From assembly GCF_032118995.1 (NCBI RefSeq), contig NC_092650.1, positions 8,494,001-8,558,000 of the forward strand: 64,000 nt of DNA. The letters run 5' to 3'. Within the stretch, counting starts at the first letter, position 1. Every line of letters starts with the position of its first letter. Source of the DNA: Asterias amurensis. Lineage: Eukaryota > Echinodermata > Asteroidea > Forcipulatida > Asteriidae. Of the stretch, positions 1 through 64,000 are shown in pieces. The position numbers and the translations under genes are program-made. The notes under the pieces are model-generated. The model was given only the letters and a program-made list of their open reading frames with translations. It was not told where the DNA came from and ran no database searches.

Positions 1-1724
1 TCGCATGTCATTGCAGGTAACAGAAACAGAGGTAGTTGCGATAACGTTTATTCCTTCTGCCGTCGGCAGGAGGGTTACACATGTAGTTGCGATAACATTT
101 ATCACTTCTGCTGCTGTCGACAGGAGGGTCGCAACTAAAACAAATGCACAGCTGATTGGGTTTAAGGTGGGTAAAATAGACGTCTGGTAGGGCTTATGCG
201 TGTGCCATATTAATAGACCCCTTGCAATTAACGCAGCTTACTCGCATGTGCCTATCCTGGGTGTCATTTTGGGGTGTCTAAATCGTGTACAAACATGCAA
301 AAAGAGAGTTGACACCCAAAATTATGCGCATTGTTCGGAGGCGTGGTCTGTATTGAGGTTACGCGCACGTTTTTACCCACAGAGAACAGCTATTGTCCAA
401 CGATCTGCCTCCTTTTTGAGAGTGTGATGTGCCATGGGTCTATAGTCGACTATTACATGGAAAACGACTATCACACAGCCGCCAGGTTTCTACTAAAATT
501 AAGACAATGTGATGCGGTGTAAACCACTGAAACGGCAGAATTTTTCTAAGGGGTGTTGTACTAGTATCCACCTCTTACAGTTTTCCTTTTCTTTTTATAC
601 TACCTATATATTAACTCAACAGTTAGGGCCTTATTCAGTGTGTTTTCTTCAAAACTTAATTTGATTCAATGCAATTTCACAGACTGGTTTCACAGCCTGT
701 TTTGAAGACTATTCTTTAGAATCAATTTTCTGTCCAAAAACCAATAAAAAAATTAAGTCAAGTAAATGCGTGCAGTGACAACTTTCACTTAGAATAGCAA
801 GTACAACATGGTAGCAGTTGCTATACCCAAATATCATTGTCTTTTTGTGCTACTCAATATTGCCATTTAAAGGCAGTGGACACTATTGGTACATGTAATT
901 ACCCAAATATATCAACATAAAACCTCTCTTGGTAAGGAGTAATGGGGAGAGGTAGATAGTATAAAACATTGTGAGAAACGGTTCACTCTGAAGTCAAGTC
1001 GTTTTCAAGAAAGGATTAATTTTCCACAAATTTGATTTTGAGACCTCAAGTTTAGAATTTGAGGTCTCAAAATCAAGCATCTAAAAGCACACAACTCTGT
1101 GTTACAAGGAAGTTTTTTTCTTTCATAGTTATCTCGCAACTCCGGCGACCTATCAAGCTAAAATTTTCACAGGTTTGTTATTTTATGTATATTTTGGTAT
1201 ACACTAGTGAGAAGACTGGTCTTTGACAATTACCAATAGTGTCCACTGCCTTTCAGTATGCACGTATAACTACTCGACCTAATTGTTTTCTGTGTAAGCC
1301 TTACATGTAAATCATCACTAATGTTTGCTGCAGGCAAGCAACGTTTCAGCACATCCATCTGATTTCAGCTTTCTTTACTTCTGTTGTTGAAAACAACGGA
1401 AAAACATTCAGCATATAGTATGTGTTTTTACTGGACTACAAATTTGCTGGAAGAACAATGCAGCAATCAACAAAAAACCAAAATTAACAGCAATCAAGTT
1501 ATCAATGCATAGAAAATGCCTTTGTTGTTTAAACATATTTCTTAGTTTTGAATAGCTTCTCATGTATTTTGTTGTTATCTTCTCTTTATTTTCAGATATC
1601 TTCAGTCACTGTTGAAACAAGAGCAACAAAAGAGCTACATATTTCCATCGACAAACTATGGCTATTTGCTGCTTGTGTCATTGGCATTAATTTCTACTAA
1701 CTAGTCAACCTGAAGTGGTGCGAG
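1..1724. other. 5' flank and leader region of ASTE1
   Basis: No coding exon is recognisable. Positions 27-130 hold two diverged copies of a roughly 55-bp unit containing GTAGTTGCGATAAC and a CAGGAGGGT motif. A foldback element occupies 871-1251. A pyrimidine-rich stretch ending in TTTTCAG at about 1595 lies 130 bases before the ASTE1 start codon and is a plausible acceptor for a leader exon, so the first ASTE1 exon is probably non-coding and lies in or before this region. That is inference. Confidence 0.4.
871..1251. mobile_element. TTAA-type foldback MITE, family 1
   Basis: Inverted ends AGGCAGTGGACACTATTGG and its complement. TTAA lies just before the left end; the right flank has decayed to TTCA. 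An internal hairpin pairs GAGACCTCA with TGAGGTCTC. A TTAA target is typical of piggyBac-like transposons, but no transposase is present. Confidence 0.8.
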
Positions 1725-3884
1725 ATGGGTGTTAGAGGACTAACAAGTTTAATTGGTGAGCATCCATCATTATTCTGCAGGCATCAGTTACACGATGTCC
1801 GCCTTGTGATTGATGGCTATGCACTACTCTACTTCCTTTATCAGGATCCTCCAGCATGTGATGATGGACATCATGGGGGTCGCTATCAACACTTTGCTAC
1901 CAAGTGTCAAAGTTTCTTTCGTAATCTTGCCAAGTGCAATGTGTCCACGTTTGTGCTGTTTGATGGAGCCTACGAGAAAGATGATAAAAAGCTTGCTGAG
2001 GTTAAGACTAGATGCACTGATAGGGTTCGGACAGCTGTAGGTATTGCTAGTGGCAGCAGTGCATTAGCCTTTGCCCCTTGTGTTTCCATGGTGTTTAAGA
2101 AGGTACTGGATGATTTAGGTATTCCGTATGCATATTCTAATTTTGAGGCTGATGCTGAGACGGCAGCCCTAGCAAATGCCTGGAACTGTGCAGCTGCTTC
2201 ACGTGACAGTGACTTCTACATCCTGGATTTGAGAGCTGGGTACATTCCGCTGGACCATCTTGAGTGGAAAAATCCCAGACAAGCTGAAGAATCTAAATCA
2301 AAACCCAAAAGCCCTCATCAGCAAAAAAAGAAAGCGCCACCCTCAGCCAGTTATTTTTACATTGACTGCTTGAAATATCAAGGCTCTGCATTCTGTAAGA
2401 TGTATAAAGTCAAACAGTCATTGCTTCCGGTACTTGCTACTGCAGTCGGGAATGACTACAAGGAAACTTTTGGTAAGTCATTGACTGGGTTCCACGGTTT
2501 TGTTCTCTCTCAGTTCTCACGATCCAAAACAAAGAGCAAGAGCTACAATCAAATTACAAGTTATCTCTCTTGGTTGAGCGAGAAGGAGACGATTGAGGAA
2601 GCCGTAAGTGATATGATCAAACATGAGAGAGGTGCTAGCCGACTACAGCTGAAAAAGCTGATTGAGGCATCCTTAGAGATGTACTCTCTACCTGACTGTC
2701 TGGCCATTGAACAGGTGCTCTCTGGTACATCTAGTAGATCAGGTTCCACTCCAAGCAAGATGGCGATTTGTGCTTCAATACCTCAATGGTTTGTTGAGCT
2801 TCTTACCCGGGGCAAGGTAGAGATGTTTTGTGCAAATGTGTTGTGCACAAATAGGGTGTTTCTTCGCATCCAGGTGGAAGACCCATCCCAACAAAGTGCT
2901 GCAGTGCCATCTGTTCACATTAGATCAGTGGTGTATGGGATCTTACTTTGGGATCAGAGGTCTCTTGATAAAATACCACCTATTGTGGAGGAGTATGCTC
3001 AAGGATTAAGCACACTAAAACACATTCTAGTAGAACCAGTCTATGAGATTGATGGAGGTGATGGAATGAAATCGGCTATTCCTTCCCTCGGAGATGTTCC
3101 TGCAATGACGGCTTCCGAGCGGAGACAGTTTCTTCTATCCACTCTTGGGATTAACAGCTCAATTATTGAAGGTATTCCAGAATCATTCCAACTAGCCACC
3201 TGTGTGACCGTATACTTAATACATCATGCAGAGCCCTTGGTTAGGTCTGATCATGTTTTAGCTTTAACTGTGAGTTGGCTTCAGGGAGTGGCTACTACCA
3301 CTCAAGAGTTCATCAGCAGACGCCAAAGTACACCCAGCCTTCTACAAATAGGTCTGATCAACTCTGACGTGTATGCTCTAATGAAGAACTGTAGGTCACA
3401 TGCCAACAAGTACAAGAAATTCAAGAAGTTTGACTTGGACCTAGAAGTGACGCACAAAATGGCACAGTGGCAGCAATGTTTGTTGGATGTCGTCAACTTG
3501 AACAAAGTCCTGTTGGAACCCTTCCCCAACCCTGACATGGCTGTGTTGTACAACGGTCCATTGATACACAGTATCTGCTCTGTTCTTCGTCCATTGCAAA
3601 TGACAGAGCAGTACCAGTTGGTGATTAGTGAGTTGCTGCAGGGAACACAACGGAGAGTTCGTGCTTTGTTTGATCGACTCCTGGAACCAACCTGGCCACT
3701 GCTTACACCGAGACAACAGAAAACCGCGAAATCAAGAAGAAGAAAGAGGCCACCTTCAAGAGGAACCTACAGACCACCATCTAGCACCACTGGACAAGCT
3801 GAAAGGACTGAATCGAGTGTAGGTGGTGAAGTAAGGTATAATGTTAATGTTACAAGTAGGTTTGGGCCTCTAGCTATGGAATGA
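1725..3884 (+). CDS. ASTE1: Protein asteroid homolog 1 (XPG/FEN1-like nuclease family)
   Basis: A 719-aa open frame in one exon, close to the 679 aa I recall for human ASTE1. The N terminus MGVRGLTSLIGEHPSLF is the XPG-N signature and fixes the start. Acidic residues matching the FEN1/XPG metal site are visible: D30 in VIDGYA, D80 in LFDGAY, E141 and D143 in NFEADAETA, D161 and D163 in SRDSDFYILD. A helical, less conserved middle follows, then a basic tail (about 665-690) rich in K/R that could bind DNA or act as a nuclear signal. Vertebrate ASTE1 is reported as a structure-specific endonuclease acting with shieldin in double-strand-break repair; activity here is inferred from retained acidic residues. 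It has no same-strand neighbour. A probable 5' leader intron ends near 1595. Recognition is firm; enzymatic role is moderate. Confidence 0.93.
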   Translation: MGVRGLTSLIGEHPSLFCRHQLHDVRLVIDGYALLYFLYQDPPACDDGHHGGRYQHFATKCQSFFRNLAKCNVSTFVLFDGAYEKDDKKLAEVKTRCTDRVRTAVGIASGSSALAFAPCVSMVFKKVLDDLGIPYAYSNFEADAETAALANAWNCAAASRDSDFYILDLRAGYIPLDHLEWKNPRQAEESKSKPKSPHQQKKKAPPSASYFYIDCLKYQGSAFCKMYKVKQSLLPVLATAVGNDYKETFGKSLTGFHGFVLSQFSRSKTKSKSYNQITSYLSWLSEKETIEEAVSDMIKHERGASRLQLKKLIEASLEMYSLPDCLAIEQVLSGTSSRSGSTPSKMAICASIPQWFVELLTRGKVEMFCANVLCTNRVFLRIQVEDPSQQSAAVPSVHIRSVVYGILLWDQRSLDKIPPIVEEYAQGLSTLKHILVEPVYEIDGGDGMKSAIPSLGDVPAMTASERRQFLLSTLGINSSIIEGIPESFQLATCVTVYLIHHAEPLVRSDHVLALTVSWLQGVATTTQEFISRRQSTPSLLQIGLINSDVYALMKNCRSHANKYKKFKKFDLDLEVTHKMAQWQQCLLDVVNLNKVLLEPFPNPDMAVLYNGPLIHSICSVLRPLQMTEQYQLVISELLQGTQRRVRALFDRLLEPTWPLLTPRQQKTAKSRRRKRPPSRGTYRPPSSTTGQAERTESSVGGEVRYNVNVTSRFGPLAME

Positions 3885-4772
3885 AATAAGATTGTCATAC
3901 TCTACATACTTGTATGTTCTTAAAGGTGCAGCACACAACCATGGTGCAAGTGTCTCTAATAGCAAACACATCAAACTAGATTGAATGTACAATGTACATT
4001 AATGTTTACATTGTAGGTTGCGTTTTTTTGGTTCACACTGGTTTTCACATCAAGGTGATTTTAGTTGTTCCTTGAATAACCTCAGACTTATCACTTACTT
4101 TGAGGAATGACCATTTTCTTATTTTTCAAAAAGATACGGTACACCTGTTTCAGCTCAAATTATTTTGTTAAAACTTGCTAAAAGTTTAATTAAAGTTATG
4201 AAAGCTTTCTTTGTGATAAAGAAAACTATAGACACTTATGACACGTATGTCAGATTGAAATTAATGTTAGGGATTTTCTTCATTCTCGAACAATAACAGA
4301 TCATTCATCCATAATCAAGCCCTCTGTTGACAGGTAATTCTCATTAAACCTTTCAGACACAAGATTCAGCTAGAATAATTCAATACTTTTTGTTTTATAA
4401 GCATGACTGAATACATGAGCCAACAGATCCGTATTTAACAGTGGATCATTTTTAGCAAGCTATGCATGTGTTGATTTCATTGATGCTGATGGATCAGAAC
4501 TGATTTTATTAAAGCATCTGACTATGTGTATGAAACAAATGAATGATTAAAGCAATAGCTGGGGTGGGGGGGGGGGAGGCAATTGGGGGCAAATCCATAC
4601 TCAAGCTAGGGGTTATTAAATGTATTTTTTTATATTTCATTTGGAGGGAAAACAAAGGGGGCAATGGTTCTGAGAGGGGGTTATGTACATGGAAATGTGC
4701 AGTATTTTTACACCACTCAAAAGTCAAACTATCAGCCATCGATTTTGAGAGGTCTTACTTGCTTTTGACGTG

Positions 4773-5217
4773 GAGTGCGTTCCACTCGTGCAAACGTGGC
4801 CAACAGTTGCGCACGTTCGCAAACAACTTGAAGTGGAACGAGTTGTGTGCTGCCACCGTCGGCGAACGTTGGCAACTTAAGGCGAACATACTTCTGAGGT
4901 GTTGGCGAGTGGTGTTTAAAATGACGGACAAGCTAGTGGAACTATTTCTTTGTCACAAACATGATTATATTGTATTTTCGGTGATTTATAATGAAGATTT
5001 AAAGTAACAAAGTTAATTAGTTGAAGAAATGATGTAGAAAGAAGGACTACATGTACATACAGCAAAAGCGAAGTTTAAAAAAATACTACGTACGGCGCTG
5101 CCATATTGACATCGCGTAATGCGCACCAATCGTTCCAAAGAAAAAAACGTTTACACGAACGGTTGCGAGTCGTTTGCGCAAACAGTTGCGAGTCGTTTGC
5201 GGGAGTGGAACACACTC
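4773..5217. mobile_element. Foldback element with GAGTG...CACTC ends
   Basis: The left end GAGTGCGTTCCACTCGTGC and right end GAGTGGAACACACTC are imperfect inverted repeats. Both subterminal regions carry short repeats of the type CAAACGNTTGCG/CAGTTGCG. No transposase frame is visible; a non-autonomous DNA element is likely. Confidence 0.55.
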
Positions 5218-5885
5218 TTGGTTGATGGTGCTGTTTGAGCTTGTGCAATACTATAGTGGAAATATCCAACTCAGTATAATATAATGGCACCAGCTTATTT
5301 TTATTGGACTTTTAAATGCGTCTGTGTCAACTTTTTTTCTGGGCACATTCAGGGCTGTGATTGGTCAATAGACATAAATGTGTAGAGCTTAATGGATTGG
5401 TTTGTTACAAGCATTTTAGTGTTTTCACATTGCACGTGTCGTCCTTTGATAATAGCACCTTCTAGAGAGTTAAAAAAAAGGTTGCTCATTAGCTCCAAAC
5501 ACTGCACTGTACTTTCCATTGTTTATTCATGTTGCTTGACCTCATTTCATAAGGTCGATCACAAGTGATTCATTTCAACATTCTGAACATGATGATGAAT
5601 AATTTTCTAAGAATGTTTGAACAGTTTTTAAATTGAAGATTTTAAATGCAAATTGTACAGGTACATGTGCCATCTTTGTATGAAAAACATGAAAACGATT
5701 TTTAATCTCCAAAAAGTTTAAATTAATAGGTTTTCCTTTATTAAATGTCATGTTTAGGGTTTTGAAGTTTTCAAGTTTGATGTTGCCTTTTTCCGAACTC
5801 ATTATTGCATAATTTGCAATATGTTTATTTTGATGTGCAAGTGCAATTCAACCACTCAATGCCCTCTAATTAAGGCAGACCTTGC

Positions 5886-6100
5886 AATAGACCCTTCCCA
5901 TGAAATATGTAAACTGCACATAGCGCGTGTGCACTAACGCTTTGGTTGGCAAAATAAGGGAACATCATGCTGTTTTTGTACATGGCTAATGGGTGCGTGA
6001 CGCGATTGGATTGCGCGTCTGATTAGTCTATGGCAGTTGCCAACCAACAGGGTCTGTACGCATGCGCGAATGTAATTAGCATACTTCACGGAAGGGTCCA
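5886..6100. mobile_element. Small foldback element (ATAGACCCTTCC ends)
   Basis: ATAGACCCTTCC on the left pairs with GGAAGGGTCCAT on the right, and further inverted matches (TTGGTTGGCAA with TTGCCAACCAA) lie inside. About 215 bp with no coding capacity. Target duplication not resolved. Confidence 0.6.
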
Positions 6101-7024
6101 TTTAATCTCCACTAATTATCCTCCACCCACATGAGTTGATCCTGCACAGTAGGGATAGTCTATGCAATGCCAAGCCCTTTGTCAATGGTATATCTTTTCC
6201 TGCTTTCAATTTGTGTTAACTGTGTACACTTTCTATAAGTTTATGTGGCTGCATTTCAACAAAACTAAACATTGTAACTGCTCTTGAGTACATGTAGCTT
6301 GAATGAAGTTTTAGTAATCCAGCTTGAATTTACACAAGTAAACACTTACACATTGTATACTTATCAACTTTTTACTTTTCCCACGTTAGACCTTACGCAC
6401 ATGATGTCATTTCAGTTGGATGTCAAAAAGAGATGTTCATTGGCTAATCCTCTGTGCTGCGCCTACAAATTCAGCATTTTGATTGTTTCATCATTGTTTT
6501 ACCTCTAAGATGGCACCTGGAGGATGTCAATGAATCAGGTATATTTATTGAACATCAATTCAAATTGATTCAAAAAGTAACTGATACCTTTAAAATGGTT
6601 GACTCTGGATGTAAAAAAACCTTAAAAATGTTTAAGGTAAATTACATCATGGTTGCACAATCTAGGAAATAATTTTGTTACGAGTCAGCATCTTTCTGAC
6701 ATAGATTGGGTGCTAATATACTACAGTGCTAATGTCAAGGCCTGCCTTTATTCTAGGGGTAGGGAGGGAGTTACATGTGTACATTACATTTGTAAATTAT
6801 ATCTGTTGTGAAACTGCAAAATTACATTTTTTCAAATGATGTTAAAGTGCTTTGGCACAAACTTTATAAATGTTTTTTAATAATACTTTTTGTAACATTT
6901 TTAATGCTCAGTTTTTATTATGTTCATTATTTTTTACCTCGCAAAGCCTTTTTTCCGGTCACAATTGAAGGTGAAAAAACCCATACATTCAAGTTAATAC
7001 TGTAGCTGCATGTTTACAAAACTC

Positions 7025-7378
7025 TGGACACTATTGGTAATTACTCAAAATAATTGTTCCCATAAAAACTTACTTGGTGACGAGCAATGGAGATTGTTCG
7101 CATAAAAACTTACTTGGTGACGAGCAATGGAGAGCTGTTGATACATGTAGTACAAAACATATGTGAGAAATGACTCTCTGAAGTAATGTAGGTTATGAGA
7201 AAGAAGTAATTTGAAACTCAAATATTTGAATTTAATTAGAGACCTCGTGCGAAAAGGGTGCGACAAACTTTTTTTCTTCATTATTCTTTCGCAACTTTGA
7301 CGACCAAATGAATTCAGATTTTTACAGGTTTTTTGTAGTTGACACTGGTCTTTGATAACTACAAAAGATGTCCTTGCC
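7025..7378. mobile_element. TTAA-type MITE family 1, diverged
   Basis: Related to the family by GGACACTATTGGTAATTACTC at the left and a degraded CTTTGATAACTAC...TGTCCTTGCCTT end at the right. It contains an internal duplication: AACTTACTTGGTGACGAGC occurs twice, about 35 bp apart. Confidence 0.6.
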
Positions 7379-7498
7379 TTCAAGTAACTTTTGCTTGACC
7401 AAATTAATCATTTTTTATATTGCATGAGAAATTCATTGTGGAGTTTAAATGGCAGTTTTAAGGTATTGTTTACCTACAGTTCAAGAAATTATTTTTGA

Positions 7499-7827
7499 AG
7501 GCAGTGGACATTATGGGTAATTACTCAAAATAATTATCAGCATGAAACCTTACTTGGTAACGAGTTATGGGGAGAGTTTTATAGTATAAAACACTGTGAG
7601 AATCAGTTCCCTCTGAAGTGGAGTAGTTTTCAAGAACAAAGTTATTTTCCGCAAATTTGATTTTGAGACCTCAGATTAAGAAATTGAGGTCTCAAAATCA
7701 AGCATCAGAAAGCACACAACTGACCGATTGAGCTCAAATTTTCACAGGTTTCTTCTTTTATGCATATGTTGAGATACAGCAAGTGCGACGACTGGTCTTT
7801 GACAATTACCAATAGTGTCCACTGTCT
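7499..7827. mobile_element. TTAA-type MITE family 1
   Basis: Left end AGGCAGTGGACATTATGGG, right end CAATAGTGTCCACTGTCT followed by TTTAA. The central GAGACCTCA / TGAGGTCTC hairpin is retained. Confidence 0.75.
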
Positions 7828-8050
7828 TTAAAGTGATTTATTATGCCAGTGTATTTGCATGATTTGTTTTCAAAAGGTTGATATGATTCATTGTTTAGAG
7901 TATAATTAGCAAATTAATACAGTTTAATGCCTTGATAAAAATAGCACAATTATTGTTGTGTTTTAAATGAGCAAGACATCCAAATCAAAATATGCATTTT
8001 ATACCAACTGTTGTCCAAAACGATCATAACTAAGGTTAACAAATATTAAT

Positions 8051-8212
8051 AAGGGAATCAATGTGTGGTGACGAGATTTCAACTAGTGGTTTAAACCCAA
8101 CGAGGCCTGGTTCTTGATAATTTTACCGAGATGAAGGTAAATTATCAAGACCCAGGCCTCGGCGGGTGTAAACCATTAGTTGAAAACTGATTCAACACAC
8201 TTTGATTCCCAT
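8051..8212. mobile_element. Foldback element with GGGAATCAA ends
   Basis: Nearly the whole 160 bp is one hairpin: GGGAATCAATGTGTG pairs with CACACTTTGATTCCC, TTTCAACTAGTGGTTTA with TAAACCATTAGTTGAAA, and ACGAGGCCTGG with CCAGGCCTCG. The loop is GAGATGAA. No coding capacity. Confidence 0.7.
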
Positions 8213-8989
8213 TCAAATACCTTTTGGGTCAAAAAACATAAACACTTTTGGTCAAAAAGTAAAATAGATGCAAAAACTATAATTTTTCAATGATTTCTTT
8301 CAACACAACCCTCAAGCTATGAAATGGTTAGGCCCTCCGCCGCCCTCGGGTTAACAACTCATTATAAGGGAACGCTGTGCACGTTGCGCGTATCGTGTTA
8401 TGTGGCACAACTGTTCCAGCGGTTGCTCTCGACCAATAGGAATGAAGAAACTGTCTTATAAGCACAGGTGCAAACTCTGGTGTTATGCCCATGTTCCAAC
8501 ACTTTTTACTGGTCATAAACAAAGGTTTATACACACCCACGTGATGCGCTCTCCACCAATAGGAATAGCGAAACTGTCTTGAGTTATTTATGAATGTCAT
8601 TTATGGCAATACCACAAGAGAAAAAAATACTCATTGCAAAGCAATTGTTATGTATTATCTTTTGTGTGCCAATGAGAAAAATAATAACATCTACATGGAG
8701 AGTTCCTTAATACATTTCCAGAGAAACTTAACTTTTCATACTTAATGGGCATTTGAACTTTCAGACAATTTCTGTTCTGTGTTACAAAGAAATTGTAATA
8801 AAACCCAATAATAAGCCTGAAAAGGTGTTTGTTATGTAAATTATGCCAATATTTAATACAACCAGAACTTGCCTCGGGCATTATTTTAAGATTGAGAATG
8901 AATAAAGTGTAAATGATGTTTCAATAAAAAGTGGCTTCTTGTGTGCAAGTTATTTTGCTGTGTGGAATAAACAGAGTAAACTTGCTAAT

Positions 8990-9187
8990 CAGTCTTCATC
9001 GGAAATAGTGCTCGACTTCACAAAGCACCAAGATTCATTTTAAGACGAGTTGTCAATAGTGACTTGTATAATGAAGATTGATACAAGTCAGTCTTCATCG
9101 GAAATAGTGCTCGGTTTCACAAAGCACCAAGATTCATTTTAAGATGAGTTGTCAATAGCGACTTGTATAACGAAGATTGATACAGTT
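8990..9187. repeat. Two-copy tandem repeat, 99-bp unit
   Basis: AGTCTTCATCGGAAATAGTG starts at 8991 and again at 9090. The copies differ at only a few positions over 99 bp, so the duplication is fairly recent. It lies in intergenic DNA with no recognised gene. Confidence 0.85.
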
Positions 9188-9267
9188 GAGATAATTTGTT
9201 TACTCTTTGTGAAATCAAGCCCATGGTTTTATTATTATTTCTTGGACAAAAGTCATAACACTATTAA

Positions 9268-9518
9268 AGGCACTGGACACTATTACTCAAATAAATTTTT
9301 AGCAAAAAATTACTTGGTAATGTGCAATAGAGAGCTGTTGACAGTATAAAACATTGTGTGAAACAGCTCCTTCTGAAGTAACGTAGTTTTTGAGAAAAGT
9401 AACTTCTCACAAAAATATTTGAATTTAAGCATCTGGAAGCACGTTTATGTTTGCACATGTTGAGGTACACCAAGTGAGAAGACTGGTCTTTGACAATTAC
9501 CAATAGTGTCTAGCGCCT
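9268..9518. mobile_element. TTAA-type MITE family 1, short form
   Basis: TTAA lies on both sides (9264-9267, 9519-9522). The left end AGGCACTGGACACTATTACT and the right CAATAGTGTCTAGCGCCT are family ends; the central hairpin is missing. Confidence 0.75.
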
Positions 9519-9663
9519 TTAAAGGTTGCACTTTTCGCAGTTTTAAAAACATGCACTTTGCTCCATAAAGGGTGAAAGTTCAATGAATGAATGACTTTAG
9601 ATAAACCACAACAGCAAACAATCTGGCTTCTAAATCATTTCAAAGGTTATATTTCAAGAAGAT

Positions 9664-9908
9664 CTGGGCCCAATTTCTTCAAGCCTGTAAGCACAAACAT
9701 GTGCTTAACACGAATTTTCTTCCTTGATAAAAACAGGATTACCAACCACTTTTCCATTTGTTTCACATTGTGTGTGAGAAATATTGTTACTGTTGTTTGC
9801 TTATCCTGAAAATCACATGGAAATGTGGTGGCAATGGTTTTTTTATCAAGTAAGAAATGTCATGCTAAGCAAATTTTCGTGCTTACAGGCTTTATGAAAC
9901 TGGGCCCT
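9664..9908. mobile_element. GGGCCC-ended foldback MITE
   Basis: Left GGGCCCAATTTCTTCAAGCC pairs with right GGCTTTATGAAACTGGGCCC, with further pairing CTGTAAGCAC / GTGCTTACAG. The same ends recur at 26799-27136, 43446-43697 and 43733-44603 and near 60826. Confidence 0.75.
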
Positions 9909-10344
9909 GGATTGAGCACAATTGTCTTTTTGCCAGGTGTTTGGGGAAAGGGTCACTTAACAATACAAAGTAAGATGAAATGGAAACAAGCAGTTATTTT
10001 GTATATAATTTGTTTTATTAATAACAAACATGATGAGGTTTTTAATGGAATAAGTTGATTGTTCTGGTTAACTTTTTTTTCTAAAATAATTAGAGCGTTT
10101 ATACTGGTACATGATACAAAACCAAAGTGTTTTCATTGTAACTGTGAAGTTTCTTTTCTTGAATGAATATTACATGACTCCGTTTACTTGGTGATATAAA
10201 TTAAGTCTTAGTTTTGATAAAAGTGTCAGAATTTTTTATTTTACTTTTCTTTTTTCAAATTAAAGATATACTATTTGGCTTTCTTGGTCTAGATTACATT
10301 GAGTTCATATTGTTTTGCAGTTGTTGACAAAAAGCCGTAAATAT

Positions 10345-10461
10345 AGGCTTCGTAAATTACGAGTAAGAATTTTTTCTTTTTATTATTATATCGCAACTAT
10401 GACAACCAATTGAGCTCAAACTTTCACAGGTTTGTTATTTTGTAGTGTCCAAGGCCTTTAA
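10345..10461. mobile_element. Right-half fragment of MITE family 1
   Basis: Matches the right half of the family (TATCGCAACTATGAC, CAATTGAGCTCAAACTTTC, CACAGGTTTGTTATTTT) and ends in GTGTCCAAGGCCTTTAA. The left half is absent. Confidence 0.6.
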
Positions 10462-11243
10462 AAAAGCTGTCCAATTGTAGGCTAAAAATAAATGCGCAGG
10501 TTACTTTGAGACATGATATCCCATTGGTAAAAAGTGCCATTAAAAAAGGCTTCCAAATAAGTTTCTTGAAATTTTTGTATCATAAATAATTATGGTATTA
10601 GAAAATACTTCTGATGTTTAGGATAACATGATTTTACGTCAAGTGTCATAACTTAACTGTTTTTTAACATAATGTTTTTTCCTTGAAAAAATGTTTTAGA
10701 AGTAAGAGAATATCTTTCCCTGTTTTTGATAAACATTAAGCAACAGTTTTAAAGTTTTTATTTAAAAACATAATTTTTTTTTTAACTTTTTTATATTCAT
10801 TCTTTATAAACTACTGGCAAGTTGATGGTTCCATACATAATTATAATCCAATAGCAATTTAGTATCTACTCCAGTTGTTGATGAATTAACTCACACGATT
10901 TCTGTTTCTGAGTTACAATTGGATCCTAAAAATATATGTCTACTGTTCCACTACATCCCCAAAAATATATTGGGGACGATAACAACAATTTTGCAAATTA
11001 GATCCTTACATTATTTTTGTATCTTGCCCAAATTGTTGAATCTTTAAGTTTTCTTGAAGTTTTCAGAAAAAGAGTTGTTTCAGTCACTCTTGGCTCTATG
11101 GTGTGAAGGAAGGAACATGTTATTTGAAATATTAGCTGATCAACAACAGTTCTTTGTAATTAATAATATGAACTCTACCTGCACTCCCAGTCAAGTGCTT
11201 CCCAACTTAATCTCAATAACTGGAACATTCTTTGTAGAATGAA

Positions 11244-14200
11244 TTAAAGCATGGTTGCCTCGAGGGAGAGGAAAAAGTACAATATACAAAGACCAAAGAG
11301 CACCGACAGGCAGTCCATGAATTCTGGTGCAGTGTTGGTCCCTGTCTGATGAGAAGCAGGTCTCTGCTGGCTGGTCTCTTGGCTACTTCTTGCTAGTTGA
11401 TAACCTAGTGTTCTGATAGGGAAGCTGGTGTTGTCTGTAGATTCATCATATGAATCTTTCGTCTTACTAGCTCCATCTTGGAGTATGTCACAAGATCCAT
11501 TTTCACCATCTCCCGTAGACTCCATGTTGTCACGAGGATGATCACGGCAAAATTTGTCGAATGGTACCTTATCAAGTAGCTGGTTGATTCTAGCTTCTAA
11601 ATTACTGAATTTTCTGACCAGTACGCCAATGTCATATTTCACTTCAGAATCTGAATCTTTCCTCTTCTTAGCTCCATCTTGGAGTTTATTGCAAGGTCCA
11701 TGTTCACCATCTCCCATGGATTCCAACTTACTGCAAGGGCAGTCATGGCTTTCCTTATTAAAGGGTAGCTGCTTAATCAGCTTGGATCTTCCTGCTGGTT
11801 GAAGTCTGCTTTCTTCCAAGAGGCCAATATCATCTGTTGATCCATCATTTGAGATTATCTTCTCAGTTACTCCACCTTGGAGTTTATTGCAAGGTCCATG
11901 TTCACCATCTCCCATGGATTCCATCTTGCTAGGAGGATAGTCTTGGATTTCCCTATCAAAGGGTACCTGCTCAATCAGCTTGGATCTTCCTGCTGGTTGA
12001 AGTCTGCTTTCAACCAAGAGGGCAATATCATCTGTTGATCCATCATTTGAGATTATCTTCTCAGTTACTCCACCTTGGAGTTTATTGCAAGGTCCATGTT
12101 CACCATCTCCCATGGATTCCATCTTTCTAGGAGGGTAGTCTTGGCTTTCCTTATCGAAGGGTACCTGCTCAATCAGCTTGGACCTTCCTGCTGGTTGATG
12201 TCTGCTCTCATTCAAGAAGCCTGTATCATCTGTTGATCCTGCATCTGAGATTATCTTCTCAGTTACTCCTTCTTTGAGTTTATTACAGGGTCCATGTTCA
12301 CCATCTCCCATGAATTCCATCTTTCTAGGAGGGTATTCTTGGTTTTCCTTATCAAAGGGTACCTGGTGCTTAATCAACTTTGATCTTCCTGCTGGTTGAA
12401 GTCTGCTTTCAACCAAGAGGGCAATATCATTGGTTGATCCATCATCTAAGATTATCTTGGATCTTCCTGCTGGTTGAAGTCTGCTTTCAACCAAGAGGGC
12501 AATATCATCTGTTGATCCATCATCTAAGATTATCTGCTTAGATGCTCCATCTTGGAGTTTATTGCAAGGTCCATGTTCACCATCTCCCATGGATTCCATC
12601 TTGCTAGGAGGGTAGTCTTGGCTTTCCTTATCAAAGGGTACCTGCTTAATCAACTTTGACCTTACTGCTGGTTGAAGTCTGCTTTCAACCAAGAGGGCAA
12701 TATCATCTGTTGATCCATCATCTGAGATTATCTCCTTAGTTACTCCATCTTGGAGTTTATTGCAAGGTCCATGTTCACCATCTCCCATGGATTCCATCCT
12801 TTCATGAGGATGGTCCTGGCAATCTCTGCCAGATTGGTCATCAGGGGCAGAGTAGAGGGATCTCACACGACCTTTTGTAGCTTCTCTCCTCATCTGAATT
12901 ATCATCTGCTGGCAAAGATTTCCAAATATTGTCAGATCTAGACTTAACAAGCCTGGGATGTTCTCAAGCTAAATACATCTCATTAAAACAATCCCCATTG
13001 AGGGCAAATAAAAAATGTGTTCCAGCAAAAGTACTCAAGTACTGAAGACTTGTAATTAAGAGCAAAATATTAAAACAAACATTGATGCGAAGAAGATTCA
13101 ACTTTTCGAAATGATCTATCAGTGACGAGAACCTGAAATAAAATGGGAGCCCCAAAAGTCTTGACCTATGCAAAATAGATCAATGCTCTTTTAATAACAC
13201 TTACTTTATCATTTTGAGTTGTCATTTCAGGAGTTGAGAGAGCAGTTTTGATGATCGGAGTATCCTTAACATGCTCAAGAGACTCGGCAAATGTTGACTT
13301 CATAGCCCCGTTGTCCGATGCATTATTGACCAAAAAGGAAGACAATTTGCCAGCCACCTGTTGGGACTTTGTGACCAGTTCATTAATGTTGGTCAACAGG
13401 TCAGCAATTTCACTGACCATGTTAGTAGATTGCATGGTGAAGTCATTAGATTGGCTGAGAGCCAAGTCTTTAGTGATGGTTAAGGTCTTGTTAGCAGATA
13501 CCACCTCAGGAGACTTGGAATTCTTGACAAGGTCACTAGACTGCACATCGATTTTAGGAGCCAGTTCTTGAGTCTGGTTAACAGAATCTGTAATCTCAGA
13601 GATGTAAGTCAGGTTGGACGATTGTGCCGACAGGGTTGCCATGGTGATACTTGGCGCATCCATCTGTTCAGAAGCTATGAAAATATCAAGAATGTAATTT
13701 TTAAACATATCTAGCTTTCATTTGTTATATTAAAATATTTTGGATCACTTATTGTTTTTAGAAACCCTTTTCTATTGATAAAACAACTCTGTCTGAAGTA
13801 CTTACTGATTGATGAACAATCACTTTCTTCATCATCGGTGTCATTATCGGTGTTATCGGTGTCATCATCGGTGTCATCATCAGTGTCATCATCAGTGTCA
13901 TCATCCGTGTCATCATCCATAAAGGAAATCATGGATTTCAAAGACTTATTAGCAGCCATGGTAACAAGATGTTCACTGTTATTTTGGTCCAGGATCTTAA
14001 TGATATCATCCACATCATTATTCTTATCTTGATCCTGATCCTCAACATCCATCTTAGCAATTGACTGTGAAGGATAAGGACAATAATTTTTTGTGTGAGT
14101 GACATTTTTGTATGAATCTTTCAAAAGAATGAATGTTTAACCTCCTGACACCACTGATGATTGACAGTTGTACACTTCTCTGTCTGATAATCTTATTGCA

Positions 14201-17200
14201 CAGCATGTTTTTATCTGGTTTCCTAGCCAGTGTCAAAGACGTCAGAATTTTGTTCCACAAAAGATTTAACAAGAAACGGCTTTAAATCTCATGTTTTTGC
14301 AAAGCATATTGAATAAATTCAAAAGGAAAACTGACCAGAGCAAGATTTGAACCAATGACCTTCAGATCCAGTGCTCTTCCAACTGAGCTGTCTGTAGCCC
14401 TATGTTGGTGCATGGTCTCCCTATTTTTTACAATATTTTTTATCAGAAGTGCCATTCAGAAGCTATACAACCATTAAATGATGTGATAGCCAGGGATCAC
14501 ACCCAAGTTTATGATACAACCTGGAAACTGGCAGTCAGGGAATCACATTATTAAGCTAGATAGCTCAGTTGGTATAGGGCGCCGTCACATTAAAGGGAAG
14601 GTACACGCTTGGTAATTGGTCAAAGACCAGTCTGTTCACTTGGTGTCCCATCATATGCATAACATATAAGCCTGTGAAAATTTGGGCTCAATCGGTCATC
14701 GGTGCGAGAAAATGATTAAAGAAAAAACACCCTTGAATTTGTATGCTTTCTGATAGAAATAAAAGACTTCTAGCTAGAAGTCTTTTATTATTTTAGTGAG
14801 AAATTACCTCTTTCTCAACAACTACTCTTCTTCAGAGGGAGTCGTTTCCCACAATGTTTTATACTATCAACAGCTCTCCAATGCTCGTTACAAAGTTAGT
14901 TTTTAAGTTAATATTTGTTTTGAGTAATTACCAAACATGTACCTTTCCTTTAATAAGGAGGTCATAGGTTCAAATCATAGTCTCGTAAATTTCTCTTTTT
15001 TTCATCCCCAAACAAAGTAAATAATTTAAATACTATTTTGGATGATGGGGTGACCAATATATATTCCAGGGATGAGAGCATCTTTGTGGACAAGAATCTT
15101 ATTAAGATCAACTAAATTTAGACTCACTTCGTCTGGAATCAACTTGCTCTCCGTGGCTGCATTCATTCCCTCAGATTCTAGAATTAAAATAAATTATTAA
15201 AAAAAGAATAGTATCCCCAAAAATCCAAGAATTAAATTAGAAATGGTGTAAAAAAGAGAAACATAGAAACAGCACAATTTTTTACTGATACTGGTTTTTC
15301 CACTCGACTTCTCTGTAACAATGGTAGTTGAAATAATTGAAGATTGTTTTTTAGGTTTTAAACTTTCCAAAATATATCATTTGTTTGTAAAGACTGTAAA
15401 TTTATGTCTCTCTGAAACTAAAAATTTACAAGGAAAGTACACTTTGCTAAAATTGATTTGATTTAGATTGGTTCCTTACTTGTTGAGGAAGATACAGTGT
15501 CTTTCTTAAGACTCTTCTGATCTGAGTCCATTGTTGACATGAAGGCATTGTAGGTAGCCAGGAATTGAATACGTTCTGCATTCATCTCATCAAGCTTCTT
15601 GATAACTGGATCCCAGTCATCTTCTGTCTCAATTTCCTACAAAGATTTAAAACAATTATTTATTGGGTTTCTTTCTTTTAACTCGTTCATGTCACCATTA
15701 CAATCAAAACCCTTTGAACTAAGATCAATTCTACAGATACTTTACTCATACCGTGTCAACCAATGGGTACGCTGAAGAACCAGTAACAGCATTGCACAAT
15801 AAACTGCCAAAACAGTATCGTAAATCAATACTTATATAAATGATGAACTTTAACAAGCATTTTAAACCATAAAAAGAATGCGCTGAATATTTACTCCATT
15901 CAAGATGTATTTGAATTTTATATTCAGTGGAGGTGAAACGACTTACAAGTTGTTCAATCCATTTGTTCATCCGTGATACATCAATATGGTGTGGGCCTGT
16001 AAAATAAAGCATTGCGGTGTTATTAAAAACATCTCTATGAATTCTGATTGTGTGTAGGCCTAATGGTCTTACTTAAAAAAGTTTAACAGAAAATACATGT
16101 ATAAACCAGTTGACCCGTTTTGCTGAAATTGTTTTTACTTCAGAAATCTGTTACACAATTCATTAAAAAGTTAGGATCAAAAGATAGGAAAAGAGTTTTC
16201 ACAGCAAAATTGAATTTAAAATGAAAGAGTAAAAACATTATTTAAACATTCAATAGAAAACAATTGGTTTGTTGATTTCCCGCAATCTTCAATCTGTTTT
16301 TTGTATAACGGAACTTTTTCACATTTGCTCATGTGCTTTTTTTTTTTGCTTTTTTTAAATAGTAAATATCTAATAAAATTTGTATGGGTATAATGGCTCT
16401 AGACAACCAACCTTGCAACAAATAAAAGTAGTCTTTTGAAATGTGTATATTAGTACGTACAAGGAAAGGTTGGAGGTTCTGGAATCTTCTTGTTCTCTTT
16501 CTCCACCAAGATTGAGACACAAGTTTCTTTGGCATCAGCTCCCTCTTCCTCCTCGGCTTTGACATCATCAGATTTAAAGTCTTCCCCACCGAGTTCTGCA
16601 GGCCCAATCATGTCCTCTATCAAGATGGAGGTAGCACAGTCTTTAGCCTCAGTTCCCTGGATATTGATCTTTTCTTCCTGGTTCTTGCAATCATCAGTGA
16701 TGCTTTCAAGGTCCTCCGTAGCTTCAGCTAAGACGGATACAACCAGTCCATTGGTCTGCAGTTCTAGGATCTGGTCTTCCTGGTTCTTGCAATCATCAGT
16801 GATGCTTTCGAGGTCCTCCGTAGCTTCAGATAAGACGGATGCAACCAGTCCATTGGTCTGCAGTTCTAGGATCTGTTCTTCCTGGTTCTTGCAACCATCA
16901 GCAAAGCTTTTAAGGTCCTGCGTAGCTTCAACTAAGACGGATGCAACCAGTCCATTGGTCTGCAGTTCTAGGATCTGGTCTTCCTGGTTCTTGCAATCAT
17001 CAGTGATGCTTTCGAGGTCCTCCGTTGCTTCAACTAAGACGGATGCAACCAGTCCATTTGTCTGCAGTTCTAGGATCTGGTCTTCCTGGTTTTTGCAATC
17101 TTCAGTGATGCTTTCGAGGTCCTCCGTTGCTTCAACTAAGACGGATGCAACCAGTCCATTGGTCTGCAGTTCTAGGATCTGTTCTTCCTGGTTCTTGCAA

Positions 17201-20200
17201 TCATCAGTGATGCTTTTGAGGTCCTCCGTAGCTTCAGCTGAGACGGATGCAACCAGTCCATTGGTCTGTAGAACTAGGATCTCTTCTTCATGGTTCTTGC
17301 AATCATCAGTGATGCTTTTGAGGTCCTCCGTAGCTTCAGCTAAGACGGATGCAACCAGTCCATTGGTCTGAGGTTCTAGGATCTGGTCTTCCTGGTTCTT
17401 GCTGTCATCAGTGATGCTTTCGAGGTCCTTCACAGCTTGAACTAAGACAGATGCAACCAGTTCTTTGGACAGCAGCTTTACGGTCTCTGCCTCATCATCA
17501 CATGAAGGCTTCTCCGTTACATCAGTTGAGATGGATTCAGTATTAAGGTCTTCATCGTCAAGTCCAAGTATCTCTTCCTTCTTGTTGTTTCCATTATCAG
17601 ATTCAAGGTCCTTGTTACTGAGTTCTGCAGGCGAAACAGAAATCTTGGTATTAAATGCTCCATTGTAGACTATGGTTTCCTTGTCTCCCTGCCCAGTAGG
17701 CTACTTGTTTAGTTCAATGTTGAGAGGTCAATCATGTCGGCTTAATATGTCACATAGAGTGACAGACAAACAAAACAAAGTTCCGATGCAAGATTTTTAT
17801 AATGTGTGTATAATGCACATCATATTTTAAAGCTGACTGAATTTATACATAAAACACATTTAGGATTTTGTTATGACTGACCTGACTGGATGTCCTTCAG
17901 CGCTTCTGCTAAGACAGATGCAACTAGTTCATTGGTCTGCAATGCTAGGATCTGTTCTTTCTGTTTTGTAAGGTCCTTCACAGCTTGAACTAAGACGGAT
18001 GCAACCAGTTCTTTGGACAGCAGTTCTATGGTGTCTTCCTCATCATCACATGAAGGCTTCTCCATTACCTCAGTTGAGATGGATTCAGTATTAAGGTCTT
18101 CATCATCAAGTCCTTGTATCTCTTCCTCCTTGTTGTTTCCATTATCAGATTCAAGGTCCTTGTTACTGAGTTCTGCAGGCGAAAAAGAAATCTTGGTATT
18201 AAATGCTCCATTGTAGACTAGTTTCCTCGTCTCCCTGGCCAGTATTTGCTTGGTTCAGTGTTGAGAGGCCAATCAAGCTGGCTTACTTGCATATCAGTGG
18301 TCACACAGAGTGACAGGCAAACACAACTAATTTCTGATGCAAGAATTAGATCATTTGTGTATTTTAAATGTACTCGGTTTTTTTAAACTGACTGAAGTTA
18401 TTTATCAAATACATTATTAATAAGGATTTATTTATGACTGACCTGAATGGATGTCAACAATGGCGACACTGCCATCAATTTCAAGGTTGGTGCTTGAAAT
18501 GGTGATCACTTTTTCTGACTGGATGTCAACTATGGCGACACTGCCATCAATTTCAAGGTTGGTGCTTGAAATGGTGATCACTTTTTCTGACTGGATGTCA
18601 ACTATGGCGACACTGCCATCATTATCAAGGTTGGTGCTTGAAATGGTGATCACTTTTTCTGACTGGATGTCAACTATAGCAACATTGCCATCAATTTCAA
18701 GGTTGGTGCTTGAAATGGTGATTACTCTTTTCTTTGCCTGAAAATGTTTTATTAAAATCTTATCATTCAAAAAGTATGTTAGAACCATTTATGGATTAAC
18801 TTAAATAGAAATGATACGAAACAAATGTCTCTTTAGCACTCAATTACTAGCACATGTAGGTGTTGCTAACATCAGGAAAGATGATGTATTATGTTAATTG
18901 CTTGACACAGATGTAACCATGCTTAACCAGATTGAAAACAAAAATTAACATCTGCTAAACAGGATAGTTTTCTAATCTGTTTTAATCGCAGATACTCCAC
19001 ACCATGGTATTCCAACAGGTCAGGGCTCGATTTTGGGATAGAATTCTACAAGACCTCATAGCTTGTAGTTCCAAACGAACAGAATCTTGAGTAAGAGCTT
19101 TTTACAGATTAATCAAATTTTCTTATTTGAGCAAACAATACTCAAAGGTTTATCTTATGATCTCTCGACATTTAAAAAAACAAATTTCTGTTGAAGATAT
19201 TATCAATGAGATATAAATGATAAGCTTTACAGACCCAGGGGTAAAATCACTGGCCCCTTTGGTCTGTGGTCAAGTGTTTATTTCGACCCCTGCAGGTGCA
19301 TGGAAAGTATGCCAGTTTGTTTCAGTTGTCAGTGAAGGGAAGAAGTGAGCCATTTTTTAAGTATTGAAGTTCCTGTGCTCCACATGCAACATAAAGCTAT
19401 GAAAACATTTAGTGTTATTTCAGAATTTAGTTTATGTTGCTTTTATGCAATTAACAGCAATAAAAAGATAAAACCTTTCACTTCCATTTAAAGGCAGTGG
19501 ACACTAGTGGTAATTACTCAAAATAATTATTAGCATAAAACCTTACTTGGTAACGAGTAATGGGGAGAGGTTGATGATATAAAACATTGTACAAAACGGC
19601 TCCCTCTGAAGTAGTGTAGTTTTTGAGAAAGAAGTAATTTTCCATGAATTTGATTTCGAGACGTTGAGTTTAGAATTTGAGGTCTCAAAATCAAGCATGT
19701 GAAAGCACACAACTTTGTGTGACAAGGGTGTTTTTCCTTTCGTTCTTGCAAATTAGACTACCGATTGAGCTCAAGTTTTCACAGGTTTGTTATTTTATGC
19801 CATACGTTGAGATGCACCAAGTGAGAAGACTGATCTTTGACAGTTACCAATAGTATCCACTGTCTTTAAAGGAATATTTTGAAGCAATTTAATTAAAGGG
19901 GATCCCCTGTCATGAAATGAAATGACTTTAATGTACAGCCACATGTCAATTTGTTGTGCGTTGCCGATTTTTCTTGTTTGTTGGCTGCTCAACAGACTGA
20001 TATTTACTGTTGATTAATGAACAAATTACACTTCCACTTGGTACTTACCCAGAATCTGAACTTTGATCTTTTCTTCAGTTTCTTGCCTGGATTTTGGGGC
20101 ATATCCACTGGCATACCAGTTAGTCGATCTTAGTTGAGTTAAAGACAAAGATTATGAATTAGATATGTGTTGAGGTTCATTCTTGAAGCTCATTGATGGA

Positions 20201-21755
20201 TATTAATTTTAAACCAAGTGCCTACTACTACAACTACTACTAAAATTCACCCAATTGAAGGCAGTGCACACTGTTGGTAATTATATATGGCCTCAACATT
20301 ATGACATATTTTTGTACCTTGTAGAAATGCCTAAAATACCAAACTTTTTGCATTTACAAGTGCATAATAGCGTGAAAACTGGTAAGTGGAGGATATATCG
20401 TAGCGTCATACGTTATCGACCCTCATATGTTTTCGGTCCCCAACTTTGATTCCTGTTTACCACGAAATTGTGCAAGCTGCACCGGTGACAGAAGCTATGC
20501 AGTTTACTCACGGTCTGTATTTTCATCAGGCTTAATCATGCTGAGAATAAAGTTTCCTGTCCTTGGTTATGCTCAAACAATTATAAAATGATTGACTTTT
20601 GGTACTAATCACTAGTGCATTATTATGCTAACATTCAAGAAGTGAGTCAAAGAAACATCATCCAACCTCGAAAGTTCAAAACAAAATTACTATTCTGCTT
20701 TAGTCACTAAATTGATCCCGTGAGGTGGTTACTATTTGGGATTCTGTGGTGCGCAAATGTGGGGAAAATATTAAAATATTTTAAGTGAAAATGACAACAA
20801 TTATTTTTTTTATTTACTGCATAACTGTTATAAATTCCGATAAGAGCAATAAATATTAAGTCTACATTTAAGAGAAAGTATCACAGATTGGTTTCTTATC
20901 TCCTGAAACCAAACATTACTGGTCTGAAATGGGGGAAAGCGGATTGTTATGAAGTGTAAGTGCATCAAGGGGGGGGGGGTTTACTTTCATGCCTTATGAT
21001 ATCTCTGCTCTAGATTCTAATATAGTTAGTAGCCATAATGCCGTCAGCGTCAAGCTAGCACCGGATTCAGCACCGGATTCAGTGTCGCCTTTATTTTGGT
21101 TGTAACAGCCAGTCGGCTATTGTATGTTTTTAAAAAGGTTTTCAGATACAGTTTTACAGTATTAGGCCTGAAGATTGTGTAACAAGATAGCAATCAGGCC
21201 TAAAACTGTATCTGAAAACCTTTTTAAAAACATACAATAGCTGACTGGCTGTTACAAACAACCAAAAGAATTAATAAGGGTGACACTGAATCCGGTGCTA
21301 GCTTGACACTGGTCATAATGCCTTAGGACAAAAATGTAATTAAATTTGTTAAGTAGGCCTACTAATAGGCAGTTTCAGTGAATTTAAATGCAGGTGATTT
21401 TTTCTCTGGGTAAAAAAATAAATGTCTATTTAAAAAAATTTTTATATCGCAACAATTAAAAAATAATAATGACACTAAAGGCCGAGTTATAGTCGGTCGC
21501 GCGATGGTCGGGCGTCGGAAATCTTGACGCGCAATCATAAAAAGACGCGGTTTTTAGGCCTCAGTCTTAGGATTGCGCGCAAGATTTCCGTCGCGCGACC
21601 ATCGCGCGACCGACTATAAACCGGCCTTTAACACTAACATAACAGTCGAGTAACATTGACATAACAGTAACACACCATTTTACGGAAAAGGGATGAGTGT
21701 GCATCCACTGTCACTTACCTAAAACACCGGTCTTCTTTGAGTGATGGCTTCCCAT
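11244..21755 (-). CDS. Unrecognised repeat-rich 1505-aa protein with lipid-anchor N terminus and C-terminal TM
   Basis: Eleven exons, all splice phases agree, total 4518 nt: 21755-21719, 20128-20049, 18737-18443, 18172-17882, 17624-16461, 15996-15947, 15636-15480, 15177-15128, 14064-13806, 13674-13205, 12908-11244. The protein starts MGSHHSKKTG, which fits the G-x3-S N-myristoylation rule, followed by a basic cluster GKKLKKRSKFRFWAKKR; together these resemble a MARCKS-style membrane switch. Then come four 24-aa repeats (VITISSTNLE type), a block of 34-aa repeats in exon 5 (seven full copies, core CKNQEDQILELQTNGLVASV), an acidic DDDT run in exon 9, an S/T-rich exon 10, and about six 66-aa repeats in exon 11 (core MESMGDGEHGPCNKLQDG). 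The last 25 residues are hydrophobic (LSVLFGLCILYFFLSL), a likely tail anchor. I recognise no known family. The exon 11 acceptor is the least certain junction (12908 or 12905). Function unknown; membrane tethering is inference. Confidence 0.8.
11400..12805 (-). repeat. Coding 198-bp (66-aa) tandem repeats in exon 11
   Basis: About six copies of a 66-aa unit containing MESMGDGEHGPCNKL, IISDDGSTDDIALLVESR, LQPAGRSKLI and VPFDKESQDYPP. Copy 2 has an internal extra piece of about 26 aa duplicating the IILDDGSTDDIALLVESR segment. The last two copies diverge. Copies are similar enough to allow length change by unequal exchange. Confidence 0.9.
13849..13925 (-). repeat. 12-bp coding repeat (DDDT) in exon 9
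   Basis: Five in-frame copies of a 12-bp GAT/GAC/ACx unit encode Asp-Asp-Asp-Thr, continuing into D/T/N-rich sequence. Strongly acidic and probably disordered. A likely length-variable coding microsatellite. Confidence 0.9.
14335..14400 (-). mobile_element. tRNA-derived SINE head
   Basis: Read on the minus strand, CAGCTCAGTTGGAAGAGCAC matches an A-box region and GGTTCAAATC a B box, 25-30 bases apart. The sequence then leaves tRNA homology. It is a SINE-type fragment in intron 8 of the repeat-rich gene rather than a functional tRNA: the acceptor stem is not paired. Confidence 0.55.
14556..14990 (+). mobile_element. tRNA-like SINE split by a MITE
   Basis: TAGCTCAGTTGGTATAGGGC (A-box side) lies at about 14564, and GGTCATAGGTTCAAATC (B-box side) at about 14960. 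A foldback MITE fills the gap. Without it the boxes would be at normal tRNA spacing, so the insertion split the SINE. Confidence 0.65.
14594..14949. mobile_element. TTAA-type MITE family 1 variant, nested in a SINE
   Basis: TTAA duplicates at 14590-14593 and 14950-14953. Ends AGGGAAGGTACACGCTTGG and complement of AGGAAAGGTACATGTTTGG. The interior matches family 1 (CACAATGTTTTATACTATC, CAAAGACCAGTCT). Orientation is reversed relative to most copies. Confidence 0.8.
16461..17624 (-). repeat. Exon 5: 102-bp (34-aa) coding repeats
   Basis: Within this exon about 16700-17440 holds seven full and one partial 34-aa units with the core DCKNQEDQILELQTNGLVAS. The 5' part of the exon is a paralogue of exon 4 (17882-18172), down to the acceptor TTTCGCCTGCAG and the ELSNKDLESDNGNNK start. 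Exons 4 and 5 therefore arose by duplication, with later expansion of the repeat in exon 5. Confidence 0.9.
18443..18737 (-). repeat. Exon 3: four 72-bp (24-aa) coding repeats
   Basis: Four near-identical 24-aa units with VITISSTNLEIDGSVAIVDI. Adjacent copies differ by a few bases, so the array is young or homogenised. Predicted strand-rich from the alternating V/I pattern. Confidence 0.9.
19492..19865. mobile_element. TTAA-type MITE family 1, intron 2 of the repeat-rich gene
   Basis: TTAA duplicates at 19488-19491 and 19866-19869. Inverted ends AGGCAGTGGACACTAGTGG and the complement of AGACAGTGGATACTATTGG. The hairpin centre is complete. Confidence 0.85.
21046..21310. mobile_element. Foldback element, 260 bp, near-perfect hairpin
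   Basis: Left arm from about 21050 (CAAGCTAGCACCGGATTCAG) pairs with the right arm ending at 21307; the CTGTATCTGAAAACC region pairs almost without mismatch for over 60 bases. The spacer is about 30 bases around 21180. It sits in intron 1 and is absent from the right arm of the inverted duplication, so it may be younger than that duplication. Confidence 0.75.
21478..21633. mobile_element. Foldback element with TAAAGGCCG ends
   Basis: TAAAGGCCGAGTTATAGTCGG pairs with CCGACTATAAACCGGCCTTTA. The arms are rich in CGCGCGACC motifs. About 155 bp, no coding capacity. It lies in intron 1 of the repeat-rich gene. Confidence 0.75.
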
Positions 21756-22289
21756 TGTTTTTATCTTGGGAAGCTCCAATCAAAAGCTGAAATTCTCATT
21801 TATTTCTCACCAAAATGAGACAATTTTTTATGAACGTCCACATCGTAAACGATCTCAAAAATCAACAATGGTTTGTGATCCGATTGGTGGAATGTTACCA
21901 GTATGCAAATTGTCTCTTCCTAGACGTTGTTGCTCACTTTTGAAGTGATAAAAACAAACGGATGGGTACCAATCTACTTGAACTCCGACCCACCTTTTCG
22001 TGGTTCTGTTACCATTGATCTCCATTACACACTCTGTGACGGAGATCAATGGTTGCTACGGCCCCCCTTCCTCCACCGCCGCCGGTCAAATAGCCTTTAG
22101 TCAAGATGCACGCGACACACCGGATAGCACGCACAGCACAAAAATGTAACGCACGGAAAAAGACTATCACCGCGAGCGGGCGGCGCGAAGCCATGAAGCG
22201 CCTTTACCAACTCGTTTTGGTGGGGGCCTTTTATTTTTCTCTACATTATTTTGCCAACGATTTTTGTGGGAGAAAATGTAACTAGTTTG

Positions 22290-22640
22290 CATCGAACAAT
22301 CTTGTGACGTCATGCAAGTAAATGTGGCTTCTTTTTGGCCGGCAACTGCACCACGCTAATGCATTATGTATGCAATACATTTTCTCCCACCAAAATCGTT
22401 GGCAAAAATGTAAAGAAAAACACAAGGCCCAAAAACGAGTGTTGGTAAAGACCCTTCGGGTTGTGCGTGACATCTGGCGTGCCGCGTACGCCTTGACTAA
22501 AGGCTACCCGTCACATGGCCCGGACGGGACGTCACAAGACCTGAGATACAAATACATCGAATAACGCACGATTGACGCACACACACACATGTGACGCGTG
22601 CGCGCAATCGTTCCCTTGTGACGTCACGTACAAGTTTCAC
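22290..22640. promoter_or_regulatory. CRE-like sites at the palindrome centre
   Basis: Perfect TGACGTCA octamers occur at 22305-22312 and 22619-22626, upstream of the minus-strand first exon and of its plus-strand copy. This octamer is the canonical cAMP response element. Promoter function is inference from position; no TATA box is evident. Confidence 0.4.
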
Positions 22641-22944
22641 GAGCAAGGGTCACGTGCCTTGTTAAATCAACGCATCGTTCCGTAGTTACAAAAACTGGGT
22701 CGGGGGTCAGGTAGATTGGCACCCAGCTGTTTCATAACTTTGAAGGTGCGCAACAACGTCTAGGGCCTAGGGAGGAAGTGGTAATCTGCATAATTGGTAA
22801 CATTCCACCAATCGGATCTCAAACCATTGTTGAATTTAAGATCGTTTATCGTTACGATGATCATACAAAAATTATTGTCTCATTTTGGTGAGAAAATAAA
22901 TGAGAATTTCAGCTCTTTGATAGGAGTTTTCCTACATATTTATA

Positions 22945-24077
22945 ATGGGAACTAAGCATTCCAAATGCAAATTACATCTTTTTCCGTGAAATGTGTTTTA
23001 ATATTATTGTTGGCGCATGTCATCGTTTATTTTTAACTAAGAGCACTAGCCTAACTACCTGCACTGTTTATTATAATTTTTCATGTATTTCTGTGAGCTT
23101 TTTGCTGACATGTTCCCACGGCCTGCCTACTTTTGCACTTCACAGCACGATAATACTCACATGTGAGGCTTCGTATAGGAAAGATGAAGAAGAATAACCC
23201 ATTCATGACATTTGCTTTGGTTTTAATTCAGTTAGGTTAGACAGTAACTTATTATTGACAAAAGTCCACCTCTCAGTCTAGGTCGACCATTGTCTGGGGA
23301 AAAAATATATAAAAAATAAGACACATCTACTTAAAATCTATAGAATAATTACACTTTAAAGACCTTTCTTTTGTTGATCATGTTGATGAACAAACATCTT
23401 TGGTTTGCTTGGACGGCTCAATCATACAAGCTTTAGACCTAGAAACTGGGACGCTAGATTTCCTTTTCGAAATTTTTGACATTATCGGTTATTTCGAAAA
23501 TAGGAGTCTAACGACTCAGTTACTGGTGACATCACAGATCTTTTAGTAAAACTCACAATTTCAGTTAAATAAAAAACCTCTCAAAGCTATTTGATTTGCT
23601 TTCAACATTCAACACAGTATATTTGAATATCTTTGTAAAATTGAATGTTACAAACAATAGCGATCTGTTTTCGATTTGTCTTCATGGCTTTCCAAAGTTA
23701 AAAACTTATTGGCTGTGATGTTTCAAAAGAATATAGCCAGAACAATGTACAATATAGTTTAGTTACCAGGACTTTATGCACTATAATGTCAAAGACACAA
23801 AATCAGATGGTTAAACAAAAGCTGAAGTTGAAACAAAAGCTTTCAAACTGTTGATACACAAAATCTGGAAACCGCATCGCTTATTAATTGTCTGTTGAAT
23901 ACTACAACAAATAGCGCTGTGTTTTGACATAACTTTGAGAATCAACTTTATTTCTATCTGATGGGGAAATGTAAAATTACCAGGAGTGCTTTTATGAAGT
24001 ATTAGGCCTATATTTAGGTGTTCGGGCCAACAGCCCGGAACACCTCTTATTTTTGTTCGGTTTTTTTTTTTTATTGA

Positions 24078-24109
<32 letters not shown>

Positions 24110-26630
24110 CTTCTTCTTCTGTACGTCCCTTGTCCCCCTACAAAAACATCTTTCCAAACATCGTATGAACTTGAAACTTCACACACAGTTAGATATTTAT
24201 TAGGAGAAGAAACCGTGTGAGATACGTCATGATGACGTCATCAATTCTTGAGTTATGAATATTCAAAGTTTATTAATTCAAAAAATCATAACTTTTGATC
24301 TACATGAGGGATTTTTACAATCGAAACATCATCGGAATCGTCATTGAAAACTCCGTAAACGCCCCACAGACATGACCCCATTTTGATGTTGTCTTCCGGC
24401 TCAAAAGAGAGGTTGAAAATTTCAAAATTCACGTCTAAAGAACAACGTAAATCCCCATTGGTATGTGCATAAACATTGCACGTAGGCATACACACAACGT
24501 GTAGTGTATTAGCGGTGCAGCAGAGCACGCTCCAGTGATCTCCCATTCTGCTTATTAGCGGCGATTGTCCGCTAAAAAAATCACACTTCCCAAGCACATA
24601 TAAAGTTGAAACTTCACACATAGTTAGATATGTATAGGAGAAGAAACCGTTTGAGTTATGTCACGATGAGTTATGTCATCAATTCTTGAGTTATGAATTT
24701 TCAAAGTTTATTATTTCAAAAAATCATAACTTTTGATCTACATGATGGGTTAAAAACTCCGTAAATGCCTCGAAGACGTGATCCCATTTTGAGCTCGTCT
24801 TCTGGTTCAAAATCGAGTTTGAAAGTTCACAATTTCTTGTATAAAGAACTACGAAATTTCCCCATTGGTTGTGCGTAACACTTGTGGCGTACACGTGTAG
24901 TGTATTAGGCATAATGTATTTGGTGGCATGCTGCCAAGTTTGTTGTACTCTGTGCCATAGCGTGATATGCATAGAGCTATAGCTATGCAGAACGCTGCGA
25001 AAACGATTTCGTTTCAATCTTCAGCGTCAAATTGTTCAAATGTTACCCTTCTGATGGCTTAGTGGTCAATGTGGAATTAAAGACGGAGTTTCGCTGAGAT
25101 GGCCACCTACTTCAGTGATTCATGGGACTTTTAATTATGTGAGAAAACAACAGTACAAAATGACGAACATTGGTCATGTTTTGGTTAAACACCGAGAAGA
25201 ATAGAGACGTTACATCGATCGACCACTCCCCCCGGGTGAAGGGCGTTTTGGGCCCACGGAATTCACGTCAGTATTACGATATCTATTACTTCTTGAACTT
25301 AGCATAATCATCAATGGTTTTGATTATTTGATAAAACAACTATCCAAGTTATTTTGAGTTAAATATTTTGAAGAAAAAAAATCTCTGAAATAACATAAGC
25401 CCTTTCAAACTTTCTCTAGTAGGAAAGGACGTTACGTAAACTAATCTATTTCTACCTCCATGCACAGAAATGGATGTTACAATACAAAACATTCAAAGAA
25501 AACAGAATGGTTAAAGCATAAGGCCCAAGCAATTAGGAGTGGTCTTGCTAAAATAAACTGCCGGATTAAACAAAACTTTAGTACAAACAAATCAATAAAA
25601 CAATCCAGATTTTCATCTTCTTCTTCTCTTCGTCCCTTGTCCTCGAACAAAAGCACACTTCCCAAACTCGTATGAACTTGAAACTTCGCACATAGTTAGA
25701 TATGCATTAGGAGTGGAATAATGTGTTAGTTAGGTCATGATGACGTCATCCATTCTTGAGTAATAAAAATTCAAATTATTATTTCAAAAAATCATTATTT
25801 TTGATCCACGTTTTTTTTTTTACTTCTTTTTTAAAACATTATCAATAGAGCGCGAAAAAGCTTCATGAAGAATAGTCTTCGTTCAAGGCGGTTAAACATA
25901 CATGCCCCTTACAGTCTTTTCTTCAGTCGTCAGTCAATATTTCCTAAGTTCATATTTCCTAAACTACATAAGCTATTTTGACAATCTGTACATCATATGA
26001 AAGGGCTTTACGTACTTGACAGAAATGGATATGTTGGTGAACTTTCGTTGACCTATTGACCTGTTTAAACGGGAAGTGACTGTGAAATGATTTGAAAGGG
26101 CGTGGTTTATTGTCTTTTAGGTCGAAATAAACATCCTTTGATGCTTTACCATCACACCATACAAGTCTGGCAAAGGTCTGGTTTAAAACAAATATTACCG
26201 ATGACGTCACCAAACATACACTTTTACTAGATGACGTAATCATGTAGTTTTGACAGTTTTTGTAATTTGAATCATTTATTACAAATCTTGAGAACAAAGC
26301 AAGGTGTAATATTTGTTATTTAATCCAGGCTTTTACTCCCGGAAACCGAACACCTTGAGTTTGTTCACAAACTCTCAATCTCTAGTTATTCTAAAGTTAT
26401 GCTATTGAGTGACTTCGTACTTGATACTGCAAATTTTAGTAGTGTGTAGAAGGCTCTCTGGGTATAAACATAATAATATCCATCAATGAGCTTCAAGAAT
26501 GAACCTCAATACATATCTAATTCATAATCTTTGTCTTTAACTCAACTAAGATCGACTAACTGGTATGCCAGTGGATATGCCCCAAAATCCAGGCAAGAAA
26601 CTGAAGAAAAGATCAAAGTTCAGATTCTGG
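22945..26630 (+). pseudogene. Inverted partial copy of exons 1-2 of the repeat-rich gene
   Basis: At 22945 the plus strand reads ATGGGAACTAAGCATTCC (MGTKHSK), the counterpart of the MGSHHSK start; the stretch holding the original exon 1 donor is missing. At 26551-26630 an 80-nt exon 2 copy is intact, with the acceptor CTCAACTAAG and donor GTAAGTACC, encoding the same DRLTGMPVDMPQNPGKKLKK peptide. I find no later exons on this strand. It is most likely a broken copy; exon 2 could still be spliced into other transcripts. Confidence 0.75.
24016..26356. mobile_element. 2.3-kb element with internal repeats and hairpin end
   Basis: Ends AGGTGTTCGGG (24016) and CCGAACACCT (about 26346). Three diverged copies of a roughly 145-bp unit (CTTGAAACTTC, AGTTAGATAT, TTCTTGAGTTATGAAT, TCATAACTTTTGATC) lie near 24167, 24600 and 25668. 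A (TTC)n run of about 14 units sits at 24079-24120. At the left end AGGTGTTCGGGCCAACAG folds with CCCGGAACACCT; read on the minus strand this hairpin is followed 10 bases later by CTAA then T, as at a Helitron 3' end. No protein is visible. Class uncertain. Confidence 0.55.
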
Positions 26631-26798
26631 GTAAGTACCAAGTGGAAGTGTAATTTGTTTATTAATCAACAGTAAATATCGGTCTGTTGAGCAGCCAAAA
26701 TGTTTTGTACCAAACACATTGTAGTCAGTTTGTCACGTTAAACCCACATCTCTTGGTTTTTTTTTGTAACAACTAGTTGAACGCAAATTTAAATGCTA

Positions 26799-27136
26799 GG
26801 GCCCAAGTTCATGGAGCTGCTTGACGGTAAGCATTTTTTTCTTCCTAACTGTAGCAGACAATTTTGCTGAAGCGTAAACCTATTTCACGACCTGTTGCTA
26901 GCTTCAGCACGTGACCAAAAACATTTTAGTTTGAAGAAAGTGCTGACAAAATGGCGGGCGAAAAAAATGCAGAGTGGCGATGCAAAACAAATCATCACCT
27001 TTGTCTGGTACGTGTTATTTGTATAATTATAAAGGTCTTTTACGGACCCTTTTTGCCATGCTTACCGCTTTTAGCAAAATGAAAACATTGCTAGGTGCGT
27101 CCAAAATCGACCGTTAAGAAGCTCCATGAAATAAGC
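26799..27136. mobile_element. GGGCCC-ended foldback MITE
   Basis: GGGCCCAAGTTCATGGAGC pairs with GCTCCATGAAATAAGC near 27121. Subterminal GACGGTAAGCA / TGCTTACCG also pair. Same family as 9664-9908. Confidence 0.65.
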
Positions 27137-27702
27137 TTTTGTGCTATTTAAAATCATTGTAAATGCATGGTGTGAGGAGATCCAAGTTTACTGCATCAAC
27201 CCATGGTGTATTTCAAACAGTGCAAGCAAAATGGCATTCTACCCAAATACAGAAATGTTATCTGGGTTTAGTATTTTTATCTTGGTTAACAAAAATGTAT
27301 GAACAGATGAAACTAAATAAACGGGCCTATTATACTGTTGACCAATGTGAATGTTTATTTAACAAAAATTAATGATAAACCTTCTCACCACTACATATCC
27401 AAGAAAAGTGCGTTGGGGTGCAAACATGACGCCAGGGAAATTATGTGGAATAAGATATTTGCTTTTGTCTTGAAAACGTCGAGCACAGTACTATACTATT
27501 ATGCACAAACTTCCCGCATGACCCCCCCCCCCCTTCCCGCCTGTACCGAAAACTGTTCAAAATGATACAGAAATTGGTTTAACTGACACAGCAAGCTGTT
27601 TAGAATCTCACTTTCTCGAGAATCCGAGTCACCAGGAAAGAGTGAATGACCACGTACAATTTCAACTAAATCGGTAACTTTATAATTTAATTGTCTATGT
27701 CA

Positions 27703-30700
27703 TCATGATGGTGTGATCCTGATCCGGCGAGGTGGTGCAGAATGTGATCGTATTCGCCTGGTTGAAGTCAGGCGATGAGCGGTTCCCGTCTTCCGGTTGG
27801 TACCTGATTTGGGACGCCTCTTCGTACGTGGTTTGTCCTTCAACATCTGCAGCTCTTCCCATTGTTTCTGCATGCACCACTTCTTAAAGACTTCCTGCGC
27901 TGCTTCTTCGCGACCGGCTTTGGCACGTTGCTTCTCATCCTCCTTTTGCTTTGCAGCTTTCCTCTCCTGCTTTTGTTTTTCAATTTTCGCGGCTAGCCAG
28001 GTTTCAGTCGATTTACCACCGTTCAGTCTTGCCGCGGCTTTCTTTTCCGTCTCTTGGTCCTGTTTAACCGACTCGGCTGCCAGCTTATCGGCGCGAAGTC
28101 TCCCCTGGTTAGTTTTCTTTTCAGCCCAAGCTTCGAATGTCAGCGGAGTTTTTATCTGGACCTGGTCATCGCACTCGACGACCAAAGTTTCATCTTTCTT
28201 ACCGAATGCATCATTCAGCATTCTGTTAACTTTGTTAACTAGCTTCCGATCTCGTGCGTCTTGTGACTTGGAGGCAAGCCAGTCATTGAAAGCTTGTTCA
28301 TTTTCTTCAGGAGTTGGTTTCCTTTTGGAAACCTTATACGGTGATGGAGACCCATCACTGAGCTTGCTTTCCTCTTCCTTCATAAACTGCAGGCGTTGAG
28401 GGTGTTCAACTGGTAGATCTATTACATGTCGGAGCTTATCGTTTAGATAGTTGATTCTCATATCATTTATCTCTCTTGAGTCTAATTCTTCTGAGGACTG
28501 GTCACTGCTGTTTGAGAACGAATCATTGGCCTTATTTCCCATAGTGATTTCATTACCGTCTCCACGATCATTTCTAGGTACTTGTCCATTGACATTGTTG
28601 GTTTCACAAGTACCAAGATTTTGCCTGGAGTTGTGCCTTTCATTGTCATTTGTGACGAGTATTTTTCGAAGACAACTTTTTGCAGCATCGGTCTGTACCG
28701 AGTCCAGTGATGGACGACTACTAATTGGAACTTGTACAGGTGACCTTTGAATAAGATGAAAAAAATTTAAGATTTAAAACAACATACTATATGACAGATT
28801 TCGAAAATAATTATTCGATTGACATTTTTTTCCATATTCAATGGTTTTGATACCTTTTGTATATCCAGTTTATGGCCATGACATGAGTACCTATAGTCAT
28901 TGTGAATGAAGATGAGTATAATTTATCCGTATAGTTTCAGCTTTATTAGTCGTCAAGTTTTGGAAAAAAATGTGAAAATCACAGACCAATGTTTTCAAGA
29001 GGTGCTAAAGTGACATTGCTTTGCTAATTATCTCAAAAATACTACAGCATCTCAAAGCAAGCTTTCTTCCAGCCTTTAAACCGTTTAAGACTGTGGATAT
29101 TGTGGTCTACAAAAACTATGAAAATCCTTTAACAGAGTTCTTTTAAAAACTACACCATCCCATTATCTTTTCAGTGACGAACCTATAATATGAATCCGAT
29201 GGTATCGCTACACTATTCTGTATGTTTTTGCTGGCGGAATACTTGTCCATGTTTGTGGGTGGTCTCTGTGAGTCGCCGGGTGAAAACTTGACTGATTTGG
29301 GCGTGGCACTTTTGGGTCTTCGTCCAGCTGTTGATGAAAGAGCTGAATTAGGACGATCGTGGAGACGAACTGAGCGTGCCATCGATTCCCTATCGGTTGT
29401 GATCTTGCTTCCATGTGGAGAAGAATCCTGTTAGAAAGTCAAAGTTTAATATCAGATATAAGCAATTTCGTGTGCTCTGCTAATAACTACAACAAGAAAA
29501 TGCGCGTAAAAACATAAGACAGTGAACAGCCGAAAAAATTATGACTAAAGTGCGCATTGAAAATGAACATGTGTTGTCGACAGCTCTTTCCTTTTATACG
29601 GAAAGCAGCGGTTATGTAGAAAATGTATTCTACCAACGAGTGTTCCGTGAACAGAAGCCGTCTGCTCACATGAATCATACTATAAAGAGTATGATCTGCT
29701 AAACATCTTTTAGAAAAAATAACAAAGCAAAGTTTGCGCTAAAATTCGATTAGTCTCATGTTTCACAGAAAAACAAATTTATTAAACTGTCATCAGATAT
29801 GTTACACCTAATTTATATCGGTGCACACCAAGGGCATACCTCTGTCTTGGATGGTGCATGGAGTTGACTGCTTTTAGCAAAATCGCGGAGAGACTCCCAG
29901 CTCTCGGTGCTTGACGTAGCACTGTCATTCTGAAATAAAGAACTATGAGCCAATTTTGAAGACAATGGCCTCCGGTTCCTCTCGAAGTAATGATGATGAT
30001 GCTCCCGACCCTTCCAAGCAGTTATCATGAGTTCTGGACCGGGAGTGATCGCCAGCTCCTTCAGGGATATGGTCGGTGCTACGCTACTCCCAAGTTTGGA
30101 CTTTGGGAATCTCGGAGACGTGGACCAAGTGCATGTTTTTTCCTTGGTGGCCTTGTTGGCAAGAATCCTTGCGTAGAGCACGACCCGTCGTTGTGCTCCC
30201 TGCTGTCCGCAGGAGGCGGCAGTGTCTGCCGGTGTTTGGTGGGAGGCGTCTTTAATTTCTAGCAACGCACCGTGTTGAAGGAGGCTGTCGATGCATCCAT
30301 TGTTGCCCATGGCGCAGGCAACGTGTAGGGCTGTCCTGCCGGATGGAGTTTGGGAATTCGGAAGAGCACCATCGCAGAGCAATCTGGAGATAAAAACATT
30401 AGTAAGTTAGGACATGTTTTGTCACATTGTGCCAGAGGACAGTGAATTAAACATAATTTGTATTCTGGAAATTACCTAACATGACAGGCCTCGAACAAGT
30501 ATCGCCTCATTATGACTAATTTGAAGTATACGACTTTCGGGATTTGTGAAAATTTAAACGTACGATGACCTTCTATTCTCGACAACAAGAGTGTGAAATA
30601 ATTAAATCTTTGCCAATACTCACCTATCAACAAGGTAGTGAAAGCCCTTGTGTGCAGCAATAAACATCGCAACAAATCGCCTCTGTGACATCCCATCAAC

Positions 30701-31124
30701 ATCCATCGTCATTGCAACTTTTCTCAACACCTCTTTCAAATCGCCTCTCAATGCAGCATCTACCAACCCATCGAATCCATACGTGACTTTTACGGGTAGG
30801 CGCGCCCCCGGTATGACGCACAGCCTGCCCAGGGTATCCCCGTCGGTGAGAACAGAGTGATGACGATACGAAAGAAGTTGCAAGTCAGAGGGGATGCCAC
30901 ACACTAGTTCAATCAGGGACTTGAGCTCTGCCACGGTGGTGGTGTGTCGTACGTTGATTGAGGTGAGCGACCCTGGACCTGGGAGCTTGGCAAAGATCTC
31001 GAATGACTCGGTGAAGCGGCCCGTTGCATCTCGCACGCCCACATGTGCCATATTGCGAATGCGGGAGGATGCAGACCCAGTGATGTTACCTGACAACAAG
31101 GGAATCGCCTGCTTTTTCAAAACC
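27703..31124 (-). CDS. ANKUB1: ANKUB1-like protein: ubiquitin-like fold, ankyrin repeats, W/K-motif tail
   Basis: Four exons recovered with matching phases: 31124-30624, 30383-29840, 29427-29183, 28744-27703 (stop). If translation begins at the methionine at 31051 (MAHVGVRDATGRF) the product is 752 aa; the exon is open to 31124, so an earlier coding exon may be missing. The first exon matches my memory of human ANKUB1 in order: VAELKSLIELVCGIP (ubiquitin-like), then FDGLVDAALRGDLKEVL and RRFVAMFIAAHKGFHYL. Exon 2 has a clear ankyrin repeat (GRTALHVACAMGNNGCIDSL). The last exon is a charged, helical region with four FxxW-like motifs (AFNDWLASK, TFEAWAEKK, STETWLAAK, VFKKWCMQK) as seen in CCDC181/MAP9-type microtubule proteins, then a basic tail. 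The donor at 29183 (AG|GTTCGT) is weak. Orthology moderately sure; function unknown, perhaps ciliary (inference). Confidence 0.65.
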
Positions 31125-31309
31125 CTACAGAAAATCACAAAAGTGGGTGAATAAAAAAAAATACCGGGACAAGTAAAATATGAGTTGCAACTGAGAAGTT
31201 TGGATAAACAAACAAGATGGGGAAGTTGCACATCATTAACAACATTTGCAAAGTGAGGCTTAGTACAATAAGAATAACGTGTTTTGGGGTGAAATCCCTA
31301 TTGTAAAAC

Positions 31310-31464
31310 ATGGTGGTTCTGAGAGGAATCGGAATTGGGAAACTCCCTCAACCTTTAGAACATAGGGGATTTGCCTATCATGTAGCTGTTTAGCGGAGAC
31401 TCGTACATTGTTCCAAACAACAGACCCACAATTTCTCAATCCGGCCGTCCTCAGAACCACCACT
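31310..31464. mobile_element. Small TIR element
   Basis: TGGTGGTTCTGAG on the left is exactly complementary to CTCAGAACCACCA on the right, about 155 bp apart. No coding capacity. Target duplication not seen. Confidence 0.55.
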
Positions 31465-31686
31465 TCTCACAATAGAGATGTTACCCACCCGCAATAGTGT
31501 GTTACTGCAAAACACCTAGGCCTACTCAGACAAAATTTGGACCAGAATGTCAAGAAAGAAACTAAGGTGATCTGCATTGGCTACAACGACAGGGTAATTC
31601 AGCTTGTTTTATTGTACTAATGTCAGCATGAACGGGGTGCAATTAACAATGGGGCAAGAAAAACAACCAAGAAAAAACAAGGCCTA

Positions 31687-32505
31687 AAGGCAATGTAAAT
31701 ATACTTTTGGTAATTACTCCAAAAGTTAATGACCATAACAATTTACTTGAATGGTAAAGACTACCGGAGAGCCGGCGATTATATAAAACTTTGTCAGAAA
31801 TTACCCCCTTTGATGTAAATGTAGTTTGAGAGAAACGCAGTTCTAAATTGGATCTATCTTTGAGAGGGCAAGGCCATTTTCATTTTGCAGAGGGCCGGCT
31901 CTTAAAGGAACACATTGCCTTGGATCGGTCGAGTTGGTCTTTGAAAAGCGTTCTGTAACCGTTTGTTATAAAATGCATTTGAGTAGAAAGATGTTGTAAA
32001 AGTAGAATACAATGATCTACACAAATATGCCTCGAAATTGCGTGGTTTTCTTTTTACCTCGTCGACTAACACGGTCGGCCATTTATGGGAGTCACCGTGT
32101 TGCGACGTAAAAGGAAAACCGTGCAATTTTGAGTGATACTTGTGTGGATCATTATATTCTACTTTTAAAACATCTTTCTAACCATTATGCATTTCATAAC
32201 AAACGGTTTGAAACGCTTTTTATAAACCAACTCGTCCGATCTTGACGAGGCACGAATAATGCCAGCACTTGGGGCAACAGAGGCCGTGGCCTACCGTGGC
32301 CTCCGTGTAATTCCAGACCTGACAAAAGTTTTCACCCAAAGTGAAACTGGGAAAGCCAATTCTGTGTAACAAGGTTTTCCCCTTTTCTTTCATTTTTTTC
32401 CTACAACTTCGATTACCAAATTTTCACAGGTGTGTTATTTTATGCCAATTTGTGATTCTGGTCTTTGACAGTTACCAAACTTATGGCCTACAGTCCCTAT
32501 AATGA
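31687..32505. mobile_element. Family-1 MITE interrupted by a family-2 MITE
   Basis: The left half (AGGCAATGTAAATATACTTT, GGTAATTACTCCAAAA) stops near 31900; the right half (TGTAACAAGGTTTTCC, CACAGGTGTGTTATTTTATG, GACAGTTACCAAAC) resumes near 32360. A family-2 MITE plus about 100 bp of other sequence lies between, so the order of insertion can be read. Confidence 0.55.
31906..32250. mobile_element. TTAA-type MITE family 2
   Basis: TTAA at 31902-31905, then AGGAACACATTGCCTTGG and GGTCGAGTTGGTCTTTG, with the complementary arm CAACTCGTCCGATC at the right, whose very end is degraded. A second copy is at 37759-38098. Confidence 0.7.
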
Positions 32506-33716
32506 ATCTAAATCGTGGCACAAAGCCAATGCTCCTGTAATAGGAGCATGTCTTTCATCGCCACACATTTTCGCCGCGGGGGATAAAAAAATCAATCGAT
32601 ATTAAGACAAAATCGACGAGGCGTTTTGTACCACGAGTCAAACTGACTGATGTTTAATGCCAACAAAGCATCTTAAGATATACATGAGTTATTGATTAGT
32701 CGAAAGAAACGATCCTTGAAGTTTTGTTTCATTTACTCAATTTTATTGAACTTACAGCTCGTGTGTTTCCATGGCAAAATCTGCATGGCGCTGTGCGATT
32801 CACTAATAAATGAAGCTTCTATTAGCCCAATTAATTATTAACAACTATTATCACAAATCTTTAGAAACTCAGCTATTTTATTATTTTATCTCGGGCAGGA
32901 GGCCGATATTGCCATTATGAAATTGATGCTGATGATCAAACACTGTGACTATAAATAAGTGCCCGGCAGTATTGTGGCTGAGGTGTGAACACACTAGGCC
33001 ATATAAATATTATGTTTGCAAGGCTACCCATTACCTTGACGAAGATTGAGTGATAGGAGCCTACCCTAATAAAAACTATCTACACAATAATTAGGCCGAT
33101 CATTTTAAGTGTGAACTTTATCTAATTATCTATTAATGAATATTTTTTTTGTAAATACATAATTCAAATGTTGCTCATGACAACGTAGTTTGCACCAGAG
33201 AGCCACGGGTTTTATGGGAGCAATATGCATACAATATAATTTGTTACATGGGATATGACCTGCTACGTTTATTAAAATGTCCACCCCAAAATGTCAACAT
33301 CACTAAATCTTTTATTAAATTTAGAGTGAGGAGCAAGTTAAATTCCATACATAATGTGTAGTATATAATTCTAAATCAGATTGTTTCAAACTCCCAGCTT
33401 TCCCATTGTTCTTCATCATGACACTGTAAAATGGATACCACTGTACACAAAATAAACGTGCATGGATGAGGAAACCCCTAGGGTGACAACATTATTGAAG
33501 GCAATTATTAGCAAAATTGTGCATTATTGTCTATAAACTTTGTATCGACATTTTGTAGGTACAAACTAACTCTAATTGACGTTAATCATCGTTTACGAAG
33601 TAGTCCCTAGCCTAGAGGCCTACTGTGGACTAAAATTATTGACATTATCTACACCGGTGAGGTATAGAGTGCAGTCAACAGTATGATGATCACCAAGAAA
33701 GGAGGCGCTATACTAT

Positions 33717-34968
33717 GGTGGCCCTGAAGGGACACAGCCAGTCGTGAATATTTTCGCGACGTCGTATAGTTATTCACGACAAGTCGCGAATATTTTCGCG
33801 ACGTCGCGAATATTTTCACGACTAGTCGCAAATATTTTCGCGACGTCGTATATTTATTCACGACAAGTCGCGAATATTTTCGCGACGTCGTATATTTATT
33901 CACGACAAGTCGCGAATATTTTCGCGACGTCGCGAATATTTTCACGACTAGTCGCGAATATTTTCACGACTAGTTGCAAATATTTTTTACGACGTCGTGA
34001 ATAATTCTGCGACTAGTCGTGAATAAATTCGCGACTAGTCGTAAATATTTTTTCAGTAGCTTGAGTGTGTAATTCTTACACGGCACGCGTAGAGAGCCAA
34101 GCTATATAGCCACTCAGCTATGTGTATGGGGCCCATGTTTTATCCAGTAGAATTGCTATCGAAGTTCGAAAAAACAGTGTCTGACTTTCATCAATATTTC
34201 GGGGGTTTTCAAGGTTGATTTACTCCAAACCCAAATAATTCTGAATGCCAAAGGATTAATCTTTCAGTTAAACTTGGTGGGGGATTACGTGATGCGTTGC
34301 ACCCTGCCGTGACGGAACGAACTCGCGTTTCAAGTTGGAAATAACAACGCAAATTGCTCTTACATTTCAGGTAAAAATTGTCAAATTTATTTGCTGAAAT
34401 TGTCAATACATTATAATTAAACTTATCATTGGGTTGTTGTAAAATTTACCTCGGGTGACATATAACGTTATGTTTTATCTGAAGAGTGAAAGTGCCAACG
34501 TTTATTGCCTAGCATAGGATAGCCTTCTCCTACTAAAGTACTAGTAAAACTATAACGTCAGGCCTCGTAGGCCTACCGTAAGGGCCATACGTCAACGTTA
34601 GTTTTGTTTAAATAACCCACCATCGATTTGCAAGAGTCGGAATTCTCCTCCGGATCCATCATCGTACGGGACAGCTTTCAGCTTAGTCTTACTAAGCCGT
34701 CAACGTGAATACAGTAATTACACACTCAAGCTACTGAAAAAATATTCGCGACTAGTCGCAGAAATATTCACGACGTCATGAAAATGTTCGCGACTAGTCG
34801 TGAAAAAATTCGCGACTAGTCGTGAAAAAATTCGCGACTTGTCGTGAAAAAATTCGCGACTAGTCGTGAAAAAATTGGCGACTTGTCGTGAATAAATTCA
34901 CGACGTCGCAAAAATATTCACGACGTCGCAAAAATATTCACGACTGGCTGTGTCCCGTCAGGGCCACC
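33717..34968. mobile_element. 1.25-kb foldback transposon with compound, palindrome-rich ends
   Basis: Target duplicate ATACTAT at 33710-33716 and 34969-34975. Ends GGTGGCCCTGAAGGGACAC and its near-complement. Inside each end is an array of short palindromic units (CGCGAATATTTTCGCG, GACTAGTC, GACGTC) over about 300 bp at the left and 240 bp at the right. A further inverted pair, TAGCTTGAGTGTGTAATT and AATTACACACTCAAGCTA, encloses the unique centre (about 34075-34715). No transposase; non-autonomous. The arrays may be binding sites for a transposase (inference). Confidence 0.85.
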
Positions 34969-37194
34969 ATACTATACGATACCTGTAAACACTAACAGAT
35001 TAACAATACGATAATATAGATTACAAATGCCGACATAGCAATTGAATATTAAATGAAAACTCACCATGTTTCAGACCTTGCTCAAGAAGTGGAATTTCAG
35101 TACATTTCTACTTCCATGCTTCTAAAGTTCCACGATGGAGACTAAAATCAATTTTTAGCACACTTCCGCGTCAGGTCGAAGTTAGTGCCATCAATCAGAC
35201 AGTAGCCCAATTTATGGGCCATGGTTGAACCCCTATTCTAAAACAACCTTTCTCCCTTGAAGGTTATCAATGTTGCATGACGACAGTCAACAACACAATT
35301 TACCAACACCAACTTCAAGCAGAGAGTTTTATGATTAAATTATGGTCCTCCCCTATAGAGGTGAACAGTTACACACATTGGAGCACAGTGTCATGTGAAA
35401 CAGGCCCATGCTCGTTTTATATTGTTGTCTAGCCACTACAACAAAGGGACCATCTAGAGTCCATGGATACACAATGAATGGCACTCGAAATCCTTTATTT
35501 ACATTTCAAAGGGTTTGACTGCTTCTAGTTATCGCTGTCATTTTGTGGCTGTCAACAGATCATCGTATAACACGTCAATTGCAATTGGAGATTAAACCAT
35601 AGACTGGCAACAGGCATTGTTCATTGGTAGTAGGCCCAAACGGTGTGCATGTAAAATGAAGGTAGCCAATCCTACCTTTATTGTTAAATGAATACAAAGC
35701 AGCTTTCTAGCCGCCCAAAGGCGATGCCTAAAGTATTTTATGCAAAAAAACACGCTGTGTCTGCAACGTTCCAGATGCTTTTGAACTTGGTTGTTTGCTT
35801 TATGTTTGGGCGCCCTACAGTCATGGCAGAAGCGCAGAATATAATGTGAAAGTTGGATACATCCCTGCTTTTTCACACAATTTGTTTTTAATTGGAACAA
35901 TTTATACTATTGGCACCCTAATACATACAGTTGTATGTTGGACATAATTGTTACGTTTTTCATTAAAATGCACAAAGTGCGTCGTCATATCATTATTGGT
36001 AACTCGGCCGATGTGGCCTTTAGGCCTAGTCAGTGCAAATTGTGCAACCTTTTAGTTATTTAAGAAAGTTGTGCGGTTTTTGCAATGCTTTGGTTTATCT
36101 ATTTGGATTGTCTTATTTTTCTGCAAACGTACTACTTTTTAAGCTCAATTTGGGATGCTGAGCGAATTGAAGGAGCGAGGACATGGCGGGGGGGGGGGGG
36201 GGGGTGGGTAGAATTAAGACACAAGTCATGTTTAATTTCCACCAAATTACATGAATAGCGAACAAGGAATAGGGAACTGTCCAACCTTGATTTGGCACAA
36301 ATATTACGATAGTACCAACATTTTGATTGGCATGAAATCAGACCAATTGCCAATCCGTCACCACAGCTTTGGTGATGGAATATCGGGCAATAGCAATCAT
36401 CGTTCAAACAGAGGTGTTATATTGAACAAGTGAACAAAACTAGAACATCCACTCCCAACAAAATATTAACACTTGTAATGAAAACATTTAATTTAACTTA
36501 GAAGAATGTACATTTTTATTCACTCCATACACAAAATCAAATAAAGCAAATCGCTCTTACTCAAAGGGGATTTTGATGACTGCTATTTGACCTACTATCT
36601 CATACAGCATTGTACAATGCATGTATGAGGCATAGTTAATGCTTCAATGTTGAATAAATGTTTTTGTAACAAGTTTGCATGTACTTGGTTAAAATCAACA
36701 TACAATGTTAGTGCATTGCAACTGTACATTCATAAAAATCAGTTCCTGGTTCACTTTCATTTTTTACCTTAAGTTTGATGGGAGATTGGGTGCATTAGCC
36801 TAATCATTGAACCAGTTATTCGTGTAGAAAGGTAAGTCAATCAGGAACTGGTTACTGAATCATAAATAAAGCAACATATTTTACATGTGTAAATTAACGC
36901 ATGATAATGAACCAATCATTAGATAGTGGGTGGCTAGTATAATGTGAACATGAATGTGAAAGGTGGCAATTACTGATGAATACTGAAACACCTTTATTTG
37001 TAGTCACTTGATGGCAGCATGGTACCCTAACAGTGGTCTCCTGACAGTGGTCTCCTGATAGATTGTACCAGATATGCTGAACATTATTAATGCTCTAAAC
37101 CACAGGGAAACAACAAGTCTCTTCATTTGTTGAGTCATAAAATATCCAAACAGTTTAGCCAATCACATAGGTTGAAAGAAGGTCATGTGTTTAA

Positions 37195-37570
37195 AGACAA
37201 TGGACACTGTTGGTAATTGTCAAAGACCGGTCTTCTCACTAGGTGTATCTCAACATATGCATGAAATAACAAACCTGTGAAAACTTGAGCTCAATTGGTC
37301 GTCGAAGTTGCAAGATAATAATGAAAGAAAAAACACCCTTGTCACACGAAGTTGTGTGCGTTAAGATGGTCATTTCGAGACCTCAAGTTCTAAACTTGAG
37401 GTCTCTAAATCAAATTCGTGGATAATTAATTGTTTCTCGAAACTACTCCACTTCAGAGGGAGCCGATTCTCACAATGTTTTATACTACCAACCTCTCCCC
37501 ATTACTCGTTACCAAGTAAGGTTTCGTGCTAATAATTATTTTGAGTAATTACCAATAGTGTCCACTGCCT
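37195..37570. mobile_element. TTAA-type MITE family 1
   Basis: TTAA duplicates at 37191-37194 and 37571-37574. Ends AGACAATGGACACTGTTGG and the complement of AGGCAGTGGACACTATTGG. Inverted relative to most copies by its asymmetric interior. Confidence 0.85.
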
Positions 37571-37572
37571 TT

Positions 37573-37725
37573 AATAGACCTTTTCGCAAATACCCATTGC
37601 GCAAGTGCCAACCGTTGAATGAGGTGCATTGTGGTCTAGCTAAGAAGCAAATTTGATCACAGCTAGACCACAATGCACCTAATTCAACGCCTAACGCGTC
37701 CGCCCCTGTTTTTGCGAAAAGGTCT
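37573..37725. mobile_element. Foldback MITE with TAGACCTTTTCGCAAA ends
   Basis: TAGACCTTTTCGCAAA at the left pairs with TTTGCGAAAAGGTCTA at the right. An inner hairpin pairs AGGTGCATTGTGGTCTAGCT with its complement. It abuts the preceding TTAA MITE directly. Confidence 0.75.
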
Positions 37726-37758
37726 ACAGTGTATAAAGATATAGCTGGAGCTGCTTAA

Positions 37759-38098
37759 AGGAACATGTTGCCTTGGATCAGTCGAGTTGGTCTTTGAAAA
37801 GCGTTCATAACCGTTTTTTATAAAATGCATATGGGTAGAAAGATGTTGTAAAAGTAGATTACGGTCTACGTCGACTATTACGGTCGGCCATTTATGGGAG
37901 TCAAGTTTTTGACTCCCATAAATGGCCGACCGTGTTAGTTCGCACAGTAAAAGGAAAACCACGCAATTTCGAGGCAAACTTGTGTGGATCATTGTATTCT
38001 ACTTTTAAAACATCTTTCCAACCATATGCATTTGAATTTTTGTTCGTTACAAACGCTTTTTATAGACCAACTCGTTCGAACCAAGGCAACGTGTTCCT
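37759..38098. mobile_element. TTAA-type MITE family 2
   Basis: TTAA at 37755-37758 and 38099-38102. Ends AGGAACATGTTGCCTTGG and the complement of AGGAACACGTTGCCTTGG. The centre is the palindrome CGGCCATTTATGGGAGTCA and its complement. Confidence 0.85.
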
Positions 38099-38361
38099 TT
38101 AAGACCAGTCGTATAAAGCGTGTTGGGCGTTCATAGACTACGTCTGTTGACAGGTAAGTTTATACAGGCGCTAAAAATGTGACACACAATAAATACATAC
38201 AGTACTCCATGTAAAATCTATTAGTACGTGAGCGTACGGAAAACCATTTAGCGTTGCATGCATTTTATCCCTAGCAAAGTGCCCGAGGACAGGATTTAGG
38301 AAATTTTACAAAAAGACAAGTTAAATATTACAGTTTTTCCTTAGTTTTTCCTTAGTTTTAA

Positions 38362-38719
38362 AGCCATTATACACTTTCGGTACAGAAAAAAGGGTCACAG
38401 ATTTACAAATAATTTACAGTGTTTACAGAAGGCAAAGGTGAAAGATTTCTCTTGAAATATTGATCCATGAAATGCTTTACTTTTTGAGAAAACATTAAAA
38501 CAATATCAATTCTCGATAGCGAGAATTACCGATTTATTTTAAACACATGTCATGACACGGCGAAACGCGCGGATACAAGAGTGGGTTTTCCCATTATTTT
38601 CTCCTGACTCCGATGACCGATTGAGCCTAAATTTTCACAGGTTTGTTATGTTATATATAAGTTGTGATACACGAAGCGGGGACTTGGACAATACTTTTTA
38701 CCAAAAGTGTATAATGGCT
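38362..38719. mobile_element. TTAA-type MITE, diverged relative of family 1
   Basis: TTAA at 38358-38361 and 38720-38723. Ends AGCCATTATACACTTTCGG and the complement of AGCCATTATACACTTTTGG. The interior shares CACAGGTTTGTTAT and GACCGATTGAGC with family 1. Confidence 0.75.
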
Positions 38720-39777
38720 TTAACGCTTTCCTCAAAAAGGGTATTTATGAATGGGAATTGGTGGCTCGGTCTTAAATAGCCATTTAAAACCTTGCAGGGT
38801 CATGGCCGAATGATAAAGGACAGCTGTAGGCCCTACAGGGCTACAACCCTGCTAGTTACAGACCTTGTTGCCACTCTTTTATCTTCTTGATAATAACAGT
38901 AAATACTTGTAAATAAACTCTGTATCAAAGCCATAAAAAGATGATAGGCCCAAATCATTTGTTTTTTAATGAGTACATTAAGTGAATGAAGCCTTTTAAA
39001 AACATCAGGAAACAGACAAATTTGCAAAATTTTGTCAGACCAATAAAAAACAAAAATTTTCATGAGTTTAGTGGGATATGCATTTTTGTTTATTGACTCG
39101 CCCAGCAGACTTTTGCAAATTTAAAGTGAAACTTGTTCAAAAGTCAGTTTTGTCAAAGTGTCAGAGACTTTGAGAAGTCTGAACTGAAAAAAAGGGGAAT
39201 TTCAGAACAAGTCCAAAAGTCACAACTTTGCCTAAAAGCGGAAGCATCTCATCTCTTGTGAGTTGATTATTTTCAATACCATTACTGAGCATGGATGGAT
39301 CTAAATAGATGTTGAATTTGCATCAGGATGGACTGATAAATGCCATCTTCAGAGGCAACTTGTTTTGTTTTTTATTTGGGCTGCTTCAAGTACAATAACT
39401 TTTCTAGTTAACCAACCAACCATGCAAGGAATTCTAATCAAACTCTGCCATGCCACACACCATATTAACCAATGCACCATTGTGCAATAAAAATAACTGA
39501 TTTGTCCATAATACAAATGGCCAATTTGACCCTGTGTGGTGTAAAGTAGGAGCAATATCAAAGTCATGAATATCTAAGTATTGGACGCAAATGGAGAACT
39601 CATATTGTATTGAATTCACTTAAAATATTGGAGACAAGATCATTATCACTAAAACTCATGTTACCTTCAAGGCAACTTCAAAATTCTGAAATGACACCAA
39701 TACACTCAAAGAAATTGCATCAAGAACATGAAATGTAGACTGTAACTATGTTTTAGTGATATACACTTAAAGTGTTA

Positions 39778-42700
39778 TTAATCCTTTTGCGCAGTCGTCT
39801 GAGTTGTTCCGTCTTTCATTGCTTTTTCCTTTGGATCATAATTGACAAGTTGTTGGCCAACAAGATACCTGAAACAAGAACAACATCAACAATCAATTAG
39901 TAATAATAACAAATTCTTATATAGCGCATTTCACAATAACCGTATAAATGCGCTTTAACACAGGTACTAACACTTTTTGTGAAAAAACACAGGCCAAAGT
40001 GTTTGCGACAAGTATTACTTGTGGCCAATGCCTACTTATTTGAGCTTTACAAATGCATTTGACAAGTAATATCCCCTGCTCTTAAAACTTACTTGTCATT
40101 TTTGATGTGCTCATAAAGCTTTTTAAACTGTTTGAGATGAAACACCAAGGCTGCCATAGAAACCACAGATGTGACAAGACAAGGGTAAATGCGACGTACT
40201 ACCAAGAGGTTGATGTCATCTCCCAAACCTTCAATACAACAACAGAAAAGATCAATAAGAATCTAACCACAATGCCTTTGCCATTTTAAAGGCAGTGGAC
40301 ACTATTGGTAATTACTCAAAATAATTATTAGCATAAAACCGTACTTGGTAACGAGTAATGGGGAGAGGTTGATAGTATTAAACAAGTAATTTTCCACGAA
40401 TTTGATTTCAAGACGGGAGACCTCAGATTTAGAACTTGAGGTCTCGAAATCAACCATCTAAACGCACACAACTTCGTGTGACAAGGGTGTTTTTTCTTCC
40501 ATTACTAATTACCAATAGTGTCCAATGTCTTTAATCTATCTGGATCAAAATTAACAATAAAAATAACCACTGTTTCAAAAACTTATTTGATGTGAAAAAT
40601 ACAATGACATACAACAGTTCAAGTTGAAACCAAATTCTGATATTAAAGCATAACGTTTTAGTACTTAAAGGCACTGGACACATTTGGTAATAATTCAAAA
40701 TAAATAATACGCATAGAAAACTTGCTTGGTAACGACAATGGAGAGCAGATGTTAGTCTAGTATGAAACATTGTGAAAAAGACTCAGAGTTTTTGAAAAAG
40801 AGGTATTTTCTCACTCGTTTTTTTTTCCAGTTATTGTTGCAACTTCTATGACCAATTGAGCAAAAACGTTCACAGATTTGTTATTTAATACATAATGTTT
40901 GGATACACCAAGTGAGAATACTTGTCTTTGACAATTACCAACCATGTCCAGTGCTTTTTAAGCAAGTTAGTATGGTTCCACTAACCTAATAATGGTGTAA
41001 TTCCTGCTGCTACAGCGTATGGTGCAGTCAATATCAGAACAAGACATGTCACCACAGGCAACACTACTCTCCTTATTATAAAACCTAAATTCAGATTACG
41101 AAATCCATCTTGATAAACCTGCAGACATAAAGAGAAAATCAAACAAGGTAAGTTTGATCAACTGAAATTCAAGGTATGGGTAATTTAGCTGACACCCACT
41201 ACAGCTTATAATGTTGTTAATACATTTCCTTGTTAATATGTAGTCAGGATAGACTTGAAATATTTGGGTATTGTGAATTTAATGATCGGACCAATATAAT
41301 TGACAAGTAAGAAATTAGTTCCTCTTTTGTAGCATGTATACTTGAAGTAACTCAATAAATTTTGCCCAAACTCAACTGTAAGCAATGCCATTAGAATGGG
41401 TCGAGTTTCAATGGTTGGCCACTGTTATGGCCGCTGGACCAAGCTGATGGAGGGCTCCATTCTGATGGAGGGCTCCATTTATCTTTAAAAGGAAGAGGAT
41501 TGACCAATTCAAGTTTTGTGATGTACTTTTTTTCAAATAGATGGAGTCCTCATGTCAGTGGGGTAAAACTAACAGTCTCTCACCTCACGTGTAATGGTAT
41601 AAATTGTCATTGTATTTGATACCCTTCCAGTACAAAATTTGTACAGAGACGTTTGGTTCATAACTAACTTTCAGTAATATTCGATCATAACAGCCTCGAG
41701 TTTGACCCATTGACTGAAAGGAAAAGCAAAACCACTACTCCCTCGATACTCCCCAGACCGATTTTATTTTTTCCCCTGGGCTTCAGCTCAGGTTAGTAGA
41801 ATATGCCAAAGATCACCACAGCAGCACTCAAACTGTCAAAACTGTTTTGTATAATTAACAAACCTGTTCCAAGACGGTCTTTAGCCACCAGTTGGGACCC
41901 ATCATAGTCACAGCACACATGATCTTGGCATGTAGAACACCGAGGGCCCAATCCTACAGTTCATCATTTAGAAAAAAATAAATGGCTTTGGTTAAAGTTC
42001 ATTCGTTAAAGGCAGTGGACACTATTGGTAACTACTCAAAATAATTATTAGCATAAAACCTTACTTGATGATGAGTAATGGGGAGAGGGTGATAGTATAA
42101 AACATAGTGAGAATCGGCTCCCTCTGAAGTAATGTGGTTTTCAATTTTTTTTCAAAATGTATGCACGATAATATTTCAATATCACTATTGGTAACACTAT
42201 TGGTAATAACTAAAAAATTGTTATTAGCATAAAACCTTACTTGGTGATGAGTAATTGGGAGAGGTTGATAGTATAAAACTTTGTGAGAAATGGCTCCCTC
42301 TGAAGTAATGTGGTTTTCAAGAGAGAAGTAATTTTCCACGAATTTGATTTTGAGACCTCAAATTTAGAATTTGAGGTCTCAAAAACAAGCATCTGAAAGC
42401 ACACAACTGTGTGTGACCAGGGTGTTTTTCTTTCATTATTATCTCACAACTTCGGCGACCAAATAAGCTCAAATTTTCACAGGTTTGTTATTTTATGCAT
42501 ATGTTGAGATACACCAAGTGAGAGGACTTGTCTTAGACAATTACCAAAACTTGTCCAGTGCCTTTAACACAGACATTTTTGAGAAGTTTCAAGCACAAGA
42601 AACAAAATACATAACCAACATAGTTATGACATTGTTCAAAATGATGAATGCATACTCTTCAGAGCACAACAGATTTTCCTGTTTTAGAAATTACAAATAC

Positions 42701-45700
42701 ATTTATTTCCTATAACTTTCGTCCAAACTCATAACTTTATACTGAGACTCGAGTGGTCTACTACCTGACGACATTATAGACCGTGTAAGTCTTGCGACGA
42801 TAAGGCCATTGAGCTTCCAGCAACCTCCGAGCCATCAGCTATTGGAGATTAACGTGGGTGCAATTTTGTGCGGTTTTCAGTCACAATTTTCACAACATCA
42901 CAATTTTCCACCACAAAAACATATTGGTAAAATGATTACAATAAAAACTAACATTTGAGATAGAATTTGGAAACTTATAAGAAAATTTAAAAACAACAGG
43001 CTCAAAGTGTTAAATTGTGAATTACGCCGACTGTGCCGCGCAAACCATGTCGACTGCACTAAATAATGTCAGGCAGCAATTATATTTTTGCGCATACATA
43101 TTTCAAAGAATCAGCTTTCAAAATTAAAAACAGAAATCAAACTTAAGTAACTTTGTAAAGTGAATCGATAACCATTGATGATATTAAAAGAAAGATTCTA
43201 AATCAAATCATTAGGCACAGCAACTCACCTGCCAAGGAAAAAACACTGGAGACTGATCAAGGGGTACTCGTATTGGAACCACCACGACAACCTCAAAGAG
43301 TAGACCCAGGAGGAAGGGGATTACCCCTAGAAGCATAGCTGCAACTAACAATGACTTTACAAACTGAAACAAAAAATACAAGTAAATACTAAATTGAATG
43401 AACTTGTATTGCACCACCCTCATCAAAGAGAACATCCAGAAACCAGAGCCCAATATAATTGTCCTGCTTACCGCCGAATTCTGCGCTTACGATCACGATT
43501 CCCCGCTTATGTGCAAGCGCTGAATTTCTGCGCTAGCCTTGTAAAGCGTAGAATGCCTAGTAGCACGGAGTAAGTACGCGAAAAAGCCAAAATTCACCAC
43601 TAACCCATGAAATACGATTGCCGTAAGCATAGAATTCCATGCTTCGGTAAGCGCCGAATATGTGCTTACGGTAAGCAGAGTCATGAAATTGGGCCCTGAA
43701 GGGTCACAAATGAAGGAGGTGAAGGTAATTACCAGGGCCCAATTATAAAGAGCTACTTTAAGCAGAAAATATCGCTTAGCAGTTTCTGCTATTAGCGATA
43801 CGGGGAGGATGGGATAACATTTTGGAAAGTCGTTGGTCCTGTGTGTTGTGTAACGCACATAAACGAACCAAGTGCACTTATCGAAAAGAGAAGGGGTTCG
43901 CACTGGGGTTCACGATTGATTGGCAGCATATTGCACCACAACACCTTGTACATGGTGTTATGCAAAAGGAGTAGGTCTCATATTTAAAACGCAGTCAAAC
44001 ATGCTTGCAGGAAAAAAAAGTATTTTAATGCGCCCTGAGCCTCACTGAGTGACGGATATGCGTGCTTTATAAGAAGCCACTACTATTACTGGGCACAGTT
44101 AGTACATGTGATGTGGCATTTTCGCTAGGAACCTTATTCTAGTAATCCAAACTCATTTGGCTTAGCTTTTCTTATGCTTTAGTAGCTAAGCTTGGGCGAT
44201 ATCGATTTATTTTATTCACGATATATCGCCGACAATATATCGCGATGTTCGATATAATCGCGATTAATGAAATTTGACATCATCAGTCTTAAAACTCCAA
44301 GTGAAAGTTGTAGAGAGACAGTCATAGCATAAGAGAGGTGTTCTAATGACCTAATCTTCTGGTTTTACTCCAAACCTAATGGGGTGCAAGATGTCTCAGC
44401 TAGGAAATACATCGCGATATTTAATCGATATATCGATATATCGCGATTATCGCGATACATCATGATATATCGCGATATATCGATATTTCGATTAAAACCA
44501 AATCCATCCGATATCGAAATCGTTTTCAAATTAATATCGCGATATTTGATAATATGTGATATCGCCCAAGCTTATTAGTAGCTCCATGAAATTGGGGCCT
44601 GGGTTAAAGTTCATAAACTGCTTACCACAAAATTGTTGTTTAAGTTTATTGATGTATACTATATAACTTATGCAGATTGCTGGTTTCTCTAGCTCGTTTT
44701 GGTAAATTTTGAAATTGTAAACTACTTTTTTTGTATACAAATTTGCAGAGTGTCGGTCTTTTGGGTTGTTTTATTTAAACTAAATGAAGCATAGAATAAC
44801 AAAAATGGCAGAGCTTTATAGTTTAGTCTAATGGATGAAACCAACCATACCTTACCCAATGCTACCCCAAGGAATTCTATTCTAAAGCTAAATGTCGACT
44901 AAAAATCCAGATATCTAGACTCTTCTAAGATTGCCTTGAATTACCGAAAATGGTTTGGCTGGGTTTGCAGTATAACAATGAATCAATCATGCAAACCAGT
45001 AACTAATATACAAATATTGACTGCTTCGAGTGCTATGGTGGAAAATAGAATGCTCCGGGGATCACCGAGGGAGTCGTGGTTTTAACCATTGCATGAGTAA
45101 AAGCAGTCAATATTTGTTTTATAACACCCCAAACAATTTTAAAAACTGAACTGTTAAGTTACACACCTGAACGCTATAATCCACGGACGATGCGAATACA
45201 GATTGCGAAAACTTTTACTGTGCTCTTCATGTAGTGTCATGTAATCCAAAATGGTTACAGACTATTACTGTATCATCCTCGTACACTCAACGGACGTCTG
45301 GGTACTGCACGCCATGTAATAGTCTTTCGGACTAGCGCACGGCAAACCAATGCACTATCACACGGCCGTCGTCTAGCAAAACTAAGACATGTCATGTGAC
45401 ACGCTCTCAACCAATGAAAAGGCAGAACATTGGTAAGGGGTATTATATTAAAGTAACAACAATGACATAATATGCAGAGACTTACCAAAATTGTATACAT
45501 TTTAGCCTTTTCCAAGATCAGATCAATCCCAGCAGGCAGCCAGGACCAGATCATGGTAGCCAGCCGACACATCAACCAGCATAGGTACAGACCACATGCA
45601 GCTGTGTAGAGTTCATGGACTACTACTCCATTACCAACCCATAATGACATGAAGAATCGACCCAGGAAGACAGGTAGGGTGAGGCAGAGTACACTAGTCC

Positions 45701-48700
45701 CAAGCAAGGATAGACACAGCAGATGAACCAACAGAAATATCTGCAGGTAGAGATCAAAAGAGGATAGGATTTCATGTTCTACTTGTTACTACATTAGTTT
45801 TTTGCTTTTGAGTCATCAAGACAGACCCCAAAATGTTGTGGCCCAAAAGTAGATTTTCCCCCCAATTACTTATATAATACATTTACTTGTGACTAGTAAA
45901 AGATCATGGCGTGATGTCGCCAAGTGGTTAAGTGCATCGGACTCAAGTTTTGACGGCTGAGTCATTGGGGTGTGTGTTCTCATCTCGGTCTTGACACTTT
46001 GTGTCGTTGAGCAGGACAATTGAGACTATAATTGCCTTTCTTTGCCAAGGGGTAAATGGGTACCTGTGATAGCAGAGATGGTTCTTGTATTATAAGTTAT
46101 CACACAAGCGCGAGTGGAATACAGAAAAATTCAGCGTTTCTGGGACGTAGACACGCTATGTTTTCCGTATTTCCACGAGCGCGCGTGTGATAACGTATTT
46201 ATCTTCAAGCAAACTTGACGCGTGACATAGAACACACAAGACGCCGGTAGTGATATTAGCCGTGCAATATAGGTTTTTTATCACCACTCTATTCTGCGAA
46301 TCTGAAAGAAGGATTAGCGCGTACTTGAAGATAATATGATTTAGCCTAGTGCGCTAAATACTTTGCAGCAGCATATGCTGTATACTCCACAGGGAGATGA
46401 GATTGCCTAAGGATTTAATAATTGGTCCAGTAATAATGTTAAAAAAACAACGATAACTCTTTGGATATGCGCCATACAAGAGTCAGTATTAATGATTTGT
46501 TATTATCTAAACTTGTGATATTGTAATGCACTATTGCTACTTACACGAAATGCAAAGAATGATGGTTTATTGTAGGGTTGGAATCCAGTGGGTCCCATTT
46601 GATTAATAAGAGCATGATGAGCAGCATGTAGCGCCATCCCTCCAGGGGCAGGACCAGCAGCTCCTGGTGCAGCCTGTTGGTCAACAGGCTGATCAGCAGC
46701 TTCAGGAGCTTCTTGTTCCTCGTTATCATCATCATTTATCTCACCATTCTCATTATTGACATCATCTTGGATCTCATCCATCTCCTCCTCTTCCATGATG
46801 ACATCAGAGTCGTCATCCCTCCCGCTGGATACTACCTCCTCCTCGGTGAACGCAGTAATATCAACACTGCCCTCTTGTGGTGCTGCTACCTCCAGAAGTG
46901 AGTTCAATCTGATACCTAAATCGCCCTCATCATCATCAGGTGATTCTGACTGGGTACCGCTGCCTCCTGGCTGCGGGTCATTTACTCCAAGGTAGAGATC
47001 CTCTTCCCCTGAAAAGCTAGCGATATCCTCTGGGTTGAGATGAGCTGCCTCTGGGTTGGGACCATCCTCTTCAAAGTCAAGATGAGCTAACTGTTGATCA
47101 TGCTGTGGTGAGGGTGTTGGCTTGTCTTCAACCGGTACATCACCCAGCAGATATGAACGCATATTACTGAACATAAAAATAACATTATAGCATATTGCAT
47201 TACACAAGAATTTGACCAGACCTTAAAAAATAAGCCTGAAGTCCAACGATACTTAATTCAAGCTGATAGCTTTTATCAGCAAACATTCATGATATATTTC
47301 CTTAAATTTTGTTTAAAAAGTGCCATCCCTTTCTGATCCCGTGGTTGCCGCTTTCCAGGATGTACCATATTTTGAGGGTGATCCCTAGCTACATGGCATG
47401 TTGTATGGCTTCTGAATAGCACTCAACTGTTTCTTTGTTAAGCAAGTGATTCTGGGTCAAACCACAAAAATAGACTCACAGGAGGTAAGCTGCCACTATG
47501 GTCCATCCTCGAATTGCATTCTTCAACCATTGCCTTGTGTGTCCCTGCTCTAGGAGTGCTGGAAGGACTACCTGGAGTAGGAGCAACTCTAGGGAGAGCT
47601 CACTGACTGGGGAATCACTGCAGAGGAATGAGAAGTTGAATAGTGAAATTAATACTGATACTACACTATTATGGAATGTGTGCAACAAATGCAGAGAAAA
47701 TAAACAGGTTTAAAGGGCAATTAAAGGGAAAACAAGTCCAAGAAGGTTATTACATTGAACGGTGAATGTGATACGGTAAGAAGGCAGGGAAGAGGTATTT
47801 GATGATTGTTACTGGGAGTCAAAGGACTTAGACCAACCCTTACCTTGAGAGGTGAATGTGGTACGGTAAGGAGGAAGGGAAGAGGTATTTGATGATTGTC
47901 ACTGGGAGCCAAAGGACTGAGACCAACCCTTACCTTGAGAGGTGAATGTGATACGGTAAGGAGGAAGGGAAGAGGTATTTGATGATTTTTCATGGGAGTC
48001 AAAGGACTGAGACTAACTCTTACCTTGAGAGGTGAATGTGATACGGTAAGAAGGAAGGGAAGAGGTATTTGATGATTGTTACTGGGAGCCAAAGGACTGA
48101 GACCAACCCTTACCTTGAAAGGTGAATGTGATACGGTAAGAAGGAAGGGAAGAGGTATTTGATGATTGTCACTGGGAGCCAAAGGACTAGAAGGACAACA
48201 CTTCCAAAGACGATGACTGAGAGCAGAGAGCGTCTGACGTGTCTATAGATTGGTAGATGTATCATCTCTTGAATTGGATTGAAGTCGGGGTCATTCAGAT
48301 TACGCAGGAACCACAACACACCTGGCCTTAGGACCTGCAAAACAAACAATGGAAAATTAAGGAGTTATAGAGGGCATCAGGAATGTTACTACAAGAATTG
48401 GAACTATAGGATGTCGCACAATACTCTTGCAATTAAATTCTAAATAATTCATATAAAATGTACTCATTGTACAAGAAGTGGTTTGAAACAAAAAAAGTCA
48501 ACAAAACTTGTGTTGTTATTGCTGAGCAGTCAAGTGCATCGCGGGATTGCTTGTGGGATAACTGATATTGCTTGTGGGATAACTCATATTGCTTGTGGGA
48601 TAACTCATATTGCTTGTGGGATAACTGACATTGCTTGTGGGATAACTGATATTGCTTGTGGGATAACTGATATTGCTTGTGGGATAACTGATATTGCTTG

Positions 48701-51700
48701 TGGGATAACTGATATTGCTTGTGGGATAACTGATATTGCTTGTGGGATAACTGATATTGCTTGTGGGATAACTGACATTGCTTGTGGGATAACTGATATT
48801 GCTGGTGGGATAACTGATATTGCTTGTGGGATAACTGATATTGCTTGTGGGATAACTGATATTGCTTGTGGGATAACTGATATTGCTTGTGGGATAACTG
48901 ACATTGCTTGTGGGATAACTGACATTGCTTGTGGGATAACTGATATTGCTGGTGGGATACCTCATATTGCTTGTGGGATAACTGATATTGCTTGTGGGAT
49001 AACTGATATTGCTGGTGGGATACCTCATATTGCTTGTGGGATAACTGATATTGCTTGTGGGATAACTGATATTGCTTGTGGGATAACTGATATTGCTTGT
49101 GGGATAACTGACATTGCTTGTGGGATAACTGATATTGCTTGTGGGATAACTGATATTGCTTGTGGGATAACTGATATTGCTTGTGGGATAACTGATATTG
49201 CTTGTGGGATAACTGATATTGCTTGTGGGATAACTCATATTGCTGGTGGGATACCTCATATTGCTTGTGGGATAACTGATATTGCTTGTGGGATAACTGA
49301 TATTGCTTGTGGGATAACTGATATTGCTTGTGGGATAACTGATATTGCTTGTGGGATAACTGACATTGCTTGTGGGATAACTGATATTGCTTGTGGGATA
49401 ACTGATTGTCTCACCTCTCTGAGTAGAAGGATAAAAGATGCAAAGTAAAAGACGTAGACCATGCCAACCAGCCAGTGAAGAAACATAGAGGTCCCTGGTG
49501 CAGACTGGAAGCTTTGTAGTCTGTCTTGAAGAGCAGTGTCAAACATTGACTGAATAATTGGAGAGATGCAAATGTACGTTGGTCACTGACCTTGTAAAAT
49601 AAATATACTTCAACAACCACCACCTCATTAGTACAGTTCAAATGTCAACACAAGACTGACTAACATGTCTTCATTAAAATAAATCAAAATTTTAAGATAT
49701 TCAGAGGCTTAACCATACAATGTGCCATCTAGAGTTTGCCATGCTGCTGACATTTTGAAGAAAAAAAAGCAGTCCACATATAAGTAGAAATTATTGCTAC
49801 ACTACATGACAAGAGATATTTCTCACAAATTAAGCTTGAAGTAGAACTTCAATTGAACAGTTGCTTACTACATAAAGACAGAAATGAAATTAAAAGGATG
49901 TGAACATTCCTGAAAATGGTTGGAAGGTCTTGGTCCCCTTTTAGGTCCCCTCTCCCCCCCCCAAAAAACCCCCCACCAATCTCTAAGAGGTTTACACGCT
50001 CTATGCATCACCCGAAATACAAAACTTCAGGTTTAGTGTCTGCTTTACTTCATTAAAGGCAGTGGACACTATGGTAATTACTCAAAATAGTTATCATCAT
50101 AAAACCTTTCTTAATTACAAGTAATGGGGAGAGGTTGATGGTATAAAACATTGTGAGAAACAGCTCCCTCTGAAGTGACGCAGTTTTCGAGAAAGAAGTA
50201 ATTTTCCACAAATTTGCTTTCGAGACCTCAAGATTAGAATTTGAGGTCTCAAAATCAAGCATCAGAAAGCACACAACTTCATGTGACAAGGGTGTTTTTT
50301 CTTTCATTATTATCTCGCAAATTCGATGACCGATTGAGCTCAAATTTGCACAGGTTTGCTATTTTATGCGTATGTTGAGATACACAAACTGTGAAGACTA
50401 GTCTTTGACAATTACCAATAGTGTACAGTGTCTTTAAAGAAATTTGAAGGCTCAAGAAGGTCTTGAGAACATTTTGAAATCAGGAAAACCCCTGGTAAGT
50501 CACACACCTGTTAGGAGTGTGCAGTGTGACAAATTTCCCTTCCAAGGTCAACTAATTGGTGGCACATGTCTTCCACATTACATGTATTCAAATTTAAAGA
50601 TGCTATGTCAGATATAGATTTCTTTGAGTGAATGGTATTTCAAAGAGTATCACCCGCTCTAATGAAAAAAGTTTAACCTTTACTTTTAATGGTCAGGAAC
50701 CATGACAAAAATTTAAAACGTTTCTTATAGAACACATGAGAAATGGTCGCGTGATATATTGTCGTGATCCCGACAAAAACTAATTTTGAGCACTTTATTT
50801 CACTGCTACTAATAATTGGCGGACTTTTTCGAGCAATGGCTGAAATGAAAGCTTGTAATTTTCGACCCCCATCAAAATACCTATTGAATTTTAAATCAAA
50901 ATGTTTGGGTCAAATCGGCCAAAAATCTGACATCAAATCAAATCAAACAAAAACTTACCAATGAGCATATATCTAGCCACCAGCCACACACGAGAGGCAG
51001 GACACCAATTTCAGTTACTACCAGCAGGAACACCTTGAGAACGATGTAACAAAGACCCAAGATACGCTTTGTTCGGTGCAGCTTTAGGAGACCACTGAAG
51101 CACTGTCATCAAACAGTCAGGAAATATAACCTCAGAATATTTATTCTCTCCTTTTTCCCTTCAAAGATTTGTTCATTTGATATTCAGACAAATCATTTAT
51201 CATAATTGACATTGATAATTCTTTTGTTAAAATAAGACTTTATGAATTTACATACTTATAAACAACTTGTATATTAATAAGTTAACTTTACCTTCACCAC
51301 CAACAACAGTCAAAAAGTCAAGCTATCAAAAAGACGATAATATTGCGTCAGAGCAGAACTGTTGTAATAGCGTTGCATCTCGCATGAGAGAGATTCCATG
51401 TGAAATGTTGTATCTCAATAACCAAGGTTCTGTGTGAACCCAAGGAGCTTTGTTGTTTTTGCCCTTTCAAACTCGCAGGTTATGTAAATGCTAGTTTTGG
51501 AGATGATGAAATGATGATGAATAAACCAGTATCTATTGTATAACTATCCAGTTTTTGCGCTGCTGCATTATACTTAAACAGACAATAAACCCATTGCATT
51601 GGCTGCCATTGCCGAGATCAAACAATGGAACATGCACTCGTGCATGAGCTGCGCAAATCTCTCAGCCAATGATAGGTCTTCATTAACTTCAGTAAGGGCA

Positions 51701-54700
51701 CTTTTGGGGGGCTTGTGGAGTCTGTCGAGGTTTGTAAATGGTACATTACTCTGGCTTATTTGGAAGACACGGTTAATAAAAAGGATACATGGAAGAGGAT
51801 GAGCGAAGAACAGAGCGTGACATAGCCAGACATCGTTGTGATGAGTCCCTCAAAACGAGATAACTTAACTAACTCATCCCAGCCTAGAAGCAACATCCCA
51901 AAGCGACCAATGTGATACGGGCAGAAAGCTGCATCAGGAGTAAACAAAGTACAACAGTGTCATTTCAGTCCCGGGGAAAAAAAAATATTCTTAATAAAAA
52001 TAAAAAAAAAGATATTAATGTCCTTTTGTTTACAATCCTGAGGCATTCAGGAAAATAAATAACCTACAAAAATCATACAACTTAGCATCAGAAAACCCCT
52101 GAAGCCCAATTCATACTTCCTGCGAATACGAATGTGAAGCAAACTATCCTTTCGCAGTGATTTTCGCAAGTGAGTTGAGCAGAGCAGAGCTGAACTGCTG
52201 CGAATATTAGACGCAAATGTTTTGACGTCAACAATTGCTTCGCATTCGCTGGAGGTATGAACCGGGCTTTTACTCTTAGGTCCACTTGCCTACAGGTGAC
52301 CTCAATCATCCAGTATCCTCCTCTATGATGTGACTTCAAACCAACATATTTAAACTGAGTTATAAAAAGTCAGGTTGGCGCAGTGGTGTCTTGCCTTGCC
52401 TTCCACCTCTGGGACCCCTGGTTCGAATCCCACCGGGGGTACTATGTGGACTGGGTTTTCAGTCCCTACTGACTGCGTTGGTTTTACCTTGAACAATTCT
52501 CTAGGGTTATCCTCCCACATCAAAACTGAAATTTCTTCATTGTCTTCTTACTTGTCGTTTGGCTCTAACTAGAGAGTTGAGAATATATATCCAGAAGACT
52601 GAAATGCCGGACCCAGTGATAAGCGATTATTATTAAGCCGTACAGCCCTCAGTCCTCTTAAAGTTATTCAGTTTGGGCAAAGAGGTTCTAGAAGGATCCG
52701 AAAGAGTCAAGGTGAGGTGAATAACAATTCCTTAACCAACAAATTCACAAAGTCAATATTGCAACAATGTCTATTAGGAATTATCGGTCAAAGTTCAAAC
52801 ACATACCAAAGACAAATATGAAGAGAGCATTGAGTGAGATGACCCATAGTACGTGTTCAAGGAATATAAGTGATCCGTCCAGACCAAGCATCCTCTCCCA
52901 AGTCAATTCTTCTGCAGCTCGATCCCATTCCAATGCATTCCAATTGATATCATCTAGAAGAGCAAACAGTAATGGGTTTATGTGTTATTGGGATTCTTAA
53001 AGAGAACATTCATGCCCGTCTTCCAGTCTTTAACTAATACAATTTCATTCAACTTTATGTGGTTAAGTTTATATTTTGTCACAGAGTTTGCATCTATTGA
53101 CCCCTTGCACGCACGTCACTCGCGACGACTGTGCCACGCTCACCATTTTGGTCGTCATAAGGTTTGCATGTAAACGCTGCGTCGTCTAAAATGCGCACTT
53201 CACACAAAATAACTCACAGTGACATTTCCCAACAATATGGGGAATCCAATATTATTCTGATGATGACGTCAGGTGAATTGGGTCAATATGTCAATAAAAT
53301 TTCAATTGCATCAATCAAAATGACCAAGGTTGATTTGATATTATTGATGAGGGGGTCTTAAAATACCATATCTCAGATGCAAATATTATATTAGCATAAA
53401 ATTATCACAAATATCAAGAAGAAACGCTGAGTTAAGTCAACGATTACTCAAGAGAACTCAAGAAAAAGCAGAAAAAAATCAAAACCCTGGAACAAACCTA
53501 GAGTTAATACCCATTTTTGTTTGTACTTCCCTCTAATTTACCTATAAAAGGACAGTTTGGGCAATTGAAACAAAAATTATTCCCTGAAGTAAACTAAGGT
53601 TGAACAGGGATGCAATAAGATCAAAATACTTATAAGCATTTTTGTGCCTAAAATATTACAAGTGTTAGCAATCTCCCAGCAGACTGAAATGTATCATAGC
53701 TTTGATTTTATTTCCACCTTCACCACTCACTAACCCTTTTCTGGCTAGAGGGTTAAAGTAAATAAACTTACAAGCAGAAATAGTGACACAGATTTTTGTA
53801 TATTTCTAAATGAATACCTGAAAGTCAACATGCTAAAAGAAAACCAAATGGCAGTGACTAACTGACAATGCTTAAGATTGACACTGATTTAGGAGCATAT
53901 AAGCCTGATTTCACAGTATCCTCTGAATTTTCCTTTGCCTTTTTGTTTGGATATTTCATTTCCATTACAACTCACACTTGATTCGATGGCTAACTAAGCA
54001 TGCTTTTTACATACATTATGTGCACAAGGTCAGTTGAGTAGAAGCCCCTTACCTAGATGTCAAAAGGAAGCTGTTCCTTAGTCAAAAAACTCTGTACTGT
54101 AGGTTTCCATTGTTTCATCATCGGGTTACCTCTAAGATGGTGGCTAGAAGACGTTAATTCATAAGGAATTTATTGCTTTGTAACATTGAACTTGGTTTAC
54201 CTTGACCAGCATTTTCTCCTCCTCCTGCGGCATTAACCTCAGCTGCAGCTGGCTCCGCCCCTTCTTCGTTCCCATTGGCTGCTACAGCTGCTACTTCTTC
54301 CTGATTGGCTGGCAAGGCTTGATGATCGACAGCCACATCTTGGTTGCCTTGTGGTTGAACTGGTTGCACTGCACCCTATGACGTAACGGATAATAAATTA
54401 ATAATAACGCATTACCTTTTAAAGCATGACGTGCTTTCCTACATCAAAAGTTGCCCAGCAAAAGGGCAAAAGTAAATTCATTTGTAAAACTGTGTTTCTA
54501 GAAAATTGTATTTAGTGATAATTGAAATTCAGCAGCAAAATATAAAAGCATAACTTGAGACTGAACAGCATATTTATAACAATTATACCTTACTGTTAAA
54601 ACTGTAGCCAATTGATGGCCTACAATATTCTATATTCGTTGATGAGCCCATAGTTTTCTGCTGGTTATCAGATCTTATACATTCACAAATTTACACCCCG

Positions 54701-57700
54701 TTCAGACAGGCGCTCCAGAGTCGCGCCGAAATAATTAGATTAGGAATGACTCTAGGTTGACCCAAATAAATTTTGGTTTCAGACAGGTGAACTTAACGTA
54801 AAATTTAGATTAGGTTCGCCTCATGACAAGATTGACACCTGAAACAAAGCGCTCAAGAGTCATTCCAAACGACTGCAACAGTCAATCTTACGCCTTCTAG
54901 CACTTCCAGTGCCTCCTTTACACTCCTTTTCATGCGCTTAATTCAATAATTTGGTTCTGGAACGCCTGTCTGAAACGAGCCTTAGTTTGTCTATTGCCCT
55001 TTAGCACTTTGAGAAAAGGATAAGATTCACTGAGATTCACTTCCTATGATGAATGATGAAGTTTTCAAGAATTACCTGATTATTTGCAGGAGCAGGCACC
55101 TGGGGTTGATATGCCCCAGCTGCTGGTGCCCCTGCTGCTGCTGCTGCTGGTGCCCCAGCTGCTGCTACTGGTGCCCCTGCTGCTTGTGCCCCGGCTGCTG
55201 GTGCCCCTGCTGCTGGTGCCCCTGCTGCTGGTGGTGCCCCAGCTGCACCTGCCCCAGCTCCTGCTACACCTCCTGCTGGTGCCCCTGCATCTTCTCCCAC
55301 ACCATCCGCTGCCCCGTCTGCTGCTCTATTTGCATCATCATCAAGCCAATCTGGTCCCCCACCGTGTGTGACCTGTTCCCGCAGCCAGACTAGACTGACA
55401 AATGCACAAAGGGTGGAGCCAACGACAAGCATTCCTTGCAGGATGTCTGTCACCACACTCTCTCTAAAACAAAAAGAGGAAAGGTTGTTGGGAAAAATGG
55501 TCAGCTTGTATTTCTAAAGAATTCTTGAAGCCTAAATGTTGCTTTGATTTTGGCAAGCGTTGGAACTTTGATGTTGCCTAGTTTTGTTCTGGTCAGGGTT
55601 AAACCAATAAAAATAACTTGAATCTCCATTTGAACTTTACTTAGAGCACCATGATACCCAATGCCCGGGCAACCAAGACAGTCTTCTTAAGTGCATTTAG
55701 ATTAGTTAATACTCGTAATAGACAACCGTTCAATCACTCTAAATGTGTAATATGTTTTAACTGTTGACTTGGCCTAGACGACTAGTGCATATATTGTTGA
55801 AGTCTTGCCTATTGATTGATTAGTCCAGTCAAGACTACAGTATTTCAACTACTGGGCTAACAGCGCCGCCATAACTACTAAAAAAAAAGAATTTTTTACT
55901 TTACTTGATGCACTGCATATGTCACTCACAGGACTACGTATTAACGGAACAATCTTTTAAAATCCTTCAAGATAACATGTTGAATGTGCAGGGACTTATT
56001 GGAGCGCGACTAACAGAATAGTACGATTGACATTTAACATTTCAAACAGTGAGGGTTTGTTTGTCTAGGTCTTGAATTTCTGTCTTGAGGCCAGCACAAT
56101 AAGGAGCCCCACTGTAAAGCACGGGTTGCTATTCATTTACATCAAACTATCTCTAGCCTCACAGATACCTCTTTTAGTATAACAGTATATTGATAATCAG
56201 CAATAAAATGTTGAGGGACATTACACACAAAATTCACCCGCAACATGCAAGACGGATACAAGCTTTACTTACAGTGAGAATACCTCAAATGGTAGCGTCA
56301 GAAGTGGCACGAACGAAGCTTGAAACAGACAGCGGTATATGCGACCTGAGTATATACAAACAAACTTGTTTTAAACCGAGATCTTCCATGCCATACCAGG
56401 CATTTTCTGCAAAACACAAATCTTGGCTTATTAAATAGATAATAATAATAATAATAATAATAATAAACAATAACCGTATTTATAACGCACCTTTTTCCAA
56501 AGTATACAAAGCGCCAGGTATTTACTGCAAGGTGAGTGGGACGAAGTTTGAATTATGAGACCTAATCCTTAGCCACATGAAATGGTTTAAAAGGTGCTGT
56601 GGTGCAATATGCTGCCAGTCCAGCCAGGAACACCGGGGCGAACCCCTACTCTTGTCGATAAGTGCACTGGGTTCTTTTACATGCGCTTACAAAGCACATG
56701 GGACCAACAGCTTTACGTCCCATCCGATGGACGAAGCAATGGTTAAGTGTCTTGCTTAAGGACACAAGTGTCACAACTGGGGATTCAAACCCACACTCTG
56801 CTGATCAGAAACACCAGAGCTTTGAATTCTATGCTCTTTACCGCTCGGCCACGACACTTTCATAGAGCTTTGTAATTAACACCTACATGTACTTTAAGGT
56901 TTAGTGAATTTCTCACTGTGTAGAATGTTTAGGAAACTACATCACATTAACCTTCCTACTGTCTGACTCTTCAATACCACTCACTGTTATTTCTAATGAA
57001 AGATAAACCGATGCCAGCCTGAAATTAGCATCATGTTGTACATGTTTAATGCATCTCCACAGTACAATACAAACATGTACACAGTAGAGTTCAGTGCACA
57101 GTTGTGCCACTATACACTACCCATGCGAGTGAATAGTGTCAAATGATTGGTTGACACACTTGTTACAAAGAGTAGAAGGCTCAACATCAAAGCAGAAGTT
57201 TTAGATCCATACCTTATAATTCTAATTCACTATTTCTGAGTGGCTGATTTTGGGCATGGGGCATCACAATGGTACTTATTTTAGTTATTTGAGATGATTA
57301 GGGGTGGTTTTACTTACAAGCTGTTACTGGAACAACACCAAGCCAAGCAAAGGTGACTAATGTATAATGTAACCAGCATTTGACAGCGGTGCCCATGCTC
57401 TTGGCTAAGCCCCTCACAATATCCATCACTGGCAAGCGCTTTGGCATATCTGGAGAATATACTGTGAAGACATCAAAAACACATGGAAATTTCATCATGA
57501 GGTTGAAAACCTGTCACTTTACTAGCATCCCAACTACATTTGGTAAATAATAATAATAATAATAGTAAAACTGTTCTTATAGTGCATATCATAGTGGGGT
57601 CCCAATGCGCTGTAAAAGGAAATTAACAATTATTGTACAAAGTATAACAGATATGTTTTTAACCGGATTTTGAATTGTTTTGATGTCTGCAACCCACGGT

Positions 57701-60700
57701 TCTCTAGTGCGCTAAACAGCAATGCGACAATCTTCATTTATAAAAAGCAGCACTTTCAAGTGAGAAGAAGAACTCAGGTTCCTGATGAATGTTTATAGTT
57801 TTCAAATAACAGGTAAAAAGATGAGCTTTTTTAGTATCACTCCTAGAATATTGAGAGTAAAGCAGTAAAACATGGATGAAAACTTACTTGGAGTGAAGGA
57901 GAACCGATGCATACATAGCTCACAGTATTCTTTCTTGCTGTGTTTCAACCACTGTAGCAGACTGCAATAAACAAAAACATTGGGGGAAAACCCTGTAATG
58001 AAGATTCTCAAAATGCTATTACGCATTACAACATACAAGGTGCTAGACAGATGGGTGTCTTCCAGAGAACTTATTTTGTTTGGTAATACACAACATTTGT
58101 GTGACAACCTTTTTGTAATTTACTTGTACACTGTTAATTTGTAAACAAGTAAAATGCCCTGTTTCTCAAAGTTTGCAATGTGACATTTGCTGTTCTTTTG
58201 TAAACCTAAGTGACTTTATTACCCAGTTGACTACCGGATGAAGTGTTAAATTTCACTGGATGAATTTTTGCTAAGCCAAAGGACGTGACTTTGTATTTTT
58301 GATCATGTGATGACTGGAAAAAAAGTCACTCTTAAATTCCACTACTGAGCGTGCTAAAAGCGGTCACTGTGCAATGTTATACCTCGGTAACAAACTGTGA
58401 AGTTTATTTGGTCGAGAACCAATCATGTGACGCGCATCAAAAACGCATGTTACATGGCTCAACGGGCCGGGTAACATGAAAAGTGATGTACACCAGTGAA
58501 CATCACCTTGATCGTTCCCAGCGTTGGTCGGTTTCCAGCGCTGTGTACGAAACAACTGCAGGTTCGAGGAAATTGTTTCTCGTTCGTCTGCTTATTAAAC
58601 AATGAATAGTCTGTCGTAATAATGTTTGAAGATGGCAATAAAACTTCGAGAAGAGGAATAACAATTATACAAAGGTATAACAAAACAATTGTTGCACGCT
58701 GTGACTGGGGTCCATGGGTTTTGTACACCCTCGAGGGGAAATGGCACCCTCGGCTTCGCCTCTGGTGCCATTTTCCCCCTCGGGTGTACAAAACGCCATG
58801 GACCCCGTCACAGCGTGCAAAGTTGTATGATGTTTACTCTCACAAAGGGGATACATGAAGGTGACAGATTACATCAAGAGGCTTCCACCTTTGTATTTCA
58901 CTGTATTAAGGCTCAATGGAGGAAAATCTCAATGGACGGAAGTTCAAGCCTCGTCTCCAACTCACGAGCGAGGTTTTGTGATTCATGCTTTGTCAATATG
59001 GCGTTTTTGAAACAGCATCCACAAATCCTGGTGCTTCTTTAAAAATCCTTGCTCTCTTGGCAGCTTAACTATAGCAGTTAGGACGCATTGAACTGATCCT
59101 AATAAGGATTAAGTTAATCGTCCTTACTCGAGATAGGATTAATCCGAGCAGTTCGTAAAATTGGCTGCAGGATCTTAAGTGGTCAAGGTACAAAGTGATC
59201 TGACACCTCATCACAATGTCTTACCAGTCTTGATGGATGAATTTGATGCTTCCTGTGCAGATACATGGATGAAACAGCGGCCGATCAGAACTGCCCTCTG
59301 ACCGGCACACACGACATATGTCACCTAAGGAAAGGAACAAACATAATTAAAACAAAATTCTTTCACTTCAAAGTTCAAATACACAAAATAAGGAAAGGAA
59401 AGGACCAAACAAAGTATTCAAGAAGCTTTCTGTTTGAAACATTGTGTACATCATGACATTGGTTTTCTAAAGAGCCAATAAATAATACCAGTCTAGTTAT
59501 TGACTTTAAAAAGAAAAATTCAAGCGAACATTTCATTGCATGGCAAGTAGCATTGTCAAGACCAGTGTCAAGACCCAAAAATGGTTGTTTGTCATAATTG
59601 ATTAGTTTGGCTCAGTCAGTGATTTATACCGTATCCAGCCTGATTGGATCCCAAACAAACAGCTTTGTACGTGTGCCATTCCAGTTCGTACCCGACCCAC
59701 TGCAGGGGTCCATTTCCCTCTTTTTAAGTCTTAGGTTTCCCTCCAACATCTAAAACTGAAATGACTTCATCAATTTCGTTTGAAAGGGTTGGTGTGTGAT
59801 GAATCAGTTTTTATTGCTGAATTCTGCGCTTACGCCGTACGATCACCATTCGCCACTTGCCTGCAAGCGCCAAATTTCTGCGCTATCGGTGAATGAAAAT
59901 AGGCGTAGTTTGGGTACCGGTCACTTCGGTAACTTGCACACTTGGCACCTGCAAACTCGCCACCTTGCAAACTCGGCACTTACAACCTCGGCACCTTGCA
60001 AACTCGGCACTCACAAACTCGGCACCCAGTTGAAAAAGTTCGGTTTTCACACTGTGATTTTCAACCCCCAGTCCCATAAAAAGTTTGATCCCGTTATAAT
60101 TTATTATTTATAACACTTATTTTAATTGTCGTACAATTTACCAGAAAGTAGAAGCAACGTTTAGCACAGGATGGAAAAAATAACACTGAAAGGATCATGA
60201 GCACCAAACGATCTTTGATCTTTCACGCACAGAAACCAGTGTCGCGACTGGTCTGTCGGTAAATTAGTCCCCGATCACGGCCGACGCCTTTGGCAAATCA
60301 CGCTCTGTTAAAAGCAAAATGTCATTGAAAACCATTAACCAAATTAAACAAACCCTTTTTCAAAATGTTCAAAACCCAAATCAAAAAAAAAATTGCGCCG
60401 CACTTTCACCGACATGGACACAATCAGCATAAACAACATTTTAAAAACTTGTAGATTCATTGAACCATGATTGAACTCTTTGAGGCGCCACGGTAAATTT
60501 CCTGTGGGCCCAAATTTTCTCGAAAGTTCGGAATTCTTATCAACCCTTATAACTAGTGATTTTGCCATTAACAACATTTACAAAGCTACCAATTATCAAA
60601 CCCTTTTTTTGGTGTAATTACACGTACGTTACTTTATTTTAACCAATTGACTCTTTCGAGGTTATTTTTGCTTGGTGCCGAGTTTGTTAGTCAATAAAAG

Positions 60701-61100
60701 GCCAGTGCCGAGTTTGTATGGTGCCAACATTCTTGGTGCCAAGTGGGTGCCGAGTTTGCAAGGTGCCGAGTTTGCAAGGTGCAGAATTCCCTGCTTCAAG
60801 CAGAGCTAGGCATGAAATTGGGCCCAGGTCAGATGATACATGCAACCTCCTTGCAATGCCAAATAAGATGACAACAAAAACAGAGTAACATCATCATCAC
60901 GACCACGACGACAGAAATACAAAAACGGTGTAACAATTGCTTTTATGACAAATGTGTGCAATGTCATCATCTTCCTATACTGTGCAGAAACCTCCTCCTC
61001 ACACAGACTGCAGCAATAACATCGAAATATATAGTGCTTTTTAAACAAAATACAAATTGGAAAAGAAGTAAAAAATCCCACCTTCTGTACTTTCCTCCAT
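39778..61100 (-). CDS. MARCHF6: E3 ubiquitin-protein ligase MARCHF6 (Doa10/TEB4)
   Basis: Complete, 20 coding exons, 3360 nt, 1119 aa, every phase consistent: 61100-61082, 59324-59225, 57961-57888, 57461-57318, 56345-56273, 55463-55076, 54375-54201, 52953-52807, 51928-51789, 51102-50959, 49549-49415, 48334-48114, 47617-47480, 47166-46545, 45740-45486, 43363-43229, 41953-41864, 41118-40986, 40228-40093, 39868-39778. The RING-CH is intact: C10, C13, C27, C29, H37, C40, C53, C56. Near-identical blocks to human follow, such as [66 protein letters not shown] and RVPLDQSP. The C-terminal element keeps [11 protein letters not shown] with its conserved Asn. The family is a multi-spanning ER membrane ligase for ERAD substrates, including sterol enzymes and N-degron proteins. 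It is about 200 aa longer than human, mainly from an Ala/Gly/Pro tract (exon 6) and an acidic loop (exon 14). The first coding exon contributes only 19 nt. Confidence 0.96.
39896..40085. repeat. SINE-tail-like repeat in MARCHF6 intron 19/20
   Basis: (AAT)n-like start, then TTATATAGCGCATTTCACA and ACCGTATAAATGCGC. The same tail-like motif recurs at 56436 and 57545. Probable degenerate SINE 3' end; limits uncertain. Confidence 0.4.
40290..40530. mobile_element. TTAA-type MITE family 1 (MARCHF6 intron)
   Basis: TTAA at 40286-40289 and 40531-40534; ends AGGCAGTGGACACTATTGG and complement of AGACATTGGACACTATTGG. Part of the interior is missing. Confidence 0.85.
40669..40957. mobile_element. TTAA-type MITE family 1, diverged (MARCHF6 intron)
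   Basis: TTAA at 40665-40668 and 40958-40961. Ends AGGCACTGGACACATTTGG and complement of AGCACTGGACATGGTTGG. Confidence 0.75.
42010..42563. mobile_element. TTAA-type MITE family 1 with duplicated left half (MARCHF6 intron)
   Basis: TTAA at 42006-42009 and 42564-42567. The left-hand half appears twice: GCATAAAACCTTACTTG and GAGTAATGGGGAG at 42050-42090, and again at 42230-42260, so either a copy inserted in a copy or a tandem duplication occurred. Confidence 0.75.
43446..43697. mobile_element. GGGCCC-ended foldback MITE (MARCHF6 intron)
   Basis: Left GAGCCCAATATAATTGTCC/CTGCTTACCG pairs with right CGGTAAGCAGAGTC/ATGAAATTGGGCCC. Interior motifs GAATTCTGCGCTTACG also occur at 59820. Confidence 0.65.
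43733..44603. mobile_element. GGGCCC-ended MITE hosting a nested hAT-like MITE
   Basis: Left end AGGGCCCAATTATAAAGAGC, right end GTAGCTCCATGAAATTGGGG. A second element (44187-44574) with its own 8-bp target duplication lies near the right end, so the outer element is older. Confidence 0.65.
44187..44574. mobile_element. hAT-like MITE with 8-bp target duplication
   Basis: Perfect 17-bp inverted ends TAAGCTTGGGCGATATC and complement. TTAGTAGC occurs on both sides (44179-44186, 44575-44582); 8-bp duplications are typical of hAT transposons. The interior is dense in TATCGCGATA palindromes. No transposase. Confidence 0.9.
45010..45118. repeat. Short inverted repeat in MARCHF6 intron
   Basis: CAAATATTGACTGCTT near 45012 pairs with AAGCAGTCAATATTTG near 45103, with a weaker inner match. 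About 105 bp; probably a small foldback remnant. Confidence 0.55.
45905..46085 (+). mobile_element. tRNA-derived SINE (MARCHF6 intron)
   Basis: GTCGCCAAGTGGTTAAGTGC is an A-box region of Leu/Ser type, followed by a B-box-like GTGTTCTCATCTC and then a non-tRNA body (GCCAAGGGGTAAATGGGTAC). The stem does not close as in a functional tRNA. Confidence 0.55.
46099..46197. repeat. Hairpin TTATCACACAAGCGCGAG... (MARCHF6 intron)
   Basis: TTATCACACAAGCGCGAGTGG pairs with CCACGAGCGCGCGTGTGATAA, and GAATACAGAAAA with TTTTCCGTATTTC, around a short loop. It is about 100 bp and resembles a foldback MITE; target duplication not seen. Confidence 0.6.
47738..48187 (-). repeat. Five-copy 90-bp tandem repeat of the exon 12 / intron boundary of MARCHF6
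   Basis: The unit contains the last 73 or so bases of exon 12 and the first bases of the intron, including the donor CAAG|GTAAGG. Four copies keep a good donor; the fifth reads CAAT|GTAATA. Only the first donor (48114/48113) gives the conserved [12 protein letters not shown] junction; reading past it meets TAA at once. Copies differ by a few bases each. Confidence 0.93.
48540..49410. repeat. 21-bp minisatellite, about 41 copies
   Basis: Unit ATTGCTTGTGGGATAACTGAT, repeated head to tail with occasional variants (GGTGGGATACCTCAT). It fills most of the MARCHF6 intron between exons 11 and 12 and begins within about 10 bases of the exon 11 donor at 49414. Because 21 is a multiple of three, several frames stay open by chance. 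Confidence 0.97.
50057..50433. mobile_element. TTAA-type MITE family 1 (MARCHF6 intron)
   Basis: TTAA at 50053-50056 and 50434-50437. Ends AGGCAGTGGACACTATGG and complement of AGACACTGTACACTATTGG; central hairpin intact. Confidence 0.85.
52099..52271. mobile_element. Foldback MITE with AAGCCCAATTCATACTTCC ends
   Basis: AAGCCCAATTCATACTTCC pairs with GGAGGTATGAACCGGGCTTT and GCGAATACGAATGTGAAGC with GCTTCGCATTCGC. Intronic in MARCHF6. Confidence 0.65.
52366..52640 (+). mobile_element. tRNA-derived SINE (MARCHF6 intron)
   Basis: TTGGCGCAGTGGTGTCTTGC (A box) and CTGGTTCGAATCCCACCGG (B box) with correct spacing, followed by a body with CTCCCACATCAAAACTGAAA. A related body fragment is near 59640-59790. 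The 5' and 3' ends of the tRNA-like part do not pair, so it is a SINE. Confidence 0.75.
54695..54986. mobile_element. Foldback MITE with GTTCAGACAGGCG ends (MARCHF6 intron)
   Basis: CCGTTCAGACAGGCGCTCCAG at the left pairs with CTGGAACGCCTGTCTGAAACG at the right; subterminal GAGTCATTCC / GGAATGACTC also pair. About 290 bp, no coding capacity. Confidence 0.75.
56436..56868 (-). mobile_element. SINE with tRNA(Ser/Leu)-like head and TTA tail
   Basis: On the minus strand it starts GTCGTGGCCGAGCGGTAAAGAGC (given as two parts: GTCGTGGCCGAG, CGGTAAAGAGC), an A-box region, then GGGTTTGAATCCCCAG as B box, a body with CTTATCGACAAGAGTAGGGG, and a (TTA)n tail at 56436-56465. A second copy is at 61950-62262. 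Confidence 0.75.
57545..57625. repeat. SINE-tail fragment (MARCHF6 intron)
   Basis: (AAT)n followed by TTCTTATAGTGCATATCATA and CCCAATGCGCTGTAAAAGG, similar to the tail side of the 39896 and 56436 repeats. Head not found. Confidence 0.4.
58692..58830. repeat. 138-bp near-perfect hairpin (MARCHF6 intron 2)
   Basis: TTGCACGCTGTGACTGGGG pairs with CCCCGTCACAGCGTGCAA, GGGTTTTGTACACCCTCGAG with its complement, and GGCACC with GGTGCC around a loop near 58758. Probably a foldback MITE; GC-richer than its surroundings. Confidence 0.75.
59635..59790 (+). repeat. SINE body fragment
   Basis: TTTCCCTCCAACATCTAAAACTG-like sequence (seen as CCCTCCAACATC, AAAACTGAAATGACTTCATC) resembles the body of the SINE at 52366. 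No A or B box is retained. Confidence 0.4.
59930..60783. mobile_element. Foldback element with GTGCCGAGTTTGCAAG subterminal repeats (MARCHF6 intron 1)
   Basis: The left end holds five tandem units of the type CTTGCAAACTCGGCAC (59936-60027); the right end holds the complementary units (about 60676-60782). The unique centre of about 640 bp has no recognisable protein. It appears inserted in a GGGCCC-ended MITE whose right end (CATGAAATTGGGCCCA) is at 60826 and whose left interior (GAATTCTGCGCTTACG) is at 59820. Confidence 0.75.
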
Positions 61101-61332
61101 CTGTGCTCCGAATAATAGCAGTGGTACCCGGTAGCGATGCAGGTATGTTTGTATGTGTCTTTAAAAGGGCCAAAAGTTGCTCAGTTTACCAGTGTAAAAT
61201 TTACTGTCAGAAGTGCAGTGCGCCCTCAAGAGCTGAGGGTTTCGTTCACAAGCCAACGCGGTATCTCTTCCGTAAACATTTTTTGAAAGGTTCGGTGCTT
61301 TGTCAAAGAACAAATAATGTGAGCGAGAAAAG
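61101..61332. promoter_or_regulatory. Probable bidirectional promoter, MARCHF6 / WD40 gene
   Basis: The MARCHF6 start codon (61100, minus) and the WD40-gene start codon (61333, plus) are only 232 bases apart and point away from each other. No TATA box is evident. Shared promoter use is inference. Confidence 0.5.
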
Positions 61333-63914
61333 ATGACGGAAGTTGCGCTAGATTTTGACCCGTTGGCGTTAGAAGTCACCAATGAGCTAAGTAATATCTC
61401 AAGGAGTAAAACAGGAACATGGGAGCATGAGGATTTAGCTCAGGTTTGTACATAATGATAAGGCTTGGGCAAAATAATATTACAGTTCTTTTGTTTGTCA
61501 ATTTCACTTCAAAACGTTCTGTCAACTTTTCTTTTATAGAAAGTTTTTCCCAGTATTTTTGTCAAGATCAAGATTAAAACATCGAATGATTATGAAGCTA
61601 TTATTCTACCTCTCTGAGAGAAATGTTAAACTTCAAGTCTTCTTAAAATTTTCAGTGGTACTGTTACGCCATTTCAGGATCAGTACAGTATATTTAAGAT
61701 TAACCTGATTTTTTATATTTTATACTAGGCCTACTGTAAGTCTGTACTACTTTACTAGTATTGTTTACTATGGCTAAATTAATAGGCTCTTATTTATAGG
61801 GCTTTATCACATCTCTATATTATGCCATTTTAATATAATGGGCGTATCAAACTGCTCAGTATTTTTCCATGCATGGTACGTGGACGTACATTTTGAAGTA
61901 TGAGGCCTATTCCTTTAAAGTAAAGCACCATGTATTATGTAAGTAATGGTTTACAAGGTGCTGTGGGCAATTACTTCTAAAAACTATAATAAGGCTCCTC
62001 TGGGGAGCCTTACTTTGAAGTATGGGGCAATATGCTGCCAATCAAACCAGAAACACCGGGAAAACCCCTACTCTTGTCGATAAGTGCACTGTGTGCTTTT
62101 TTACACAGGACCAGCAGCTTTATATCCCATTTGAAAGAAGAAGCAATGGTTTAGTGTCTAGTCAAGACTGGTACTCAAACCCACACTCTGCTGAACTGGG
62201 GCTGAAACACCAGAGTTTGAAATTGGTGCTCTTAACCGCTCCGTCACAACACTTTCATGAATAAATTTTTTTGATTACTTTTGGATCTGCCCAGCAGCTG
62301 ATTGAGAATCTGTATTTTGGCAATCACATGACCATTTAGGAATACATCACTTCAGTCTCCGGGGCTGCAATCTTCCATCTGCGTAACATAGCCAAGATGA
62401 AGAGGTACCTAACCCCTGGTGCAACGGAGCATATAGTGCATGCTTTTGTCACCAGCAGGCTCGACACTGGAAACCTTGAATCGAGAGATCCTGCATGGTC
62501 TACCAAAGAAACAATTGTTGACGCCCCAAAAACTTAAGAATTGGGCAGCTTGTCTGGTAGTATGTACCAAGAAATGTGATCATGTGACACCAATCCTGAA
62601 GAGTCTTCACTGGCTACCAGTTGAGTCACGCTCTCAATTTAAGATCCTCCTATGTACTTGTGTTTCGCTGCCTTGTTGCCTTAGCCCTTTCATATCTCAT
62701 TGACTTATTGTCAATCAAAGAACCTGTCAGAAATCTGCTTTCCTGTTCCGACACTTCCCTTTTTCACATTCAAAGAACTAAACACAGTTGGAGGGGATCG
62801 TGCCTTTTCTATCGCAGCATCAAGGATGTGGAATCATCTTCCTCAGAACATCAGGCAATCTTCTTCATTAGCAAACTTCAAAACTTTGCTTATATCTCAT
62901 CTTTTTCAAAAGCCTACTGTACGGCGCTATGGGCAATGACTGTTGGATTAGCACCTTATAAATTTAACAATTTAGTGATTGATTGATTGATTTTACTAGT
63001 CTTATACAAATGCCTAGTTCTCATGAATCCATTTGACATTTCAGGTGCGATACAAAGTTCTGCGAGGTCATAAAGAAGGCATCAATTGTTGTCAGTTTTG
63101 TGTGAATGACACCCGCATCTTGACGGCAGCAGACGATAAAACATGCTCCCTCTGGGTAACTATAATTATCTGCTTGAAATTATTGCCCCGAATTTGCATG
63201 AATGTTAAAAAAAGGGGATTTGAGGCATTGCATGGTGAGGTATCAATTGTTACTAAAAGTTATGAAATTCAAAGAGTACTTAAAAATCTCTAGTTTTCAA
63301 GAAACTTCCTTTGCCGTTTGCCTTACTTTAATTAATTTAAGAAATATAAAAAGTTATATATAACTGGAAGACCAAAAGATTTTCTACAAAGTGTTGTCTG
63401 TTGAATTTGGGTGGATCAGAGCTGGGTGGGATCTTCCAAAAACATGTCCTTGCCTGCCCACTTCTTGCTGCCCTGTGGAGAAACCAGTATTTATATCAGC
63501 TCATCTTTCTTTTACACTTCTAAAAGGGTGGACACTTTATTCTAAAAATCTTGCCACTGCCCTAAAGCTATTCAACCTTTACAAGGCTGACTCCTACAGC
63601 CCCAATGAGTTGAAATGTATAATAATCTCAAGTTGTCTGCTTTTAAAGGTTGTTCCCCTCTCTCATCATGGCACAATTAGTCTTAAATTTCTTCAAAATT
63701 CTCCTTTCAGTGAAAAATTTGTGAAGTGAAATAATGACACTTTGTTTGTCTGTTGTTGACGTAGAATGTGGAAACAGGTGACAGAGAGCATAAATATGAG
63801 GGACACCCAACATGTATTACCCAGTGCCATATGAGCCCCGATAACACCAAGTTTGTCTCATCATGCTGGGATAAAAGAATCCGTGTCTGGGATGTGGAGA
63901 CGGGACAAATATTA
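61333..63914 (+). CDS. WD40-repeat protein, N-terminal part (WDR88-like?)
   Basis: Three exons fit in phase 0: 61333-61443 (MTEVALDFDPLALEVTNEL...), 63045-63155, 63765-63914; the donor at 63915 is GTGAGT and the gene leaves the window. The first exon is an acidic leader ending GTWEHEDLAQ. Exons 2-3 encode two WD repeats: VLRGHKEGINCCQF...ADDKTCSLWNVETGD, then YEGHPTCITQCHMSP...SCWDKRIRVWDVETG, with the GH and WD positions in the expected spacing. WD40 propellers are protein-binding platforms. The wording resembles WDR88 as I remember it, but this is a weak assignment without the rest of the protein. Its start is head to head with MARCHF6. Intron 1 holds a SINE and a LINE fragment. Confidence 0.75.
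61950..62262 (-). mobile_element. SINE copy (tRNA Ser/Leu-like head), WD40 gene intron 1
   Basis: Same family as 56436-56868: minus-strand head GACGGAGCGGTTAAGAGCAC, B-box-like GTGGGTTTGAGTACCAG, body CTTATCGACAAGAGTAGGGG. The tail end carries a small AAGGCTCC/GGAGCCTT hairpin at 61991-62012. Confidence 0.65.
62340..62960 (+). mobile_element. LINE fragment: C-terminal part of a CR1/L2-like reverse transcriptase ORF
   Basis: Conceptual pieces match the end of non-LTR retrotransposon ORF2 proteins: AKMKRYLTPGATEHIVHAFV, ILHGLPKKQLLTPQKLKNWA, HVTPILKSLHWLPVESRSQF, then RMWNHLPQNIRQSSSLANFK. The pieces lie in different frames, with at least two frame changes, and no start or endonuclease region is present, so it is a dead 5'-truncated fragment. 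The family assignment (CR1/L2 group rather than Jockey) rests on the KSLHWLPV and WNHLP motifs. Confidence 0.8.
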
Positions 63915-64000
63915 GTGAGTATTGGCTATTGAAATCAATTGTTTATTTTATTGCTGGATTAATCGTTGATGATTCAACACATTGTGAAAATTGGCTGCTG

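Follow-up and report, generated by a model that had tools for sequence, protein, structure and literature searches.

The 5' end of one gene is present twice, head to head, in the stretch of DNA analysed here (the window, 64,000 bp, C3:8494001-8558000), and we consider this arrangement to be, with fair probability, an old inverted partial duplication that was broken by insertions and that carries one recent gene-conversion (or inversion) tract. An inverted duplication with a second gene start had been predicted at this place; it is real and its halves lie head to head, but it is smaller and patchier than described. Comparison of 19.9-26.7 kb with itself yields, besides repeats, two inverted pairs, an inner and an outer one. 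Their outer ends, at 19981 and 26698, agree with the limits of about 20000 and 26700 to which the arms had been traced, but continuous arms between the blocks were not confirmed. All genome searches were made in one assembly (491,506,623 bp, 23 contigs).

Two inverted blocks of one gene

The host gene lies at 11244-18770 on the minus strand and is orphan-like, with an acidic run, a hydrophobic C-terminus and internal repeats in tandem (units of 24 aa, 34 aa and 198 bp). Five pieces of it compared with Pfam gave one weak match under the cut-off and zero families above it, and a 127-aa piece searched against the genome found no relatives elsewhere, both matches being inside the host gene itself. 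Judged by titles and abstract openings, none of the papers listed seems to treat the locus. On the left side, exon 1 (37 coding nt) and exon 2 (80 nt) make up 39 codons, exon 2 linking to exon 1 in phase 1 and to exon 3 in phase 0 without loss of frame; the splice signals and the reading frame are consistent with a predicted product MGSHHSKKTGVL-DRLTGMPVDMPQNPGKKLKKRSKFRFW-AKKRVITISS, the start of which we take to be an N-myristoylation-type motif. The blocks and the features inside them are the following.

19981-20205, minus strand: left outer tract (intron 1 end, exon 2, intron 2 start), 222/225 identical to the right arm, gapless
20049-20128, minus strand: exon 2 (80 nt), predicted from splice signals and frame
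20206-20247, minus strand: left fringe, diverged homologue of 26432-26473, 34/37 ungapped columns identical, 6 gap openings
21661-21998, minus strand: left inner arm (upstream region, exon 1, intron 1 start), from alignment and shuffles
21719-21755, minus strand: exon 1 coding part (MGSHHSKKTGVL + 1 nt), then GTAAGT donor, predicted from sequence
22690-23007, plus strand: right inner arm (upstream region, exon-1-like start, intron start), from alignment and shuffles
22945-22989, plus strand: exon-1-like frame MGTKHSKCKLHLFP, closed by a stop; relative to the left arm, 31 bp are absent, the donor among them
26432-26473, plus strand: right fringe, diverged, from alignment to the left fringe
26474-26698, plus strand: right outer tract, near-identical to 20205-19981
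26551-26630, plus strand: exon 2 copy

The inner pair (21661-21998 / 23007-22690) aligns with a score of 302 against a shuffle maximum of 65, none of 300 shuffles being as good, while in the same-strand control 146/300 shuffles were as good; the block may extend to about 21631/23033 (0/100 shuffles). Its identity depends on the aligner, at 77% with blastn, 80% in a longer alignment and 84-87% in another that opens 8 and 13 gaps, the last two being counted over ungapped columns. For the upstream parts of these arms, genome searches gave no match other than the opposite arm. Two opposed starts lie within this pair, MGSHHSK at 21755 on the minus strand and MGTKHSK at 22945 on the plus strand; the latter had been predicted and was found, though its donor is absent. 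The best donor-like site between 22940 and 23300 scores 4.9 and the left donor 6.0, by a simple weighting. When ten exon pieces were searched by tblastn in 22500-43000, later exons were not detected on the right side of the locus; exon 2 was returned at E 7e-16, and the four other rows stood at E 0.18-0.84. An exon-1 copy without a donor, an early stop and no later exon found rightward make the second start probably unusable, and from its sequence the right arm is probably a dead 5' fragment. Farther right, a coiled-coil gene (27703-28773, minus strand; weak CCDC34 match, below the cut-off) ends toward the right arm, polyA-like signals occur on both strands near 27.3 kb (27316, 27354), and two tandem arrays of AGTCGCGAATATTTTCGCGAC-type units occupy 33740-34945.

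The outer pair (19981-20247 / 26698-26432, inverted) is 93.4% identical over 272 columns in the self-comparison and contains exon 2 with its flanks. Searching the genome with 19981-20247 gave two matches, both at the locus (2/2 candidates scored), and no third copy of exon 2. The right arm had been said to hold a perfect exon 2 with both splice signals, and it does, 80/80 bases being identical, with AG before and GTAAGT after, the same signals as on the left. All three differences in the tract fall outside exon 2, in the 77 bp that precede it and the 68 bp that follow it (145 bases in all), so that the flanks are ~98% identical, and constraint on the exon alone is therefore insufficient to explain the likeness of the tract. 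A minus-strand polyA-like signal at 26658 lies within the right tract.

Next to the tract, the similarity continues into a diverged fringe. Its local alignment score was equalled by 0/2000 shuffles with a 48-bp partner and 1/2000 with an 80-bp partner, its global score by 0/2000 and 8/2000, respectively, and its score was reached by none of 6364 other window segments; the sequence is partly TAG-repeat-like. On this sequence comparison, the fringe looks like true homology in register with the exon-2 tract. The ratio of events to matches is 3:222 for the tract and 9:34 for its fringe; for the upstream region it is 44:202, and for exon 1 together with the intron start 18:51. Fisher tests, in which gap openings count as independent events, separate the tract from the fringe (p 5e-6) and from the upstream region (p 2e-10). 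Per 100 ungapped columns, there are 19-30 differences in the fringe and the inner pair, against three over 225 bp in the tract. Divergence hence shifts abruptly at the border between tract and fringe, within continuous homology, and the other side of the tract is the end of homology. Beyond 19981/26698 no homology was found (185/300 and 67/100 shuffles equally good) in a test that, on the side of 19981, spanned 18734-19486 and excluded the repeat at 19487-19869. That repeat belongs to a dispersed ~390-bp family with several other sites in the window, members of which also lie beside several of the repeat copies examined elsewhere.

Mobile DNA between the blocks

The sequence that separates the blocks is to a large part mobile, and the following elements were recognised (strand not assigned).

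20254-21408: dispersed mobile sequence within left intron 1, with at least 39 further places (40 best of 2039 candidates)
21043-21313: nested palindromic element of 271 bp with 9-bp target duplication CATAATGCC, from self-comparison and genome search
21472-21634: second palindromic element in left intron 1, from self-comparison and genome search
22091-22506: dispersed palindromic element (foldback/MITE-like), from genome search
23077-23198: short dispersed repeat in the right arm, from genome comparison
23366-23759 (approximate): old dispersed repeat, ~310 bp in other copies, from genome comparison
24011-26393: recent mobile element, with two copies of ~99% identity on contig C18

The arms had been thought to meet near 22330. 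We considered a large palindrome centred there and rejected it, since its centre is the element at 22091-22506, which has 39 other places at 79-87% identity among the 40 best of 240 candidates. The inner arms reach no farther than 21998 and 22690, the flanks of the spacer are unmatched (176/300 shuffles as good), and the apparent meeting point results from the mirror symmetry of the element.

The dispersed DNA at 20254-21408 is split by the nested element at 21043-21313; its initial ~140 bp may belong to a different repeat, and its right limit falls between 21356 and 21408. The nested element has seven other near-full-length places at 85-89% (23/23 candidates scored), and the one at 21472-21634 has at least 39 others at 96-99% (40 best of 590 candidates). 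The repeats found only in the right arm differ by ~10-23% and 20-26% from the relatives listed for them, which fits an old duplication. The real right end of the 2.4-kb element at 24011-26393 is possibly a few bases before 26393. This element contains internal ~200-bp sub-repeats and a CTT microsatellite, its right 1.5 kb occurs in at least 46 other places at 96-100% (40 best of 1533 candidates), and it finishes with a hairpin followed by CTAG, an end that we take to be Helitron-like.

Once all detected repeats are removed, 271 bp of intron are left on the left side and 686 bp on the right, some of the repeat limits behind these figures being approximate. The agreement at about 1.2 kb on which the original prediction relied is thus lost; lengths of 1155 and 1202 bp arise only if 20254-21408 and the two smaller right repeats are overlooked, and the earlier figure probably reflects the removal of obvious repeats only. 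A search for further intron homology gave best values of 2/100 shuffles (in two rows that overlap), 3/100 and 6/100, all others being at 15 or more. The best of these suggested a longer shared intron, between the left mobile DNA and 23199-24010 (2/100 shuffles); it was rejected, 23366-23759 being a different repeat family. Recognisable homology is confined to the inner block, the ~42-bp fringe and the outer tract, and the remainder between the blocks is mobile or unalignable, an outcome that decay would also yield.

An unstable palindrome and hairpin RNA had also been envisaged. The arms are far from perfect, and any instability would come mainly from the 225-bp pair, the members of which are 6.3 kb apart. 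The strongest shuffle-tested hairpins are mobile elements (21043-21313, -161.6 kcal/mol, z -23.3; 21470-21640, -112.7 kcal/mol, z -15.7), and the fold of 21661-23007 reaches -611.5 kcal/mol, a figure that includes the central element and is without shuffle control. Since the two starts point apart, the arms could form double-stranded RNA only if one transcript reads through both.

Exon-1 copies about 50 kb away

Two more copies of exon 1, C and D, both on the minus strand, are located at C3:8464.0-8464.7 kb, left of the window and ~50 kb from the locus, and the second start is therefore not unique. Copy C (C3:8464.6 kb) was the one short match, besides the arms themselves, when each inner arm was searched in the genome; it is 88% identical over 65 bp to the right arm and 76% over 88 bp to the left, reads MGTNHSKKTSVLG and has GCAAGT at the donor position. 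Copy D (C3:8464.0-8464.1 kb) is 85% identical over 99 bp to the left arm (blastn in the fetched neighbourhood), and reads MGSKHSKNTGVLG with the donor GTAAGT. A partial fifth match near C3:8466.1 kb has no ATG at the corresponding place. HSK is common to all four exon-1 copies. The end of exon 1 and a donor site are present in the left arm, in C (as GCAAGT) and in D, and the stretch that is absent from the right arm is kept in both C and D, diverged past the donor in C. Because C and D still carry its counterpart, the right arm most likely lost the 31-bp stretch.

Among 17 informative columns, nine pair the left arm with D and the right arm with C, five pair the left arm with C and the right arm with D, and three pair the two arms; between -10 and +14 relative to the start codon, 6/6 informative columns support the first grouping. 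In exon 1, the right arm is accordingly nearer to copy C and the left arm to copy D, and for the upstream region and exon 2 the closest relatives of the arms are each other, at the search sensitivity used. Ten exon pieces compared with C3:8445001-8494000 detected no host-gene exon other than exon 1 near C and D (E 0.001; cut-off 0.01), and the upstream regions of the arms found nothing convincing in the 49 kb around them (one row, E 0.33). Copy D was missed by the genome search with the left arm, and D as query retrieved only D. Short diverged copies escape these genome searches, so they argue only weakly against further exon-1 copies. Judging from the four sequences, the arms appear to be old members of a small local exon-1 family, and may be such members rather than a copy and its original. 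The simplest order would begin with the inverted duplication, followed by the derivation of C and D from the right and left lineages, respectively, and then by the loss in the right arm; the same grouping of C and D could also be obtained through exchange among family members.

Origin of the arrangement and known parallels

We propose that a segment of one gene, reaching from its upstream region through exon 1, intron 1 and exon 2 into the beginning of intron 2, would have been duplicated head to head, and that independent mobile-element insertions would then have filled the introns and the spacer. The right start was likely coding for a time, as the related copy C still reads MGTNHSKKTSVLG, and would later have lost 31 bp including the donor, becoming a 5' fragment. 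Subsequently, the exon-2 regions may have paired again, one overwriting the other over ~225 bp by non-crossover gene conversion; alternatively, a crossover would also have flipped the intervening 6.3 kb. That the arms go back to one event, as originally predicted, is still the best account of their origin. Our reason is the diverged fringe, which adjoins the exon-2 tract in register; the argument from intron length fails.

It is possible, if rather unlikely, that two events were involved: the upstream region and exon 1 would have been duplicated in inverted orientation long ago, and a ~270-bp exon-2 piece would have been copied, also inverted, later and independently. The inner and outer divergences are very unlike, most of the intron is without clear homology, and the exon-1 copies 50 kb away have no detected exon 2, so exon 1 may travel alone. 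The link between the inner and outer blocks rests on their order, their orientation and the ~42-bp fringe, which weighs against a single event. However, the fringe is indel-rich, diverged and extends the exon-2 tract in register, and the block order and orientation match those of a single copy.

We regard as improbable that crossovers keep the exon-2 tract alike, the 6.3 kb flipping back and forth so that chromosomes differ in the start that is joined to the gene. A 225-bp inverted pair with 222/225 identity is available for such an exchange and includes exon 2, which would survive intact. However, a single assembly presents one orientation, the alternative start has no donor and would probably break the gene, and inverted pairs so short seldom recombine. 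It would be a long shot, further, to see in the exon-2 pair a flip site and in the exon-1 copies on this contig interchangeable modules, with orientations starting with MGSHHSK and MGTKHSK both carried in the population.

Still less do we expect the right arm to be a working divergent start for a short protein or an RNA. Two CCAAT-type motifs lie at similar distances from both starts (-129/-138 and -215/-231), with an extra one at -153 in the right arm only; the exon 2 copy has perfect splice signals, HSK is kept in every exon-1 copy, and the arms have a weak third-position bias (6/10 changes in eight codons by hand count, the eighth perhaps being non-homologous). Against this stand the missing donor, for which the best candidate scores 4.9 against 6.0, the early stop, and the CCAAT-type site at -22 of the left arm, which was not found on the right. 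Selection preserving the right upstream region was considered and rejected, as the clustering of its conserved stretches does not exceed that seen in simulated, realigned even decay (230/1000); plain column shuffles gave 140 and 749 of 10000, but ignore alignment bias. An assembly artefact from misjoined haplotypes is hardly credible, since the inner arms are far more diverged than expected of alleles and their insertions differ, and the probable source assembly is reported to have used HiFi sequencing of ~15-kb fragments, longer than the structure (PMC10625585).

The preferred reading, an inverted duplication with decay, insertion and conversion, makes the locus ordinary in kind, the exon-2 tract being its neat and testable feature. 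It would be a compact natural case of an old inverted duplication with one exon-sized tract recently rewritten, and it illustrates that a decayed duplication can resemble one large palindrome through the presence of a mobile palindrome and of insertions that were not fully removed. If the tract flips, it would provide a testable inversion polymorphism that alters the start of a gene.

As in known partial inverted (head-to-head) gene duplications, two blocks of one gene stand in opposite orientation and mirror order, the 5' end having been copied opposite and beside the original, truncated and decayed; unlike them, the locus has a recent near-identical exon tract and exon-1 copies 50 kb off. 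Gene conversion between inverted repeat arms occurs in sex-chromosome palindromes, with which the locus shares a sharp mosaic of near-identical and diverged sequence in paralogous inverted arms. Here the change in divergence is abrupt on one side, and the non-coding flanks are nearly as alike as the exon. However, those palindromes are multi-kilobase, whereas the locus has one short tract and arms of a few hundred bases, without the long near-identical arms and short centre of a perfect palindrome or hairpin locus. Finally, the central element (22091-22506) and the two hairpins of the left intron resemble foldback/MITE-type elements in being dispersed palindromes, but the arms of the duplication are not such an element.
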